Shown one piece after another: positions 1 through 64,000 of a DNA stretch of 64,000 bases. The notes beneath the pieces were generated by a model that saw only the letters and a list, made by a program, of their open reading frames with translations, was not told where the DNA came from and did no database searches. Each line of letters starts with the position of its first letter. The stretch's first letter is position 1. Origin of the DNA: an uncultured Desulfovibrio sp. (GTDB taxonomy: Bacteria > Desulfobacterota > Desulfovibrionia > Desulfovibrionales > Desulfovibrionaceae). The position numbers and the translations under genes are program-made. The stretch spans positions 1 to 64,000 of the forward strand of contig CAJXRQ010000002.1 in the NCBI GenBank assembly GCA_913060505.1. Direction: 5' to 3'.

Positions 1-504
1 CTTCCAGTTGCGGCACCTGTTGTGGGAAATGTAGACCATTTGCTCCGGGGGAGCCTGCCGTATTGCCGGGTGAGGATGTGAGCCCCTATGTTGGTGCCCG
101 GTAATCAGGAATGTGTCAGTATCCAATTGGGTCAGCCTGTCCAGAAGACCATGGCTCAGGCCTGCGCCGTTATGGGATGCCCATGTCTCGCCGTTATCCG
201 CGCTCCAGAAAAAAACAACACCGTGGTCGTCGCCGATTACCAGATGACCGTCCTCCAGTGCCGTAATGCGTGGACAATGACTATTGTCCGTACGCAGGAG
301 GCGGACTGGTGACCACGTGTCGCCAAGGTCATCGCTTGTGCGGACGACCAGGGCGCGGCGCGTGGCCACATGCTGGTCGTATTCGTTGTAGACCACCACA
401 AGACGGCCGGTGTCCGTTATGCAGACGTCCGGAAAGCAGAGGTAGTGCCCGGGCCTGCGGTCGATGATCGTGTGACGTTCAGCTTTGTCACTGATGCTCG
501 GCAT
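1..504 (-). CDS. BNR/Asp-box repeat (sialidase-fold) protein, 3' part cut by window edge
   Basis: An open frame runs on the minus strand from an ATG at 504 to base 1 without a stop, giving 168 residues of an incomplete protein. A good ribosome site (AAAGGAG, 5 nt before the ATG) fixes the start. Two Asp-box-like motifs of the S-x-D-x-G-x-T-W type are visible (SDDLGDTW near residue 57 and SADNGETW near residue 101), the signature of the six-bladed beta-propeller of BNR/sialidase-like proteins. No signal peptide is apparent, so it is probably cytoplasmic. Family members include exo-sialidases and many proteins of unknown substrate; the catalytic arginines and tyrosine cannot be judged from this fragment. 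It lies 52 nt downstream of the phenylacetate-CoA ligase gene on the same strand and may share its transcript. Confidence 0.6.
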   Translation of the reverse strand, partial: MPSISDKAERHTIIDRRPGHYLCFPDVCITDTGRLVVVYNEYDQHVATRRALVVRTSDDLGDTWSPVRLLRTDNSHCPRITALEDGHLVIGDDHGVVFFWSADNGETWASHNGAGLSHGLLDRLTQLDTDTFLITGHQHRGSHPHPAIRQAPPEQMVYISHNRCRNWK

Positions 505-556
505 GGTTTCTCCTTTCGGCGTTTTTCGATTATATCGTAATGAATTGCTAAATTTC

Positions 557-1852
557 CTAGTTTTGGTTTCTGTCGTCGATAACCCGCTTCGTTTTGGCGA
601 AACTGCGCGGCAGTTCTCCGGGATTCACAACCTGAACTTCGCTGCGCACAAGAATATGTTCGCGTACGGATTGGCTGACAGCATGTGCCAGTTGCGTGTC
701 GCTGCCACCATGTGCCTCCGGAGAACGTTCCACTTTGACAGCCATGTAATCCAGTCCGTCATGGCGTGTCAGGCTGATTTGGTATTCTGCGGAAAGTTTC
801 GGGAAGGCTTCAAGAACTTCGGCTATCTGACCGGGATAAATGTTCACGCCCCGGAAGATGAACATGTCGTCCGAGCGGCCTTGGATACGTTCATGGCGGG
901 GCATGGTCACACCGCACGAACATGTGCCTGGGACAAGTCGGGTCAGGTCTCGGGTGCGGTAGCGAATCAGCGGTGATCCCTCCTTGCAGAGAGTCGTTAC
1001 AACCATTTCGCCGAGTTCGCCCGGTGCCACAGGTTCGAGAGTGACCGGATCAAGCACTTCGAGAATGTAGAGGTCCGCCCAGTAGTGGATTCCTTCGTGG
1101 GCGGTACATTCCAGTCCCGCTCCGGGACCGTAGAGTTCCGTCATGCCCGTAATGTCGAAGCTATGTTCCAATCCAAGACTTTCTTCAAACTGTTTACGCA
1201 TTTTGTCGGAATGGGCTTCCCCGCCGAAGATGACTCGCTTGAGTGCAATTTTGTCCTGCAGGCCATGCTTGATGACCTGTTCGCCCATGAGCAGGGCCAT
1301 GGATGCCGTGGAGCAGAGGCATGTCGGCTTGAGATCTTCAAGTATCTGTAGCTGAATCTCAAGCAGTCCCGGCCCCACAGGAAGCGTCATGGCGCCGAAT
1401 CGTTCGCTGCCGAGTTGGAACCCGGCACCTGCTGTCCACAGCCCGTAACCCACGCATACCTGCACTCGATCTTCGCGGGTCAGGCCTGCCAGTTCATAGC
1501 AGCGGGCGAACATGTCTTTCCACGTGTCGATGTCCCGCTGCGTATAGGAAAGGATTTTGCGTTTGCCTGTGGTTCCGCTGGAACCGTGGATGCGCACTAC
1601 GTCCCGCTCTGGTACCGAGAGTAAAGGGAAAGGATATCCTTGTTTGAGGTCATCCGCTGTTGTCAGAGGCAGTTTTCGCAGATCATCCAGACTTTGTATG
1701 CATCCCGGCTCAATACCGGCCTCACTCAGGCGCCGGCGATAAAATGGATTGCCCTTGTAAGCATGGTCCACAGTCCAGCACAGGCCTTCAAGTTGTCGTT
1801 CTGCTATCTGTTCTTCTGTCATTTGCGGTATGAAACGGTATTGGCCGGACAT
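557..1852 (-). CDS. paaK: Phenylacetate-CoA ligase (PaaK family)
   Basis: Predicted cytoplasmic adenylate-forming enzyme joining phenylacetate or another aryl-acetate to CoA with ATP, 431 residues, normal for PaaK. The phosphate-binding loop HGSSGTTGKRK is near residue 87, GMTELYGPG near 237 follows the family pattern, and the C-terminal part carries RYRTRDLT and RGVNIYP. I chose the ATG at 1852 because AAGGAG sits 7 nt upstream; a longer frame to 1915 has no better support. Anaerobes use PaaK-like enzymes with indolepyruvate:ferredoxin oxidoreductase (genes at 14.7-17.1 kb here) in aromatic amino-acid breakdown, where the ligase can link aryl-acetates and their CoA esters. The substrate is inferred. 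The gene is divergent from the prepilin peptidase gene. Confidence 0.88.
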   Translation of the reverse strand: MSGQYRFIPQMTEEQIAERQLEGLCWTVDHAYKGNPFYRRRLSEAGIEPGCIQSLDDLRKLPLTTADDLKQGYPFPLLSVPERDVVRIHGSSGTTGKRKILSYTQRDIDTWKDMFARCYELAGLTREDRVQVCVGYGLWTAGAGFQLGSERFGAMTLPVGPGLLEIQLQILEDLKPTCLCSTASMALLMGEQVIKHGLQDKIALKRVIFGGEAHSDKMRKQFEESLGLEHSFDITGMTELYGPGAGLECTAHEGIHYWADLYILEVLDPVTLEPVAPGELGEMVVTTLCKEGSPLIRYRTRDLTRLVPGTCSCGVTMPRHERIQGRSDDMFIFRGVNIYPGQIAEVLEAFPKLSAEYQISLTRHDGLDYMAVKVERSPEAHGGSDTQLAHAVSQSVREHILVRSEVQVVNPGELPRSFAKTKRVIDDRNQN

Positions 1853-1977
1853 ATATGCACTCCTTGGCGTGGCATGGCTCTTGTCTGAACGGGGAAAATG
1901 GGATAGCTCTCCCATAATCCGTCAACCGTTTATTCATGCAGCAAAAACTTCGGTTATTCAAGTAGCAAGGCAGGATA

Positions 1978-2784
1978 ATGGACATTTCTAACCTTTTGGT
2001 ATTGCAGTTTTATCCTCTGTTCACCGTGCCTGTGGCCGCAATCGTCGGGCTTGTCATGGGCAGCTTCTACAATGTCTGCGTGTACCGGTATGTGGCCGAG
2101 ATTCCCCTGAGCAAGCCCCGGCGTTCGTTTTGTCCTTCCTGCAACCACATGCTTTCATGGTTCGAGAACATTCCTTTGGTCAGCTATTGGGTGCTTGGCG
2201 GTCGTTGTCGCCACTGTGGAGAACGTATCAGTCCCCGCTACATGATTGTGGAGTTGACCTCCATGCTCTGGGCGGCCCTTTTGGCTTTCAAGGTGGGATT
2301 GACCTTGCCGTGGCTGGTGTACATGGTCTTTGGAGGCCTGTTCATTGTGGGCAGTTTTATTGATTTTGAAATATTTATTCTTCCGGACCGAATAACTCTT
2401 GGGGGAACCTTGCTGGCTTTGGTCATCAAGGGAATGCTCGGCTGGACAGCTTTCAAGGCGGCCCTTTTTGGGGCCTTGTTGGGTGGTGGGGGCTTCTGGC
2501 TGTTGCAGCAGGGATATCGGATTATCCGCAAGGAAGAAGGGCTTGGAACCGGTGACGTGAAGTTGCTTCTTTGTATCGGTGCACTGGTGGGGCCGTTGGG
2601 CCTGCCGTTTACAGTGCTTAGTGCCTCGGTGGTTGCGTTGATCGCCAGCATTGTGTACATGCGTCTGCCCGGATCGAAAGGGATGCAGACCCGTATTCCA
2701 TTTGGCCCGTTTCTTTGCCTTGGGGCCATGTTGCAAATTCTTGTGGGGCGGGAAGTGCTGGCTTGGTATCTGACTTTTTATTAA
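1978..2784 (+). CDS. pilD: Prepilin peptidase / leader peptidase, type IV pilin family
   Basis: Inner-membrane aspartyl protease of 268 residues that would cleave, and possibly N-methylate, type IV prepilins or type II secretion pseudopilins. The N-terminal domain has the MGSFYNVCVYR motif (about residues 27-37) and two zinc-type pairs, CPSC (52-55) and CRHC (77-80). The peptidase core has the two expected acidic motifs, FIDFEIFILPD (127-137) and GTGDVKLL (190-197). About seven hydrophobic segments are visible. The full CxxC set suggests a bifunctional peptidase/methyltransferase. It stands alone here, divergent from paaK, with no pilin or secretion genes nearby, so its client pilins must be encoded elsewhere. 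Start at 1978 follows an AGG-rich stretch (AAGGCAGG). Confidence 0.9.
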   Translation: MDISNLLVLQFYPLFTVPVAAIVGLVMGSFYNVCVYRYVAEIPLSKPRRSFCPSCNHMLSWFENIPLVSYWVLGGRCRHCGERISPRYMIVELTSMLWAALLAFKVGLTLPWLVYMVFGGLFIVGSFIDFEIFILPDRITLGGTLLALVIKGMLGWTAFKAALFGALLGGGGFWLLQQGYRIIRKEEGLGTGDVKLLLCIGALVGPLGLPFTVLSASVVALIASIVYMRLPGSKGMQTRIPFGPFLCLGAMLQILVGREVLAWYLTFY

Positions 2785-2981
2785 GCAGTTGCTTGTTTTT
2801 TCATCATGAACACTGTGCATAAGTCCTTTTGTGTATAGTGTTCATATCTTTTTTATTTATCCAATATTATTGTTTTTATTGTGTTCAAAACGTGTTTGTT
2901 TTTTGTTCCTTTTTGTCTTTGAAAAAAGGAGACGTTAACAATCCACGAGGGCGTTGGCGCGTGAGCAGGAAAAGTGACTGT

Positions 2982-3572
2982 TTATGGAGTGACTGTGACG
3001 TAATCAACGACCGACGTGACACCGTGCATGCTTCGGGCAATCGTAAGGGCCGAGGTCTTAACTTGTGGATTCGTGGTGTACCCCATGACCAGAGCTGTGG
3101 ACTGGATGACTCTGGCCCGGATGGATGATCCTTTGAGCAGGGGGGACTGTTGATAGAGCTTCGCTAGTTGTCGGGTCAATTGCAGGTCGTGGGATGGATT
3201 CGATTTTTTCGTAGCAGGGAAGAAATGTGTGGTAAGCGTCTCCACTCCACGAACCGTGCAAGCTATTTCCGTTGCGTGGCTCGCGTTATCTTTGTCTGCC
3301 ACTTCACCGACCAGATACACATGTCGGTCAAAGGAATATGGTTGCAGTTCCGGATAGCCTTTGATGAGCAGACGTTCATCCATTCTGCGTTCCAGGACGG
3401 CATCATCCTTGTTAACCGGGCAATTGAAGTCGATGCGTTCTTTTGGGAGATATTTGTCGGCCATATTGGCCGTGTCGTATCCGGTCATGCTCATACCAGC
3501 CAGCTGGACCACGGGGGAACCGCAGCCGCAAATGAACAAAAGGCACAGACAAAGCAACAGTGGGCGAATCAT
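2982..3572 (-). CDS. BON-domain lipoprotein
   Basis: Predicted envelope lipoprotein of 196 residues. The N-terminus has a short hydrophobic signal followed by a Cys-rich lipobox-like stretch (FICGCGS, residues 13-19). After the cleavage site there is a conserved-looking linker and then two divergent BON-like modules (roughly residues 70-120 and 130-190; the second contains the ALTIARSMHGVTSVVDYV ending typical of BON repeats). BON proteins bind membranes or carry osmotic-stress functions; the exact role is unknown. I used the ATG at 3572 because it places the signal peptide at the N-terminus; an upstream TTG at 3620 is less likely. It follows the ArnT-like gene on the same strand with a 57-nt gap. 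Confidence 0.7.
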   Translation of the reverse strand: MIRPLLLCLCLLFICGCGSPVVQLAGMSMTGYDTANMADKYLPKERIDFNCPVNKDDAVLERRMDERLLIKGYPELQPYSFDRHVYLVGEVADKDNASHATEIACTVRGVETLTTHFFPATKKSNPSHDLQLTRQLAKLYQQSPLLKGSSIRARVIQSTALVMGYTTNPQVKTSALTIARSMHGVTSVVDYVTVTP

Positions 3573-3629
3573 GCTTCTCTCAATCTGGGTTGGAACTCCT
3601 GACTTTTTTAAACTGTCCAAGTTTTTGGG

Positions 3630-5294
3630 TCAACTTCCCGCAATGCGATTCCCTACTACCAGCAAGTAGGTATCCCCGGAAATGATCTGTTCGTGGACAG
3701 GAATCAGGTACGCGGGACGGTTTTCCCAGTCGTCCCAATGGCGTTTGCGGATGGCCAATACCACCTTGTCCGTTTCGGCAATACGTTTTTCGATTTCATC
3801 AAGGTGGTCGATCTCAGCCAGATCGTGCTGCGCATAATAGGTAAAGATGCCGGAGTATATTTTGTAGGACATGGGAGTGTACCCTTTGTCCACATATTGC
3901 TTGATGAGCAGAGCCTCGGCCTTGGGACTCATTGCCGGGTCAAGGGAGGGGGCTGTCAGCAGTCCTATGGGATACATCCAGACGATTACCGTGAGCACAA
4001 GACAGAGCAGATTGCCGGAAACCGGGGCACTTCTGCGCATGAAAAGAAGAATGCCGCCGCAGCACAGGATCGCAGCCCCCAGCGCCAACCCTCGAACTGG
4101 TGTTTGCACCGGGGCGAAGTCCGCTCCAACAAACATGCCCATGCCCAGTAAAACAAGAAAACCTGCCACGAACGTCCAGAAACGTCGGGTGTGGCGTGTG
4201 TCCGTGCTTGCGAGAGCTTGTGCCGAAAGCAGAGCCATGGCCGGGAACATCGGGAGGATGTAAATAAGCACTTTCCCGCTCAGGCTTGAGAGGAAGGTGA
4301 ACATGCCCAGAAACATGATCCACAAGAAAGAGCTTTTCCCGTTGCCGTTGGTGCGTTCCTTTACTGCCGTACCCCAGAATCCCGGAGAAACAAGTCTTTT
4401 CAGGGGGAGGGCAAAGGGGAGCAGTGTCCATGGCAACCATGCCAGCGGCAGGGCAATGAAATAGTATAGCAGGGGCTCTCGGTGGTGGAATGTGTGTGTG
4501 GCCCGTTGCACGATTTGTTTGCCGATGACGGTGTTCAGCAGAAAGGAAGGGCCCTGGGTAATGATGACACCGCCGATCCACAGGAGCAGCATGCCGAGCA
4601 TGACTCCAAGCCCTTTAAGCATGGGCTTGGAAAACATTTCCCGAACACGGCCTCGCCATACCAGCCAGATCAATATGGTCACGAGAGGAAACAGGAAGCC
4701 CAGCGGCCCTTTTATAAGGGTTGCCAAGCCGGCCATTGCAAAACCGCCGATTGGCCATTTGCCTTGCTGGTCAGAAGAAAAAGCACGGAAAAAGCAGGCG
4801 TGGGAAGCTGTGATACAGGCTCCGAAGAGCAGATCCATGCGTGAATAATGAAAAAGGGCCATCAGGAACAAGGTAGAAAGCAGGATCGTGGTGGAAATCA
4901 GCGATGTTCGGCGGTTGAATCCGAGGGCTTTGGCCAAAGCATAAGCCGCAAACAGGAAGAAAAGTCCGGATAATGCCGCTCCTATGAAGAAAACCGTCGG
5001 CATATCTGCTGGCGTTAACGTGTCGATAAGCCACAGGAACCAGAAATAGACGGGAGGTTTGTCCGGGTAGGGCATGCCATTAAGGGAGAGTACCAGCCAG
5101 TTTCCATGGTGTATCAGGTTTTGATAGGCATTGCCGTAGCGCACCTCGTCTGAAAACCACAATGCGCGATTATTCAAGGTGAACCAGGTTTGCGCGAGCA
5201 CCGCAACTGTCATGAACAGCCATGGATGATTCTCAAGAAAATTCCAGATGTATTCGGGAATGCGTGAAAACTTGGACGTAGAGATCTCGGGCAT
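3630..5294 (-). CDS. ArnT/PMT-like glycosyltransferase (GT39/GT83 family) membrane protein
   Basis: Polytopic membrane protein of 554 residues with about 11-12 hydrophobic segments. The first periplasmic loop contains WFSDEVRYGNAYQNL (about residues 47-61), matching the acidic D/E pair that is catalytic in ArnT and protein mannosyltransferases, followed by GMPYPDKPPVYFWF, a hallmark of the family. Such enzymes transfer a sugar from a lipid-linked donor to lipid A or another envelope acceptor on the periplasmic side. The substrate cannot be read from sequence. The start ATG at 5294 lies one base after the TGA of the PAP2 gene, so the two are translationally close and probably work together in lipid-linked sugar or lipid A chemistry. 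Downstream comes the BON lipoprotein gene. Confidence 0.8.
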   Translation of the reverse strand: MPEISTSKFSRIPEYIWNFLENHPWLFMTVAVLAQTWFTLNNRALWFSDEVRYGNAYQNLIHHGNWLVLSLNGMPYPDKPPVYFWFLWLIDTLTPADMPTVFFIGAALSGLFFLFAAYALAKALGFNRRTSLISTTILLSTLFLMALFHYSRMDLLFGACITASHACFFRAFSSDQQGKWPIGGFAMAGLATLIKGPLGFLFPLVTILIWLVWRGRVREMFSKPMLKGLGVMLGMLLLWIGGVIITQGPSFLLNTVIGKQIVQRATHTFHHREPLLYYFIALPLAWLPWTLLPFALPLKRLVSPGFWGTAVKERTNGNGKSSFLWIMFLGMFTFLSSLSGKVLIYILPMFPAMALLSAQALASTDTRHTRRFWTFVAGFLVLLGMGMFVGADFAPVQTPVRGLALGAAILCCGGILLFMRRSAPVSGNLLCLVLTVIVWMYPIGLLTAPSLDPAMSPKAEALLIKQYVDKGYTPMSYKIYSGIFTYYAQHDLAEIDHLDEIEKRIAETDKVVLAIRKRHWDDWENRPAYLIPVHEQIISGDTYLLVVGNRIAGS

Positions 5295-5295
5295 G

Positions 5296-5904
5296 TCAGT
5301 CCTTGGGAGCAAAGGTGTTGATGGCAAAGCCGGTTACGGAGCCGAGCATCCAGCCGAAGAAGACGTCCGTCGGGTGGTGCCAGCTGAGATAGATGCGGGA
5401 AAAAGCCACGATTCCGATAACGAGGCCGATGCCGAGAGAGGTCAAAGTGCGTTTGTTGCGCAGAGCGAACGGCAGTGCGGCTCCCGTGATTTCAGTTGTG
5501 TGTCCGGACGGCAGCGAGTGCATGGATCCGCTGGAAGACATGGGCTGGAACAAGGTTTCTCCGCCGGGGCGGGGACGCCCTATGGTTATTTTGAGAAAAC
5601 GGACGGCCACAAGTGCTATAAGTAGTTGTGCAATAACATATACTCCTACGAAGCGGGCCAACTTGCGGTCTCTGGTCCGCCATGCACGAAAGAGTAGAAA
5701 AAGATAGACTGCGTAGAATACCGCGTTTCCCCAATCGGTAATGATCTGGAACAGAGCGGTCAGGGCCGGGTGGGCTGGCCGTAATGCGGTATAGTATTCG
5801 GCAACGGCTTTTTCGTTTGGAAAACAAATAGCCAGGATGCCGAGAACGGCCAGCAAGGGCATGGAGGCCAGCAGCCAGTCGGTGATGGTGCGGGAAAAAC
5901 GCAT
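5296..5904 (-). CDS. PAP2-family membrane phosphatase
   Basis: Membrane protein of 202 residues with about six hydrophobic segments and all three PAP2 signature motifs: KITIGRPRP (about 105-113), PSGH (about 131-134) and SRIYLSWHHPTD (about 168-179). Members dephosphorylate undecaprenyl diphosphate, phosphatidate or lipid A on the periplasmic face. Placement directly before the ArnT-like glycosyltransferase gene suggests recycling of the lipid carrier or preparation of a lipid A phosphate, which is an inference. No strong ribosome site is seen before the ATG at 5904; translation may depend on the small gene 36 nt upstream. Confidence 0.85.
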   Translation of the reverse strand: MRFSRTITDWLLASMPLLAVLGILAICFPNEKAVAEYYTALRPAHPALTALFQIITDWGNAVFYAVYLFLLFRAWRTRDRKLARFVGVYVIAQLLIALVAVRFLKITIGRPRPGGETLFQPMSSSGSMHSLPSGHTTEITGAALPFALRNKRTLTSLGIGLVIGIVAFSRIYLSWHHPTDVFFGWMLGSVTGFAINTFAPKD

Positions 5905-5940
5905 GAAGGCTTTGTAGGCTGAAACCGCGTCTTGGGCAAG

Positions 5941-6138
5941 CTAGCCGTTTTCCGAGTCGTCTTTTTCTCGCGGTTCAAAGGTGTACCGCTTCCAGACGTC
6001 ATCCGGGGCGTCTAACTCCCGTAGAATTTCCGCGAGACTGTGGCCTTCCTTTTTCCAGTATTTGTATTCGTGTTCAGAGCAGGCAAAAGGGATGATAAGA
6101 TCTCCCTGCTTATTGAGATACGGTTTGTTATCGCTCAT
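5941..6138 (-). CDS. Small conserved-looking hypothetical protein, 65 aa
   Basis: A short soluble acidic protein with no signal peptide or membrane segment. It reads as a compact domain: a beta-like start (GDLIIPFACSEHEYKYW) followed by a helix (SLAEILRELDAPDDVWKRY). It has one Cys and an EHEYKYWKKEG motif. I do not recognise a function. It precedes the PAP2 gene by 36 nt on the same strand and is therefore probably the first gene of a small operon with PAP2 and the ArnT-like enzyme. The residue pattern and context look like a real gene rather than a random frame, but the ribosome site is weak. Confidence 0.55.
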   Translation of the reverse strand: MSDNKPYLNKQGDLIIPFACSEHEYKYWKKEGHSLAEILRELDAPDDVWKRYTFEPREKDDSENG

Positions 6139-6236
6139 GGAGGGGAGTTATTTCAGGAAATGCGGCGTAGTTCAAGTTCATTTCGTGAACAGCTCGGAAT
6201 GCCTGAGTCTTTAATGCTGTCTTTATCTTTTTCATA

Positions 6237-6270
6237 AAAAGAAAACCCTGCCGGACAATCCGGCAGGGCC
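6237..6270 (-). terminator. Rho-independent terminator after the Maf gene
   Basis: A perfect 10-bp stem (CCCTGCCGGA with TCCGGCAGGG, 6246-6268, 3-nt loop) is followed on the minus strand by TTTTCTTTTT. It lies 37 nt after the stop of the Maf/DUF115 gene. Confidence 0.85.
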
Positions 6271-6304
6271 GCGCAACACAGAGACCATGCATGGTCACTG
6301 AAAA

Positions 6305-8077
6305 TCAGGCTGCCTGTTCCGAGTCTTTCCCGCATACGCAACGGTCCACTTCGCGAACTTTTTTGAGCACTTTTTTAATGATGCGTTTGTACTGGCCGAG
6401 GTCCTGCGGCTCGTAGCGGAACTTGGCTCTGGTCAACCCTGCCATGTCCAGGGTTTCATTGAATAGGTATGGCATATACAGGGGGTTCTGCTTGATGAAC
6501 ATTTCCACTTCGCCCATGGTTTTGTGGATTTCTTCCTGATTCTTGCCCACTTTTTTGAACAGACGGGAAAGTCGTTTTTCCACACTGCGGAACGAAACAC
6601 TCCATCTGTGGCTGTCTGGGGTCAGGTTCAACGGTTGGCGAGGATGGCAGCAAGCCATGAGTTCCTGCATGAAGTTGTCCACACTGCCGGGAACCGAGGA
6701 AAGAACACCTTTGTTGTAGGCCGTCTGCATATCGACCATTTTCGTTCCCTCAATTATCGCACCGCCGCCATACAGGTTGAATATCGGCAGATTTGCCTGC
6801 TGGATGTCTGCTTCCATTTCACGTTTTGCCGTGAGGTACTGCACTGTGGAGATGATATCTTCTCCATGAGCATTTTTGATTTTCTGGTGCAATTTCGGGT
6901 TGAATTCGCTTTTGATTTCTGACGCGTGGTGGCCTTTGGCGTGAGTACGGTCTTTGGGCCAGGCAAAATCCTGACCAGCCAATACGATGTGATTAACTCC
7001 CATCCAGCGCAAGAGTCGGGAAAGCGAAAGGCTTACGTTTCCGCCTGCATCCAATACCAGATCGTGGTTCTGCATGACGAAAGTACCCATTCCCCCCATT
7101 GTCCAAAGTGGGAGCGTTGGGCCAGGGTAACGTCTCACCAACTCGGGATTGCATTTGGTGGAATATATGAAAGGAACATCGCGTGCGAACTCCGGATCGA
7201 GATGGTCGTATGCTCGCAGCATGCTGCCGTCATAGTCAATTGCCAGGCAGAAATGCGGCTTGATCCCAAGGTTTTGCAGGACGGGCATGGTCTGCAACGC
7301 TGTAGTATACAAAGCATAGCCCGGCGATTTGCGTAATTCCTCGGCATGATCAGAGAGCGAAGGACCTGCACCCAATATTACGGCCGCCACACCGGTGCCG
7401 CGCTCTTTCATGGGTAACAGGCTGCCATTTTCCATGGCGCGCTGGTAATTCTGGAGTTCGTTGCCAACCATGATGTCCTGACGAAGACGGAGTGTCGCCA
7501 ATTCTACGGAAAAGTTTTCCAAGAGATGTTTGGTATCGCGCGCCCATTTTGCATACTCGGGACCGAGTTGTTGGCTGGGAACGTCCAGACGCATGTAAAT
7601 GCGGCCGTAGATATATTGAAGGTCCAGATTTTTGACGACCTGCTGCATATAGTCCTTGCGCGGCAGGCAGAAATGCAATTTTTTGTTTTCAATGAAAGCC
7701 TTGTAATCGGACTGGCCGAGACAGGCCATGAGCATTTCCGGCTGGGGCTCAAGCACGATAATTTTGTGGGTATCGGGTGTATTCATGAGCAGGTGATTGA
7801 TCCCGTAGCCCACATTGCAACCGATGATGATGGTGGCACTTGTGGTCGCTTTTTCATCTTCGGGCGTCCATTTATCATAGAAATGAAAAGGCGGCATGGC
7901 ATCGAACATGCCGTTCCCGTTGTCCATTTTCCAGTCCACAAGCCCGTGCTTGTTTTCGATGAGCCGCTCTTCGAGTCTTGACTGGTCCAACTGTTGGCTG
8001 GAGAGCCATGAGTACACGGGGTGTCCGATTTCTTTCAGGACTTTGATGTTCGATTCAAGGAATGGGTATCCTGCCAT
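6305..8077 (-). CDS. Maf-type motility accessory factor / DUF115 glycosyltransferase-like protein
   Basis: Cytoplasmic protein of 590 residues. The centre carries the DUF115 (MAF_flag10, 6-hydroxymethylpterin pyrophosphokinase MptE-like) signature: VAAVILGAGPSLSDH (about residues 231-245), followed by LCLAIDYDGS-type and QDFAWPKDRTHAKG stretches. An N-terminal Rossmann-like part (ATIIIGCNVGYGINHLL, IIVLEPQPEM) resembles the front domain of flagellin-glycosylating Maf proteins, which transfer nonulosonic acids such as pseudaminic or legionaminic acid to flagellin. The ATG at 8077 has a good ribosome site (AGGAAGG). A sigma-54-like promoter lies at 8136-8151, consistent with control alongside flagellar genes. 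No flagellin gene is in the window. The specific sugar is unknown. Confidence 0.7.
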   Translation of the reverse strand: MAGYPFLESNIKVLKEIGHPVYSWLSSQQLDQSRLEERLIENKHGLVDWKMDNGNGMFDAMPPFHFYDKWTPEDEKATTSATIIIGCNVGYGINHLLMNTPDTHKIIVLEPQPEMLMACLGQSDYKAFIENKKLHFCLPRKDYMQQVVKNLDLQYIYGRIYMRLDVPSQQLGPEYAKWARDTKHLLENFSVELATLRLRQDIMVGNELQNYQRAMENGSLLPMKERGTGVAAVILGAGPSLSDHAEELRKSPGYALYTTALQTMPVLQNLGIKPHFCLAIDYDGSMLRAYDHLDPEFARDVPFIYSTKCNPELVRRYPGPTLPLWTMGGMGTFVMQNHDLVLDAGGNVSLSLSRLLRWMGVNHIVLAGQDFAWPKDRTHAKGHHASEIKSEFNPKLHQKIKNAHGEDIISTVQYLTAKREMEADIQQANLPIFNLYGGGAIIEGTKMVDMQTAYNKGVLSSVPGSVDNFMQELMACCHPRQPLNLTPDSHRWSVSFRSVEKRLSRLFKKVGKNQEEIHKTMGEVEMFIKQNPLYMPYLFNETLDMAGLTRAKFRYEPQDLGQYKRIIKKVLKKVREVDRCVCGKDSEQAA

Positions 8078-8135
8078 TGCATGGTCCTTCCTGTTTGGGG
8101 TTCATGTTGCGCTTCTATTCTTGCGTTTGGCAAAT

Positions 8136-8151
8136 TGCATGGAGTGTGCCA
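8136..8151 (-). promoter_or_regulatory. Sigma-54-type promoter for the Maf gene
   Basis: On the minus strand the sequence is TGGCAC, 5 nt, ATGCA. The -24 element matches consensus exactly, the invariant GG and GC are 10 nt apart, and only one base of the -12 element (A for T) deviates. The predicted start is near 8125, leaving a leader of about 48 nt before the ATG at 8077. Confidence 0.6.
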
Positions 8152-8152
8152 G

Positions 8153-8181
8153 TTGCGCCAAACCCTGTTTTGCTCTAGGCT
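8153..8181 (+). promoter_or_regulatory. Possible sigma-70 promoter for the cysteine synthase fusion gene
   Basis: TTGCGC (8153-8158), 17 nt, TAGGCT (8176-8181). The match is partial. It is placed 49 nt before the start codon and divergent from, but not overlapping, the sigma-54-like site. Confidence 0.35.
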
Positions 8182-8229
8182 GCAATACGGAATTCGAAAA
8201 AAAATACTCCATGATTTCAAGGAAGTGTC

Positions 8230-10506
8230 ATGAGTCCTTACGTTCTCGATCATGTTGGCGGCACCCCTTTGGTGGAAATACGGCACCTTAATCCAAACCC
8301 CAATGTCAAGATTTTGGCCAAGTTGGAATCGTGTAATCCCGGAGGGTCCATCAAGGATCGTGTGGCCTTGGCGATGGTGCGGGCTGCAGAAGAATCTGGC
8401 GAACTCGTTCCGGGAAAGACTGTTATCGAGCCAACGAGCGGCAATACGGGTATTGGGCTTGCCATGGTCTGTGCTGTCCGAGGATATCGCGTCAAGCTGC
8501 TTATGAGCGAAAACGCCAGTGAAGAACGGCGCATGATTTTGCGCGCCTATGGTGCGGAAATCGAACTGACTCCCGGACACATGGGCACAGACGGAGCCAT
8601 TGAGTTGGCATATCGCATGGCTCGCGAGGAGTCTGACAAGTATGTGCTCATGGATCAATATAACAATCCTGCCTGCATTGATGCCCATTATAATGGAACC
8701 GGACTGGAAATATGGGAGCAGACCGGGGGAGAAGTGACGCACGCTGTTTGTACGTTGGGGACTTCGGGAACAGCCATGGGATGCGCAAAAAGATTGCATG
8801 AGATGGGCGATGTTTTCGTGGCAGCCGTGGAACCGTATGCAGGGCACAAAATTCAGGGACTCAAGAATATGCATGAGTCATATCCTCCTGGAATATATGA
8901 TAAATCTAAGTTGGATGTTGTGTTGCGAATTGAAGACGAAGAAGCATTCGAGTTGTGCCGCAAGCTGGCGCACGAGGAGGGCCTGTTTGTGGGCATGAGT
9001 TCGGGCGCAGCCATGGGCGGGGCCTTGAAGCTGGCCGAGAACATGGACAGCGGCGTCATTGTGGTAATATTCCCGGACGGCGGCGAACGATATCTGAGCA
9101 CACCGCTCTTTGCGGCAAATGAGGCTCAGGGAATGTGCGTGACGTCGGTGACCGGAGAGTCGGTCTGCCTTGATTGCTCCGGCGGTCCCGGCCTGTATTC
9201 CATGGGGCCGAGCCTTGATAATCCTGCCGGTCTGGATGCCTGGCGGCGGGTAATCCTGCTTGATGTCATGGCTCGTTGCTTGCGGGGGCGGGGAGCGGAT
9301 GTCCATAGTGCATGTGGGCTTTCCGATATGGATGACCGTACATTGACGGCAGCGCGCGAGACAGGGGAGGAGCGTGAAGCATTCGTTCAACAGGCCCGTC
9401 AGAATATTATGGATCGTGCTGCCTCCCTGGGGGTGGACAGCAGCATGAATTGGCCTTTGGCTGTGCAAGGGCAGGAAAAGGCGCTTGATATCTGCCGTTC
9501 ACTGCTTGGGCACGGTTTGGCTTACGAAAAATTACGAAGCGTCTATTTCGACGTGTTTCGCGATGCCCGGTATGGGGAATTGGGAACGCAGGACATGACC
9601 AAGGTCTCGGCTGGCCGGACCGTGGATCTTGATGCCTACGTCAAGGACAACCCTCTGGATTTCACGTTGCTTAAACGTGCGACCCTCATGGATCTCAAGC
9701 GTGGTGACGTGCTTGAGACCGAGTGGGGCAATGTGCGGCCTACGTGGTTTTTGCAACATGCAGCAGCGGCTTTGGCTGGTCTGGATCGTATTGACGTTTT
9801 TCTGGGGAGTGAATCCCATCGTTTCCCGCATCTTGAAAACCTGCGAGCCATTTGGAGTGCTGCTGGTCGCGAATTGCAGGCGTGGATGGTTGAGCCCCAG
9901 GTTGCGGCGGATCCCGGGCAGAGTCTTGATGACATTCTGGAACAGGTTGGCAACGCCCGGGCCGTTCGGCTTTGGTTACTTTCCGCTTCGCATCACAAGG
10001 CGCTTTGTGCTGGTTCCGGGAGTGTTGCCATGTGGGTACGCAACTGGCAAAGAATTCAGGATGGTGCTGCGGTGCTAAGTCTTGCCGTAGGCAACAGGGG
10101 AGAGGATGTCTCTGACGAAGTGCAGCAGGCGGTATTTGATCTCAAGGCCGGTTTTGCAGAAGCCTTGGATGCGGATATCTCGCTGCATCGTTTTTGGCCG
10201 GTGCTGTTCAGGTTCATCAAGCAGGTCAATGGTTGGAGCATCGGGCCGGGCATGAGTGGTGCCGCCGCCCGTCATTGCCTTGATCAGTTGTTGCAGATGG
10301 ACGACGTGTTGGGAATTGTGGATAGGGAGGGCCTGCCAATTGCGCTTTCCCAATTGCCGGCGCAGGTTCAACAGATGGTTGCGGATCGTCAGAAAGCGCG
10401 TGCCGCAAAGGATTATATAGCTTCGGACCATTTGCGGGAAGCCTTGGCGAAAGCCGGGTTTAAGGTCAGGGACAGTACCTCAGGCCCACAGATTTACCGT
10501 ATTTAA
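8230..10506 (+). CDS. Cysteine synthase fused to a degenerate cysteinyl-tRNA synthetase-like domain
   Basis: A 758-residue two-part protein. Residues 1-300 are a full PLP-dependent O-acetylserine sulfhydrylase: SIKDR with the PLP lysine K42, TSGNTG (69-74), the phosphate loop GTSGTAMG and PDGGERYLST. Residues 315-758 align by eye along the whole length of cysteinyl-tRNA synthetase: LYSMGPS for VYVCGPT, LSDMDDRTL for ITDIDDK, NPLDFTLLKRA for DPLDFxLWK, VRPTWFLQHAA for GRPGWHIECSA, RFPHLENLRA for KFPHHENExA, and a C-terminal KARAAKDYIASDHLREAL. The catalytic signatures are gone: HIGH is replaced by PAGLDA near 332, KMSKS by AADPGQ near 558, and two of the zinc ligands (first and second Cys) are lost. 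It is therefore probably a working sulfhydrylase with a non-aminoacylating tRNA-synthetase-like tail that could bind tRNA, bind CysE or regulate. Ribosome site AAGGAAG. Confidence 0.85.
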   Translation: MSPYVLDHVGGTPLVEIRHLNPNPNVKILAKLESCNPGGSIKDRVALAMVRAAEESGELVPGKTVIEPTSGNTGIGLAMVCAVRGYRVKLLMSENASEERRMILRAYGAEIELTPGHMGTDGAIELAYRMAREESDKYVLMDQYNNPACIDAHYNGTGLEIWEQTGGEVTHAVCTLGTSGTAMGCAKRLHEMGDVFVAAVEPYAGHKIQGLKNMHESYPPGIYDKSKLDVVLRIEDEEAFELCRKLAHEEGLFVGMSSGAAMGGALKLAENMDSGVIVVIFPDGGERYLSTPLFAANEAQGMCVTSVTGESVCLDCSGGPGLYSMGPSLDNPAGLDAWRRVILLDVMARCLRGRGADVHSACGLSDMDDRTLTAARETGEEREAFVQQARQNIMDRAASLGVDSSMNWPLAVQGQEKALDICRSLLGHGLAYEKLRSVYFDVFRDARYGELGTQDMTKVSAGRTVDLDAYVKDNPLDFTLLKRATLMDLKRGDVLETEWGNVRPTWFLQHAAAALAGLDRIDVFLGSESHRFPHLENLRAIWSAAGRELQAWMVEPQVAADPGQSLDDILEQVGNARAVRLWLLSASHHKALCAGSGSVAMWVRNWQRIQDGAAVLSLAVGNRGEDVSDEVQQAVFDLKAGFAEALDADISLHRFWPVLFRFIKQVNGWSIGPGMSGAAARHCLDQLLQMDDVLGIVDREGLPIALSQLPAQVQQMVADRQKARAAKDYIASDHLREALAKAGFKVRDSTSGPQIYRI

Positions 10507-10523
10507 TCAAGATACCAACGTGG

Positions 10524-10573
10524 TTGCCTCCAGCGGACAAAGGTGGTGATTTGTTTTGCTGGAGGCCTTTTTT
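10524..10573 (+). terminator. Rho-independent terminator after the CysK fusion gene
   Basis: GCCTCCAGC (10526-10534) pairs with GCTGGAGGC (10558-10566), and a run of T follows (CTTTTTT). The loop is 23 nt. Confidence 0.75.
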
Positions 10574-10604
10574 GCTGATGCTGACTAGTCGTCAAAGGCA
10601 TCTG

Positions 10605-11750
10605 TTAATCGAAGAGGTCCGAGTACTCCCCATATCCTTCAGCTTCCAGTTCAGCGGCCGGAATAAAGCGCAACGCAGCGGAATTGATGCAATAACGCAA
10701 TCCTGTGGGAGCTGGACCATCATTGAAAACATGGCCCAGGTGAGAATCACTCTGTGCGCTTCGCACTTCGGTTCGAACCGAGAGTAATGTCCTGTCTTCT
10801 CTTTCCACCAGATTTTTCGGAACAAGCGGTCGGGTGAAGCTGGGCCAACCCGATCCTGAGTCGAATTTGTCCCTGGAACTGAATAACGGTTCTCCTGAAA
10901 CAATATCCACGTAGATCCCCGGCTGGTGATTGTTCCAGTATTCGTTGTCAAACGGTGGTTCTGTTCCCTGCTTACGAACTACATGATATTGCAGGGGCGT
11001 CAGTGTTTGCTTCAAGTTTGCGTCCGCTTCCGTGGTATCCGGTTTTTTCTGTTGCTTTTCAGGAGAAGGCAAGGTGATCGGACAGCCTTTTCCTCCCCAA
11101 TGCCGTTCTGTAAAGCGATCCCGTCCTGAGAAATTTCGATAGGTATTGTAGCGTGCAGGATTTTTTTTGTAGTAATCCTGATGATATTCCTCAGCCGGAT
11201 AAAAGCTGGTAAACGGAAGTACTTTCGTTACCACCGAAGAGGAGAATCGTCCTGATTCTTCAAGCGCTTCCTTGGATTGTTCCGCTAACAGCCGCTGGTC
11301 GTCAGAGTGATAAAAAATGGCCGAGGTGTATTGAAAACCTCGATCTCCGAATGAGCCTCCTTCATCTGTCGGGTCAATGTGTTTCCAAAACAATGCAAGG
11401 ATTTGTTGATAACTGATTTTTGTCGGATCAAAACGGATTTGTACGGCTTCCCGGTGGCCGGTTCTGCCACTGGCAACTTCTTCATACGTCGGGGCATGTT
11501 CGTCTCCGCCTGCGTATCCCGAGGTGGCTTTTTCAACTCCCGGAAGCTTCTTGAAGTCTGCCTCAACACACCAGAAACACCCTCCAGCGAGTGTTGCTGT
11601 TTGCAGTTTGTCTGTGTTTTCGGTCATGGATTTTGCCTCCGCTAAGGGGGTGAAGAGCAATAAGGAAATTGAAATTAACAGTCCTGCATAAACAAGCCTT
11701 ACCAACGGCCAAATTGTGGAGTCATGTTTTTTATGCTGTCTGGCAATCAT
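10605..11750 (-). CDS. msrAB: Exported bifunctional methionine sulfoxide reductase MsrA-MsrB
   Basis: A 381-residue fusion repairing both stereoisomers of oxidised methionine. Residues 1-39 form a signal peptide-like segment (basic N-terminus, hydrophobic core, PLAEAK), so the enzyme should work in the periplasm or at the membrane. The MsrA domain holds GCFWC (57-61) with catalytic Cys58 and [22 protein letters not shown]. The MsrB domain ends with [11 protein letters not shown], whose Cys354 is the expected nucleophile; the four zinc cysteines seen in some MsrBs are absent. The gene is monocistronic: a terminator shared with the cysK fusion lies downstream and a dyad element lies about 20 nt upstream of the start. 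Membrane or periplasmic MsrAB in an anaerobe is consistent with oxidative-stress defence. The electron donor partner is not nearby. Confidence 0.9.
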
Positions 11751-12083
11751 GATACCTCCATTGCGCTAATAGTTATCATTCTAAATAATAGCTTGAACCC
11801 TGAAGTCAATGTTCAATGGCTGAAAGGAGGCTATTTCTCGCAAATATTACAATTGTCCTTCATGGAAGTGAGTTGTTTTGAACATATCATGGGTAGCTAA
11901 TTTGGGGGTTGACTTATTCTACGGATTAAAGCAGGTAAATACCCAATTATGTATTAGAAACCTTCCATAAGGCCCAGTTTTGGCCTGACAATTTCGGCAC
12001 TCTGTCGGCAGCAGGTGAGTCTTGCTGTTCTTTTCCCATGCATTCTTGACAGTGGGCATACGCCCCGAACGGAAGGTCACATA
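11751..12083. other. 333-bp divergent intergenic region between msrAB and the methyltransferase gene
   Basis: AT-rich. The msrAB side holds a 19-bp imperfect inverted repeat (separate entry). The methyltransferase side has TTGACT at 11909 but no convincing -10 box at standard spacing, and a weak sigma-54-like arrangement (CGGCAC, 5 nt, CGGCA) at 11995-12010. No RNA gene or open frame of interest is seen. Confidence 0.5.
11773..11791. promoter_or_regulatory. Fur/PerR-like operator candidate upstream of msrAB
   Basis: TTATCATTCTAAATAATAG is an 8-3-8 inverted repeat with two mismatched pairs, AT-rich and 19 bp long, the size and composition of Fur-family boxes. It lies 23-41 nt before the msrAB start codon. 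The regulator is inferred only from shape and from the gene's function. Confidence 0.35.
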
Positions 12084-12929
12084 ATGACTGATAAAAAATC
12101 ACTTATCCACTTCCTCAATAAAGCGCCAGACCTGCACACCCCTTGGGCTGGAGACTACAAGATCCCATGGAACGAACCGGAGTTCAGCCGGAGAATGCTC
12201 AACGAGCACTTGGCGCAGGAGCATGATTTGGCCAGCAGGCGTTCTGAAATCATTGCCTTGCAAGCTTCCTGGATTATTGAGCATGCCCTGTGTGGTAGAA
12301 CAGGAAGTGTTCTTGACCTTGGGTGCGGACCGGGACTCTACGCGCCGCGTTTTGCTTCGCATGGTTGCCAGTATCTTGGTATCGATTTCGGGCCTGCATC
12401 CATTGAGTATGCCAACGCTCACTATTCAGTCGACGGCCAAGTGAGCTTCCGTCTTGATGACGTACGGTCGGCAGAGCTCGGTAATGGATATGATGTGGTC
12501 CTGATGCTCTATGGCGAATTGAATGTCTTTTCGCCTGAAGCATGTGCAGATATTGTTGAGCGCGCCTGTAAGAGCCTGAAGCCCGGCGGGAAAATGGTTA
12601 TTGAAGGATATACCCGCGAAACCGTTGTCAGCCTCGGACAGGGGCAGGGATGGTATGCTTGTGAGAACGGCCTGTTTGCCGAAACGCCGCACATTTGCCT
12701 GATACAGAATCATTGGCTTGAGGAACTGAACGTTTCCGTTCAGGAGTTCAAGGTGGTAGAAATGGATACAGGTGCGTTGAACCAGTGCCGGAGCACAACT
12801 CAGGCGTATTCCAATGAAGAGTATTCCACCCTGTTTGCACAGGCCGGTTTTGTCAATTCCTTCGTACACGATACATGGCCTGGTAATCCGGAACATCACG
12901 TGTTGTTTATGGCGGAAAAGGCCGGTTGA
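12084..12929 (+). CDS. Class I SAM-dependent methyltransferase
   Basis: A soluble 281-residue methyltransferase of the Rossmann type. Motif I is VLDLGCGPGLYAPRFA (about residues 75-90), followed by an acidic strand end (YLGIDFGPASI) and post-motif LKPGGKMVIEGYT. The substrate is not identifiable; the family includes small-molecule and ubiquinone/menaquinone-like enzymes. I start at 12084 because GGAAGG stands 7 nt before this ATG; the frame stays open upstream to 12015, but that region looks like leader DNA. It is a single gene followed by a strong terminator. Confidence 0.75.
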   Translation: MTDKKSLIHFLNKAPDLHTPWAGDYKIPWNEPEFSRRMLNEHLAQEHDLASRRSEIIALQASWIIEHALCGRTGSVLDLGCGPGLYAPRFASHGCQYLGIDFGPASIEYANAHYSVDGQVSFRLDDVRSAELGNGYDVVLMLYGELNVFSPEACADIVERACKSLKPGGKMVIEGYTRETVVSLGQGQGWYACENGLFAETPHICLIQNHWLEELNVSVQEFKVVEMDTGALNQCRSTTQAYSNEEYSTLFAQAGFVNSFVHDTWPGNPEHHVLFMAEKAG

Positions 12930-12958
12930 TAATTATCCGGATAGGAAATGAAAGGCAA

Positions 12959-12988
12959 AGGCCGGGAATTATCCCGGCCTGTTTTTTT
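12959..12988 (+). terminator. Rho-independent terminator after the methyltransferase gene
   Basis: Stem GGCCGGGA (12960-12967) with TCCCGGCC (12972-12979), then GTTTTTTT. Confidence 0.85.
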
Positions 12989-13020
12989 GAAAAAAGAAGT
13001 CGTGTCCAACAGATAGGCGA

Positions 13021-13050
13021 CCAAAAAGAAAGCCGCCCTGAGGCGGCCTT
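13021..13050 (-). terminator. Rho-independent terminator after the sigma-54 activator gene
   Basis: Stem GCCGCC (13032-13037) with GGCGGC (13042-13047) and a 4-nt loop. On the minus strand TTTCTTTTT follows. It ends the ior operon transcript and faces the methyltransferase terminator. Confidence 0.8.
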
Positions 13051-13054
13051 GTGA

Positions 13055-14644
13055 TTAATCTGTATGCTGCAGTTTGCGTTTGCGGCGGGTCGATTTGTGC
13101 TGTGAGAAGCGTTTGACGTCGATACCGTACTTTTTAACTTTATAGTTAACGATACGGTAGGAAACCCGCAGATCCCGTGCGGCCTGCAACATGTTGCCAG
13201 CCGTTTTCTTGAGTGAATCCACAAGAAGTTCTTGTTCGAACTTGGCTACAGCCTCGCCAAAGGAGAGGTTTGTTCCTGTGGCAGAGCTTTCTGCTGTCTG
13301 GAGAGTGGGCGGAAGGTGGTAGGTACGGATGACCTCCTCTTCGCACACGAGCACGGCGCGTTCCACGCAGTTGCGCAGTTCGCGTACATTTCCGGGCCAA
13401 TGATACATGGTTAACAGCTCGATAGCCGGAGTAGATATACGTTTGACTTCCTTACTGTATTCACGGGTGAATTCATCCAGGAAGTGTTCAGCCAGCGGCA
13501 GAATATCTTCACGCCTTTCCTTGAGGGACGGGATGAAGACCGGGAAGACATTGATGCGATAGAACAGATCTTCGCGGAAAAGGCCTTGCTCCAGCAATTC
13601 TTCCAGAGGTTGGTGTGTGGCGCAGATAAGCCGTGCATCTACCGTAATGGTCTGCTCGGAACCTACACGCTGGATTTCCTTTTCTTGAATTGCACGCAAT
13701 ACCTTGGCTTGAGCGTCCAGAGAAAGCTCTCCGATTTCATCAAGGAAAAGAGTCCCCTGATCCGCTACCTCGAAAAGACCGCGTTTGGTTTGGAAGGCTC
13801 CGGTAAATGCACCTTTTTGATGACCAAACAGCTCAGACTCTATCAATTCTGAGGGCAGAGCCGCGCAGTTGAGACGGATCAGTGGCTTGTCCGCACGTGG
13901 GCTTGCCGCGTGAATGAATTCCGCAAGCAGTTCCTTGCCTGTGCCGGACTCGCCTCGCAAGAGCACCGTAGCACGGCTCGGCGCAACCTGACGCGCCTGC
14001 CTGAGTACCATGCGCATGGCTTTGCTGGCGGCCACAAAGTTGGAAGGCGGCGGCGTTTCCACGCCCGACGTAACCACGCCCTGTGCCAGCATGTGGTTAT
14101 GCATGGCCATTTCTTCCTGCAGCTGGGCAACCTGATGGGCAATGAACCCGGCTACCACTTCCAGAAAACGCTCATGTCCACGCATGTCGTCCAATGGAAT
14201 AAGCGGAACATCCACACTCAAAGCACCGATAATGTCATTACCGGCTTTGCTGCGGTTTACGATAGGCACGCAAATGAAGCCGAGTTTGGTCAGTTCCTCC
14301 TCGGAGCGTCCGAATGCCTTGTTCAGAAACTCCGGATCATCGGACATACGGGGAACAATAATGGAGTCCCCGGATTCAAACACTCGACCGATGACGCCGC
14401 GGCCTGGTGAGTAAGTGACTTCATCGGCTGCAGCCGGACTATAGGTGAGGGAGAGTTTGAGGTTCTCCGTCTTGGGGTCCATGATGACCATGAACGCCCG
14501 GACATACCCCATGTCCCGCGCCAGAATTTCCAGCAGGTGGTTGAGGCTTTCCTCCATGGGAACCGATTTGGAAAGCTCTTCCTGAACCTGTTTGATCGTC
14601 GTCAGGTATGCCGCGTCCGGTGCATCCTGCGTGTGTATTACCAT
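13055..14644 (-). CDS. Sigma-54-dependent transcriptional activator with GAF sensor (NifA/FhlA-like)
   Basis: A 529-residue enhancer-binding protein. Residues 20-175 form a GAF-type sensory domain (VPMEESLNHLLEILARDMGY, GRGVIGRVFESG). The AAA+ core has Walker A GESGTGKE (231-238), an intact GAFTGA sigma-54 contact loop (278-283), Walker B LFLDEIGEL and the WPGNVRELRN arginine-finger region. The C-terminus has a Fis-type helix-turn-helix (AARDLRVSYRIVNYKVKKYGI). No receiver domain is present, so control should be by ligand or redox binding to GAF rather than phosphorylation. It is 17 nt downstream of iorB on the same strand, which suggests it responds to 2-oxo-acid or aromatic metabolism. No sigma-54 site was found before the ior operon itself. 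Confidence 0.9.
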   Translation of the reverse strand: MVIHTQDAPDAAYLTTIKQVQEELSKSVPMEESLNHLLEILARDMGYVRAFMVIMDPKTENLKLSLTYSPAAADEVTYSPGRGVIGRVFESGDSIIVPRMSDDPEFLNKAFGRSEEELTKLGFICVPIVNRSKAGNDIIGALSVDVPLIPLDDMRGHERFLEVVAGFIAHQVAQLQEEMAMHNHMLAQGVVTSGVETPPPSNFVAASKAMRMVLRQARQVAPSRATVLLRGESGTGKELLAEFIHAASPRADKPLIRLNCAALPSELIESELFGHQKGAFTGAFQTKRGLFEVADQGTLFLDEIGELSLDAQAKVLRAIQEKEIQRVGSEQTITVDARLICATHQPLEELLEQGLFREDLFYRINVFPVFIPSLKERREDILPLAEHFLDEFTREYSKEVKRISTPAIELLTMYHWPGNVRELRNCVERAVLVCEEEVIRTYHLPPTLQTAESSATGTNLSFGEAVAKFEQELLVDSLKKTAGNMLQAARDLRVSYRIVNYKVKKYGIDVKRFSQHKSTRRKRKLQHTD

Positions 14645-14661
14645 GTTTGCTCTCTTATCCG

Positions 14662-15261
14662 TTAGGTGTTTTCGAGTGATCTCACACCCAGTTCGAGGGC
14701 CTTTATGTTGACGTCCACTATCTTGGCCGGGAGATTGCTTTTGATTGTTTCGGCCAGGGTTTGCAGACTGACGGGCACGGCATCCGTAGCCGTGAGCGCG
14801 CCCAGAAGCGCCAAGTTTCCTGCCTGAACAGCCCCGGCTTCAAGTCCGAGGGTTTGGCAAGGCAGGTAAAAGCTTTTGTCCGTACATTGGGCGACCACTT
14901 CCTTGACTGTTTCCAGACTTGGATTTTCCTGCTTGCCCATGGCTACGGACAGAGGAGGAAGGAATTCGGTGCTGGAAAGCACCAGGCCGCCCTTGCGCAG
15001 GTAAGGCATGGCCCGCATGGTCTCCAAAGGTTCGAAGCCCAACAACACGTCGGCTTCACCCAAGCCTATCTTGGGGCTTTTACAACCGATGAGCACGGTG
15101 GATTCCACCACACCGCCGCGTTGGGCCATGCCGTGAATTTCACCGGAAGTCACAGGTAGTCCCTCGGCAAGAACGGTTTTGGCCAAAAGTGTGGTCGCGG
15201 TCAGTGTTCCCTGACCGCCCACGCCTGTGAGCATGATGCGTATAGGTTTGATGTCGCTCAT
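14662..15261 (-). CDS. iorB: Indolepyruvate:ferredoxin oxidoreductase beta subunit
   Basis: A 199-residue gamma-type domain subunit of the 2-oxoacid:ferredoxin oxidoreductase family, with MLTGVGGQGTLTATTLLAKT (about 10-29) and the conserved GEIHGMAQRGGVVESTV stretch. With IorA it oxidatively decarboxylates aryl pyruvates made by transamination of Trp, Phe and Tyr, giving aryl-acetyl-CoA, CO2 and reduced ferredoxin. The ATG directly follows the iorA TAA, so the two are translationally coupled and should be made in equal amounts. Confidence 0.93.
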   Translation of the reverse strand: MSDIKPIRIMLTGVGGQGTLTATTLLAKTVLAEGLPVTSGEIHGMAQRGGVVESTVLIGCKSPKIGLGEADVLLGFEPLETMRAMPYLRKGGLVLSSTEFLPPLSVAMGKQENPSLETVKEVVAQCTDKSFYLPCQTLGLEAGAVQAGNLALLGALTATDAVPVSLQTLAETIKSNLPAKIVDVNIKALELGVRSLENT

Positions 15262-17097
15262 TTAACGGCCTCTTTTCTTGGACTTGATATGAGTACATAC
15301 CTGCAAACAGAGCATGCAGCCACTGCACAGGATGGGATTGACGGCCGCCTTGTCTCCTTCCTTGTAAAAGGCAGGGCAGGCGAGTTTGTCCAGACATTCT
15401 GCGCGGCCGGTACATGAGTCGGCCACGTAGGCCACCATGGGGGCAGTCTTTTTATATACCCGGCGTGTGTGCAGAGGACATGGTTCGCGAGCGATGAGCA
15501 CGCGCACGCCGGACATTTCCTTGAGTTCCTCAAGGGCTGCCGTGGTCTTTTTCTGGTTCAGGGGATTGACTTGGCGAATGTGTTCCACGCCGAGTCCTTC
15601 ACAAGCCCTGGCGATATCCAGCCGATGCTCGTTTGCGCCGTGAATGGTCATTTCCACGCCCGGATGCGGCTGATGGCCTGTCATGGCCGTGGTGTGGTTA
15701 TCCAGAATCACGAGCAGTACGTCATGGTTGTTGAAAACAGCACTTGCCAGCCCGGTAAGTCCGGAATGGAAGAAGGTGGAGTCGCCGATAAAGGCCACAA
15801 CGGGTTTGTCGTTGGCCAGTGAGGCGCCACAACCTGCGGAAATGGACGACCCCATGCAAACGAGGAAGTCGGCCATGGACAATGGAGGTAGTAAACCGAG
15901 CGTGTAGCAACCAATGTCCGAGGAATAAATGGCATCATCGCCAAAGACCTTGCGGGCGGCAAAATAGGTTGCCCGGTGAGGGCAGCCCGCACAGAGGTTC
16001 GGCGGACGCTGGGGCAGTTCCGCGGGGATGCAGGAATCGCATGCAAAAGTCTCTTCGCCCACTTGTGCCCGCAGCACATTGGCTACCATGGTGACGGTGA
16101 ATTCGCCGTTGGGAGGAAGCAGTCCTTTGCCTTCGATGGTCAGGTTTAGACCGTTTTTTTGTGCCAGAACACGCAAATCGTTTTCAAGAATGGGTTCCAG
16201 CTCTTCAATGACAATGAGCTTGTCCACGCTTTTCATGAAATCGAGAGCCATGTTTTCGGGCAGAGGATGGGAGAAGCCCAACTCCATGACTTTGAATTTG
16301 CCGGCCAGACCTGTTTCCATGATGGCGTCCGCCAAGTAGGCCCGGCTGATGCCGGAAGCCGCGATGCCAATGGCGCCGGTTCCATGAATTTTATTGTACG
16401 GAGATTTTTCCGCTTCTTCGCGCAATGCGGCAATGCGTTTGAGCAGGCGTTCATGCATGGGGCGGGCAAACGCCGGGATGGGAACGCGCTTTGCCGGGTT
16501 CCGTGTAAAGCCTTCCGGCTTGCCCGGTGCGGGCATGGGACCAAACTCCACAGGACCACGCAAGTGGTTCACGCGGGTCGTGGTGCGCAGCAGCAAAGGA
16601 CTTTCGTGTTTTTGGGAAAGAAGCAAGCCGTCGCGAGCCATGTCCTTGGCTTCCTGTGCCGAAGACGGCTCGAAAACCGGCAACCCGGCCAAGCGGCCAT
16701 AGTAACGGTTATCCTGTTCGTTTTGACTGGAGTGGCAGCCCGGGTCGTCGGCGGAAAGCAGCATCATCCCGCCGGGAGTACCTGTGTACGACAACGTCAG
16801 CAGCGGATCGGCCGCTACGTTGACGCCCACATGTTTCATGGTCGTCAGGGTCATAGCGCCGGAGAGGGATGCTCCGCCTCCCACTTCCAGTGCAACCTTT
16901 TCATTGGCCGAGTATTCGAATTTGTACTTCGCGTTGGGAGCAAGGCGATAGAATGTGTCCGGTACCTCGGAAGAGGGCGTGCCAGGATAGCAGGTGACTA
17001 CCTGAATGCCTGCTTCCAGTGCGCCCCGGACGATGGCTTCGTTGCCAAGCAGCAGGTGGGTTGCACCGCCCTCGGGCGACAGCAGAGGATGGGCCAT
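15262..17097 (-). CDS. iorA: Indolepyruvate:ferredoxin oxidoreductase alpha subunit
   Basis: A 611-residue TPP- and Fe-S-containing subunit. It has the N-terminal pyrimidine-binding part (LLLGNEAIVRGALEAGIQVVTCYPGTPSSEV), the TPP pyrophosphate region (GDSTFFHSGLTGL, DNHTTAMTGHQPHPG) and a C-terminal ferredoxin-like segment. The last cluster motif CSGCMLCLQVC is complete; the first is irregular (CTGRAECLDKLACPAF), as is common in IorA. NLCAGCPHRATYFA is typical of the family. I use the ATG at 17097 with GGAG upstream instead of a longer 645-residue frame from 17199 that would run into the preceding gene. It generates low-potential ferredoxin in aromatic amino-acid use. Confidence 0.95.
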   Translation of the reverse strand: MAHPLLSPEGGATHLLLGNEAIVRGALEAGIQVVTCYPGTPSSEVPDTFYRLAPNAKYKFEYSANEKVALEVGGGASLSGAMTLTTMKHVGVNVAADPLLTLSYTGTPGGMMLLSADDPGCHSSQNEQDNRYYGRLAGLPVFEPSSAQEAKDMARDGLLLSQKHESPLLLRTTTRVNHLRGPVEFGPMPAPGKPEGFTRNPAKRVPIPAFARPMHERLLKRIAALREEAEKSPYNKIHGTGAIGIAASGISRAYLADAIMETGLAGKFKVMELGFSHPLPENMALDFMKSVDKLIVIEELEPILENDLRVLAQKNGLNLTIEGKGLLPPNGEFTVTMVANVLRAQVGEETFACDSCIPAELPQRPPNLCAGCPHRATYFAARKVFGDDAIYSSDIGCYTLGLLPPLSMADFLVCMGSSISAGCGASLANDKPVVAFIGDSTFFHSGLTGLASAVFNNHDVLLVILDNHTTAMTGHQPHPGVEMTIHGANEHRLDIARACEGLGVEHIRQVNPLNQKKTTAALEELKEMSGVRVLIAREPCPLHTRRVYKKTAPMVAYVADSCTGRAECLDKLACPAFYKEGDKAAVNPILCSGCMLCLQVCTHIKSKKRGR

Positions 17098-17125
17098 GGG
17101 ATTCTCCGTACGTATCTTCTGACGG

Positions 17126-17776
17126 TTATTGTTTGAGCTGTGCCAGCTTGTAGGCGACAAACTGTTTGTCCAGTGTGCCAGCCGTTTCCAGTCGTTCATA
17201 GGCCTTGACGGCAGTGGCTTTGTCCCCGGCCTGCTCTGCGGCGAGAGCCAATTGACGGTTCACCGGAACGATCAGGGTTTTGGGGATGGAGTCGGCCAGC
17301 GGCTTGAGCTCTTCCAGCGCTTTTTTGGCATCTCCGGCAAGCAGGGCGGCTTTGGCTTGGCCGAGCTTGGCGATAAGGGCTATTTCGTCGTCAGAGTCGA
17401 CTTTTATATCCTTATAATATTGTGCGGCTTTGTCGTATTGCTTCAACTCCAAGGCAAGGGATGCGGCTTCAAAGTAAACCGATGCCTGCATGTTGGAGGG
17501 AGCGTTTTCTGCCAGTGCGACGATCTTGTCCAGCCGTTCCTGCCCTTGGTTGTTCAGCAGGATTTCACCGATCGCGATACGGGTTTTACTGGCCTGGTTG
17601 TTGCGGTGCCAGCGAAGTCCGCTCCAAATGACAGTCAGGCCGACAATGATCACAATAAACAATGTAATGTGTTTTTTGTATTTGTTCACAGCTTCCATCA
17701 GGGGCTTCATGCTCTGGGGAGCTCCCTGTTCGATGCTGTCAAGAACTGACTGCTGGTTGTTTTCATGTTCTGCCAT
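17126..17776 (-). CDS. TPR-containing inner-membrane protein (YfgM-like)
   Basis: A 216-residue protein with one membrane helix (about residues 37-56, ITLFIVIIVGLTVIWSGL) after a basic cytoplasmic segment, and then four or so TPR-like helical pairs facing the periplasm (YDKAAQYYKDIK, GDAKKALEELKPLA, GDKATAVKAYERL). It resembles YfgM-type ancillary proteins linked to translocon and periplasmic folding. Start at 17776 has AAGGAG. It is the first gene before iorA (28-nt gap) and shares the likely promoter at 17858-17886; a functional link to IorAB is not obvious. Confidence 0.7.
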   Translation of the reverse strand: MAEHENNQQSVLDSIEQGAPQSMKPLMEAVNKYKKHITLFIVIIVGLTVIWSGLRWHRNNQASKTRIAIGEILLNNQGQERLDKIVALAENAPSNMQASVYFEAASLALELKQYDKAAQYYKDIKVDSDDEIALIAKLGQAKAALLAGDAKKALEELKPLADSIPKTLIVPVNRQLALAAEQAGDKATAVKAYERLETAGTLDKQFVAYKLAQLKQ

Positions 17777-17857
17777 GCAAGGCTCTCCTTCATAGCGGCT
17801 TGGTGAGATCGTGATTGAATGCCTTCCGCGACGGACCGTCCGCCGTGGCAAAAGTGG

Positions 17858-17886
17858 GTAGTAAGCAAAATTGTAAAAAAGGTCAA
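17858..17886 (-). promoter_or_regulatory. Sigma-70-type promoter of the TPR-iorAB-regulator operon
   Basis: Minus strand: TTGACC (17881-17886), 17 nt, TACTAC (17858-17863). It lies about 80 nt before the TPR gene start. Confidence 0.45.
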
Positions 17887-18123
17887 AGGCATTTTCTCAA
17901 AAGTATGCCGAAAGAGCGTGTTCAAAGCCTGTTTGAACAGGAATATCGTGGCATAATGACAAAAAAGGTAATTTCCATTTTCTTGACGGCAAAAGGGGGT
18001 GTTGGTGGCAGAAGTCTTCGAGGTATAAATGAATGGTTCCTTTTTATGAATGGAATTCTGTTTTTCGTGTATTTTCTGAATGATTGTCAGTCTGATTTGT
18101 TTGCTGAAGAAGAAACGAGTTTG

Positions 18124-18153
18124 TTGACGAAAAATGGTTGTGCAAGATATACG
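18124..18153 (+). promoter_or_regulatory. Sigma-70-type promoter for proA-nadD
   Basis: TTGACG (18124-18129), 17-18 nt, ATATAC/TATACG (18147-18153). It is placed 54 nt before the proA start codon. Confidence 0.5.
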
Positions 18154-18206
18154 AATAATTGCGGTATCGCGTAGAGAGTCGCTAGAAATTTTTCAGGAGA
18201 TGCAGG

Positions 18207-19466
18207 ATGGACATACGGGAACAGATGGTAGCAATGGGTCGTCGTGCCAAGGTTGCAGCCAGGGCTTTGACCAAGGCTTCAGGCTCGGATAAGCAGAAGG
18301 CCTTGCTTTTGTTGGCGGATTTGCTTGAGAATAATGCTGAAAGCATTCGGCAAGCCAACCTTAAAGATGTGGATGCTGCTGTTGAGCGGGGCCTTGATGC
18401 TGCCAAAGTGCAGCGATTGACAATTACGGAAAAGGTTTTGACTTCCATGGTGCAGGGATGCCGCGAAGTCGCTGCCATGTCCGACCCCGTGGGCGAGGTT
18501 GAGTCCATGAAAAAGCGTCCTAACGGTATGTTGGTGGGACGCATGCGTGTGCCTTTGGGAGTGGTGGCCATGATTTACGAATCTCGCCCGAATGCTACCG
18601 TAGATGCCGGAATTCTGTGTCTGAAGGCCGGAAACGCGACTATCCTGCGCGGTGGATCTGAGGCATTTCATTCCAACACGGCGTTGGCCGAGCTAATGCA
18701 TGAAGCTTTGGAGAAGGCCGGCCTGCCGCGTGATGCCGTTCAGATTCCTCCCACCACCTCTCGCGAAGCTGTGGCTGAAATGCTCAAACTTGACGAATAT
18801 ATCGATGTGGTCATCCCGAGGGGCGGCGAGGGATTGATCCGTGCTGTTACGGAACAGGCCTCCATGCCCGTGCTGAAACACTACAAAGGTGTTTGCCATG
18901 CGTTCGCAGACGTTACCTGTGATATGGACAAGACGTTGGCGATTCTGGAGAATGCCAAAATGCAGTATCCCAGTGGATGCAACGCGCTTGAGTGTTTGCT
19001 GGTGCATCGGGATGTTGCTGCGGAATTGTTGCCCCGTGTGGCTGAGACCTTGGGCCCCAAGGGCGTATCTTTCCACGCTTGTCCCGAATCCTTGCCTTTG
19101 TTGGGGCAATGGGCAGAAGCTGCCACAGATCAGGACTGGGGAATGGAGTATCTTTCCCTGAATTTGGCTGTGAAGATGGTGTCCGGTCTTGATGAAGCCA
19201 TGGATTTCATTGCAGAGTATGGCTCCAATCATACCGAGGCTATTTTGACCGAGGATCATTCCCGGGCCATGCGTTTTGTCCGTGAGGTTGATGCTTCTCT
19301 GGTTGTTGTCAATGCCACTACACGTTTCAATGATGGCGCCCAGCTGGGCTTGGGGGCGGAAATAGGAATTTCCACTTCCAAGTTGCATGCCTATGGTCCC
19401 ATGGGAGTGCGCGAGCTGACGTCTGCCAAATTCGTTTTGCTTGGAGACTGGCAGGTCCGTGAGTAG
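18207..19466 (+). CDS. proA: Gamma-glutamyl phosphate reductase
   Basis: A 419-residue NADPH-dependent aldehyde-dehydrogenase-fold enzyme that reduces gamma-glutamyl phosphate to the semialdehyde in proline synthesis. Landmarks are PLGVVAMIYESRPNATVDAG (about 112-131), GNATILRGGSEAFHSN, VIPRGGEGLI and the catalytic cysteine region YPSGCNALECLLVH (about 254-267); the length is normal. The ATG has AGGAGATGCAGG upstream. It is followed after 143 nt by nadD, a pairing seen in related bacteria. proB is not in the window. Confidence 0.96.
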   Translation: MDIREQMVAMGRRAKVAARALTKASGSDKQKALLLLADLLENNAESIRQANLKDVDAAVERGLDAAKVQRLTITEKVLTSMVQGCREVAAMSDPVGEVESMKKRPNGMLVGRMRVPLGVVAMIYESRPNATVDAGILCLKAGNATILRGGSEAFHSNTALAELMHEALEKAGLPRDAVQIPPTTSREAVAEMLKLDEYIDVVIPRGGEGLIRAVTEQASMPVLKHYKGVCHAFADVTCDMDKTLAILENAKMQYPSGCNALECLLVHRDVAAELLPRVAETLGPKGVSFHACPESLPLLGQWAEAATDQDWGMEYLSLNLAVKMVSGLDEAMDFIAEYGSNHTEAILTEDHSRAMRFVREVDASLVVVNATTRFNDGAQLGLGAEIGISTSKLHAYGPMGVRELTSAKFVLLGDWQVRE

Positions 19467-19609
19467 TCGTTTTTTTGTGCCGTTTCAAATCGTTTGGTCC
19501 GCTTGGTTGTTTCGCCGGGCGGGCCTTTTGCCATGTTCCTTCTGTTGTCAGGGACAAAGCTTCGTATTATCATAGTGCTGAGGAATAGCCTGAAACGAGG
19601 AGTGGTCTT

Positions 19610-20266
19610 GTGAAAATCGGTCTGTTGGGTGGCAGTTTCAATCCCGTGCATACAGGGCACGTACGCATGGCTATCGAGGTGCGTGAGGCCCTTGATTTGG
19701 ACAGGGTTGAATTGATTCCGGTTCGACATCCACCGCATAAAACAGATGAGGGATTGCTCCCTTTTTCCTTGCGCATGGAATTATGTAATGCCTCGATTCA
19801 GGGCGTTCCCGGCCTTGGTTCCAACCCTATCGAAGGCCGGCGTCCCGGACCTTCGTTTACCTGTGACACGTTGACCTGCTATCGTGAGGAACAGCCTGAG
19901 AGCGAGTTGGTATTCATCATGGGAGCGGCGACTTTTCTTGAGCTGGAAAGTTGGAAGCGAGGGCTGGAACTGCCGGAGCTGGCTTCGCTGGCTGTCGTCA
20001 ACCGTTGGACTGCTGCGGAAAAGGTTGCGGAAACCATTGCTGCCCGTTGGCCAGATGCCGAACGGGAAGCCGATGGCGTGTGGCGTTTTTCTTCCGGGCA
20101 CGCCGTGCACCGTATTGCCATTCCTCGTTTGGATATCAAGGCGGCCATGTTGCGAGAGCGGTGGTTGCAGGGGCGAGATATCAGTTTCCTTGTTCCGTGC
20201 GGCGTTCGGGATATGTTGGAAGAGCACCGGAAAGAAGTGACTTCCTACTGGGAAAAGCGCCCGTAA
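19610..20266 (+). CDS. nadD: Nicotinate-mononucleotide adenylyltransferase (divergent NadD)
   Basis: A 218-residue nucleotidyltransferase for NAD synthesis. The N-terminal ATP-binding signature is complete (GLLGGSFNPVHTGHVRMA, with GxFNPxHxGH). Two other hallmark positions deviate: the usual GxDxL is GAATFLELESW, and the usual ISSTxIR near the C-terminus is LDIKAAMLR, without the Ser/Thr residues that contact ATP phosphates. The GTG start is backed by GAGGAG 7 nt upstream. The overall fold and the proA neighbour support NadD, but reduced activity or another substrate cannot be excluded. Confidence 0.82.
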   Translation: MKIGLLGGSFNPVHTGHVRMAIEVREALDLDRVELIPVRHPPHKTDEGLLPFSLRMELCNASIQGVPGLGSNPIEGRRPGPSFTCDTLTCYREEQPESELVFIMGAATFLELESWKRGLELPELASLAVVNRWTAAEKVAETIAARWPDAEREADGVWRFSSGHAVHRIAIPRLDIKAAMLRERWLQGRDISFLVPCGVRDMLEEHRKEVTSYWEKRP

Positions 20267-20276
20267 CCCTTGCATT

Positions 20277-21239
20277 TTAAATAGAGGCGACGTCTGCTTC
20301 GGAAAGTACGCTGACAAGGCGCATGAATGCATCCCGATTATACAATCCCTTGTCCTGTTTGATGATTTTCAAGGCCTCGAACGGTTTGAACGGCGGACGA
20401 TAAAATTGTTTACGCGTCAGCTTGTCGTAGTATTCGCAAAGCGCGACAATGCGGGCGTAAAATGGAATTTCTTCACCTTTGACCCGGCCGGGAAATCCCT
20501 TTCCGTCTTCCCGTTCATGATGAAAAAGCACACAGTGGATACTCTCGGGAGAAAGAGGGATGGTTGCGCATGCCTGTACGCCGAGAATGGGGTGCGTGTC
20601 CCATATCCGGCGTTGCGCCAGAGGCATTATATCCGGATCGACTTTGAGGAGTTCCGTGTCCAGTGACAACTTCCCGTAGTCATGCAGCATGGCTCCGCCG
20701 CCGCAGTCTGCCAGCAATTCTTCCCCTCCGTCCAACGTCATGAGTACACTGGCCGTGAGCACGGCTGTTCCCAGTCCATGGTGGTAAATGTCAAATCCGT
20801 GAGCGATAAGTTTTGATAGTTCCTTGAGTCCTCGGGGAGAACGGAACAAAAGGGCGCTTTCCGTAATAAATTTTTGGAAGCGTTCATAGTGTTCCTGTAA
20901 TTGTCGTGGGGGCAACTTGGCTTCGAAAAGGTCTTTTGCTACGGAATTTGCCGAGCGGGTCCATGCCGCAGCCCGGGAATTCATGGGGATGGATGCGTCG
21001 GCTAGCATGCGGGCTATGTGCCGCTCCACATAAGCGTTCAACTCCTGTTCTTCATCCTTATGCACATAGAGTGTGGTTACATCCTGAATTTCCAGACGCA
21101 ACTGGTGTTCTGGCGAAAATTGTTCGCCTGATGTTGAATAGAGAACGAACCTGTCCTCCTGTTTCAGGTAGGTCACGAATCCGGCCTTTGTGTTTGGCAG
21201 GATGAGTCGCGTGGCAATGGGGATGTAGAGATCGGGCAT
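20277..21239 (-). CDS. HD-GYP-like signalling phosphodiesterase
   Basis: A 320-residue cytoplasmic protein. An N-terminal region (about 1-80) without recognised domain is followed by a helical linker and an HD-GYP-like domain (about 145-290): HHGLGTAVLTA, GGAMLHDYGKL with the HD metal pair, HPILGVQA, LFHHEREDGKGFPGRVKGEEIP and ARIVALCEYYDKLT. The diagnostic GYP triad reads GFP, a conservative change. HD-GYP domains hydrolyse cyclic di-GMP. No receiver or membrane segment is visible, and how it is controlled is unknown. It ends convergent with nadD, and the heptosyltransferase-like gene lies upstream on the same strand with an 81-nt gap. Confidence 0.78.
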   Translation of the reverse strand: MPDLYIPIATRLILPNTKAGFVTYLKQEDRFVLYSTSGEQFSPEHQLRLEIQDVTTLYVHKDEEQELNAYVERHIARMLADASIPMNSRAAAWTRSANSVAKDLFEAKLPPRQLQEHYERFQKFITESALLFRSPRGLKELSKLIAHGFDIYHHGLGTAVLTASVLMTLDGGEELLADCGGGAMLHDYGKLSLDTELLKVDPDIMPLAQRRIWDTHPILGVQACATIPLSPESIHCVLFHHEREDGKGFPGRVKGEEIPFYARIVALCEYYDKLTRKQFYRPPFKPFEALKIIKQDKGLYNRDAFMRLVSVLSEADVASI

Positions 21240-21320
21240 GGCGAATCCGGGGTTGGGGTCCGAGGATTGCTGATTCTAGAGCCTATGCTCGTATTGGTCA
21301 ATAAGGGCCGGAGGCGACCT

Positions 21321-22361
21321 TTAACGGGAAGTGAGGATTGTTTGTATGGCAGCCATGGTTTGGTCTGGAGTGATGCCGGAAAGGCATTCAAGGCCTCGTG
21401 TGCATTCGGTGGCTCCGTGCAAAGAACAGGGGCGGCAATCCATTTCACGTTCAAGGACAATGTCTTGCGTTCCTGCCGGGTAGAACCCCCATACTTTTGC
21501 CGTTGGGCCGAACAGGGCTACCACTGGGGTTTTGACTCCCGAGGCAAGGTGCATTGGTCCGGAGTCATTGGTGATCATGACGTCCGCCGCAGCAAGAATG
21601 GCGCAGGTCGTGCGAAGGTCGGTACGATTTGTGAGGTCATTATCAATATTTTGGGAAAAGAACGGCATTTTGTTGCGTCCCACTACTACCCAATCGATGT
21701 TGGCCTGTTCCAGTTGTTTTATCAGTGTGCGCCAGTGGGCTTCGGGCCATTGCTTGGCCGGATGCGTTGCGTACGGGTGTAGGGCGACCAATGCCGTGTT
21801 TTTGCGAAGAGGGTGTATCAGATCCAACGCTTTTGTGTTTTCCGACGCCGTCATGACTATGTGTGGAAGCAGTTCGGTTGCCGGGATTGCTTTTCGCTCC
21901 AGAGCCATGGCGTACCGTTGTGGCACGTTGGTCCGTTCCAGCATGGATCGGAATTTGGGAGAGCCGGTACGGCTGAAGATTCGCCGGTGCAGTCCTGATT
22001 TTGGGTAGCGGCGTACCGGGCTGGGCCAACGTAACCCGAGGATACGCGACCTTAGAGTGCCGTGCAGATCGAGCAGAGGGAGATGGCCGAACTCCCTGGC
22101 CAGCCGGGAGCATTGCCTGAGCCATGCCTTGGTGCCGGCAAGAGCGTCCGCTTTGACCGGGTATATGTGTTCGATGGCCGGGTGATTTTTCAGGATCGGG
22201 GTGAATGCTTCCTTGGTCAGGAAGATAAAATGCATACCCCGCGTCTTTCGCCAGTATTCGAGGACGCCGGTTGTCAGGGCCACGTCACCCATGTGTCCCA
22301 GCCGCACGACAACTGCCGAGGCTGTTTTTCCTACTTTTTCCATATGAATTTTATTTTCCAT
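21321..22361 (-). CDS. Family 9 glycosyltransferase (heptosyltransferase-like)
   Basis: A 346-residue GT-B enzyme. The N-terminal VVRLGHMGDVALTTGVLEYWRK matches the start of GT9 heptosyltransferases (RLxxxGDvlltt). The C-terminal nucleotide-sugar domain has VALHPYATHPAKQWPEAHW, VVGRNKMP, MITNDSGPMHLASGVKTPVVALFGPT and the typical CRPCSLHGATECTRGLECL cysteine cluster. It should add heptose or a related sugar to the inner LPS core at the cytoplasmic membrane face. The start could be 22361 or the internal ATG at 22343; neither has a strong ribosome site. Confidence 0.87.
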   Translation of the reverse strand: MENKIHMEKVGKTASAVVVRLGHMGDVALTTGVLEYWRKTRGMHFIFLTKEAFTPILKNHPAIEHIYPVKADALAGTKAWLRQCSRLAREFGHLPLLDLHGTLRSRILGLRWPSPVRRYPKSGLHRRIFSRTGSPKFRSMLERTNVPQRYAMALERKAIPATELLPHIVMTASENTKALDLIHPLRKNTALVALHPYATHPAKQWPEAHWRTLIKQLEQANIDWVVVGRNKMPFFSQNIDNDLTNRTDLRTTCAILAAADVMITNDSGPMHLASGVKTPVVALFGPTAKVWGFYPAGTQDIVLEREMDCRPCSLHGATECTRGLECLSGITPDQTMAAIQTILTSR

Positions 22362-22507
22362 TTTTCGAACTCGCCCAGTGTGCCGAAAACATTTAGCAAG
22401 TCAAGCCCCCATGCGAGTTGCAGTGCGTTTGCGGTTCTGTTATGTTCCGGCAACTGGAAAAACGGCTTAATGGCCTCGTTTTTTCGAGAGGTGACCAACA
22501 CAAAATC

Positions 22508-23575
22508 ATGATAGAACTCATCCTTGCCGTCGGACTGGCGGTTTTTGTTTCCACCTTCTGTTCTTTGGCGGAGGCCGCCCTGTATTCACTGCCATGGAGC
22601 CATGTGGAAAAGCTCAAGCGGCGTGGAAAGAAGTCGGGCGAGGCGTTGGAACGTCTACGCAACAATGTTGAAGAGCCGATTACCGCCATCCTGACGCTGA
22701 ATACCGTGGCCCATACTGCAGGAGCGGCTGTGGCCGGATGGGCGTGGGCCAGGTTGTACGGCGAGCACACCCTGTGGATATTTACCGTGGTGTTTACGCT
22801 GGTCATTTTGATCGTTTCGGAGATCCTGCCTAAGACTATCGGTGTGGTCTATAACGATGTCCTTGCGCCGCCCTTGGCACCCACTCTTCGTTTTCTGGTC
22901 TGGGTATTCAAGCCCGCAGTCAAGGTTCTCGGCCTTGTTGCCACGTTGATTCGTGGCAGTCGCAAGTCGCCGGAGCACAGTGAGGCGGACATTCTTGCCG
23001 TGGCCAGTCTGACGCGCCGTTCAGGAGTGATCAAACCCTACGAAGAGCAGTCCATTCGCAATATTCTGTTGCTGGATGACAAGACCGTGGAGCAGGTAAT
23101 GACGCCGCGGACGGTTGTGTTCAGCCTCCCTGCCGATATGACTGTGGCCGAAGCGCGGGACCTGCATCCAGTTTGGCCCCATAGCCGGGTTCCCGTGTTC
23201 GGCGATGACAATGACGACATCGTGGGCATTGCTTACCGGCGGCAGGTCTTTGAGGCTTTGGCCGACGATAATGATGAACTCAAACTTTCCGACCTGATGC
23301 GTCCTGTGCGTTTTGTGCTGGAAAGCCTCACGCTGGATCAGGTTTTGGTTAAATTTCTGGGCAGCCGTATGCATCTATTCGTAGTGCTGGATGAATACGG
23401 AGGAATGGCCGGAGTTATTTCCCTTGAGGACGTGCTTGAGGAAATTCTGGGCAATGAGATTGTGGACGAAACCGATCAGGTCGTGGACATGCGCGAGCTT
23501 GCCCGGATGCGGCGCGGTAATTTGGTTCAGGGGCACATGGAAGATCATGCCCCGTCCGAGGATAGCAAGGAATAG
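22508..23575 (+). CDS. CNNM/DUF21 membrane protein with CBS pair (HlyC/CorC family)
   Basis: A 355-residue membrane protein with a DUF21 transmembrane module in the first 170 residues (LAVGLAVFVSTFCSLAEAALYSLPW, TILTLNTVAHTAGAAVAG, IVSEILPKTIGVVY) and a CBS pair after it (VMTPRTVVFSLPADMTV, HLFVVLDEYGGMAGVISLEDVLEEILGNEIVDE). Members are linked to Mg2+/Co2+ transport or efflux. The final CorC-HlyC domain usually found after the CBS pair is missing. The ATG at 22508 is taken because the protein then starts at the first membrane helix. It ends 2 nt before ccmE, so it may be the first gene of that transcript, although no functional link is known. Confidence 0.85.
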   Translation: MIELILAVGLAVFVSTFCSLAEAALYSLPWSHVEKLKRRGKKSGEALERLRNNVEEPITAILTLNTVAHTAGAAVAGWAWARLYGEHTLWIFTVVFTLVILIVSEILPKTIGVVYNDVLAPPLAPTLRFLVWVFKPAVKVLGLVATLIRGSRKSPEHSEADILAVASLTRRSGVIKPYEEQSIRNILLLDDKTVEQVMTPRTVVFSLPADMTVAEARDLHPVWPHSRVPVFGDDNDDIVGIAYRRQVFEALADDNDELKLSDLMRPVRFVLESLTLDQVLVKFLGSRMHLFVVLDEYGGMAGVISLEDVLEEILGNEIVDETDQVVDMRELARMRRGNLVQGHMEDHAPSEDSKE

Positions 23576-23577
23576 GG

Positions 23578-24009
23578 ATGGCAAAAAAGAGCAATAAAAG
23601 TATATATCTGGCAGCGATGATCCTTTTTCTCGGCGGACTGGGCTACCTGTTGTGGTCCGGCCTTTCCGAAAACAGTACATATTTTCTGAACGTTTCAGAG
23701 GCTCTGGCCATGGAACAAGGCAGCCTGAACAGGGCTCGTCTGTTTGGCAAAGTCTCTCCGCAAAATCTGGAAACCCATCCCGGCTCTCTTGGCGTGGGAT
23801 TTGATCTCGTGGACAAGATGGATGGAGCAAAGGTTTTGCGCGTGGAGTACAAGGGTGCAGTCCCGGATACATTCAAGCCGGGGGTGGAAGTCATCGTGGA
23901 AGGGGCGTTCAATTCTGAAAACACGCTCTTTACGGCCTCTTCTCTGGTTACCAAATGTCCGTCCAAATATCGTGAGCAGAGTGATGCCATGGAACAGGAA
24001 AAGGGATAA
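23578..24009 (+). CDS. ccmE: Cytochrome c maturation haem chaperone CcmE, CxxxY variant
   Basis: A 143-residue periplasmic haem chaperone anchored by one N-terminal helix (about residues 8-27). The OB-fold is recognisable (GSLNRARLFGKVS, LRVEYKGAVPDTFKPGVEVIVEG). The haem-binding histidine of the usual HxxxY motif is replaced by cysteine: C127-P-S-K-Y131. Such CxxxY CcmE proteins are known from Desulfovibrio and archaea and function in a Ccm pathway lacking CcmH. It receives haem from CcmC with CcmD and passes it to CcmF. It is followed by ccmF after 103 nt containing a terminator-like hairpin. Confidence 0.92.
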   Translation: MAKKSNKSIYLAAMILFLGGLGYLLWSGLSENSTYFLNVSEALAMEQGSLNRARLFGKVSPQNLETHPGSLGVGFDLVDKMDGAKVLRVEYKGAVPDTFKPGVEVIVEGAFNSENTLFTASSLVTKCPSKYREQSDAMEQEKG

Positions 24010-24080
24010 GCCAAAGAAGCTCGCCAGGTTTGCCGTCAATTTTCCAACAGGGTACTACTTCTCGCCCAATCTGAATAATC

Positions 24081-24102
24081 TCCCGCCATGCGGGACTTTT
24101 TA
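24081..24102 (+). terminator. Terminator-like hairpin between ccmE and ccmF
   Basis: TCCCGC (24081-24086) with GCGGGA (24090-24095), loop CAT, then C and TTTTT, immediately before the ccmF ribosome site AAGGAG. It may lower downstream expression relative to ccmE. Confidence 0.5.
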
Positions 24103-24112
24103 AGGAGTATTC

Positions 24113-26002
24113 ATGCAGTTGACCGCCTACGTAGGTCTCCTTTTTGCCCTTCTCGCCAGCCTTTTCACTGCAGGGGCTGCCATCTGGGCGGCCTGGTCCG
24201 ACAGGGACGATATCCGTCCTTTTGTCGAATACGGCAACATTGGCGTGGCCATGGGAGTGGTTTTTTCGTCATTGATCATGCTCATGGCGTTGGCTGCCCG
24301 CAATTATGGTTTTCTATACGTTTATGAGAACGTGGATAACACGCTGAATTTCGTTTACACGCTCACGGCATTTTGGGGAGGACGGGAAGGCTCCTTGCTG
24401 TTTTGGGAGCTGATTATTGCCGTAAGCGGTGTGGCTTTTGTGTATACGCCGGGATACAAGGCGCTGGCGCCAAGAACCCGGCTTTTTTTCTGGGTACTGT
24501 TCATGAGTATCCAGGGCTTTTTCCTGCTGTTGCTGACCAGCTGGTCCAACCCGTTCATGACGCTGACGCCCGCCCCCTCGGATGGTCGAGGACTTAATCC
24601 TTTGCTCCGCAATCCGGGCATGATTTTTCATCCGCCCCTTTTGTTTCTTGGGTTTGCCGGTTTCACCATCCCCGCGGCGTGTGCTCTGGCTTCCAGTATT
24701 ACGGGCGAAGCCAAATCGTGGGTCAAGCTCATACGCAATTGGAATATCCTGGCATGGATATTTTTGACCGCAGGCATCATTCTCGGCGGCTGGTGGTCCT
24801 ACATGGAACTTGGTTGGGGCGGTTACTGGGCATGGGATCCGGTGGAGAACGCTTCGCTTATCCCCTGGTTCGCGGCAACGGCGTTTTTGCATACGGCAAT
24901 CATCGAACAGCGTCGGGGCGCGTTGCAACGCACCAATGTGTTCCTTATGTCACTGACTTTTCTGTTGTGCATTTTCAGCACCTACCTGACCCGCAGCGGA
25001 GTTATTGAATCGTTACATACGTTCGGTGAATCCGGTGTGTCTTTCCCCCTGTTCGTAGCCATGGCTCTCGGGGCGGTTGTGACAGTGGTTTGCGTGATCT
25101 TCGGCGAGTTTCATGTCAAACGCTCGCTGAGCGATTTATTGAGCCGTCAGGGGTTGCTTGTGGCAGCGGCATGGTTTTTCCTTGCTCTTGGTTTCGTGGT
25201 CACACTCGGAACCATGTGGCCTGTCATCAGCAAGTTGTGGAGTGCCAATTCCGTGGGGCTTGATCAGCACTTCTACAACAAGGTCTGTCTGCCGTTCATG
25301 AGTCTTCTCGTCTTCGTGTTCGCTTTCTGTCCCTGGCTGGGATGGAAGGGGGGCATTCGTAGTTACGTCGGACTGTACGGTGCTGTCGGGACACTGGTCG
25401 CTTCAGCTGTCGTACTTTTGGCCATGGGAGTTACCAAACCGCTGGCTGTCTTTGCCGCGGCCTCTGCATGTACGGCCGTCGTCACTATTGCTTTGCTATT
25501 TGTCTTGTACCCTGCTTTGCGCAAAAACGTTCAATCCTGGGGGCAATATGGAATCCATCTCGGATTGGCGTTGTTAGCCTTGGGGATAGCCTTTTCCGGG
25601 CCGTACAAGGTTGAACGTGAGGTCATGCTGGCCAAAGGGGAAAGCGTGCAGGTGGGCGATTACACCATGACGTTTGTGGACTCAAAGCAGGACAGCACCC
25701 CGGAATTTCGCGCTCGATTGGTGGGAACGCTCAAAGTGACACTTGGTGAAAAAGAAATCGGCACCCTGTACCCGGAAAAAAGGATTTATCGCAATTTCCC
25801 TCGTCAGCAATTTGCCGAAGTCTCAGTCATTCCCGGTTTTGGTGATGAACTCTACGCCACGGTTCTTGGACTGGACCAGAGCGGCAAGCTGAGCTTCAAA
25901 ATCAGCATCAATCCCTTGGTCAACTGGATTTGGATCGGTGGCACCCTTATGTGTCTGTTCGGCTTTTTGTTGCTTAAGCGTCCCCGGGAGGAGGTGCTTT
26001 AG
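24113..26002 (+). CDS. ccmF: Cytochrome c haem lyase subunit CcmF
   Basis: A 629-residue polytopic membrane protein with about 14 hydrophobic segments. The WWD haem-handling domain is clear (WWSYMELGWGGYWAWDPVENA, about residues 227-247). Conserved family stretches are FVYTLTAFWGGREGSLLFWELI, RNPGMIFHPPLLFLGFAGFTIP and STYLTRSGVIESLHTFGES. CcmF takes haem from holo-CcmE and attaches it to CXXCH cysteines of apocytochromes in the periplasm. It is followed 5 nt later by ccmA. Confidence 0.96.
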   Translation: MQLTAYVGLLFALLASLFTAGAAIWAAWSDRDDIRPFVEYGNIGVAMGVVFSSLIMLMALAARNYGFLYVYENVDNTLNFVYTLTAFWGGREGSLLFWELIIAVSGVAFVYTPGYKALAPRTRLFFWVLFMSIQGFFLLLLTSWSNPFMTLTPAPSDGRGLNPLLRNPGMIFHPPLLFLGFAGFTIPAACALASSITGEAKSWVKLIRNWNILAWIFLTAGIILGGWWSYMELGWGGYWAWDPVENASLIPWFAATAFLHTAIIEQRRGALQRTNVFLMSLTFLLCIFSTYLTRSGVIESLHTFGESGVSFPLFVAMALGAVVTVVCVIFGEFHVKRSLSDLLSRQGLLVAAAWFFLALGFVVTLGTMWPVISKLWSANSVGLDQHFYNKVCLPFMSLLVFVFAFCPWLGWKGGIRSYVGLYGAVGTLVASAVVLLAMGVTKPLAVFAAASACTAVVTIALLFVLYPALRKNVQSWGQYGIHLGLALLALGIAFSGPYKVEREVMLAKGESVQVGDYTMTFVDSKQDSTPEFRARLVGTLKVTLGEKEIGTLYPEKRIYRNFPRQQFAEVSVIPGFGDELYATVLGLDQSGKLSFKISINPLVNWIWIGGTLMCLFGFLLLKRPREEVL

Positions 26003-26007
26003 CCCTT

Positions 26008-26676
26008 ATGCCGGATTCTTCTGATATCGTCCTGAACGTGCGCCGTTGCGCCAAGTTCTTTGGATCCAAATTGGTTTTCAAGGACGTGTCCTGCCAGTTG
26101 CACCAAGGAGAAATCTTGCTTCTGGCCGGTGCCAACGGAGCCGGGAAGTCCACTCTGGTCAAGATTATGGCCGGACTTGCCCGTCCTTCTGCCGGGGAGG
26201 CTTCCCTGGATTTGCCCCCGGAAGAAGTGGCCTACCTCGGACATGCAACGTTTTTGTATCCGGGGTTGAGTGCTCGTGCCAACCTTTCCTTTTGGGCCGG
26301 GATGTATGGCCTGTGTCCCGGCAAAGACGAATTGGATGCCGTGCTGAAACGGGTCGGCCTGAGTCGTGCCGCAGAAGAGAAAGCTGGAGGTTTTTCCCGT
26401 GGCATGGCCCAACGGTTGAATTTGGCGCGTATTTATCTTGTTCGTCCCCGCTTGATTTTTTTGGATGAACCCGGAACCGGACTGGATGTCCGCTCTCTCT
26501 CCATGCTCCGTGATGAAATTCGTACGTACAGGGAACAGGGCGTTTCCATTGTGTGGATCAGTCATCATCTACGTGACGATGTCGCCATGGCTGACTCTGT
26601 GTTGTGCCTTGCCAAGCGTCGTGTGGACTATTACGGCACGGCTGCGGATTTTGATGCCGGGAGGCTATTGTGTTGA
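26008..26676 (+). CDS. ccmA: Haem exporter-type ABC ATPase CcmA
   Basis: A 222-residue ATPase with Walker A AGANGAGKST, signature FSRGMAQRLNLAR and Walker B LIFLDEP. Together with CcmB and CcmC it drives release of holo-CcmE from the CcmCDE complex. Its stop overlaps the ccmB start by 7 nt. Confidence 0.95.
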   Translation: MPDSSDIVLNVRRCAKFFGSKLVFKDVSCQLHQGEILLLAGANGAGKSTLVKIMAGLARPSAGEASLDLPPEEVAYLGHATFLYPGLSARANLSFWAGMYGLCPGKDELDAVLKRVGLSRAAEEKAGGFSRGMAQRLNLARIYLVRPRLIFLDEPGTGLDVRSLSMLRDEIRTYREQGVSIVWISHHLRDDVAMADSVLCLAKRRVDYYGTAADFDAGRLLC

Positions 26677-27347
26677 GGCGGGCGCGGCTGGTAGCCGCCA
26701 AGGATCTGGTCCTTTCCGTTTCCGGCGGGCAGGGGCTGGTTCAGGCTGTCCTGCTCGGCTTGCTGTTGATTTTTCTGTTTAGCTTGTCCAAGCCGCTGGG
26801 CGGTACCATTTCTCCGCAAGCCGCCGGTGCCATTTTTTGGCTTTCCTCCGCTTTTGGTCTTGTATTGATTTTCAACGATCTGTTCAGCCTGGAAGAAACG
26901 AACGGCGCACGCATGGGGCTGCTTTCAACGCCGGTGCCCGTGCATGCCGTATGGTTGGGCAAAGGTGTTGCGGGATTGGGCTTGCTGCTGGTGACGCAGA
27001 TTGTTTTTCTGCCTGCGACCATTGCGTTTTTAGGCCAATCCGTTCCGGGATCGGCTTTGCTTTTGTTGGGGACTCTTCTGGCTGCGGATGTGGGACTGGT
27101 GGTCCTTGGTGCGCTGCTGGGAGCCCTTTCTCAGGGACAGGGCGCGCGCGAGTCGCTTTTGTCTGTAATAGTTTTTCCCTTGCTTTTGCCGGTGCTGCTG
27201 GCCGGGATTACCCTGTTCGGCATGGTTTTTTCCGGCGAGGATATTGCCGGGGCCGGACGCTGGTTGGGTATCATTGGCGCTTTTGACGGTGTGTTCTCAG
27301 GCGCGGGATTGATTTTGTTTCCGTTCGTATATGGCGGAGAAGAATAG
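26670..27347 (+). CDS. ccmB: Haem exporter-type ABC permease CcmB
   Basis: A 225-residue membrane protein with six hydrophobic segments, starting at a GTG inside the last codons of ccmA, so coupled to it. The family pattern FNDLFSLEETNGARMGLLSTPVP is visible near residues 70-92. It forms the transmembrane partner of CcmA. Confidence 0.93.
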   Translation: MLRRARLVAAKDLVLSVSGGQGLVQAVLLGLLLIFLFSLSKPLGGTISPQAAGAIFWLSSAFGLVLIFNDLFSLEETNGARMGLLSTPVPVHAVWLGKGVAGLGLLLVTQIVFLPATIAFLGQSVPGSALLLLGTLLAADVGLVVLGALLGALSQGQGARESLLSVIVFPLLLPVLLAGITLFGMVFSGEDIAGAGRWLGIIGAFDGVFSGAGLILFPFVYGGEE

Positions 27348-27365
27348 TATTTTGGAGTTCATCGT

Positions 27366-28031
27366 ATGGATAAGGTGAAGGTATTGGCCCTGCTTGCCGT
27401 CCCAGCTTTCGTTCTGCATCAGTGGATGATCTGGTTTTATGCGCCGGTGGCGCAGTCCGGACTGGTCCAGAAGATTTTCTACACCCATCTTCCCTGTTCA
27501 TGGTGGGCACTGGTGAGTTTCTTTTTCGTTTTTTTTGCCAGTGGCATGTATCTTTTGACCCGACGAGATTGCTATGACCGTCTGGCCGGAGCGTCCGCCG
27601 AGATTGGCGTTTTGCTGGCGACGCTGGCTCTGGGCACGGGCTCCACATGGGCTCGGGCCGAATGGGGGCATTGGTGGGTCTGGGATCCCAAGCTGACGAC
27701 AACCCTGATCATGTGGTACGTGTACGCAGGGTATCTGGTTTTACGGGCGTCTCCCGTCGGAGGAAATCGTAAGGCCATTGTCTGTGCTGTTTTGGGGGTG
27801 GTTGCATTTCTGGATGTCCCTTTGGTCTTTTTCGCGGCCAAATTGTGGGGAAGTGCCCACCCTGACGGTCTGGCCCGGCAGGGCAGCGGTATGCTGGCTT
27901 CCATGTGGTACACCGTATTTGCCGGTCTCGGGGCCTTCGGATTTGTTTGGGGAGCCTTGCTCGTTTCCCGCCTGCGCCAGCTTGGACTCCGCGCTCGGCT
28001 GGATGCTCTGTTGGTTTGGGATGAAGAATAA
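27366..28031 (+). CDS. ccmC: Haem-handling protein CcmC
   Basis: A 221-residue protein with six membrane segments and the WWD motif WGHWWVWDPKLTTTLIMW (about 100-117), plus a histidine (THLPCSWW) expected in the haem ligand positions. It loads haem onto CcmE. The ATG has GGAG upstream. Confidence 0.95.
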   Translation: MDKVKVLALLAVPAFVLHQWMIWFYAPVAQSGLVQKIFYTHLPCSWWALVSFFFVFFASGMYLLTRRDCYDRLAGASAEIGVLLATLALGTGSTWARAEWGHWWVWDPKLTTTLIMWYVYAGYLVLRASPVGGNRKAIVCAVLGVVAFLDVPLVFFAAKLWGSAHPDGLARQGSGMLASMWYTVFAGLGAFGFVWGALLVSRLRQLGLRARLDALLVWDEE

Positions 28032-28048
28032 CGCATAAGGGAGCTATC

Positions 28049-28198
28049 GTGTCTGCGACAATATATCTTTTTACTGCCAATATTATTGTTTGGGTCGGCA
28101 TTGCCGGATATGTGGCGTTTTTGGCCACCCGAACCTCCACCTTGGAAAAACGTGTGGGACAACTTGAGCTTTTGGGGGACGAACATGGCGACGGCTAG
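28049..28198 (+). CDS. ccmD: CcmD-like small membrane protein, 49 aa
   Basis: A short frame starting at GTG 28049 behind AAGGGAG. The translation has one hydrophobic helix (about residues 5-26), then a charged segment (RTSTLEKRVGQLELL), exactly the layout of CcmD. It lies between ccmC and the TPR gene, overlaps the TPR start (28185) by 14 nt, and is the usual position for ccmD. CcmD helps release holo-CcmE from CcmABC. Confidence 0.75.
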   Translation: MSATIYLFTANIIVWVGIAGYVAFLATRTSTLEKRVGQLELLGDEHGDG

Positions 28199-28763
28199 CA
28201 ATCTTTTGGGTCGCAAACTCGTTCTGGCAATGACGGCATGTTGCCTGCTTGTGATCTTTGGTGTTTCGATTTTTTATCGGGTCAACAACCCGAACCTGAC
28301 TGTTCAGGCCAAAAAAAAATCCGGTGGCATGAGTGCCATGACCACAGGCATGGGCGGTTTGCAGGAGATGATGGTCAAGGCAGAGAAAGAGCCTGACAAC
28401 GTGGAAAATCTCGTGAGTCTCGGCAACGCTTTTCTCATGATGCGTGCCTGGGACCGCGCCCTTGGATATTTGGAACGGGCAAAGACTCTTCAACCGAACA
28501 ATGTGGCTGTTCTCAAAAGCGTGGGGATTTGTTATTTCCAGAAACAGATGCATGAACAAGCGGTAGAGATTTATGAGCACGTTCTGGAAGAACAACCCGG
28601 TGATGCGCTTTCCCATTATAATCTCGGCATCATCTTCAAGCATTATCTCAATGATCCGCAAAGCGCCGCCACGCATTTTCGGGCCGTTGTAGAGCTCCCC
28701 CATGGGGATGCGGAGATGAAGAAACATGCAAAAGCCGAACTGGAGGAACTCGGAAAGTTGTAA
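28185..28763 (+). CDS. TPR protein of the ccm operon (CcmI-like)
   Basis: A 192-residue membrane-anchored protein: one N-terminal helix (about 12-30), a Ser/Met/Gly-rich linker, and three TPR repeats (residues about 65-170; NVENLVSLGNAFLMMRAWDRAL, NNVAVLKSVGICYFQKQMHEQA, GDALSHYNLGIIFKHYLNDPQS). In other bacteria the TPR protein CcmI holds apocytochromes for ligation, and this gene closes the ccm cluster. I start at ATG 28185, with GGGGGA upstream, instead of a longer frame through ccmD. Confidence 0.75.
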   Translation: MATASNLLGRKLVLAMTACCLLVIFGVSIFYRVNNPNLTVQAKKKSGGMSAMTTGMGGLQEMMVKAEKEPDNVENLVSLGNAFLMMRAWDRALGYLERAKTLQPNNVAVLKSVGICYFQKQMHEQAVEIYEHVLEEQPGDALSHYNLGIIFKHYLNDPQSAATHFRAVVELPHGDAEMKKHAKAELEELGKL

Positions 28764-28801
28764 TTTCTCACGGGAATTTTTCAGTTTACTGTTTGCCATT
28801 A

Positions 28802-28829
28802 TTGACAAGTTTGGCAGACTCTCTAGAAT
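28802..28829 (+). promoter_or_regulatory. Strong sigma-70 promoter of the liv operon
   Basis: TTGACA (28802-28807), 16 nt, TAGAAT (28824-28829). The -35 is a perfect match and the -10 differs by one base. The leader to livK would be about 113 nt. Confidence 0.7.
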
Positions 28830-28880
28830 GTCAAACTTCCGCTACTTGTTCTTTGTAAATGTTTTTCGCGTACATGACGG

Positions 28881-28906
28881 CGGAAAGGGGATGAGAGCCC
28901 TTTCCG
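28881..28906 (+). promoter_or_regulatory. Leader hairpin before livK
   Basis: Perfect 9-bp stem CGGAAAGGG (28881-28889) with CCCTTTCCG (28898-28906) and an 8-nt loop, inside the predicted livK leader. Only TTTG follows, so it is a weak terminator at best; mRNA stabilisation or attenuation are alternatives. Confidence 0.4.
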
Positions 28907-28948
28907 TTTGTAACCAGTTTGAACCATTACGTTACAGGAGAGAATCTT

Positions 28949-30097
28949 ATGAGAGGGAAATGGAGTCTGGTAGTGTTCGCAATGGCCATTATGGCCTTTG
29001 CCGTGGCAGGTTGCAGCAGTGGCGAGGAAAAGAAAGCCGAGGAAGCTCCCGCCAAAAAGCTTGTGCTCGGTGTTGCCGGAGCCCACAGTGGCGATCTGGC
29101 TTCCTATGGATTGCCCACTGTGAATGCTGCCAAGCTGGTCGCTGCCGATATTAACGCCAAGGGTGGCGTGCTCGGCATGCAGGTTGAAGTTTTTGCACAG
29201 GATGATCAGTGCAAGCCTGAAATGGCGACCAACGCCGCCACAAAGCTGGTTTCCGATGACGTGAAAATCGTGCTCGGACACATTTGCTCCGGCGCCACCA
29301 AGGCTGCTCTTGAAATTTACAAGGACGCCAAGGTTGTGTGCATGTCTCCCTCTGCCACCAACCCGCCGTTGACCCAGTCCGGCAACTATCCCAACTTCTT
29401 CCGCACCATCGCATCGGATGATGCCCAGGCTATTCTGGAAGTGAAGTTCGCCAAAAAACTCGGCCTCAAGAACGTGGCCGTAATTCATGATAAAGGTGAC
29501 TACGGTAAGGGCTTTGCCGAATTCTGCAAGCAGTTTGTGGAAGCTGATGCCGACATGAATGTAGCCCTTTTCGAAGGTGTTACTCCCGGCGCAGTGGACT
29601 ACTCCGCAGTCGTACAGAAAATCAAGAACTCCGGCGCAGACGGCGTCATCTTCGGCGGCTATCATCCTGAAGCCTCCAAGATCGTAACCAGCATGCGCAA
29701 GAAGGGCCTGGACATTCCGTTCCTGTCGGACGACGGTGTTAAGGACGATACCTTCATCAAGGTCGCCGGTGAATACGCCGAAGGCGTTTATGCCACCGGT
29801 CCCCGCGATATCTCTGCCAACAAATTGTACTCCGTGGCTCTGGAAGAGCATAAAAAGGAATTCGGTTCCGAGCCCGGTGCATTTTTCTATCAGGCTTACG
29901 CTGCTGCTCTGGCTTTGCTCAACGCCGTGGAAAAAGCCGGCTCCACCGACTATGATAAGGTTGTTGAGGCTCTGCGAACCCAATACGTTGAGACCCCATT
30001 GGGCAAGATCAAGTTCGACAAGCGCGGTGATGCCGAAGGTGTCGGCTTCTCCGTGTATCAGGTCAAGAACGGCCAATATGTGGAACTCGCCAACTAG
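28949..30097 (+). CDS. livK: Branched-chain amino-acid ABC transporter, substrate-binding lipoprotein LivK
   Basis: A 382-residue periplasmic binding protein. A signal peptide ends in the lipobox AVAGC (Cys22 or so), so it is membrane tethered. The Leu/Ile/Val-binding fold is shown by LVLGVAGAHSGDLASYGLPTVNAAKLVAADIN, LGHICSGATKAALEIYKD, SPSATNPPLT and VAVIHDKGDYGKG. It should bind a branched-chain or related amino acid. The gene has its own strong promoter, and a stable hairpin after its stop probably keeps its product in excess over the membrane subunits. The ATG has GGAGAG upstream. Confidence 0.93.
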   Translation: MRGKWSLVVFAMAIMAFAVAGCSSGEEKKAEEAPAKKLVLGVAGAHSGDLASYGLPTVNAAKLVAADINAKGGVLGMQVEVFAQDDQCKPEMATNAATKLVSDDVKIVLGHICSGATKAALEIYKDAKVVCMSPSATNPPLTQSGNYPNFFRTIASDDAQAILEVKFAKKLGLKNVAVIHDKGDYGKGFAEFCKQFVEADADMNVALFEGVTPGAVDYSAVVQKIKNSGADGVIFGGYHPEASKIVTSMRKKGLDIPFLSDDGVKDDTFIKVAGEYAEGVYATGPRDISANKLYSVALEEHKKEFGSEPGAFFYQAYAAALALLNAVEKAGSTDYDKVVEALRTQYVETPLGKIKFDKRGDAEGVGFSVYQVKNGQYVELAN

Positions 30098-30127
30098 GGC
30101 GGCGGTCGGAAACAATGCATGAACAGC

Positions 30128-30153
30128 AGGGGGCAGGCCGCGGCCTGTCCCCT
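30128..30153 (+). promoter_or_regulatory. Intercistronic hairpin between livK and livH
   Basis: An inverted repeat of about 12 bp centred at 30140/30141 (AGGGGGCAGGCC with GGCCTGTCCCCT), with one G-U pair and a two-base centre. No T-run follows. Such hairpins behind binding-protein genes commonly protect the upstream message and leave less downstream message. Confidence 0.55.
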
Positions 30154-30184
30154 GATTGTGTATGGAAACCGGATAGGAACACTG

Positions 30185-31084
30185 ATGGAATATTTCCTTG
30201 AACTCTTTTTCGGCGGCCTGACACGTGGCAGCATCTACGCCCTGATCGCTTTGGGCTATACCATGGTTTACGGCATTATCGAGCTGATCAACTTCGCTCA
30301 TGGCGAAATCTACATGATCGGCGCGTTCACCGGATTGATCGTGGCAGGGGTGTTGGGCGCGTTGGGTTTTCCCGGATTCGCCATTCTGGTGTTGGCCGTG
30401 ATTGTTGCGGTAATTTATTCTGCGGCATACGGCTTCACCATTGAGAAGATCGCGTACAAGCCATTGCGCGGAGCTCCGAGGCTGTCGCCTCTTATTTCCG
30501 CCATTGGCATGTCCATTTTTTTGCAGAACTATGTCATGCTGGCGCAGACATCGGATTTCTTGCCTTTTCCGAGCCTTATCCCCGAATTCAAAATTCCCGG
30601 TCTCACAGGAATCATCACCAGTTCGGAGGTGGTTATCGTCGCAGTCACCGTCGTGGTATGCGTGGCTCTGACGTTGTTCATCAAGTACGGCAAACTGGGC
30701 AAGGCCATGCGTGCCACTGCCCAGAATCGTAAAATGGCTCAGCTCGTGGGCATAAGTGTCAACACCGTCATTTCAGCTACGTTCGTAATCGGATCAAGTC
30801 TTGCTGCCGTCGGCGGTGTCCTCATTGCCTCGCACATAGGCCAAATAAACTATTACATAGGTTTTATTGCAGGCATCAAGGCCTTTACGGCCGCAGTACT
30901 CGGTGGCATTGGCAGCATCCCAGGTGCCATGCTCGGTGCTCTTATCCTCGGATTAACCGAGGCTTTCGCTACCGGTTACGTTTCGTCGGATTACGAGGAC
31001 GTGTTCGCTTTCGCCCTGCTGGTTCTGATTCTTATCTTCAGGCCTGCGGGAATCATGGGCAAGCAGCCTACGCAAAAGGTATAG
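30185..31084 (+). CDS. livH: Branched-chain amino-acid ABC permease LivH
   Basis: A 299-residue membrane protein with about eight hydrophobic segments and the LivH start FFGGLTRGSIYALIALGYTMVYGIIELINFAHG. I use the ATG at 30185 (AGGA upstream) instead of an upstream ATG at 30119 that would translate the hairpin. It pairs with LivM as the translocation pore. Confidence 0.93.
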   Translation: MEYFLELFFGGLTRGSIYALIALGYTMVYGIIELINFAHGEIYMIGAFTGLIVAGVLGALGFPGFAILVLAVIVAVIYSAAYGFTIEKIAYKPLRGAPRLSPLISAIGMSIFLQNYVMLAQTSDFLPFPSLIPEFKIPGLTGIITSSEVVIVAVTVVVCVALTLFIKYGKLGKAMRATAQNRKMAQLVGISVNTVISATFVIGSSLAAVGGVLIASHIGQINYYIGFIAGIKAFTAAVLGGIGSIPGAMLGALILGLTEAFATGYVSSDYEDVFAFALLVLILIFRPAGIMGKQPTQKV

Positions 31085-31131
31085 ACAATAGCGTGGCCGA
31101 AAAGGCGCGCAAGCAATACAAGGGATAAACT

Positions 31132-32421
31132 GTGAACAATAACATAAAGGCTGACAAGGGTAAGAGGCCACTGGCCTTTTTTTCGGCCGGATGCGACAGC
31201 GCGGCGCATGCGCTCAGGCGATCCGTCCTTGTGGCGCTATGGTTCATGTTTTTGACGTTCCCGATCATGGTCATCAAGGTTGATACCGTCAACAAGACTA
31301 TTGATTGGCGTTGGATGAATCTGCTTTGGATCGGTATTGGCTCGTTCGTGCTTTCATTTGTTTGGCGCTGGTTGCTCGAACGTAAGGAACTGCAAAAGGA
31401 TCAGGTTTCCACGGAAGGCCCGGTGGAGCGGCTGTTGACCTCCGCTTCATCCATTCCGGCAGCGAAGTGGAGTCTTCTCGCCATTGTCGGTATCGCCGCT
31501 TTGGTTTTTCCGCACCTTGCGGGAATGTATCAGACCAACATCATGATTTCCTGCCTGACTTATGTAGCTCTCGGGCTGGGATTGAATATCGTGGTTGGGT
31601 TGGCTGGCCTGCTGGACCTCGGTTATGTGGCGTTTTACGCCGTTGGGGCTTATGCCTACGCACTCATGAACATGCATTTCCAGATTGGTTTTTGGACCAT
31701 GTTGCCTCTTGGTGCGGTGCTTGGAGCCATTTGCGGTATTTTGCTTGGTTTCCCCGTGTTGCGTCTTCGTGGTGACTATCTGGCTATCGTCACTCTGGGC
31801 TTCGGGGAAATCATCCGGCTGGTGCTGGAAAACTGGGGTGAAGTCACCATGGGGCCCAGCGGCATATCCGGTATTGACCGTCCCATGCTCTTCGGCCACA
31901 AGTTCGGCGTCTTCGATTCCATTACTTTCATGTACTATATCATGCTTGGCCTCATGATCCTGACTATTTTCTTCGTAAACCGGCTGCAAAACTCGCGCAT
32001 CGGGCGAGCGTGGCTGGCTCTGCGCGAAGACGAAATCGCATGTCAGGCAATGGGCATTGACCGTACCAAGACCAAACTCATGGCCTTTGCTCTTGGAGCA
32101 ACGTGGGCCGGTATGGCCGGTGTGGTCTTTGCTGCCAAGACGACATTCATCAATCCGGCCAGCTTTACTTTCTGGGAGTCGGCCATCATTTTGTCCGTGG
32201 TCGTCATCGGTGGAATGGGCTCCGTTCGCGGCGTCATTCTCGGGGCATTGGTGCTCATTCTGTTGCCGGAATACCTTCGGGCTTTTTCCGAATTCAGGAT
32301 GCTCATTTTCGGAGCCACCATGGTTCTGGTCATGGTCTTCAGGCCACAGGGGCTGATTAGGGCCAAACGTAAGGTCTATACCTATATGGGCAGGAAAACA
32401 GCGGGGGCGGAACATGGTTAG
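31132..32421 (+). CDS. livM: Branched-chain amino-acid ABC permease LivM
   Basis: A 429-residue membrane protein starting at GTG 31132. The C-terminal 300 residues are the LivM core (TYVALGLGLNIVVGLAGLLDLGYVAFYAVGAYAYAL, RLRGDYLAIVTLGFGEIIRLV, IGRAWLALREDEIACQAMGID). The first 110 residues add two extra hydrophobic segments and a charged linker absent from compact LivM proteins. It overlaps livG by 8 nt. Confidence 0.93.
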   Translation: MNNNIKADKGKRPLAFFSAGCDSAAHALRRSVLVALWFMFLTFPIMVIKVDTVNKTIDWRWMNLLWIGIGSFVLSFVWRWLLERKELQKDQVSTEGPVERLLTSASSIPAAKWSLLAIVGIAALVFPHLAGMYQTNIMISCLTYVALGLGLNIVVGLAGLLDLGYVAFYAVGAYAYALMNMHFQIGFWTMLPLGAVLGAICGILLGFPVLRLRGDYLAIVTLGFGEIIRLVLENWGEVTMGPSGISGIDRPMLFGHKFGVFDSITFMYYIMLGLMILTIFFVNRLQNSRIGRAWLALREDEIACQAMGIDRTKTKLMAFALGATWAGMAGVVFAAKTTFINPASFTFWESAIILSVVVIGGMGSVRGVILGALVLILLPEYLRAFSEFRMLIFGATMVLVMVFRPQGLIRAKRKVYTYMGRKTAGAEHG

Positions 32422-33200
32422 TCCCGTTCTCAACGTACAAGATATCTGCATGGACTTCGGGGGCATTCGTGCTCTCGACGAAGTGAACCTCGACGTGAAG
32501 GCTGGGGAGATTGTGGCGCTCATAGGGCCTAACGGTGCGGGAAAGACGACGTTCTTCAACTGCATAACCGGCATTTACAAACCGACCAGCGGAGACGTTG
32601 TGGTCGGGCGTAGTGGCGATAGCCCCCGGCGTATCAACGGCATCAAGCCGAATCTGGTCACGGAAATCGGTATGGCCAGGACGTTTCAGAACATTCGGCT
32701 TTTTCCATCCATGACCGCTTTGGAAAACGTGATGATCGGGACGCATTGTCGAACCAAGTCCGGTATATGGGGCGCTATTTCCCATAACCGCAAGGCTCGC
32801 GTCGAAGAACAGGAAATCATAGAGAGAAGCTACCATCTTCTTGAGCTGGTGCATCTGGAAGAATACGCCAACGAACTGGCTTGCAATTTGCCTTACGGAA
32901 AGCAGCGCCGTTTGGAAATCGCCCGTGCCATGGCAACGGATCCGTTTCTTCTGCTGCTGGATGAACCCGCAGCTGGCATGAATCCGCATGAAACCATTGA
33001 ACTCAAGGAGTTGGTGCTGGGTATTCGGGATGTATACGGGATCTCCATCCTGCTCATCGAGCATGACATGAAAATGGTCATGAGCATGTCTGACCGCATT
33101 TTCGTACTGGATTACGGGAGGCTTATCTCGCATGGCACACCGCAGGAAGTCAGCGGCGACCCCGCAGTGATCAAGGCCTATCTCGGAGAAGGGGACGACG

Positions 33201-33208
<8 letters not shown>
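32414..33208 (+). CDS. livG: Branched-chain amino-acid ABC ATPase LivG
   Basis: A 264-residue ATPase with Walker A GPNGAGKTT (about 38-46), the long LivG insertion around ARTFQNIRLFPSMTALENVMIG, signature LPYGKQRRLEIARA and Walker B LLLLDEPAAGMN. It overlaps both neighbours (livM and livF by 8 nt each). Confidence 0.95.
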
Positions 33209-35443
<2,235 letters not shown>

Positions 35444-35485
35444 CCCAAAGGCTACGCTCTTTGTGGTAAACGGAGTAATATATCT

Positions 35486-37033
35486 ATGCTGAATCAAGAC
35501 AAGGTCGTCATTCTGGATTTCGGGTCTCAGTTTACCCAGCTTATTGCGCGGCGCATCCGCGAAGCTGGTGTATACTCGGAAATTCATCCCTGTAATGTGG
35601 ACCCTGCCAAGGTCAAAGCCTTGAACCCGCAGGCTTTGATCCTCTCCGGCGGCCCTTCCAGCGTGCTGGAAGGCGGCTGTCCGGATCTGGCCCCGGAGTA
35701 TCTCGAATGGGGATTGCCCACACTGGGTATCTGCTACGGTATGCAGCTGCTTGCCCATAAGCTGGGCGGAAAGGTGGTTTCTTCCACGGACCGGGAATAT
35801 GGTCGGGCCGAGTTCGAGGCCATGAACGACAGTCCCCTGTTCGACGGCATCGAAAACAGTGACAAGTTGACTGTATGGATGTCCCACGGTGACAGGGTGC
35901 AGGCCATTCCTCCCGATTTCGAGATCATGGGCAAGACTGAATCCATCGAATTCGGTGCCATGGGGAACCGGGAACGCAAGATCTATGCGCTGCAATTCCA
36001 TCCGGAAGTTGCTCATACAGATCAGGGCGCCCAAATAATCAACAACTTCCTGTTCAAGGTGGCTGAGTTGAAGCCATCCTGGTCCATGTCTTCCTTTGTG
36101 GAAACCTGTATTGAAGACCTCAAGCGTCAGGTGGGCGACGACAAAGTTGTCCTGGGCCTTTCCGGCGGCATTGACTCTACCGTGGCCGCCGTGTTGTTGC
36201 ACAAGGCCATAGGCCGCAATTTGCACTGCATTTTTGTGGATAATGGCTTGCTGCGCATGGGCGAGCGCGAAGAAGTTATCGGCTTTTTGGCAGAGCACTT
36301 TGATCTCAATGTCAAGGTTGTGGATGCTGCTGATGAATTCCTTGGCAAGCTTAAAGGTGTCACCGACCCTGAAAAGAAACGCAAGATCATCGGCTATACG
36401 TTTATCGACGTGTTTGACCGTGAAGCCAAAAATATTCAGGGCGTCAAGTTTCTGGGGCAGGGTACCCTGTATCCGGATGTGATCGAATCCGAATCCTTCA
36501 AAGGCCCTTCGGCCGTGATCAAGAGCCACCACAACGTGGGCGGCCTGCCTGAAACCATGAACCTTGAACTGGTGGAGCCTCTCCGCGAATTGTTCAAGGA
36601 TGAGGTTCGTCGTGCGGCCTACGAATTGGGGCTGCCCGAACACATCATCTGGCGTCATCCCTTCCCGGGACCGGGGCTGTCCATACGTATTCTTGGAGAA
36701 ATCACCGAAGAGCGCCTCTCCATTCTGCGACTTGCCGATCGCATCGTTCAGAACGAACTTATTGCCTCGGACTGGTATCGTAAGGTATGGCAGGGATTCG
36801 CGGTTCTTCTTCCCTTGAAGACCGTCGGCGTCATGGGCGATGGCCGGACCTATGAAAATGTCATTGCATTGCGTATTGTGGACAGCATCGACGCCATGAC
36901 TGCGGATTGGACTCGTCTGCCTTCCGAAGTATTGGCGCGTATATCCAACCGCATTATCAATGAGGTGAAGGGTGTTAACCGTGTGGTTCTGGACATTTCC
37001 TCCAAGCCGCCGAGCACCATCGAGTGGGAATAA
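35486..37033 (+). CDS. guaA: GMP synthase (glutamine-hydrolysing)
   Basis: A 515-residue enzyme aminating XMP to GMP. The class I glutamine amidotransferase half has [16 protein letters not shown] (nucleophile Cys near 86) and [10 protein letters not shown] (catalytic His/Glu). The PP-loop ATP-binding half has [13 protein letters not shown], and the dimerisation C-terminus ends in KPPSTIEWE as usual. It makes the GMP route complete together with guaB. Confidence 0.97.
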
Positions 37034-37064
37034 GCGGCTTTTACTGATTGCATAAGGAATAGAT

Positions 37065-37403
37065 ATGTTTGGAATTGGCGGACCTGAACTACTGATCATC
37101 GTTGTTGTTGCCTTGATTGTCATTGGGCCGGCAAAGCTGCCGCAGATGATGCGCGGCCTTGGCAAGGGCATGGCGGAATTCAAGCGCATGAGCAACGATG
37201 TCAAAAGCACTCTTGATCAGGAAGTGCAGCAGGCCGAAGCGGATATTCGAAAGAAGGATGCCGAAAAGGCTCTGGCTGCCAAAAAAACCGCTGAAAAGGC
37301 AGCAAAGGAAAAGGAAGCTGTGGCTGAACCCAGCCCGGCATCCAAGGACGCTGCCGAAAAGACTGACGCTGAACCCGGCGATCAGCCCAAGGAGAGCGCA
37401 TGA
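37065..37403 (+). CDS. tatB: Twin-arginine translocase TatA/TatB-family protein
   Basis: A 112-residue protein with one N-terminal membrane helix and the hinge GPAKLP, then an amphipathic helix ([27 protein letters not shown]) and a charged Ala/Lys/Glu-rich tail. The MFGIGGPEL start is compatible with TatB more than TatA, but deltaproteobacterial TatA and TatB are hard to separate. It overlaps tatC by 4 nt (ATGA) and so is translated together with it. The protein recruits folded Tat substrates such as periplasmic hydrogenases and reductases. Confidence 0.88.
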
Positions 37404-38713
37404 GCTCCGACAAGGACTTGACCCCCGGCTCCGAAGAGAAGGAGCCCCGGGAACAGGACGAGAATTCTATCGATTCTCCTGAGTCCGAACAGGGGCATTC
37501 CGCAGAAGAACATGACGGGGCCGGAGGCAACTCCGGCCCCGACTCCCTGGAAGACGAGAGCTCTACAGAGCGCCCGTCCGAGGAGAGTGACGTCGATTCA
37601 CAAGAACAAGCTTCCGCTGATTCAGAGGGTGAATCGGCTTCGGACGCTGAAGGCGAAGCTGACCCGGATGAGGACGACTATGATGAAGACGATGGGGCCA
37701 GCATGGGCCTGCTCGATCATCTGGGGGAACTTCGTCAACGTTTGGTCCGTGCCGTTCTGGCAACGGCTGTGGGGATGATCGCGTGTTACGGCTTTGCCGA
37801 AAAGCTGTTCGACATCCTTATGAAGCCCATGAAGGTCGTTTTGGAAAAACATGCGGCCAGCCAACTTCTCTTGCCAGAAGATTTTTTTATCAACCTGCAA
37901 CACTCGTTGACGCAGGCTCTCAAAACCACGGATTTCAAGTATTACGATCAGCTGGGCGTGTTTGTGGATGCACTCAAGGAATCTCTTGGTCCCTTGGCCA
38001 TGAGTGGGCATTTCCAATACACGTATCCTGCGGAAGCATTTTTTGCGCATATCAAGATATCCATTGTCGCGGGAATCTTCCTCATGAGCCCCGTGATATT
38101 CGCCCAGATCTGGGGATTTATCGCACCGGGATTGTATGCACATGAACGTCGTTGGGTTGTTCCCATGGCGATCGTTTCCGCTGTATTTTTCGTTGCTGGC
38201 GGGGTTTTTGGCTATTTCGTGGTATTCCCCTTCGGCTTTGACTTTTTTGCCAGTTTTGCTTCTTCGGAAATCGCATTTACTCCGAAACTCAACGAGTATT
38301 TGAGCTTCTGCCTCAAGTTGCTTTTCGCTTTTGGTGTAGTTTTCGAATTGCCGCTGTTTATCTTTTTCCTCGCCCGGCTTGGTGTGGTCACTTCCAAAGG
38401 ACTGCGGCAAAAACGCAAGTATGCAATTCTTGTTGCGTTTGTGACTGCTGCCATCCTGACACCTCCTGATCCCTTTACCCAGTGCCTTATGGCTGGTCCG
38501 CTGATCATTTTGTATGAGCTGGGTATCTGGGTAGCGTTCTTTTTCGGCAAAAAGAAGCCGATGAAGGAAGAAGAGGTTGAAGATAGGGCAGAGGAATCGG
38601 TTGCACCGGAAAGTGACGCTGAGTCTGTGAACGAAGATTCTCCAGAGGGTGAAGCGGAAGCTGCTGCGGCATTGGAAGATGTTGAGGCTCCTGACACCGA
38701 AAAAGAAAAATAA
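37400..38713 (+). CDS. tatC: Sec-independent translocase TatC with acidic extensions
   Basis: A 437-residue TatC, about 180 longer than usual. Residues 1-100 are a very acidic, Ser-rich, probably disordered cytoplasmic tail. The core begins at [14 protein letters not shown] (about 102-115), where the twin-arginine signal is recognised. Between the first helix and the conserved [13 protein letters not shown] (about 208-220) the first periplasmic loop is enlarged by roughly 60 residues (about 145-205). Six helices are present. The C-terminal tail (about 380-437) is again acidic. Substrate recognition residues look intact. The acidic tails could modulate substrate binding or TatA assembly; this is inference. 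Confidence 0.9.
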
Positions 38714-38828
38714 CGACCATACTTACACGAGGCTGCTGCGGGATTTGAATATCCCGGTTGCGGTGATGCGTTGTAGTGTATTTTCTTTTCTGGATTTTTC
38801 TTATACTGTCCACCAAAAGGAGGATGCG

Positions 38829-39416
38829 GTGAATACTCGGGAAGCGTCCATTAAACGGACTACCAACGAGACTGATATCGCTTTGCGGCTCGTTCTTGAC
38901 GGGCAGGGCAAGGCGTCTATCAGCACCGGAGTCGGATTTGCCGATCACATGCTGGAGCTTATGTGTTTCTGGGGACGTTTCGATCTTGATTTGTCCTGCA
39001 AGGGCGATTTGGAGATCGATACCCATCACTCGTTGGAGGACATAGCCCTTTGTTTCGGGCAGGCCTTGGCTGAGGCGCTTGGAGACAAACAGGGAATTGC
39101 ACGCGTGGGATGGGCCAAAGTACCCATGGACGAAGCTTTGGTCGAAGTTGTGACAGACCTTTCCGGGCGTCCGTATTTGGTATATGAAGACGATCTGCTG
39201 CCTGCAGTCATCGCAGGAGACGAAAAAGACGTCTGGCGTGAATTTCTTAAATCCTTGGCGTACAAGGCGGGGATGAACCTGCACGTCAAATTTGAATACG
39301 GCCGTAACGGCCATCATCTTTTGGAGGCAGCGTTCAAAGCGCTCGGCATGGCCCTTGGGGCTGCCGTCCGGCGTGAACGCCAAGGTGTTTCCAGTACTAA
39401 AGGGAGTCTTGATTGA
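38829..39416 (+). CDS. hisB: Imidazoleglycerol-phosphate dehydratase
   Basis: A 195-residue monofunctional IGPD for histidine synthesis, with the two manganese-binding histidine-rich motifs [10 protein letters not shown] (about 61-70) and [13 protein letters not shown] (about 161-173) and [11 protein letters not shown]. The GTG start at 38829 has a strong AAAGGAGG 5 nt upstream; the frame further upstream runs into tatC and is not coding. Its stop overlaps the start of the lipoprotein gene (TGATG). Confidence 0.95.
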
Positions 39417-40069
39417 TGAAACGACTCACAGCTCGTGCATGTGTTCTGGTGCTTGGTCTTTCTCTGTTGGTTTTGGCCGGTTGTGGAAAGCCAAGGCCTT
39501 CGGCCACGGCTCCTCGGCCGCAAGGAAAACTTGTTATTGCGGCGTTTACCAGCCCGACTTCTTCCATGGACCTGCTTGCCGGGTACTTGCCGGAAGAAGA
39601 CAAACCTGTTTCTCCTGAGGTTTTGAGCAAACTAGATGCCGTCATTCAGAACACTTTGAATGAACACGGTGTCATGGATTATACGCCTGCTGCCGTGACC
39701 AGACAGTGCCAGGATGTGGTTGTATTCAAGGAAGCCGGCATACCGCGTATGTCTGCCCTCAATTATTGGGTCAATGTTGGCAAGTGCATGACCGCCGATT
39801 ATATTCTGGTTCCGCAGGTTTTGGCGTGGCATGAGCGTGAAGGCGGGGAAATGGGAGTGAAGAACGCTGCCGCTGTCTCTATTGATCTTTTTCTCATAAA
39901 CGTGAAAGAGCGTACCATGCTGCGCGGACATTTTTCCGAGACTCAGGAATCCTTGAGCCAGAATCTTTTTGCTGCCGGGAAGTTCTTTAACCGTGGCGGC
40001 AAGTGGGTGAGCGCTCTCCAGTTGGCTCAGGAAGGAATAGACGAAAAACTTATGGAAATCGGATTATGA
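39416..40069 (+). CDS. Uncharacterised lipoprotein
   Basis: A 217-residue predicted lipoprotein with a clear signal peptide and lipobox LVLAGC (Cys near 23). The mature part has a beta-rich pattern (LVIAAFTSPTSSMDLL, ADYILVPQVLAWHEREGGEMGVKNAAAVSIDLFLINVKERTMLRGHFSETQESLSQNL), a TolB-like N-domain or CsgG-like arrangement of a small outer-membrane accessory protein; the family is not certain. It overlaps hisB translationally, which is probably incidental. A strong terminator follows. Confidence 0.7.
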   Translation: MKRLTARACVLVLGLSLLVLAGCGKPRPSATAPRPQGKLVIAAFTSPTSSMDLLAGYLPEEDKPVSPEVLSKLDAVIQNTLNEHGVMDYTPAAVTRQCQDVVVFKEAGIPRMSALNYWVNVGKCMTADYILVPQVLAWHEREGGEMGVKNAAAVSIDLFLINVKERTMLRGHFSETQESLSQNLFAAGKFFNRGGKWVSALQLAQEGIDEKLMEIGL

Positions 40070-40111
40070 TTTTGAGGGCTTAGAATAAAACGCTTTAAAT
40101 ACTTGGATTGC

Positions 40112-40151
40112 AAGGGGACGGCTGTTTGTTTCAGCCGTCCCTTTTATTTTT
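40112..40151 (+). terminator. Rho-independent terminator after the lipoprotein gene
   Basis: Perfect 10-bp stem GGGACGGCTG (40115-40124) with CAGCCGTCCC (40132-40141), loop of 7 nt, then TTTTATTTTT. Confidence 0.9.
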
Positions 40152-40256
40152 GCAGGATGTGATTTTACTCGGAGGCGCAGAATGGCCATTGGGTGTTACG
40201 GTTAATGGAAAGGGCAGCTCGAAGGTTGCCCTTGTTGGCTGTGCATTGGGCTGAGA

Positions 40257-40784
40257 TTATTTTTCTTTTTTCCAGCGTTCGATGCACTCTTTGATTACTT
40301 CATGGGCTTTGACTACGTCGCCGAATCCGAGCACTTTGGTTGTGCCCGGTTTTTTAAGATCTTTGTAGTGGGAGAAATGGTGTGCGATTTGTTTTTGCCA
40401 TTGCTCGCCTAGGTCTGCAAGGGATTGAATACGGTTGCCGGTATTGCGGTCGTCAGCTGGGACACAAATGATTTTGTGGTCCATTTCAGCATCGTCTTCG
40501 AATTCCAGAACGCCGAGGACAACAGCTTCGGCGACCACGCCGGTGGGCATTGGTTCGTCAGTTACGAAAAGTACATCCAGTTCATCGCCGTCGTCATCAA
40601 GAGTCGCGGGGATAAAGCCATAGTTGACGGGTTTGGCAAAGATCGCCAGTTCCACTCTATCCAGTACCATGAGTTTACGTTTGCGGTCGAATTCGACCTT
40701 ATGGGAAGAACCCATGGGAATCTCAATAACCACGTTGATCATCTCACCCTCAGCATAAGGCGTTAAAATTGAATTGTAGTCCAT
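40257..40784 (-). CDS. ppa: Inorganic pyrophosphatase (family I)
   Basis: A 175-residue soluble PPase that hydrolyses pyrophosphate and pulls biosynthetic reactions. The signature acidic segment DDDGDELDVLFVTDEP (about 67-82) and GSSHKVEFDRKRKLMVLDR match the family. In sulfate reducers it also consumes the PPi formed by ATP sulfurylase when sulfate is activated, so it supports respiration. The start at 40784 has AAAGGAG; the frame extends upstream to 40919 but is non-coding there. A weak 7-bp hairpin (40210-40233) lies after the stop. Confidence 0.95.
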   Translation of the reverse strand: MDYNSILTPYAEGEMINVVIEIPMGSSHKVEFDRKRKLMVLDRVELAIFAKPVNYGFIPATLDDDGDELDVLFVTDEPMPTGVVAEAVVLGVLEFEDDAEMDHKIICVPADDRNTGNRIQSLADLGEQWQKQIAHHFSHYKDLKKPGTTKVLGFGDVVKAHEVIKECIERWKKEK

Positions 40785-41308
40785 TTCTTCTCCTTTGATG
40801 TCTTGGTTAGGTGTGTACGAATTTATTATCGCAACCTTAATGACATTGCTTGAAAATGAAAAACAAAATTCAGTTTTTATTGTGGCGGGAATCAGACAAT
40901 TCTGCGTTCGTGGTAGCACGAAGGGGCGTTAAGTTGGACAAGGGCATTTCAGAGAGATGAGATATCCGGTTCCGGCATGCTCCTCAATTGATTTCTTTTT
41001 CCATTCGGGATAAGGCTTCGCCTAGAGATTGATCGATGCGGATTTAGCTCGGATTCATGCGTAAAAATCGCTGGTTCAGGCTTACGGTAAGACCTGCAAC
41101 AATAATAAATTTCAGGCACAAAGAACGCCAGTCTGCATAGGCAAGCTGCTGCGGATATTTTTTGATTTTTTTTGGGAGCCAGAATGGGCTTCGACCTTGT
41201 GTGAAAATCGTACCTGCGTGTGCCCCCTGAAGCAGAAAAGGGGAGAATGATACATATCTTTTTTAATGTGTTCAATAATTCCAATGGATTGAAGCGAGGG
41301 CTCAAGTT
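40785..41308. other. 524-bp divergent intergenic region between ppa and hisA
   Basis: Holds AT-rich stretches on both sides suited to promoters but no clear paired -35/-10 boxes. I see no RNA gene signature, repeat array or protein-like frame. A TTGCGATAATAAAT-like stretch near 40825-40845 on the minus strand may contain a -10 box for ppa. Unusually long for this gene-dense window, so a small RNA cannot be excluded. Confidence 0.4.
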
Positions 41309-42040
41309 GTGATTCTTTTCCCGGCTGTAGATATCAAAGGCGGGCAGTGTGTACGCCTGACCCAAGGCAAGGAAGACCAGGTAACTGTCTTTTCTTCCGA
41401 CCCTGTGGCACAGGCCCGGCATTGGGCCGGACTTGGCTGCAAGTATCTTCATGTGGTTGATCTTGACGGCGCTTTTTCCGGCAAGCCCAAGAATTATGAG
41501 CTGATAAAAGATATTTGTGCGGCCATAGACATTCCTGTGCAGTTGGGTGGCGGTATTCGCGATCTTGAAACCGCCAAGGCATACGTCGATGCCGGTGTCA
41601 CCCGTTTGATTATCGGCACCATGGCACTTGAAGATCCAGACTTGTTTTCCGAATTGTGCAAAGCTCTTCCCGGGCAGGTCGGTGTATCTCTCGATGCCGT
41701 AGACGGCGCTCTCAAAAGCAAAGGCTGGGTCGAGGATGCCGGTTTGCGTATCGAAGATGTGTTGCCCCGGCTGGAAAAAGATGGCGTAGCTTTTCTTGTG
41801 TATACGGATATCGCCCGGGATGGAATGCAGACCGGCGTGAATCTGGACGCGCTGGAGCGTTTGTGTTCCATGACATCCATTCCGGTTGTAGCAGCAGGTG
41901 GCGTTCATACCATTGCGGACATTATGAACCTGCACCCGCTTTGCCGCAAAGGGCTTGAAGGAGCGATCTCCGGTCGTGCCATTTATGTGGGCACTCTTGA
42001 CGTGCGCGAAGCCAATGACTGGATTGAGAGCAAAAGCTGA
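41309..42040 (+). CDS. hisA: ProFAR isomerase
   Basis: A 243-residue TIM-barrel enzyme for the Amadori rearrangement in histidine synthesis (ProFAR to PRFAR). Typical elements are [19 protein letters not shown] with the catalytic Asp, [27 protein letters not shown] and [13 protein letters not shown] with the second Asp. GTG start at 41309. hisB is 2 kb upstream, so the his genes are scattered in this genome. Confidence 0.96.
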
Positions 42041-42062
42041 CGAATAGTTAGCGTAGAACAAT

Positions 42063-42100
42063 AAAAAAAGCCCTGCACCAATTTGGTGCAGGGCTTTTTT
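42063..42100. terminator. Bidirectional terminator between hisA and the glycosyltransferase gene
   Basis: 12-bp perfect stem AGCCCTGCACCA (42069-42080) with TGGTGCAGGGCT (42084-42095), 3-nt loop, flanked by A-run on the left and T-run on the right, so it serves both convergent genes. Confidence 0.9.
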
Positions 42101-42118
42101 GTTTTTGTCTGTAGACCG

Positions 42119-42874
42119 TTAACGGCCCCAATCACCTTTTTCTTCAATGCGGATGTATTTCTGAAAGGTATAATAAAAGCCGGCGAGAGCATTGCATAGC
42201 CCTGCCAGCCCATCCAGAAATCCAAGTTTGAGCAAATAGAGCTTGAAGAAGCGAATTTTCGCATGAATCAGCGCACGCACAAAGCCGCCCTTGCGGCCTT
42301 TGGCTCGCAAAGCCTTTGCCCCTTCCTCGGCATAATAGTTAATCTTTTCCATGTGCTCGAAAAAAGAGTTGTATGGATAGTGAAGGATATCTCCCGTGAG
42401 CTTATGGGTGGAGCCTGTTGGTTCGAAATGATAGTGGGCTCCACTGGCCGTAACTTTCATCCGTCCATTTCGGAAAACTCGAAGCAGGTGGTCGGGATAC
42501 CATCCGGAATGTTTCATGAAACGGTTGAAATAATAGGAGCTGCGTGGTGTGTAGTAGCCGGCTACATCTTCATCTTTTTGAATGGCCGTCTGAATATTCT
42601 TTTTAAGCTCGTCTGTGAGCATCTCATCCTGATCCAGACTTATGATCCAATCCGAGTCTATTTTTCCCAAGGCGAATTCGAATTGTTTTACCGGTCCGGG
42701 CCACGGGCGGACAACCACTTCCGCACCGCACTGTTCGGCAATGGAAACCGTCTTGTCGGAACTTTCGGAATCCACGACCATAAGCCTGTCGCAAAAATCG
42801 AGTGACTCAAGGCATTCCCTGAGCCAGCGTTCCCCGTTGTATGTCAGTACCAGTCCGGTAACGGTCATACTCAT
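42119..42874 (-). CDS. Family 2 glycosyltransferase (WaaE/KdtX-like)
   Basis: A 251-residue GT-A enzyme. The donor site LVLTYNGERWLRECLESL and the DQDEML (DxD-like, about 85-90) motif are present, and the QYIR-like membrane-proximal end is close to LPS core WaaE proteins of about 250 residues. It should transfer a sugar in LPS core or related glycan synthesis at the inner membrane. The start at 42874 is chosen because GAGGAGG lies 5 nt upstream. Confidence 0.8.
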   Translation of the reverse strand: MSMTVTGLVLTYNGERWLRECLESLDFCDRLMVVDSESSDKTVSIAEQCGAEVVVRPWPGPVKQFEFALGKIDSDWIISLDQDEMLTDELKKNIQTAIQKDEDVAGYYTPRSSYYFNRFMKHSGWYPDHLLRVFRNGRMKVTASGAHYHFEPTGSTHKLTGDILHYPYNSFFEHMEKINYYAEEGAKALRAKGRKGGFVRALIHAKIRFFKLYLLKLGFLDGLAGLCNALAGFYYTFQKYIRIEEKGDWGR

Positions 42875-42982
42875 GTCTTCCTCCTCAAACAGTTTGCGCG
42901 CACAGTACAGATTTCCGCCCAAGTGGTCCAATATTCATTTGCACGATTGCTGTGGAGCGTCTGTTCATGTTAACTTAGGGTA

Positions 42983-43654
42983 ATGAAATCTATTGTCCGT
43001 CCTGTTATGTTTTTTTTGCTTATTCATGTTTTTTTGCTACCCGTGCAAGCATTGGCGGAGGGGCGGCTTGTATTCGGATGGCCGGAACGTTCCTATTTTG
43101 GCGGGAAGGCGCAGAAGCTGCTTCGGCAGGCATATGGGAAAATTGGATACAGCGTAGAATTTAAGAGAGTTCCGATGTTGCGTTCGCTGGACGAGGTTAA
43201 TAGCGGGCATTTTGACGGTGAAGTCTGCCGCCTGCGCGGCCTTTCTTCGCAGTACCCAAATCTTATTCTGGTTCGTGTCCCTTTATGTATTGTTCATGTC
43301 GTTGCTGTGTCACGCACCGAACATTTGTTGAAGGGCTGGGATGATTTTGCTGGACTTGCTGTGGCATATCGGCCTGGAATCGTTGGAGTGCGCCACCTTT
43401 TGCCCACGAACGTGCGAATCATGGGAGGGCTTAATACGAAGCATGCCTTGGATCTTGTCGTAGAAAATCGGGTGGATGTGGCCCTTTTGCTGCAGGCCAA
43501 CATTAAATCATGGCTGAACACTCCACAGTACGCGAAGCTTTGTGTGCAAGAGCTTCCGTTCGGCAGGATGCCTTTGTACCATTATCTTCATGAGCGACAC
43601 GCGACGCTGGTTCCAAAAGTAGAAGTGGTATTGAGGGGGTTAGTCGATCACTAG
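42983..43654 (+). CDS. Periplasmic solute-binding-like protein (SBP_bac_3 fold)
   Basis: A 223-residue protein with a signal peptide (about 25 residues, ending VQALA) and then a partial family-3 binding-protein pattern: LVFGWPERSYFGGKAQKLLRQAYGKIGYSVEFKRVP, FDGEVCRLRGLSSQYPNLILVRVPL and VVENRVDVALLL. It resembles the stand-alone periplasmic sensor/binding proteins without cognate permease. No transporter partner is adjacent other than the YeeE/YedE genes 75 nt downstream on the same strand, for which it could be a binding component (inference). Confidence 0.65.
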   Translation: MKSIVRPVMFFLLIHVFLLPVQALAEGRLVFGWPERSYFGGKAQKLLRQAYGKIGYSVEFKRVPMLRSLDEVNSGHFDGEVCRLRGLSSQYPNLILVRVPLCIVHVVAVSRTEHLLKGWDDFAGLAVAYRPGIVGVRHLLPTNVRIMGGLNTKHALDLVVENRVDVALLLQANIKSWLNTPQYAKLCVQELPFGRMPLYHYLHERHATLVPKVEVVLRGLVDH

Positions 43655-43728
43655 ATTTAACTTGTGGTTTTCTTCAGGACTTTTCTTTGATATGATAATA
43701 GTTATTCTTTTCAAAAAAAGGAGGACAT

Positions 43729-44241
43729 ATGAATAGTAATGGCAAGTCATGGAGCCCGTATGTTGCCGGGGCATTGAGCGGACTTTTGAGTATCGCTTCG
43801 GTTCTGGTCGCAGGGAAGTATCTTGGTGCCTCCACAACTTTTGCCCGAGTGATGGGCATGATAGAGCGGAGCATTTCCACAACTCTTGTGGACACTCCCT
43901 ATTACCTGAAATACACGCTGGCCGTTGATTGGCAGTTTATGTTCGTATTCGGAATCGTGCTGGGAGCCTTTCTTTCATCTCGACTGGATGGATCGTTCCG
44001 TGTGCAACTGGTGCCGGATATGTGGGAACGCAACTTCGGTTCGGGAGGAATCTTCCGTGTCGTTGTTGCTTTTGTTGGCGGCATGATAGCTGTGTACGGG
44101 GCACGGTTCGCCGGGGGGTGTCCGAGTGGGCACGGTCTTTCCGGTTTAACACAGCTTTCGATCAGTGGTTTTATTGCTGCGGCTTGTTTCTTTGCAGGCG
44201 GCATGATTTCCGCCAATATTTTGTACGGGAGGAGACGATAA
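43729..44241 (+). CDS. YeeE/YedE-family transporter, first half-size subunit
   Basis: A 170-residue membrane protein with about four to five hydrophobic segments and the conserved cysteine motif GARFAGGCPSGHGLSG (about 123-138). Members of this family (TsuA/YeeE, PmpA/PmpB) move thiosulfate or other sulfur compounds through a path lined by such cysteines. The full-length TsuA fold is here split over two overlapping genes. The ATG has AAAGGAGG. The stop TAA overlaps the next ATG by one base. Confidence 0.85.
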   Translation: MNSNGKSWSPYVAGALSGLLSIASVLVAGKYLGASTTFARVMGMIERSISTTLVDTPYYLKYTLAVDWQFMFVFGIVLGAFLSSRLDGSFRVQLVPDMWERNFGSGGIFRVVVAFVGGMIAVYGARFAGGCPSGHGLSGLTQLSISGFIAAACFFAGGMISANILYGRRR

Positions 44242-44765
44242 TGAAATTGCTGCTGGGATTGATTACCGGAATCGTCTTTGGCTTTTTGCTCCAGAAGGCT
44301 CGTGTCCTGCGCTATGACAAGCAGATAGGGGCGTTGCGCCTCAAGGATATGACTATCGTCAAGTTCATGTTGTCGCACATCATGGTAGCCATGGTGGGGA
44401 TATACCTGTTGCAAGGCTTCGGGATGGTAAATCTTTCGCCCAAGGCTACGGTACTGGGAGCCAATATCCTTGGCGGCCTGATTTTCGGCCTGGGATGGGG
44501 ATTGGTCGGTTACTGCCCCGGAACGGCGGCCGGAGCGTTGGGTGAGGGGCGTATTGATGCCATATTTGCCATGCTTGGCATGTTGGTGGGAGCTTCCCTG
44601 TTTGCCCATACCTATCCTTGGCTCAAGGCCACCGTGTATACATGGGGAGCTTTTGGAAAGATCACGCTTCCTCCATTGCTGGGCATTAACCAGTGGTTGA
44701 TCATTGCCGTGCTCTTGGTTGTCTATGCCATGTTCCTGCGTTTTTTGGAGCGTAAGCAATTGTAA
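44241..44765 (+). CDS. YeeE/YedE-family transporter, second half-size subunit
   Basis: A 174-residue membrane protein with five to six hydrophobic segments and the second cysteine motif GLVGYCPGTAAGALGEG (about 88-104). With the previous gene it should form one two-chain transporter for a sulfur compound, useful to a sulfate reducer. It starts at 44241, overlapping the preceding stop; an in-frame extension upstream to 43929 lies in the other gene and is not used. Confidence 0.85.
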   Translation: MKLLLGLITGIVFGFLLQKARVLRYDKQIGALRLKDMTIVKFMLSHIMVAMVGIYLLQGFGMVNLSPKATVLGANILGGLIFGLGWGLVGYCPGTAAGALGEGRIDAIFAMLGMLVGASLFAHTYPWLKATVYTWGAFGKITLPPLLGINQWLIIAVLLVVYAMFLRFLERKQL

Positions 44766-44792
44766 ACCGGTTCTGAGCCCTACTGAGTTCAA

Positions 44793-44832
44793 GACCCTGC
44801 GCGTCTATCGATGTGCAGGGTTTCTTTGTGTC
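44793..44832 (+). terminator. Terminator after the YeeE/YedE genes
   Basis: ACCCTGC (44794-44800) with GCAGGGT (44815-44821), 14-nt loop, then TTCTTTGTG. Confidence 0.6.
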
Positions 44833-44837
44833 TTCTT

Positions 44838-44867
44838 TTGCGTTTTTTACGCGATTCGAAGGATAAT
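44838..44867 (+). promoter_or_regulatory. Sigma-70-type promoter for the nhaC-like gene
   Basis: TTGCGT (44838-44843), 18 nt, GATAAT (44862-44867). The start would be near 44874, at the first base of the long leader stem. Confidence 0.45.
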
Positions 44868-44872
44868 TTAAT

Positions 44873-44991
44873 GTAACGCGTAGCCTGAAAGAAAAGAGCA
44901 GAGTTATGCGCATAAAATCCGGTTTTGCTGGACCTTGTTTGCGAAACGCGTTACGTCCACAGCCATCCAAAAACTCACAAAGGGGAATCTC
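44873..44991 (+). promoter_or_regulatory. Structured leader of the NhaC-type antiporter gene
   Basis: A 9-bp perfect stem GTAACGCGT (44873-44881) with ACGCGTTAC (44946-44954) encloses 64 nt. Inside are the self-complementary TTATGCGCATAA (44904-44915) and a small hairpin TCCGG/CTGGA (about 44919-44933). After the stem come 27 nt and the ribosome site AAAGGGGA. The arrangement, with a closing stem at the predicted transcript 5' end and internal elements before the ribosome site, is riboswitch-like. I do not match it to a known class. Confidence 0.45.
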
Positions 44992-46299
44992 GTGAAAAAT
45001 AAAGGTGCCAATCCCATGGCCTTGGCTCCATTGGGCCTTTTTTTAGCCATCTTTATTGGAACCGGTCTGTATTTGACTTCCATCGGAACGGATATGGCTT
45101 TTTACCAGCTCTCGGCCACTGTTGCCATTTTGCCGGCCATTGTCTGGGCTGTGGCCATGGGGCGGGAGAAGGTGTCCGAAAAGATCAACATTTTTCTCTC
45201 CGGCGTGGGTGACGTGAATATCATCACCATGTGCGTAATTTACATGTTGGCCGGTGGTTTTGCCGCAGTGGCGAAGTCCATTGGCGGAGTGGAAGCTACG
45301 GTTAATTTTGGCTTATCCGTCATTCCCGCCACAATGGTCTTGCCCGGCCTGTTTGTGATCGGTGCTTTTATTGCCACGGCCATGGGGTCCGCCATGGGAA
45401 CCGTCGCAGCAATCGCTCCCATCGCCGTAGGGGTGGCGGACAAGACCGATCTGGCGCTGCCGTTGCTTATGGGAGCTGTCGTTGGCGGAGCCATGTTCGG
45501 TGACAATTTGTCCATGATTTCGGATACCACGATTGCCGCTACCCGGACACAAGGCTGCAAGATGAGCGACAAGTTCAAAATGAACCTGAAGCTCGCTCTG
45601 CCTGCCGCAGTGGCGACCATTATCATATTTGCCTTTTTGGGAGCTTCTGGAGAAGTTGTGGTGCGCGGCGATTATGAAATCGTCAAGGTCGTACCATACG
45701 TGGCCATTCTGGTCATGGCCGTCATGGGATTGAATGTATTCATTGTTTTGCTCGCCGGGATTTTGCTTTGCGGAGTCGTGGGCCTTTTCATAACGCCCGG
45801 ATTTACTCCCTTGGCCTTTGCGCAGAATATTTATGCCGGTTTCAAGGGAATGCATGAGATCATGGTTTTATCCATGTTGATTGGCGGATTGGGAGAACTT
45901 CTTCGGCTGCATGGCGGTGTGGATTGGATTATCCAATTCATCGGCAAATTGACATCGGGTAAAAAAAGCACCCGTTCTGGCGAACTTTCCATTTCCATTC
46001 TGGCAGTGCTTGCAGATTTGTGTACGGCCAACAATACTGTTGCCATTATCCTTACCGGCGGCATGGCCAAGGAAATCGCGGAGCGAAACGGAGTTGATCC
46101 GCGTCGTAGTGCTTCGCTTCTGGATATTTTTTCCTGCGTTGTACAAGGGGTTATTCCTTATGGTGCGCAGGTGCTTTTGGCCGGTTCCATCGCAAAGATT
46201 TCGCCGTTGTCCGTCGTGGGGTCCATGTACTACTGCTATGCGCTGGCTATTGCCGCCGTACTGGGCATTATATTTGGATTTCCCAAAGTGAAGTCTTAG
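44992..46299 (+). CDS. nhaC: Na+/H+ antiporter, NhaC family
   Basis: A 435-residue membrane protein with about 11-12 hydrophobic segments. The family core is visible in GAMFGDNLSMISDTTIAATRTQGC (about 180-203) and ADLCTANNTVAIILTGGMAKEIAE. It should exchange Na+ for H+ to regulate pH and salt. The GTG at 44992 is backed by AAGGGGA; an ATG frame from 44935 would cover the leader structure and is rejected. Ion specificity is inferred from family. Confidence 0.85.
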   Translation: MKNKGANPMALAPLGLFLAIFIGTGLYLTSIGTDMAFYQLSATVAILPAIVWAVAMGREKVSEKINIFLSGVGDVNIITMCVIYMLAGGFAAVAKSIGGVEATVNFGLSVIPATMVLPGLFVIGAFIATAMGSAMGTVAAIAPIAVGVADKTDLALPLLMGAVVGGAMFGDNLSMISDTTIAATRTQGCKMSDKFKMNLKLALPAAVATIIIFAFLGASGEVVVRGDYEIVKVVPYVAILVMAVMGLNVFIVLLAGILLCGVVGLFITPGFTPLAFAQNIYAGFKGMHEIMVLSMLIGGLGELLRLHGGVDWIIQFIGKLTSGKKSTRSGELSISILAVLADLCTANNTVAIILTGGMAKEIAERNGVDPRRSASLLDIFSCVVQGVIPYGAQVLLAGSIAKISPLSVVGSMYYCYALAIAAVLGIIFGFPKVKS

Positions 46300-46328
46300 A
46301 TAGGGAATGGATTCCCCATCCTGTTTTG
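46298..46328 (+). terminator. Probable terminator of the nhaC-like gene
   Basis: GGGAAT/ATTCCC stem with outer GAT/ATC pairs (46298-46322) followed by CTGTTTTG. The central loop is only two bases, so the real fold is probably slightly open. Confidence 0.5.
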
Positions 46329-46392
46329 TTAGCTATTTTGTAACGGGGTAATGGAGCAGGAGAAAATAGGTTCATGTGAACCTTGCTATATT

Positions 46393-46440
46393 GTAACCAA
46401 ACTGCCCCGGCATCAACTGATGCCGGGGCAGTTTGGTTAC
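46393..46440. repeat. 23-bp perfect inverted repeat between nhaC and mscS
   Basis: The left arm 46393-46415 and right arm 46418-46440 are exact reverse complements around a 2-nt centre (AC). The core GCCCCGGCATC is shared with the clpB terminator at 57204-57228. No T-run follows on either side. Confidence 0.9.
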
Positions 46441-46494
46441 AACTCGTCAGGGGCTGCAAAGGGAATTATCTCCTTTGGTCGCCAGAGACTTCTT

Positions 46495-47340
46495 TTATTG
46501 GTCTTGTCCTTCCTTGAAAAGGTGAACATCCATTTGCGGAAAGGGGATGGAAACGTCTTGCTCGTCAAAGGTTAGCTTGATTTTTTCCAGCAGGTCAAAA
46601 CGTACAGCCCAGTAGTCCGCAGTTTTGCACCACGGCCGCACTACGAAATTCACGCTGCTGTCGCCCAGCTCGGAAACGGCAACAGTCGGGGCCGGTGTTT
46701 TCAGAACGCGTTCATCCGCAGTTACGATTTCTTCAAGAAGTTTTTTGGCTTTGGGAATCATATCGCCGTAGCCAATGCCTATGACCAGATCGATGCGCCG
46801 CGTATCGTTGGCGGTCACGTTTACGATCACATCGCCAAGAATGGAAGCGTTGGGCACGATAACGCTCTGGTTGTCCGGTGTGGTCAGATACGTGTTGAAA
46901 ATCTTGATGGCTTCGACTGTGCCCGATGTCCCGGCCACGGTTACGTAATCGCCTCTCTTGAAGAATCTCAGCAGGATAATCATGACTCCAGCTGCAAAGT
47001 TGGAAAGAGAGTCCTTGAGAGCGAGGCCTACGGCCAGTCCTGCGGCACCCAAAACCGCGAGGAAGGAGGTGATGTTCAGCCCCATCTGCCCCAATGCCGC
47101 GACAATCACGGCTGCCAGTGCCGCATAATATGTAATGCTGCACAGGAAAGATGTCAGCGTATCATCCACGTGGGCTCTGGTCATGCCCTTGCGCATGATG
47201 CCTATGATGCGCTTGGCTACCCAGCGGCCAAGGAAAAATACGATCAGCGCGATGAGAATGTTTACGCCATTGATGCTCAGCCAGCTGATAGCGTTTTTTA
47301 CAAGTCCTTGAATCATTTCCGGATTGAAAATCTTATCCAT
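46495..47340 (-). CDS. mscS: Small-conductance mechanosensitive channel (MscS family)
   Basis: A 281-residue inner-membrane channel with three N-terminal helices, the pore helix rich in Gly/Ala (FLAVLGAAGLAVGLALKDSLSNFAAGVMIILLRFFKRGDYVTV, about 92-135) and the beta/alpha cytoplasmic cage (RIDLVIGIGYG). It opens on hypo-osmotic shock to release solutes. The ATG at 47340 has GGAGG; a longer frame from 47400 is not needed. Confidence 0.93.
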   Translation of the reverse strand: MDKIFNPEMIQGLVKNAISWLSINGVNILIALIVFFLGRWVAKRIIGIMRKGMTRAHVDDTLTSFLCSITYYAALAAVIVAALGQMGLNITSFLAVLGAAGLAVGLALKDSLSNFAAGVMIILLRFFKRGDYVTVAGTSGTVEAIKIFNTYLTTPDNQSVIVPNASILGDVIVNVTANDTRRIDLVIGIGYGDMIPKAKKLLEEIVTADERVLKTPAPTVAVSELGDSSVNFVVRPWCKTADYWAVRFDLLEKIKLTFDEQDVSIPFPQMDVHLFKEGQDQ

Positions 47341-47480
47341 GCACGTTCCTCCAGTGTGTTCTTGAGCACGGGTATAGCAGAATCCGGGAAAGGTTGTCAT
47401 TGAGAACCTGCAACGATGCGCTGTTTATAAAAAGAGACGAGAAAGCGCTGTATTTATTTTTTCGAAAATGGGCGGAAGAC

Positions 47481-47510
47481 AGAAAAGGGAGGTGCAAAGC
47501 GCCTCCCTTG
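47481..47510 (-). terminator. Rho-independent terminator of the small secreted protein gene
   Basis: Stem AAGGGAGG (47485-47492) with CCTCCCTT (47502-47509), then TTCTGTCTTCC on the minus strand. The distance from the stop codon at 47520 is 10 nt. Confidence 0.7.
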
Positions 47511-47519
47511 GTTGAATGC

Positions 47520-48008
47520 TTAGAACGGTTGACCGTTGTTGATGAGAATATAGCCTCCCACATAACTGCTGTTAATACGCTCTAGATATCTTACACACCC
47601 AACGAGGGCTTTTGCCGTTTTATCATCCTTTGAATTCCATTGGATTATTGAATATCCATATATATTTTTTATACCTGAACTGCTGACAAATTTTACTCGA
47701 CGGCTTGAATGAGCAGGGAGTACAACAATATTACCTTTACCTATAATCTCTCCAGTGCTGTTTTCTGATCCATTATATATTAGGGCCATGTTGCTTCTCT
47801 CGGTCCCGTCATTGCCGTAAAAGTGAATTGTGCATTCAACTTCTGTGTCCGTAATATTGGAAAGATATATATCGCTCTGGAGCTGTGCGTTTTTAGCTTT
47901 GAATACTTGTGTAAAAGGTAGAATTGTACTGCCTTGGGATCCCCCAAATGCGCTTGTGGCACCGACCATGACCATGAGTGTGGCAATTAACAACATGAAT
48001 TTTTTCAT
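47520..48008 (-). CDS. Small secreted protein of unknown function, AT-rich
   Basis: A 162-residue protein with a clear signal peptide (MKKFMLLIATLMVMVGATSAFG, cleavage about residue 21). The mature part looks all-beta with repeated hydrophobic/polar alternation (AQLQSDIYLSNITDTEVECTIHFYG, GNIVVLPAHSSRRVKFVSSS) and ends with YVGGYILINNGQPF. It has two cysteines that could form a disulfide. The codon and base use is more AT-rich than that of its neighbours, suggesting recent acquisition or a rapidly evolving surface protein. RBS AAAAGGAG is present. I do not recognise a family. Confidence 0.75.
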   Translation of the reverse strand: MKKFMLLIATLMVMVGATSAFGGSQGSTILPFTQVFKAKNAQLQSDIYLSNITDTEVECTIHFYGNDGTERSNMALIYNGSENSTGEIIGKGNIVVLPAHSSRRVKFVSSSGIKNIYGYSIIQWNSKDDKTAKALVGCVRYLERINSSYVGGYILINNGQPF

Positions 48009-48041
48009 AAGAATTCTCCTTTTGGAACTGTGTGTGAATTC

Positions 48042-48064
48042 GAAGAAGGCACAATGCCTTCTTC
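48042..48064 (-). promoter_or_regulatory. Hairpin in the leader of the secreted protein gene
   Basis: Perfect 10-bp stem GAAGAAGGCA (48042-48051) with TGCCTTCTTC (48055-48064), 3-nt loop, 33 nt before the start codon at 48008. It has no T-run and probably affects mRNA stability or translation. Confidence 0.5.
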
Positions 48065-48164
48065 TGTAAGTTAATCAATATAGTTCTTTTTGCTATTGCC
48101 ATATTGTGATTGTGTAAAGTGAAGTTTATTAAAATTGGAAGACCGTTATGAGGCGATGGGATTA

Positions 48165-48204
48165 CAAAGAAAAAGCCGTCGTATCCAAAAGGATACGGCG
48201 GCTT
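48165..48204 (-). terminator. Rho-independent terminator after uraA
   Basis: Stem AAGCCGTCGTATCC (48173-48186) with GGATACGGCGGCTT (48191-48204) with one non-Watson-Crick pair, AAAA loop, then TTTTTCTTTG on the minus strand. Confidence 0.85.
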
Positions 48205-48229
48205 GAACATCCGGGCTGAAAACGATGGG

Positions 48230-49516
48230 CTAATCGTTTTTGATGGTGCAGGGATCTTTTTCTTCCGGCAGAGGTTCGGCAGAGCTACCGGGAAGAACCA
48301 GGTTCAGGATTACTCCGACGATACCAGCGAGGCCGATGCCGCCAAGACGGAATTCTCCGCCGAAGGGCAGGGACATGCCGCCCACGCCGAAGATGACGAT
48401 GATTGCCACGATGGCAAGGTTGCGGGCTTCCAGAAGGTCATTACCCGCTTTAACCAATGTGTTCATGCCGACCACCATGATGGCTCCGAAAAGCAGGATC
48501 ATGATGCCGCCCATGACAGGTACGGGGATGGTGGACAAAAATGCGCCCAGCTTGCCGACAAAGGCGAGCAGAATGGCCGCGATAGCTGCCCAGGTCATGA
48601 TGCCGGGGTTGAATACTTTGGTCAGCGCCACTGCGCCGGAAACTTCGGAATAAGTGGTGTTCGGAGGACCGCCCAGCATGGAGGCCAGTGAGGTGGCCAG
48701 ACCGTCACCCAGCATGGTGCGATGGATTCCGGGATCCTTCACATAGTCCTTGCCCGTGACACAGCCAATGGCCAAAACGTCGCCGAAGTGCTCAATGGCC
48801 GGTGCGATCGCCACCGGGACAATGAACAGGATGGCTGCCCACTTGAATTCCGGGAATACGAAATTGGGAACGGCCACCCACGGGGCAGCCGCTATGCCCG
48901 AGAAATCGACTACGCCCAGCAAAAGGGACATTACATAGCCGACTGCGATGCCGGAGAGAATGGGGATGAGCTTGAGCCAACCTTTTCCCATCAGGGAGAC
49001 CAGCACCGTGGTTACCAGCGCAGAAAGTGAGATGACCAACGCTTTCCATTCCAGAACGAGCACTGTTCCGTCCCCGGTCTTGCCGAGAGCCATGGTCACG
49101 GCAGTCGGGGCGAGGATCAGGCCGATGACCATGATAACCGGTCCGGTCACGATGGGGGGCAATACCTTGCGCAGCGCTTCGACGCCGAAGGTTTTTATCA
49201 ATATGCTCAATACCACGTAAAATAGTCCTGCAGCCGTCAGGCCGGACATGGTGGCAGGAATACCCCAAGTCTGAACTCCATAAATGATGGGTGCGATGAA
49301 CGCAAATGATGAAGCCAGAAAAACAGGAACGCGGCCTTTGGTTATAATCTGGAAAATCAGGGTTCCTGCTCCAGCCGTAAACAGTGCCACGTTGGGATTG
49401 AGTCCGGTCAGCAACGGAACCAGAACCAACGCTCCGAATGCCACGAACAACATTTGTGCGCCCAGAAACGCGTCTTTCAGTTTGAACTTGTACTCCGTAG
49501 AGTGCACGTCATGCAT
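48230..49516 (-). CDS. uraA: Uracil permease (NCS2 family)
   Basis: A 428-residue membrane protein with about 12-14 hydrophobic segments, a uracil/H+ symporter of the NCS2 family. Conserved family elements are GAQMLFVAFGALVLVPLLTGLNP near the N-terminus and AIEHFGDVLAIG (about 240-251), with the Glu that binds uracil, and GGPPNTTYSEVSGAVALTKVFNP. The ATG at 49516 has AAGGAGGAGG. It follows upp after a terminator. Confidence 0.93.
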   Translation of the reverse strand: MHDVHSTEYKFKLKDAFLGAQMLFVAFGALVLVPLLTGLNPNVALFTAGAGTLIFQIITKGRVPVFLASSFAFIAPIIYGVQTWGIPATMSGLTAAGLFYVVLSILIKTFGVEALRKVLPPIVTGPVIMVIGLILAPTAVTMALGKTGDGTVLVLEWKALVISLSALVTTVLVSLMGKGWLKLIPILSGIAVGYVMSLLLGVVDFSGIAAAPWVAVPNFVFPEFKWAAILFIVPVAIAPAIEHFGDVLAIGCVTGKDYVKDPGIHRTMLGDGLATSLASMLGGPPNTTYSEVSGAVALTKVFNPGIMTWAAIAAILLAFVGKLGAFLSTIPVPVMGGIMILLFGAIMVVGMNTLVKAGNDLLEARNLAIVAIIVIFGVGGMSLPFGGEFRLGGIGLAGIVGVILNLVLPGSSAEPLPEEKDPCTIKND

Positions 49517-49561
49517 CAGACAACCTCCTCCTTACCTCGCATACAATTGAAAGAAATCCCC

Positions 49562-49592
49562 CAAAAAAAGGGCACGCCCTTTAGCGTGCCCT
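49562..49592 (-). terminator. Terminator between upp and uraA
   Basis: Stem GGGCACGC (49570-49577) with GCGTGCCC (49584-49591) around a 6-nt loop, then TTTTTTT on the minus strand. The left arm overlaps the upp stop codon. It may set a lower level of uraA transcript, or uraA has its own promoter. Confidence 0.8.
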
Positions 49593-50217
49593 ACTTGGTG
49601 CCGAAAATTTTGTCTCCGGCGTCCCCGAGTCCGGGAAGAATGTACCCGATGTCATTGAGTTTTTCGTCAATGGCAGCGGTATATATCTCTACATCCGGGT
49701 GCTTGCTCATGATACGCTCGATACCCTCGGGAGCGCAGCACAGGAAAAGACCGCGAATTTGTTTGCAACCGGAACTCTTGAGAAGTTCGATGGTGGCTTC
49801 AAGTGTGCCGCCTGTAGCCAGCATGGGGTCCAGAATGAGTGCCATGCGCTGGTCAATGTTGTTGGCGAGTTTTACGTAGTATTCTACGGGCTGAAGTGTT
49901 TCTTCGTTGCGGTAAAAGCCTACAACGGAAACTTTTGCTCCGGGAATCATGTCGGTGACACCGTCCATCATGCCCAAACCGGCACGCAGGATGGGGACAA
50001 CCGTGATTTTTTTGCCCTTGATGTTATCCACCTCGACGTCTCCGGCCCAGCCGGTGATGGTAACCTTTTCGGTTTCCAGGTCTTTGGTGGCTTCGTATGT
50101 CAGCAGTCGCGAAATTTCCGTGGAAAGTGCGCGAAAACGGCTTGTGGAGATGTCGCTCTGCCTCAAAAGGCCGATCTTATGCTTGATGAGCGGGTGCTCA
50201 ACCAAATGTACCGCCAC
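49591..50217 (-). CDS. upp: Uracil phosphoribosyltransferase
   Basis: A 208-residue UPRTase making UMP from uracil and PRPP. The PRPP-binding motif is [10 protein letters not shown] (about 129-138), and the uracil-binding C-terminus [17 protein letters not shown] is present. GTG start at 50217 behind AAAGGAGG. It works with uraA next to it in uracil salvage. Confidence 0.95.
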
Positions 50218-50393
50218 GTGTGCGCCTCCTTTGGGAGTTTATATTGCTTGGGAATTTTTGCGTTCAGATGCACAAAATTTCCCCCTTGTAAGTCCAACTG
50301 GGCTCGACGGTCAAGAGGGTAAATGCATCTTACGTTTTTGTCATCATGGCATGTTGTTTTACTTTCCAAGTATTCCCGTTATATGCTTCACGC

Positions 50394-52058
50394 ATGACCG
50401 ATACGAGAGGAAAACGGCATTGGCAGCAACAGGCCGGGGACAACGCATACGGCGTTCGGCTGGACAAGTTTTGGGCGGAATCACTTTCCGGACAGGGCGT
50501 GTCCCGTGGTCGGGTGCGTGAATGGATAGAATCCGGTCATGCGCTGGTGGACGGGGCTGTTGAAACAAAAGGCAAGCGCAAATTGACAGGCACGGAACTA
50601 CTGGAACTTTCGGAGCCGGCCAATATGGTTGACGCGGATGCTCCGCAGCCGGAAAATATGCCGCTACGTGTCCTGTTTGAGGATGAGCATGTTTTGGTGA
50701 TCGACAAGCCCGCCGGTTTGACCACACATCCTGCTCCCGGATGCCCTGACAACACATTGGTCAACCGCCTTTTGCATCATTGGCCGGACATGGCCGGAGA
50801 GCGTTCGGGTATGGAGGCTTCCCGCCCCGGTATCGTTCATCGTCTGGACAAGGATACTTCCGGGCTGATCGCCGTGGCCAGAACCGAAGCTGACAGGCTG
50901 GCGCTGGCCTCCGATTTTGCAGAGCGGCGGGTGAGCAAAGTGTATCTGGCTATTGTCCATGGATGTCCCCAACCGCCAGTCGGAGGCATTAATGCCCCCA
51001 TGGGCCGTCACCCCTCCAACAAGACCCGTATGGCCGTGGTTGAAAAAGGAGGCCGGGAGGCACGTAGCCGCTATAGCACCTTGTGGACAGATCCTCTTGG
51101 ACGCGCCAGTCTTGTGGCGGTGCGTATCTTCACTGGCAGGACGCATCAGATACGTGTGCACATGGCCCACATCGGGCATCCCCTACTGGGAGATGCCGTT
51201 TACGGTAGCACCGAGGCGTCACGTCTGCTGGCTCAAACAATGCCGGATGTTGTTGCTGAACGTCAGATGCTCCATGCCTTTTGGTTGCGCTTTTTTCATC
51301 CTGATTCCGGGGAACAAATGCGTTTTACCTGCGAACCTCCCAAGGACTTCACGCGTGTACTACGGGGACTTAACCGAACCTGCCTGCGTGTGGGCCTGGT
51401 CGGTATGCCTGGATGCGGCAAGTCAACAACGTTGGCCGCATTACGCTCCATGCATATCCCCGTATTCAGTGCAGACGAGTGTGTTGCCGCTCTTTATGAA
51501 CCCGGCCAAGATGGTGCCGAGATGATTCGAGGGCGTTTTGGTGGGCGGTACTCTCTTGAGAACGGCGGGGTGGACAAGCGGGTTCTGTTTGCAGCCATGC
51601 TGGAAGCGGATGACGTGCGGCGGGAAGTCATGGATATGATCCATCCCATGGTAAAACATGCCTGTGGTCATTTTTTTGAGGAGCATGCCCAGGAACCATT
51701 TGCCGTTGCAGAAGTCCCTTTGCTGTTGGAGGGGGGATGGCACACGGAGGGGGTGGTGGATGAAATTGTTTACGTTGATTGCCCGGATGAATTGCGCACC
51801 GGACCATTTCGCAAGTCCAGAGGATTGTCTTTGGAAACCTTGGCAGCTTTCGATTCATGGCAGTGGTCCGCTGACGATAAACGGGCCTGTTGCACCCATG
51901 TTATAAATAACCTTGGGGACAAAGAAGCCCTGGAGTCTGAGGTGCAACGTGTCGTGCAGAGATTTAGGGCGGTGGCGAAAGATCGAGATACTGCGCAAGA
52001 GCAATGGATGGCCAATCTTTGGCCCGATTTGACCCGGGAACTGGACGGCGAAGAATGA
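50394..52058 (+). CDS. RluD-type pseudouridine synthase fused to dephospho-CoA kinase (CoaE)
   Basis: A 554-residue fusion. Residues 1-330 are RluD-like: an S4 RNA-binding domain (RLDKFWAESL...SRGRVREWIESGHALVDG), the catalytic HRLDKDTSGL with nucleophile Asp152, and FTGRTHQIRVHMAHIGHPLLGD. Residues 330-554 are CoaE: GLVGMPGCGKSTTL P-loop (about 334-347), FSADECVAALY and VAEVPLLLEGG. The first should isomerise uridines in 23S rRNA; the second makes CoA from dephospho-CoA. I start at ATG 50394, although no ribosome site is strong; a frame from 50346 is possible. The stop overlaps the rhomboid gene by 4 nt. Confidence 0.9.
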   Translation: MTDTRGKRHWQQQAGDNAYGVRLDKFWAESLSGQGVSRGRVREWIESGHALVDGAVETKGKRKLTGTELLELSEPANMVDADAPQPENMPLRVLFEDEHVLVIDKPAGLTTHPAPGCPDNTLVNRLLHHWPDMAGERSGMEASRPGIVHRLDKDTSGLIAVARTEADRLALASDFAERRVSKVYLAIVHGCPQPPVGGINAPMGRHPSNKTRMAVVEKGGREARSRYSTLWTDPLGRASLVAVRIFTGRTHQIRVHMAHIGHPLLGDAVYGSTEASRLLAQTMPDVVAERQMLHAFWLRFFHPDSGEQMRFTCEPPKDFTRVLRGLNRTCLRVGLVGMPGCGKSTTLAALRSMHIPVFSADECVAALYEPGQDGAEMIRGRFGGRYSLENGGVDKRVLFAAMLEADDVRREVMDMIHPMVKHACGHFFEEHAQEPFAVAEVPLLLEGGWHTEGVVDEIVYVDCPDELRTGPFRKSRGLSLETLAAFDSWQWSADDKRACCTHVINNLGDKEALESEVQRVVQRFRAVAKDRDTAQEQWMANLWPDLTRELDGEE

Positions 52059-52795
52059 TTCCTTTGAGAGATAACGTCCCGCGGGTCCATCCACCCCTCG
52101 CCGTGGTGTTGCTCATTGTTATCAATGCGTTGGTCTTTTTTTATGAGGTCGGTCTTGATCCGTTATCCAAAGCACAGCTTTTTCATTTGTACGGAGTCGT
52201 TCCGCTCCGTTTCCTGAATCCGGAATGGGCCAACCATATCGGATATCCAGATAGTTCCGTGATCCCATTTTTTAGCTATATGTTCCTGCATAGCGGATGG
52301 TTGCATCTCATCCTGAATATGTGGATGCTCTGGATTTTCGGGGACAATATAGAAGATGTAACCGGCCATGGATGGTTTTTGCTTTTTTATGCGCTTTGCG
52401 GTCTGGCCGCTGTTGGGGCACATATTCTTTCCGATGCCTCTTCTTCCGTTCCTGTAGTCGGAGCTTCCGGCGCGGTGGCCGGAGTCATGGGGGCTTACAT
52501 GGTTCTGTATCCCCACGGCAAAGTTCAGGTTTTGGTGCCGATTTTTTTCTTTCCACTTTTCTTTCGCGTGCCTTCGGTCCTGTTCCTGGGGATATGGGCT
52601 GGATCCCAATTCCTGACAGGAGTCTTGACCATCGCCAATGGAGCAGCCCAACCCGTGGCGGTATGGGCTCACGTGGGTGGCTTTGTGGCAGGAATAGCAC
52701 TTATCATGGTTTTTCGAGGGCGAGACCGTTGTTACTATTGCTATAATCCGGACTTTCGGGACTACAGCGAACCAACTGAGCGCAATCAGAAGTAG
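52055..52795 (+). CDS. Rhomboid-family intramembrane serine protease
   Basis: A 246-residue membrane protein with six hydrophobic segments. The catalytic dyad is visible: GASGAVAGVMGAY (Ser near 148) and HVGGFVAG (His near 211), plus HSGWLHLILNMWMLWIFGD. A C-terminal soluble tail contains RCYYCYNP. It cleaves helices of other membrane proteins; the substrate is unknown. The start overlaps the RluD-CoaE stop (ATGA). Confidence 0.9.
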   Translation: MIPLRDNVPRVHPPLAVVLLIVINALVFFYEVGLDPLSKAQLFHLYGVVPLRFLNPEWANHIGYPDSSVIPFFSYMFLHSGWLHLILNMWMLWIFGDNIEDVTGHGWFLLFYALCGLAAVGAHILSDASSSVPVVGASGAVAGVMGAYMVLYPHGKVQVLVPIFFFPLFFRVPSVLFLGIWAGSQFLTGVLTIANGAAQPVAVWAHVGGFVAGIALIMVFRGRDRCYYCYNPDFRDYSEPTERNQK

Positions 52796-53201
52796 GTCGT
52801 ATTTCAAGAAAGCTGGTTTGAAAGTTTTTTTTGGCAAAGACAAGTGCCGGAATCGAGCTCGGAACATGCTTATCAACACTTCTCCACTCTTTTTTACTGG
52901 CCGTTTTTATGGCTTTAGCTGCGTCTCTTTTTTAGGATGAACTCCGACTGTTGTCCTTTGTTGTTAGGTGGTTTTTCATCCAGCAAAAGAGAGTGGACTG
53001 TTTAGGCATATAAGACTGTTTGGGTAAATCATTTCCCCTTTTCCATGTCTGCATCCAAATTGCGCCTGTTGAAAACGCGACATCAGTTGTGGAAAACTTT
53101 GAGAAAAATGATGCTCCCTGCCTTGACTTGGGAAGGTTGAGAATTATGCTATGATACTGGAACGAACCAGCTATTTCGTTCAAAAGGAGACGCTTTTCCC
53201 T
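52796..53201. other. 406-bp intergenic region before the chaperone operon
   Basis: AT-rich, without obvious RNA gene or repeat. It contains the likely cbpA promoter at 53123-53152 (separate entry). There is no CIRCE-type inverted repeat. Frames overlapping its right end are shadows of the cbpA gene. Confidence 0.5.
53123..53152 (+). promoter_or_regulatory. Promoter of cbpA-cbpM-clpB
   Basis: TTGACT (53123-53128), 18 nt, TGCTAT (53147-53152), 50 nt before the cbpA start. A sigma-32 style CCCCAT element is not seen. Confidence 0.45.
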
Positions 53202-54167
53202 ATGAGTGTGCAATACAAGGATTACTACAAGGTGCTCGGCGTTGGGCGCAGTTCCAGTCAGGACGACATCTCCAAGGCTTTCAAGAAGCTGGCCCGGAAA
53301 TATCATCCCGACCTGAACCCGAACAACAAAAGTGCCGAAGATAAATTCAAGGAAATCAACGAGGCATATGAAGTCCTCAAGGATCCTGAAAAACGGAAAA
53401 TGTATGATCAGTTCGGTTCTGATTGGGAACACGGACAGAATTTTCAACCCCCGCCGGGTTTTGAGAACATGCGTTTTAACTTCGGTGGCGGTGGAGGTCC
53501 GGACTTCTCCCAAGGACCTGGCGGGTTCAGTGATTTTTTCGAAACCATCTTCGGTGGTGGAGGCGGTGCGGATTTTCGCGGCGGCTTTAACCGGACTGGT
53601 GGTTTTCGCCAACAGCCGCGACGCGGCGCGGATTCCGAGGCGCTGTACGAGTTGAGCCTCGAAGAAGCATACCGGGGCGGCAAGAAATCCATCACCCTGA
53701 CCGAGCATGATCAGAGCGGCGTCCCACGTACCCGCACGCTGGAAGTGCATGTGCCCTCAGGCATCAAGGACGGGCAACGCATCCGGCTGAGCGGACAGGG
53801 GAATCCCGGGATGGCCGGTGGCGCTCGAGGAGATCTGTTTCTGAAAATTCGGTTATTGCCGAACTCACGTTTTGCCGTGGAGGGAGCCAATATCGTCTAT
53901 GATCTGCCTCTGGCGCCATGGGAGGCCGCACTGGGCGCAACCGTGCGTGTCCCCACGCTGGACGGGCAAATTGACATGAACATTCCAGCAGGAATGGGGT
54001 CCGGCAAGAAATTGCGTATTCGTGGCAAGGGATTGGGCACTGGAGCAAAACGCGGCGACCAGTTCATTCGCGTCATGATTCAGGTTCCGGAGTCGCTTTC
54101 GGACAAGGAAAAACAATTGATGGAAGACTTGGCCGAGGCCTCCTCGTTCAACCCAAGAGAACAATAG
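53202..54167 (+). CDS. cbpA: Curved-DNA-binding-type DnaJ homologue CbpA
   Basis: A 321-residue J-domain protein. The J-domain (about 5-70) has the HPD triad (KYHPDLNPN). A Gly/Phe-rich region (about 82-135) follows, and then the two beta-sandwich substrate domains of DnaJ_C without any zinc-finger CxxCxGxG repeats, which identifies CbpA rather than DnaJ. It stimulates DnaK and may bind DNA. AAAGGAG lies 12 nt upstream of the ATG, slightly far. It is followed 13 nt later by its probable modulator gene. Confidence 0.9.
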   Translation: MSVQYKDYYKVLGVGRSSSQDDISKAFKKLARKYHPDLNPNNKSAEDKFKEINEAYEVLKDPEKRKMYDQFGSDWEHGQNFQPPPGFENMRFNFGGGGGPDFSQGPGGFSDFFETIFGGGGGADFRGGFNRTGGFRQQPRRGADSEALYELSLEEAYRGGKKSITLTEHDQSGVPRTRTLEVHVPSGIKDGQRIRLSGQGNPGMAGGARGDLFLKIRLLPNSRFAVEGANIVYDLPLAPWEAALGATVRVPTLDGQIDMNIPAGMGSGKKLRIRGKGLGTGAKRGDQFIRVMIQVPESLSDKEKQLMEDLAEASSFNPREQ

Positions 54168-54180
54168 CAAGGAAGACCGT

Positions 54181-54516
54181 ATGTCCACGAAAAAACTCAA
54201 GCAGATGTTGCTGAAGCTCCCGGGTCTGAACCTTCCCGAGCGTTCGGAGTACGTGGCCTGGGCCCAGATTGTGGAATTGACAGGTATTACCACATCCGGG
54301 GTGACCGAGTTGATAGAATTGGGTTGGCTGGAGCCCTCGCGTACCAGTGCGGACGAATACCTTTTCCCGTGCCGGGACGTGTATCGAATTCAAAAATTGA
54401 TGCGCTTGTGCAAGGATCTCGAGATTACGGCGACAGGCGGTTCAATCATCGTGGACCTGATGGAACGAATCGAGGAATTGGAACGGGAAGTGGAAGATTT
54501 GCAGCGACACTTATAG
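54181..54516 (+). CDS. cbpM: CbpM-like chaperone modulator
   Basis: A 111-residue protein with a MerR-like helical pattern (YVAWAQIVELTGITTSGVTELIELGWLEPSR, VYRIQKLMRLCKDLEI) and a coiled coil near the C-terminus (LMERIEELEREVEDLQRHL). CbpM inhibits the J-domain of CbpA. The gene position directly between cbpA and clpB supports this call. Confidence 0.75.
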   Translation: MSTKKLKQMLLKLPGLNLPERSEYVAWAQIVELTGITTSGVTELIELGWLEPSRTSADEYLFPCRDVYRIQKLMRLCKDLEITATGGSIIVDLMERIEELEREVEDLQRHL

Positions 54517-54558
54517 GGGAAAGCGTCCCTAAGAATTTCGATTCAGGAGGTAACGCAT

Positions 54559-57165
54559 ATGGACCCGAACAGATTTACGCAAAAAACACAGGAAGCCGTT
54601 TCCGAGGCGCAGAACAAGGCCATTCGGGGCGGACAACAACAGATAGACTGCGAGCATCTGCTGTTTGCACTGGCCGCTCAGGAAAACGGCCTGGTGCCAC
54701 AGATACTGCAGAAGTTGGGGGTTGACCCTGCCGAGTATACCGGAGCCGTGGATGCCGAGATAGCTCGGCTGCCCAAGGTCTCCGGCCCTGGAGCCACTCC
54801 TGACCGCATCATGGTCACCAGCCGGATGCAATCCGTACTGGTCAAGGCGGAGGATCACGCCAAACGCATGAATGACGAATTCATGAGCGTGGAGCATTTG
54901 TTTCTCGCTCTCATGGATGAACCCGCAGGGTCGGGCGTGGGCAAGGTCAACCGGCGGTTTGGCATAGACAAGGACAAAGTTCTTTCCGCTCTGACCGAGG
55001 TGCGCGGGCATCAACGTGTGACATCGGACAATCCCGAGGCCACATATGATTCCCTCAAAAAGTACGGACGCGATCTTGTGGATGAAGCCAAGTCCGGCAG
55101 GTTGGACCCGGTTATCGGTCGCGATGCCGAGATTCGACGCGTGATCCGTATTCTCTCCCGGCGTACCAAGAACAATCCCGTACTTATCGGTGAGGCCGGC
55201 GTGGGTAAAACCGCCATCGTGGAAGGTTTGGCCCAGCGTATCGTCAAGCAGGATGTGCCCGAAGGTCTCAAAGACAAGGTCGTTTATTCGCTGGATATGG
55301 GGGCTCTTATTGCCGGAGCCAAATATCGGGGCGAGTTTGAAGAACGTCTGAAGGCTGTGCTTAAGGAAGTGCAGGAATCCGCTGGTCGGATTTTGCTTTT
55401 TATTGACGAACTTCACACCATTGTGGGTGCAGGAAAGACAGAAGGCTCCATGGACGCCGGCAATCTGCTTAAGCCCATGTTGGCCCGGGGAGAACTGCAT
55501 TGCATCGGTGCGACGACCACGGATGAATATCGTAAGAATATCGAAAAGGACCCGGCGTTGGAACGCCGTTTTCAGACCGTGATGGTTGATGAACCTACCG
55601 TGGAAGACACCATTTCCATACTGCGCGGTTTGCGAGAGCGGTTTGAGGTACACCACGGTGTCCGCATTTCCGATGGTGCGGTTGTGGAAGCCGCCGTTCT
55701 TTCCAGCAGGTACATTTCGGATCGTCAGCTGCCGGATAAGGCTATCGACCTCATTGACGAAGCTGCGGCACTGATTCGCACGGAAATCGATTCCCAGCCG
55801 TATGAGTTGGACAAGGCGAACCGTCAGATTATGCAGTTGGAGATTGAGCGAGAGGCTTTGAAGCGCGAGACCGATAAAGCCTCGTATGACAGACTGGAAA
55901 AGCTGGAACGCGAATTGGCTGACCTCAAGGAGCAACAGTCCCGTCTTTTAGCCCAATGGGAGAATGAGAAGGGCGGTATCGAACGATTGCGTACCATCAA
56001 GGCTGAAATTGAGTCCGTACGACACCAAATCGAGGAAGCAAAGCGCGTTCACGATTACAACCGTGCCGCAGAGTTGGAATACGGCCAGCTCAATGCCCTT
56101 ATCAAGGAACTGGAAGCTCGCACCAAGGCCATGGAAGATGCTGGAGAAGGCCAGCGTATGGTCAAGGAAGAGGTCGGGCCGGATGATGTGGCTCAGGTTA
56201 TTGCCCGTTGGACCGGGATTCCGGTTTCCAAGTTGCTGGAAGGCGAGCGTGACAAGTTGCTTCGGCTCGGTGAGCAGCTTCATGCACGGGTGATTGGGCA
56301 GGACGACGCGGTTCAGGCTGTTGCGGACGCCGTGTTGCGTGCCCGTGCCGGACTCAAGAATCCGTCACGTCCAATCGGTTCGTTCATATTCCTTGGTCCA
56401 ACCGGTGTCGGCAAGACTGAGCTCTGCAAGACCCTGGCCGAATCCCTGTTCGATTCCGAGGATAACATGATCCGTATCGATATGTCGGAGTATATGGAAA
56501 AACATACGGTTGCACGGCTCATTGGTGCTCCTCCGGGCTATGTTGGCTACGACGAAGGTGGTCAACTGACCGAGGCCGTCCGCCGTAAACCTTACAGCGT
56601 TGTTCTGTTCGATGAGATAGAAAAGGCGCATCACGACGTATTTAACGTATTGTTGCAGATTCTGGACGACGGCAGGCTTACGGATAGCCACGGACGGACT
56701 GTGGATTTCAAAAATACCATTATTATCATGACCTCCAACTTGGGTGCCCAGTATATGCTGGACGGCATTGCCGAGAATGGCGAGTTCAATCCGGGTGTGG
56801 AAGAAAAGGTCATGGAGACGTTGCGGCATCATTTTCGTCCAGAGTTTTTGAACCGGGTGGATGAAAGCGTATTGTTCCATCCTCTGGTGATGGAACAATT
56901 GACCATGATTGTTGAGTTGCTGGCGCAAGGATTGCGTAAGCGCCTTGAGGATCGGGACATCTCTCTGGAACTGACCGACAAGGCCAAGGCTTTTATAGCC
57001 CAGTCAGCCTACGATCCCAGCTTTGGTGCCCGTCCGTTGCATCGTTACTTGCAGGCTCATCTGGAGACACCGCTGGCCAAACAGATAATTGGCGGTACTC
57101 TGGAGGACGGCATGGGGATTGTGGTGGATGAACAGGACGGAAATCTGGTGTTCAAGACGAACTAG
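54559..57165 (+). CDS. clpB: Protein disaggregase ClpB
   Basis: An 868-residue Hsp100 ATPase. The N-domain is followed by nucleotide-binding domain 1 with GEAGVGKT (about 212-219), the coiled-coil M-domain (about 405-530) typical of ClpB, domain 2 with GPTGVGKT (about 613-620), and a C-terminus [12 protein letters not shown]. With DnaK and a J-protein it rescues aggregated proteins after stress. The upstream AGGAGG sets the ATG. It ends with a strong terminator. Confidence 0.97.
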
Positions 57166-57203
57166 ACGTTGTCTGGCCCCTTTGTGGACTAATGCTGAAT
57201 CTC

Positions 57204-57233
57204 GCCCCGGCATCTTTGATGCCGGGGCTTTTT
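57204..57233 (+). terminator. Rho-independent terminator of the chaperone operon
   Basis: Stem GCCCCGGCATC (57204-57214) with GATGCCGGGGC (57218-57228), loop TTT, then TTTTTG. The core is identical to the centre of the 46.4-kb inverted repeat. Confidence 0.9.
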
Positions 57234-57298
57234 GTTACCCGTTGTCGTTCCCCTTATAAAACTGTAACAAGGCTTTTTTATGACCGTAGAAAAAAGGC

Positions 57299-58555
57299 AT
57301 GAATATGTTCACTAAAATGCAGACATTGATTAACGACCCTGACGCCTTGGAACAGTTATACCGTAGAAATAAGCGCGAATTTGTGGCCTCGTTCGGCAGT
57401 GTCTTTGCAATGCATCCCGATTCGATTTTGCTACAGGCATGGCGTGCACGATTGGAATACGGGCAATCCAACAAGCAGCCCCGCCTGAGCAGTATAGACC
57501 TGATCGTGCTGGTAGGGTTATGTTTTCTCGCCGGGTTCCTGCTTGAGTTACCCTTACCCTATTGGGCAGGATTCGCGTTGGACAAAGATCTGTTTTTTTC
57601 GCGATATTTTGTCCTTATTCCGTTTGCCACAATGGCCGCCTTTACTTTGTATATGCGAGGTTGGCCCCGGAAAAACTTGCTGTTGTTGGCGGGCTTTGTG
57701 CTGGTGCCTGCCATTTACATCCCTTTTGTGCCAGAATTGTGGGATGACGTTTTTTCCCTCGCATGTCTGCATATGCCTTTTTTCTTTTGGTATGCGTATG
57801 GACTCATTCGCAACGGGCAACGTTGGCGGGAATCCGAAGCCCGTATTGAGTATATTCGATTTTCCGGTGAGATGCTTATTCTGAGCGGATTGTTATTGCT
57901 CGGTGGAATTATTCTTTTTTTCCTTACCTCCAGTCTGTTCGACATGCTCAATTGGGGCAATTATTGGCTTTTCAAGCGGATGGGAACGTTCGGGATGGCC
58001 GCGATTCCTCTTGTCGCGGCCTGGGCCACGGATACCTATTCGGCTGCACGGCGAATCGTTCCGCTCATGGCACGCATTTTTGCTCCTCTCCTGCTCGTAC
58101 TCATTGTCGCATATATGTTGGCAATGGCTTGGAATCTTGCCGCATTGTTCCATGAGCGAAACACGCTGCAATTATACAATATTCTTCTGTTCTTTGTGCT
58201 TATTACCGTCGCCTTTACGCTGACAGAACGGCGACAGCAGGGAAACGGAAGCCTTGTAAACGGCATGCTGGGCTGGATGTTGGCCGCAACCTTGGTGTTG
58301 GATGTGGTAGGGATATGTGCCATTGGTTGGCGAATTTGGGAATATGGTGGTTTCACCCCAAACCGCCTTGCTGTTTTAGGCTTCAATTTGGTGGTGAGCG
58401 GTAATTTGACTGTTTTGCTACGTGGTTATTGGAAATACTGGCGCGGCAATGTTTCCATGGAAGATGTTGAAAAAGTTCTTGCTTCCTATCTACCTGTCTA
58501 TGGCGCATGGGCAGCTTTTGCAATTTTCGTTTTGCCGTGGATATTTCGATATTAG
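57299..58555 (+). CDS. Polytopic membrane protein, DUF4153-like
   Basis: A 418-residue protein with about ten hydrophobic segments from residue 65 on and a soluble N-terminal part (about 1-60) with a helical PDALEQLYRRNKREFVASF pattern. The C-terminal half has the spacing of DUF4153 proteins (RIWEYGGFTPNRLAVLGFNLVV, then a helix pair). No catalytic or transport motif is recognised. It stands alone after the clpB terminator and is convergent with the flavodoxin gene. Function unknown. Confidence 0.7.
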   Translation: MNMFTKMQTLINDPDALEQLYRRNKREFVASFGSVFAMHPDSILLQAWRARLEYGQSNKQPRLSSIDLIVLVGLCFLAGFLLELPLPYWAGFALDKDLFFSRYFVLIPFATMAAFTLYMRGWPRKNLLLLAGFVLVPAIYIPFVPELWDDVFSLACLHMPFFFWYAYGLIRNGQRWRESEARIEYIRFSGEMLILSGLLLLGGIILFFLTSSLFDMLNWGNYWLFKRMGTFGMAAIPLVAAWATDTYSAARRIVPLMARIFAPLLLVLIVAYMLAMAWNLAALFHERNTLQLYNILLFFVLITVAFTLTERRQQGNGSLVNGMLGWMLAATLVLDVVGICAIGWRIWEYGGFTPNRLAVLGFNLVVSGNLTVLLRGYWKYWRGNVSMEDVEKVLASYLPVYGAWAAFAIFVLPWIFRY

Positions 58556-58661
58556 CGGGGAAGGCCGTGCGGGAAAATTCAGATTGTTATTTCCTTGTGG
58601 AGCGGAAACACCGTGCCTCCGCTCCGAGAGGAGAGTTGCCGCTAGCGAGGGCTTTTTAGAC

Positions 58662-59231
58662 TCAAGCGGCAATGGATGCCACAACCGGGCGCAGGGATTC
58701 GATCAGTGCGATGACTTTGCCCTGAACACTGGCAATGTCTTGCTCATTGGGACGTCCTTCGATGTTGCCCATCCGTCCCTGCGTGTTCATGAACTGCATT
58801 TTTGAAGGAACAAATGCGCCGGGAATGCACCATTCCGCTGCGATCGTCATGCCCAGATGGTCATAGAGTTGGCCCATGTATTTAACCGCCGGAATAGCTT
58901 CCGCTTCGCCGGTGTGCGGTCCTGCATAGGTGCAGTAGAGCGCAGCGAATTTGCCGGGGATGCGCGGAGAGTTCGGCAAAATGCGGTTGGCTTTTTTGGC
59001 GGCTTCCATCTGTTCATCCATCCATTTGATCATAGCCTTGCCGGGAAGCCACGAATAAACTCCGGACCCCATGAAAACCAGATCATATTCAAGTGGGTCA
59101 GGGTGTGTTTTGTCCTTTTGAATGTTCAGGGTAGTTACTGTACAACCTGCGTCTTTTGCTGCCTGTGTAACCGCAAGGGCAATTTTTTCGGTTTGTCCGT
59201 TCAATGAAGCGTAAACGTTGAGTACTTTCAT
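58662..59231 (-). CDS. Flavodoxin-like FMN protein
   Basis: A 189-residue flavodoxin-fold protein. The FMN phosphate loop is ASLNGQTEKIA (about 8-18), close to the T/S-x-T/S-G-x-T motif but not identical, and GSGVYSWLPG fits the second loop. It resembles the longer flavodoxin/protoporphyrinogen-oxidase-like proteins. It could be an electron carrier to the activase in its operon, an inference. The ATG overlaps the stop of the methyltransferase gene (ATGA). Confidence 0.8.
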   Translation of the reverse strand: MKVLNVYASLNGQTEKIALAVTQAAKDAGCTVTTLNIQKDKTHPDPLEYDLVFMGSGVYSWLPGKAMIKWMDEQMEAAKKANRILPNSPRIPGKFAALYCTYAGPHTGEAEAIPAVKYMGQLYDHLGMTIAAEWCIPGAFVPSKMQFMNTQGRMGNIEGRPNEQDIASVQGKVIALIESLRPVVASIAA

Positions 59232-59875
59232 TGCGTTTTTCCTTGGATATGTTCGTTGTTGGTTGAATGGGAAATCGTAGTTTTACGGTAGCATACCAGA
59301 TAGTTGCATCCCAGGTCCAAATAGCTGTTGCGTGAGAATCCGCTTGGCAGGGCAATGGCGTCCACATCATGCTCGGAAATGCGCATGGACAGTGGAGGAC
59401 CAAAATTCATTTTCTCTTTTTTGCATTCCAGAACGGCTACGAGGCCTCCCGGCGAAATGATCCTATATATTTCCTTGAACAGTGGGGCACCCTGGTTTTC
59501 GATATCCAGACAATGCAAGGAGGTGGAAAGCAGGCAGGTATTTACGCATTCGTTCGGAAACGGGAGTGGGGCGCACATATCCTGCATTTGTACCGCCACA
59601 TTTTTTATGCCTTGTTTTCTGCTTCGCTGTTGCACCTCGTGAATCCTGTTTTGATTCAGATCCACGGCCAACACAAGCCCTTCTTTTCCTACTTCGCGGG
59701 CGGCATGGAATACATAATCACCTGGGCCGCAACCGAGATCCAAAAATGTTTGCCCCGGTGAAAGGTCTAATTCCTGAAACACCAGATTCGAGTCATGCAT
59801 TTGATAACTGGTTGGGCCTTTGCCTGCTTTGCCATGCGTTCCGTTGCATCTTCTGGGATTTTGTTGTTCTTTCAT
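59228..59875 (-). CDS. Class I SAM-dependent methyltransferase (UbiE-like)
   Basis: A 215-residue methyltransferase with motif I FLDLGCGPGDYVFHAAREVG (about 44-63), LAVDLNQNRI and post-motif ISPGGLVAVLECKKEKMNFGPPLSMRIS. It belongs to the group near UbiE/MenG, but the substrate is unclear. It sits 9 nt after the activase gene and overlaps the flavodoxin gene, so it is clearly part of one operon. Confidence 0.8.
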   Translation of the reverse strand: MKEQQNPRRCNGTHGKAGKGPTSYQMHDSNLVFQELDLSPGQTFLDLGCGPGDYVFHAAREVGKEGLVLAVDLNQNRIHEVQQRSRKQGIKNVAVQMQDMCAPLPFPNECVNTCLLSTSLHCLDIENQGAPLFKEIYRIISPGGLVAVLECKKEKMNFGPPLSMRISEHDVDAIALPSGFSRNSYLDLGCNYLVCYRKTTISHSTNNEHIQGKTQ

Positions 59876-59884
59876 CGGAACTCC

Positions 59885-62800
59885 TTACAGGTAATGAATA
59901 AATGATTCCGTTTTCATGACTTCGTTTTCATTCCTATTGCCGTCAAAAGTCAGGGAAAGCAGCGGTTTCGTGCCGTTGCCGTTGCCCTTGTGTAGTATGC
60001 CGAGCGATATGCCGGTATTTTCATACATGGATGTTGCAGTAATCACTCCATCTATACCTTTGGGGCAGTTATGGGCCTTGGCAGCTCTGTACCGCCCAAA
60101 CGCCCCGGCGTAATGGCCGAGAAGTGAAGAGGCTTTTTCTTCCAATTGTTTCTGGTTGGCTGCATATGGGCTGGCCTCTTTCAATCGTTCGGATAGAACC
60201 TCGATACCGTACTGCAAGTGCGACAGAAAACGTTGTGACTTTGGCGTTCTTTTGTCTTTTTGTTCTTCGAAATGGTCGTTCCAGAAATGGAACAGGCATT
60301 CTCCGAGTGGCGCAAAGACAACTTCGTATCCTTGTGCTTCAAGACGTTCAAAGGTGTGGTCATTGAGAGTAGGGTTATAGAGTACGAGCGGTTCTCCTAT
60401 GGAAAAGAGGCGTTTCGCGGCTGGTTCGGATGCATGTTGTGCGTATATTTCATCTGCCAAAGCAGAGAGTACGTTGAGATCAAGCGCGTTGGCCCGCACC
60501 ATGGCAAGAGTTCGCTCCAACATTGTGTCTCGATTGGACGGCTTGGCTTGTAAAACAAGGTCTCCGGCCAGCAGACAGCATTGCAAGGGAAGAGCCCATT
60601 GTTCATCCATCTCCGGAATATCTTCAAGAAAGGGGGAAAACATCTGAATGTTGTTCAACCCTTGTTGATCCAGTTTGGTACGCAGGAATCTTGAATACTG
60701 TGCATCCACTTCCGCCCCTTCGCTTTGGGGGAGAACAAGTACGGGATGCTCTTCAGGATTCATGTACCTTGTTGCCTCAAGCATATCCCCCAGCAGTGCT
60801 GTCATGGAGAAATATTCATTGGCCACAGTATGCTTACGGCCTGTTTCAATGGAAGACGAAGTCGTCTGTGGAAGCGGACTTGCCTTATACCCCTCGGTTT
60901 GAAGCCGTTCACACAGAATTTCCGAGTAAGGATACAGGCGTGGCAGCAGAAGTGTCGTATGATCTTTATCTTCTATTGAAAAAGATTGCGCGGAGGAAAT
61001 GGCTACTTGTGGGCCGACTGGCGGTGTTGCCGGAGCAGGGCATGTGTCATCATTGGTGTTGCCCAAACTGTTCACGAAGGCCTCAACGCGGGTGATTACG
61101 CCCACAGCTGAAGAGTGTTCATCTACTTCAATCGTCAGGTACGGCTTGTCCTTCATGATATCCTTGAAATAGTGGCTCAGTACCGTATCCGGCCCACACC
61201 CGTGGTGCGTCAGGAAGACCGCATGCAGATTCGGGTGGTGCCGGACCAATTTCGCAGCTTCCAGTATGTGCTGTCCGAATGGCCAATACATGTTGGGGTA
61301 TTCTTTGAATATGTCTGCCTCCGGAACATCGAAAAACGGCAATGCCTGATACCCCAATTCCCTCAACCTGTCGGCAATGCCGAGATTCAGTGCAGGGTCG
61401 GCGACTCCGTAGATTTTTGAGATGAGTACAAAGGTCTTTTTTCGGGGATCCAGCGTTGCCATGGCTTTGGTCGAGCGTTGTTCAATCCTTTTCTCGAAAC
61501 CGTGATAGGATTGCATGCCTTTTTGCAAGGCCAGAGCAGTCTGTTCTTTTGTGCAGCCGAGTCTTGCCCCCATATTCATGAACATGGAGCGCATGAAATC
61601 CTGACCAAGGCTGAATGCAAAAGTCGGTGCAAGCAGTTCAACACCTTTTTCTTTCAGACGCATGGCCTTGTTAATGATCTTGAAAGCCAACTGCATGTAG
61701 GCGCATCCGTAATTCTGTCGTGCTTGCGATCTAGGATGGAATACTGTGTAGAGGTCCGGGAAAAATAAATAATCAACGTTCTTATCCACCAACTCAGCTA
61801 CATGGCCATTGACAAGTTTGACCGGATAACAGGTTTCGTCCAACGAGTATTCCTGTGCACGTCGAACTGTTTCTTCAGAAGTCGGCTTTGAGAGCAGAAC
61901 ATTAAGGCCGAGTTCCTTGAAAAAAGGGTAAAACATGGGAAACATGCCATAGGTGAACAATGTTCGAGGAATACCGATCGTTTTTTTGTTCGGATCAAGG
62001 TTTTTCGTATATCCTTCGAAAATGAATTCCTGAAGATCCTGATTGAAATCAGAGCCTTCTGGAGAGTGGGACGACTCCGGGCATTGTTCCATTTCATGTG
62101 GTTGCAGTTGAAAACCCTTGGAGACTGTTGGGCCAGTATCCATTTCTTCCCGCGCAAGAACTGCCGCGCCAAAGGCCCCGGTTACGCTGAAGAATGGGGG
62201 GACAATGACTTCCTTGCCCAGAGTGGCCCGCAGCGCGTTAACCACTCCCTGGTTGTGTGCAACGCCTCCCTGAAAGAGAATGGTGTTGCCAATGCGTTTT
62301 TGACCGACAACGCGGTTCAGGTAGTTTTTGACAATGGAATAACAAAGGCCCGATGCGAGATCTTCCACCGCTGCTCCATGGGCCAAATGCGCGGCTATGC
62401 TTGTTTCCATGAAAACCGTACACCGTTCTCCCAGCGAAATGGGAGCTTCACTTTCAAACACGATTTCGCCAAATTGACTAAGTTCAATTCCAAGTTTTTT
62501 GGCCTGCTCCTCGATGAATGAGCCCGTTCCTGCCGCACAGATTTTGTTCATTTGGAAGTCTGTGACCACGCCGTTGTCCATGGCGATGAATTTGGAATCC
62601 TGCCCTCCGATTTCCATGACCGTATCCACGGTAGGTACAAGCGTGCGCGCCCCTTTGGCTTGTGCCGTAATCTCGTCGCGAACCACATCCGCCCCTACAA
62701 GCCTGCCGATCATGTAACGGCCAGAACCTGTCGTTCCCACTCCGGCAATGCGGACCGTATCCTGAAATTGGTCCTGTAATTCACGGAGCCCAAGTTTGAC

Positions 62801-63853
62801 AGCCGTAACAGGATTGCCTGCGGTTCGCAGATAACGATAGCCGAGGATTTTGTTTTCGCTGTTGGTGAGCACCAGATTGGTGCTAGTGGAGCCGACATCA
62901 ATGCCCAGCCAGCACTCGGTAAAATCCGTTGAGCTATATGTCGCGCATTGGTGTTTTTCCTCAGCATCACCCCTACCGAAATTGTATAACGGTTGAAGTC
63001 TTATGTTTCTGTCCTCAAGCAGGGGCATGGAGGCTGCCATATCCAATGAATCCATGAGTGTCTTCAGGTTCAATTCTGAATTTTGCTGACGAGCCATCAG
63101 GGAGGCTCCCACGGCTGCACAGGACTCCCCGTGTTTAACCCTGAGCAACTCTTCCTTTTTGAGTTTGAGGATTTTTTGCAGGGTTTCGGAAATGATCTTG
63201 TTTTGGGACACGCCTCCCACGAAAAGGATTGGGCATGGACTATCCATGCCGCGCATCACTGCATTTCTGTAATTTTGGGTTACTGCGTGGGCCAAGCCCA
63301 GCAGAATATCGGCAACAGGAACACCTTCCTGTTGATGGTGGATTATGTCTGTTTTGGCAAAAACGCTGCATCGTCCAGCTATGCGAGGAATATGCGTCGC
63401 TTTTGCTGCGATCTCGGCATATTTTCCTATCTTCAGATTCAGGCGGGATGTTTGTTCTTCCAGAAAAGAGCCGGTTCCGGATGAGCAGTTAGAATTCATG
63501 GAAACCTGAACACGAGATTTGTCGTTCACACTGAACCCGGTGATAAATTTTGCACTTTGTCCGCCTATTTCCACTATTGAGGCGCAGGTAGGAGCAAGGT
63601 GGAGAGAGCCTTCCACGATGGAAGCCACCTCGTTGACCTGTGCGATTGTTTCATCGCTGAACATGTTTTTGCCGCTTCCTGTAACAGCTCCATGCGTAAT
63701 GGACTCTTCTGGCAATTCCTCAAGCAATGATTTGAGAGTTGTTCCGACATTCCCCTTGTGCAGCTTATATTGGGCGTAATGTATGTTTCCATGTGCATTT
63801 GTTGCCACAACTTTTATCGCAGAGTAACCGATGTCTATTCCGAGACTCAGCAT
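59885..63853 (-). CDS. Large acyl-CoA dehydratase activase-type protein: two BadF/HgdC ATPase domains plus HgdB-like (DUF2229) domain
   Basis: A 1322-residue cytoplasmic protein. Domain 1 (about 1-290) and domain 2 (about 314-575) are ASKHA-type ATPases of the BcrA/BadF/HgdC family, each with the ATP motif (GIDIGYSAIK; GIDVGSTSTNLV), EIGGQ and both cysteines that bind the shared [4Fe-4S] cluster (C123 and C162; C439 and C478). The C-terminal half (about 625-1322) starts with IGIPRTLFTYGMFPMFYPFF, carries DETCYPVK and LTHHGCGPD, and follows the DUF2229 / double-cubane-type HgdB pattern. Members use ATP to push an electron to a very low potential. No dehydratase subunits are adjacent, so the target is unknown. 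The ATG at 63853 has GAGG; a frame from 63880 is not needed. Confidence 0.88.
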   Translation of the reverse strand: MLSLGIDIGYSAIKVVATNAHGNIHYAQYKLHKGNVGTTLKSLLEELPEESITHGAVTGSGKNMFSDETIAQVNEVASIVEGSLHLAPTCASIVEIGGQSAKFITGFSVNDKSRVQVSMNSNCSSGTGSFLEEQTSRLNLKIGKYAEIAAKATHIPRIAGRCSVFAKTDIIHHQQEGVPVADILLGLAHAVTQNYRNAVMRGMDSPCPILFVGGVSQNKIISETLQKILKLKKEELLRVKHGESCAAVGASLMARQQNSELNLKTLMDSLDMAASMPLLEDRNIRLQPLYNFGRGDAEEKHQCATYSSTDFTECWLGIDVGSTSTNLVLTNSENKILGYRYLRTAGNPVTAVKLGLRELQDQFQDTVRIAGVGTTGSGRYMIGRLVGADVVRDEITAQAKGARTLVPTVDTVMEIGGQDSKFIAMDNGVVTDFQMNKICAAGTGSFIEEQAKKLGIELSQFGEIVFESEAPISLGERCTVFMETSIAAHLAHGAAVEDLASGLCYSIVKNYLNRVVGQKRIGNTILFQGGVAHNQGVVNALRATLGKEVIVPPFFSVTGAFGAAVLAREEMDTGPTVSKGFQLQPHEMEQCPESSHSPEGSDFNQDLQEFIFEGYTKNLDPNKKTIGIPRTLFTYGMFPMFYPFFKELGLNVLLSKPTSEETVRRAQEYSLDETCYPVKLVNGHVAELVDKNVDYLFFPDLYTVFHPRSQARQNYGCAYMQLAFKIINKAMRLKEKGVELLAPTFAFSLGQDFMRSMFMNMGARLGCTKEQTALALQKGMQSYHGFEKRIEQRSTKAMATLDPRKKTFVLISKIYGVADPALNLGIADRLRELGYQALPFFDVPEADIFKEYPNMYWPFGQHILEAAKLVRHHPNLHAVFLTHHGCGPDTVLSHYFKDIMKDKPYLTIEVDEHSSAVGVITRVEAFVNSLGNTNDDTCPAPATPPVGPQVAISSAQSFSIEDKDHTTLLLPRLYPYSEILCERLQTEGYKASPLPQTTSSSIETGRKHTVANEYFSMTALLGDMLEATRYMNPEEHPVLVLPQSEGAEVDAQYSRFLRTKLDQQGLNNIQMFSPFLEDIPEMDEQWALPLQCCLLAGDLVLQAKPSNRDTMLERTLAMVRANALDLNVLSALADEIYAQHASEPAAKRLFSIGEPLVLYNPTLNDHTFERLEAQGYEVVFAPLGECLFHFWNDHFEEQKDKRTPKSQRFLSHLQYGIEVLSERLKEASPYAANQKQLEEKASSLLGHYAGAFGRYRAAKAHNCPKGIDGVITATSMYENTGISLGILHKGNGNGTKPLLSLTFDGNRNENEVMKTESFIHYL

Positions 63854-63881
63854 GGTATGTTCCTCGTTTGGGTTTATCATG

Positions 63882-63896
63882 GTTTAGAGTCTAAAC
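63882..63896. promoter_or_regulatory. Perfect 15-bp palindrome before the activase operon
   Basis: GTTTAGA-G-TCTAAAC, a 7-1-7 perfect dyad, centred 36 nt before the ATG at 63853. A TTGACT -35 element on the minus strand (63902-63907) puts the dyad in the spacer and at the -10 region, the classic repressor site position. Confidence 0.55.
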
Positions 63897-64000
63897 TTTA
63901 TAGTCAAAAAAAAGCAATAAATTTTGTTTTAATTTCGTTCAGGGCAGGAGGAATATCGGAAGATTCTGTTTTTTGCTGTCAGGACCCGAACATCTCTTTC

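Follow-up and report, generated by a model that had tools for sequence, protein, structure and literature searches.

A cysteine synthase fused to a cysteinyl-tRNA synthetase-like tail in Desulfobacterota suggests a direct link between cysteine supply and tRNA-Cys

Cysteine synthases of the CysM/CysK type, known as O-acetylserine or O-phosphoserine sulfhydrylases (PDB 2bhs and 3dki), and canonical bacterial cysteinyl-tRNA synthetases (CysRS; NCBIfam TIGR00435; PDB 1li5 and 1u0b) are the described proteins closest to the two halves of the fusion reported here. The fusion has the fold and PLP residues of the former, but it adds a CysRS-like tail of ~440 residues and 19 of the 47 genomes examined have it with no CysE-like gene alongside. 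With canonical CysRS, the tail shares a near-full-length fold and the residues that contact G34 of the anticodon. Unlike canonical CysRS, it lies behind a cysteine synthase, lacks the HIGH and KMSKS motifs and, in the order Desulfovibrionales from which our sequence comes, lacks the zinc site.

Synthetase relatives that do not aminoacylate, such as HisZ (with HisG) and the HisRS-like domain of GCN2, control amino-acid supply or sense tRNA, although they belong to another synthetase class and have other partners than the CysRS-like tail. In the open-access literature we found no non-aminoacylating regulatory case for CysRS. A CysRS paralogue that works outside translation is MshC of mycothiol synthesis (PMC2922099). 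Like the tail, MshC is a CysRS relative, and it appears among the PDB fold matches of the tail (3c8z_A); in contrast to MshC, for which active ligase function is described, the fusion tail has broken catalytic motifs and a retained anticodon domain. The family models span 411 positions for MshC and 466 for CysRS. Cysteine synthesis that depends on tRNA is described for the SepRS-SepCysE-SepCysS system (PMC5424206 and PMC8762117), in which PLP-dependent cysteine formation is coupled to tRNA-Cys. We propose the fusion as a parallel, with the difference that SepRS charges O-phosphoserine onto tRNA, whereas the fusion tail is without aminoacylation motifs. A CysK-CysRS fusion is not described in the open-access literature that we searched, and none is described in the accessible parts of PMC9855970, PMC1779556 and PMC5764234. 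DVU0663, called cysK, is increased in biofilm according to PMC3431258.

A CysM-type front half and a CysRS-like tail

The window, a stretch of 64,000 nucleotides from an uncultured Desulfovibrio sp., contains a single open reading frame of 758 residues (8230-10506, + strand) that encodes an intact CysK/CysM-type PLP enzyme followed by a full-length CysRS-like domain whose catalytic motifs are not in working form. The gene appears to stand alone, with the preceding gene on the opposite strand and the next gene, an MsrA-MsrB fusion, convergent. The divergent upstream gene (6305-8077, - strand) encodes an MptE-like/Maf-like protein, and the convergent one (10605-11750, - strand) carries the two methionine sulfoxide reductase domains, MsrA and MsrB, in a single gene. 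A possible intrinsic terminator lies at 10526..10573 (+ strand), where a 9-bp inverted repeat (10526-10534 and 10558-10566) is followed by a T run; at 23, its loop exceeds the maximum allowed in our terminator scan, and that scan found terminator-like sites at or below their number in shuffled sequences. Control by a T-box or other RNA leader was dropped as a candidate because an Rfam search of the 64-kb window gave no match at gathering scores. We surveyed gene neighbours at 92 loci plus the window, and the gene caller recovered the fusion at 83 of these, or at 85 of 93 by a looser count. The commonest neighbour family, MptE/Maf-like, was found at 21 of the 92 loci, in most cases upstream and in opposite orientation, and the next two families at 10 and 9. 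A partner gene was therefore ruled out from the neighbourhood, with no family above 21 of 92 loci.

The 130 distinct full-length fusions in which motifs were scored comprise 79 of the window's order and 51 from other parts of the phylum; they were compared with 22 canonical CysRS. The cysteine synthase half (residues 1-295; 8230..9114, + strand) is as intact as an earlier reading of the sequence alone had claimed: Pfam PALP matches residues 6-283 (E 3e-71), the PLP lysine K42 (8353-8355, + strand) and S70-G-N-T73 are present in 130/130 fusions, and the phosphate-loop motif, GTSGT in the window (residues 177-181; 8758-8772, + strand), is GT[ST]GT in 129/130 and GTCGT in the remaining one. NCBIfam scores for this half are 352.6 bits for cysM and 295.4 bits for cysK, each below its own cut-off, and for cysKM (cut-off 344.15 bits) 341.7 on the protein and 344.9 in the genome search. 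Its top PDB sequence match is E. coli CysM (2bhs), and the 50 PDB fold matches listed for the whole-protein model consist of cysteine synthases and close relatives. Judged by NCBIfam scores and PDB sequence matches, the front half thus appears closest to CysM. A lysine in the motif QGLKNM, K212 (8863..8865, + strand), is invariant in 130/130 fusions, and from the phmmer end points (match ranges of equal length to 3dwi and 3dki) its position approximates Arg220 of Mtb CysM. This position is a hint, and no more than that, of O-phosphoserine use.

The tail (residues 321-758; 9190..10503, + strand) matches Pfam tRNA-synt_1e over residues 322-553 (E 1.2e-24) and, in the anticodon-binding domain, Pfam CysS_C over residues 708-754 (10351..10491, + strand; E 2.9e-7). 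The NCBIfam cysS model TIGR00435 aligns with residues 322-755 from model position 24 to 463 of 466, at 129.9 bits against a cut-off of 340, and the MshC model TIGR03447 gives 42 bits, under its cut-off of 485.1. The full-length structure model is mediocre (pLDDT 72.4) because only eight usable sequences were available, and residues 425-504 and some shorter stretches fall under 50 pLDDT. When residues 312-758 were modelled separately, the tail reached pLDDT 79.5 and pTM 0.79, with its own residues 1-5 and 116-167 under 50, 52 of which lie in the core described below. The nearest PDB fold match of the latter model is E. coli CysRS in complex with tRNA-Cys (1u0b_B, E 1.2e-18). The first 14 matches are all CysRS, and MshC (3c8z_A, E 1.2e-12) follows at row 15, so a CysRS fold is supported by the modelling outside the core. 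The sequence-only reading had taken the tail for a whole-length CysRS including its C-terminal end and had proposed a fold prediction on residues 315-758; TIGR00435 coverage and the predicted fold both agree with it. Its suggestion of a partner surface like CysE found no support in the C-terminal end: a terminal isoleucine that would plug the CysK active site, as in CysE, was ruled out, as only 2/130 fusions end in Ile. In a search of a plasmid collection, the 10 records listed of 598 were all below 30% identity, and the named features among them were ordinary cysS.

Spread of the fusion and state of the aminoacylation motifs

The fusion is widespread among sulfate-reducing bacteria and their relatives. 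Within the window's family, 95 of 199 genomes match at E < 1e-200, with four clearly cut (G189, G061, G153 and G152), and the tail is present in 6/6 families sampled from the order. Among 395 genomes drawn from the phylum, a tail match of at least 1e-30 quality was obtained for 155, six of them from the window's own family; this number is an upper bound for fusion-bearing genomes in the draw. Named relatives with the fusion include Salidesulfovibrio brasiliensis and Pseudodesulfovibrio, and the tails of the 130 fusions are 25-82% identical to that of the window. Several genera of the same family (g40, g21, g38, g42, g19 and others) had no fusion in the genomes sampled; g40 gave only a weak tail match, as expected from a canonical cysS, and a CysE-like match is present in most genomes of this genus. 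A same-genus genome carries a second tail copy in a 503-aa open frame (G284:C8:26316-27650); its other match lies in a frame of 764 aa. In another genome, a third cysS match (G337:C1:594025-595398, 435.8 bits) lies in a 742-aa open frame, beyond the canonical cysS and the fusion, and is perhaps a second fusion.

When 44 tails, drawn from the 130, were placed in a tree with 26 canonical CysRS, all 44 fell beyond one branch with support of 100. The tree came from a quick search with a single E. coli sequence as the sole outsider and with odd letter composition in 17 rows, and for these reasons it does not date the fusion. A pseudogene or local decay product was ruled out because there are 130 full-length members with low dN/dS. 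The tail is under strong constraint, with dN/dS ~0.08 overall and ~0.017 for residues 425-505, values that come from one pair with dS near saturation. A separate canonical cysS, as the sequence-only reading anticipated, is present in the window's genome (G000:C7:97631-99079, 544 bits), and a separate cysS over the cut-off is found in 50/51 fusion genomes outside the order.

Both catalytic motifs are missing from the window's tail. HIGH is replaced, as had been noted, but at a corrected place: HIGH of E. coli CysRS (37-40) aligns with G334-L-D-A337 (9229..9240, + strand), which is followed by conserved R339-R340. KMSKS is likewise gone, although not by substitution with AADPGQ as first proposed; on alignment to E. 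coli CysRS the loop is missing around A559-Q564 (9904..9921, + strand). Across the set, the second lysine of KMSKS is retained in 0/130 fusions, HIGH with both histidines in 0/130 and HxxH/N in 2/130. Of the zinc ligands, three of four rather than the two counted earlier are replaced in the window (C28 by M325, C209 by H510 and E238 by L538), and H234 is retained as H534. Over all 130 fusions, C28 is retained in 38, C209 in 44, H234 in 129 and E238 in 33, so that the complete zinc/cysteine site is found in 28/130 tails, comprising 28/51 outside the order and 0/79 inside it. Damage to the aminoacylation motifs is therefore universal in this set, whereas loss of the cysteine site is confined to some lineages, including that of the window.

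Some tails outside the order stand nearer to canonical CysRS. Four of them (L147, L150, L155 and L158) retain the zinc/cysteine site but have HLGL where HIGH is expected and KMSRSAGN where KMSKSLGN is expected; they exceed the cysS equivalog cut-off and so may carry the annotation of an active cysteine--tRNA ligase. Two others (L153 and L156) have HIGN or HLGN at the place of HIGH, together with KMSQS or KMSRS. The canonical cysS of the window's own genome also carries HIGN, and the HIGH half of the motif in these two tails may therefore be sound. A HIGH-like string occurs anywhere in only three tails, and in one (L087) it lies away from the motif's place. Many outside-order tails exceed the cysS cut-off, reaching up to 460 bits despite their broken motifs, which may make them a hazard for annotation.

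These scores and near-canonical motifs are what would speak for residual CysRS-type chemistry in some lineages, either aminoacylation or the PLP-dependent persulfide formation that has been reported for CysRS. We regard this as very improbable, given that no fusion keeps the second KMSKS lysine, both motifs are absent from the window's tail, most tails have lost the second KIIK lysine and a separate cysS accompanies the fusion in 50/51 genomes outside the order. A persulfide synthase role specifically was ruled out on the grounds that the KIIK and KMSK lysines are mostly absent.

The retained zinc site in other lineages raises the possibility that the tail senses a ligand without tRNA, the old amino-acid/adenylate pocket binding cysteine or another metabolite and controlling the synthase half; HisZ, a HisRS relative, controls HisG. 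Consistent with this, all four zinc ligands are present in the 28/51 tails outside the order, most of which also have T68, H224 and D229, and the majority of invariant columns fall in the pocket region. However, zinc-based cysteine sensing cannot be the shared function, since the zinc set is found in 0/79 tails of the window's order, and ligand sensing leaves the retention of the G34 residues (see below) unexplained; we consider it unlikely. Sensing of cysteine may be an additional function of the tail in lineages that keep the zinc site; tails of the window's order cannot use that site for this purpose.

Anticodon-reading residues, the remodelled core and the role of the tail

E. coli CysRS contacts G34 via R423, R427, W432 and D436 (PMC12684709), which correspond to R720, R724, Y729 and D733 of the window's protein. 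Checking the conservation of anticodon contacts, as the sequence-only reading had suggested, we found R423 as R in 130 of 130 fusions, R427 as R in 119 and K in 10, W432 as F, W or Y in 130 and D436 as D in 130, with the four positions jointly retained in 129/130. They make up four of only six columns conserved to this degree among the 48 scorable columns of the anticodon domain. The chance of drawing them is 7.7e-5 if columns are taken as exchangeable, an assumption that does not hold strictly, given that R439 and D451 are just as fixed and could be structural. The G34 residues are conserved in canonical CysRS too and could be retained partly for folding. Retention of columns that are invariant in canonical CysRS averages 0.77 in the anticodon domain, compared with 0.32-0.54 in five other regions. 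An argument from a basic, RNA-like anticodon domain was dropped: the pI of window residues 701-758 is 10, and the family median for the domain is 5.2, compared with 5.1 in canonical CysRS.

The most conserved part of the tail lies elsewhere. A remodelled core at residues 425-508 (9502..9753, + strand), defined by conserved columns over the 130 fusions and poorly modelled, contains the motifs KGLAYEKLRSVYFDV, TVDL, YVKDNP.DFTLLKR, DLK and WGNVRP.W. The longest run of invariant columns sits in this catalytic core rather than in the anticodon domain, and the catalytic core has gained invariant residues, e.g., R340, Y470, R483 and K490. In one close pair, pN is 0.169 in the anticodon domain and 0.019 in the core, with dS of the anticodon domain saturated.

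Constraint that peaks in the core and not in the anticodon domain would fit a scaffold, in which the dead tail determines how the synthase half oligomerizes or how stable it is and has lost any contact with RNA; dead synthetase folds are able to serve as scaffolds. A scaffold has no obvious need for four G34 positions fixed in 129/130 fusions while much of the anticodon domain drifts, and we judge pure scaffolding improbable. A second role for the tail, which the sequence-only reading had proposed, is supported by phylum-wide conservation, low dN/dS, broken catalytic motifs and the retained G34 residues; while its observation is confirmed, its interpretation as a whole is partly supported.

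Anticodon-reading residues retained in an otherwise dead half suggest a direct connection between cysteine supply and tRNA. Docking of tRNA-Cys is the simplest account, because the members share an intact synthase, broken charging motifs and an anticodon-reading face. We tentatively propose a CysM-type synthase that is able to dispense with CysE and whose pseudo-CysRS tail docks tRNA-Cys by its anticodon and so couples tRNA-Cys to the synthase. Going by the retained residues, the tail probably does bind tRNA-Cys. Docked tRNA-Cys, probably in its uncharged form, would alter the activity of the synthase half, with the outcome that cysteine would be produced when tRNA-Cys needs it; such gating of the synthase by charging state goes a step further, and we hold it to be possible rather than probable. 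A bolder version, about which we are doubtful, makes uncharged tRNA-Cys an allosteric ligand of the CysE-free synthase, read via its GCA anticodon in a feedback loop old enough to span the phylum and, at its boldest, has the synthase half act on an amino acid that the remodelled pocket holds beside the end of the tRNA. Should tRNA-Cys indeed bind to the tail, bacteria would have, in one polypeptide and with no transcription step, a direct connection at the protein level between the charging of a tRNA and the making of its amino acid.

The same anticodon residues, and the fact that synthesis and charging are consecutive pathway steps, would also be compatible with handover, whereby the synthase would be carried by its tail to tRNA-Cys or the true CysRS and new cysteine would be passed on locally, in loose analogy to the SepRS-SepCysE-SepCysS complex. 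Free cysteine diffuses fast, however, and the 92 loci show no conserved gene neighbourhood, so that handover seems quite unlikely. We thus find handover, pure scaffolding and residual chemistry less likely than docking of tRNA-Cys.

Cysteine pathway genes in fusion-bearing genomes

We searched 47 fusion genomes with cysteine synthase, CysE and SerA queries, using thresholds of E <= 1e-20 for CysE-like genes and 1e-30 for cysteine synthases. Ten of the genomes, the window's own included, were picked for the absence of a CysE-like match, 11 others from the order had one, and the remaining 26, from among 51 outside-order genomes with fetched fusions, were picked blind to the CysE result. Standalone CysK and a CysE-like match occur in 28 of the 47 genomes, both together in 28/28; in the other 19, the fusion is the sole cysteine synthase at 1e-30, and a CysE-like match is found in 0/19. 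The 26 blind-picked genomes follow the same pattern without exception, 17 having a second CysK plus a CysE-like gene and 9 having the fusion only and no CysE-like gene. The curated cysE cut-off was exceeded in 0/297 and 0/51 genomes, and enzyme activity of the CysE-like genes is an assumption here. In the window's own genome, the one cysteine synthase over the cut-off is the fusion itself, and the CysE family has no match better than 1.0e-8; single absences in this genome are weak evidence because the assembly is 81% complete.

CysE-like genes and standalone CysK are thus gained or lost jointly, and the fusion persists in their absence. Since 19/47 genomes are fusion-only and none of these has a CysE-like gene, the fusion apparently functions independently of the CysE-CysK system. 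O-acetylserine made by CysE is disfavoured as its substrate, because the CysE-like/CysK pair is dispensable where the fusion persists. O-phosphoserine is a possible substrate on the basis of gene content and K212. SerA exceeds its cut-off in 9/9 fusion-only genomes outside the order and in 0/10 inside it, where four of the 10 have a weaker match (1e-80 or better). We therefore did not accept O-phosphoserine as the settled substrate: the absence of CysE, K212 and SerA outside the order fit, but the in-order count of 0/10 does not.

If the proposal holds, sulfate reducers and their relatives would have a CysE-free route to cysteine, beside the serine gap of Desulfovibrio vulgaris, whose serine supply and synthesis are reported as unresolved (PMC7311316). 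Across the order, SerA exceeds its cut-off in 0/21 genomes, with weaker matches of 1e-80 or better in six, a deficit that accords with that gap.
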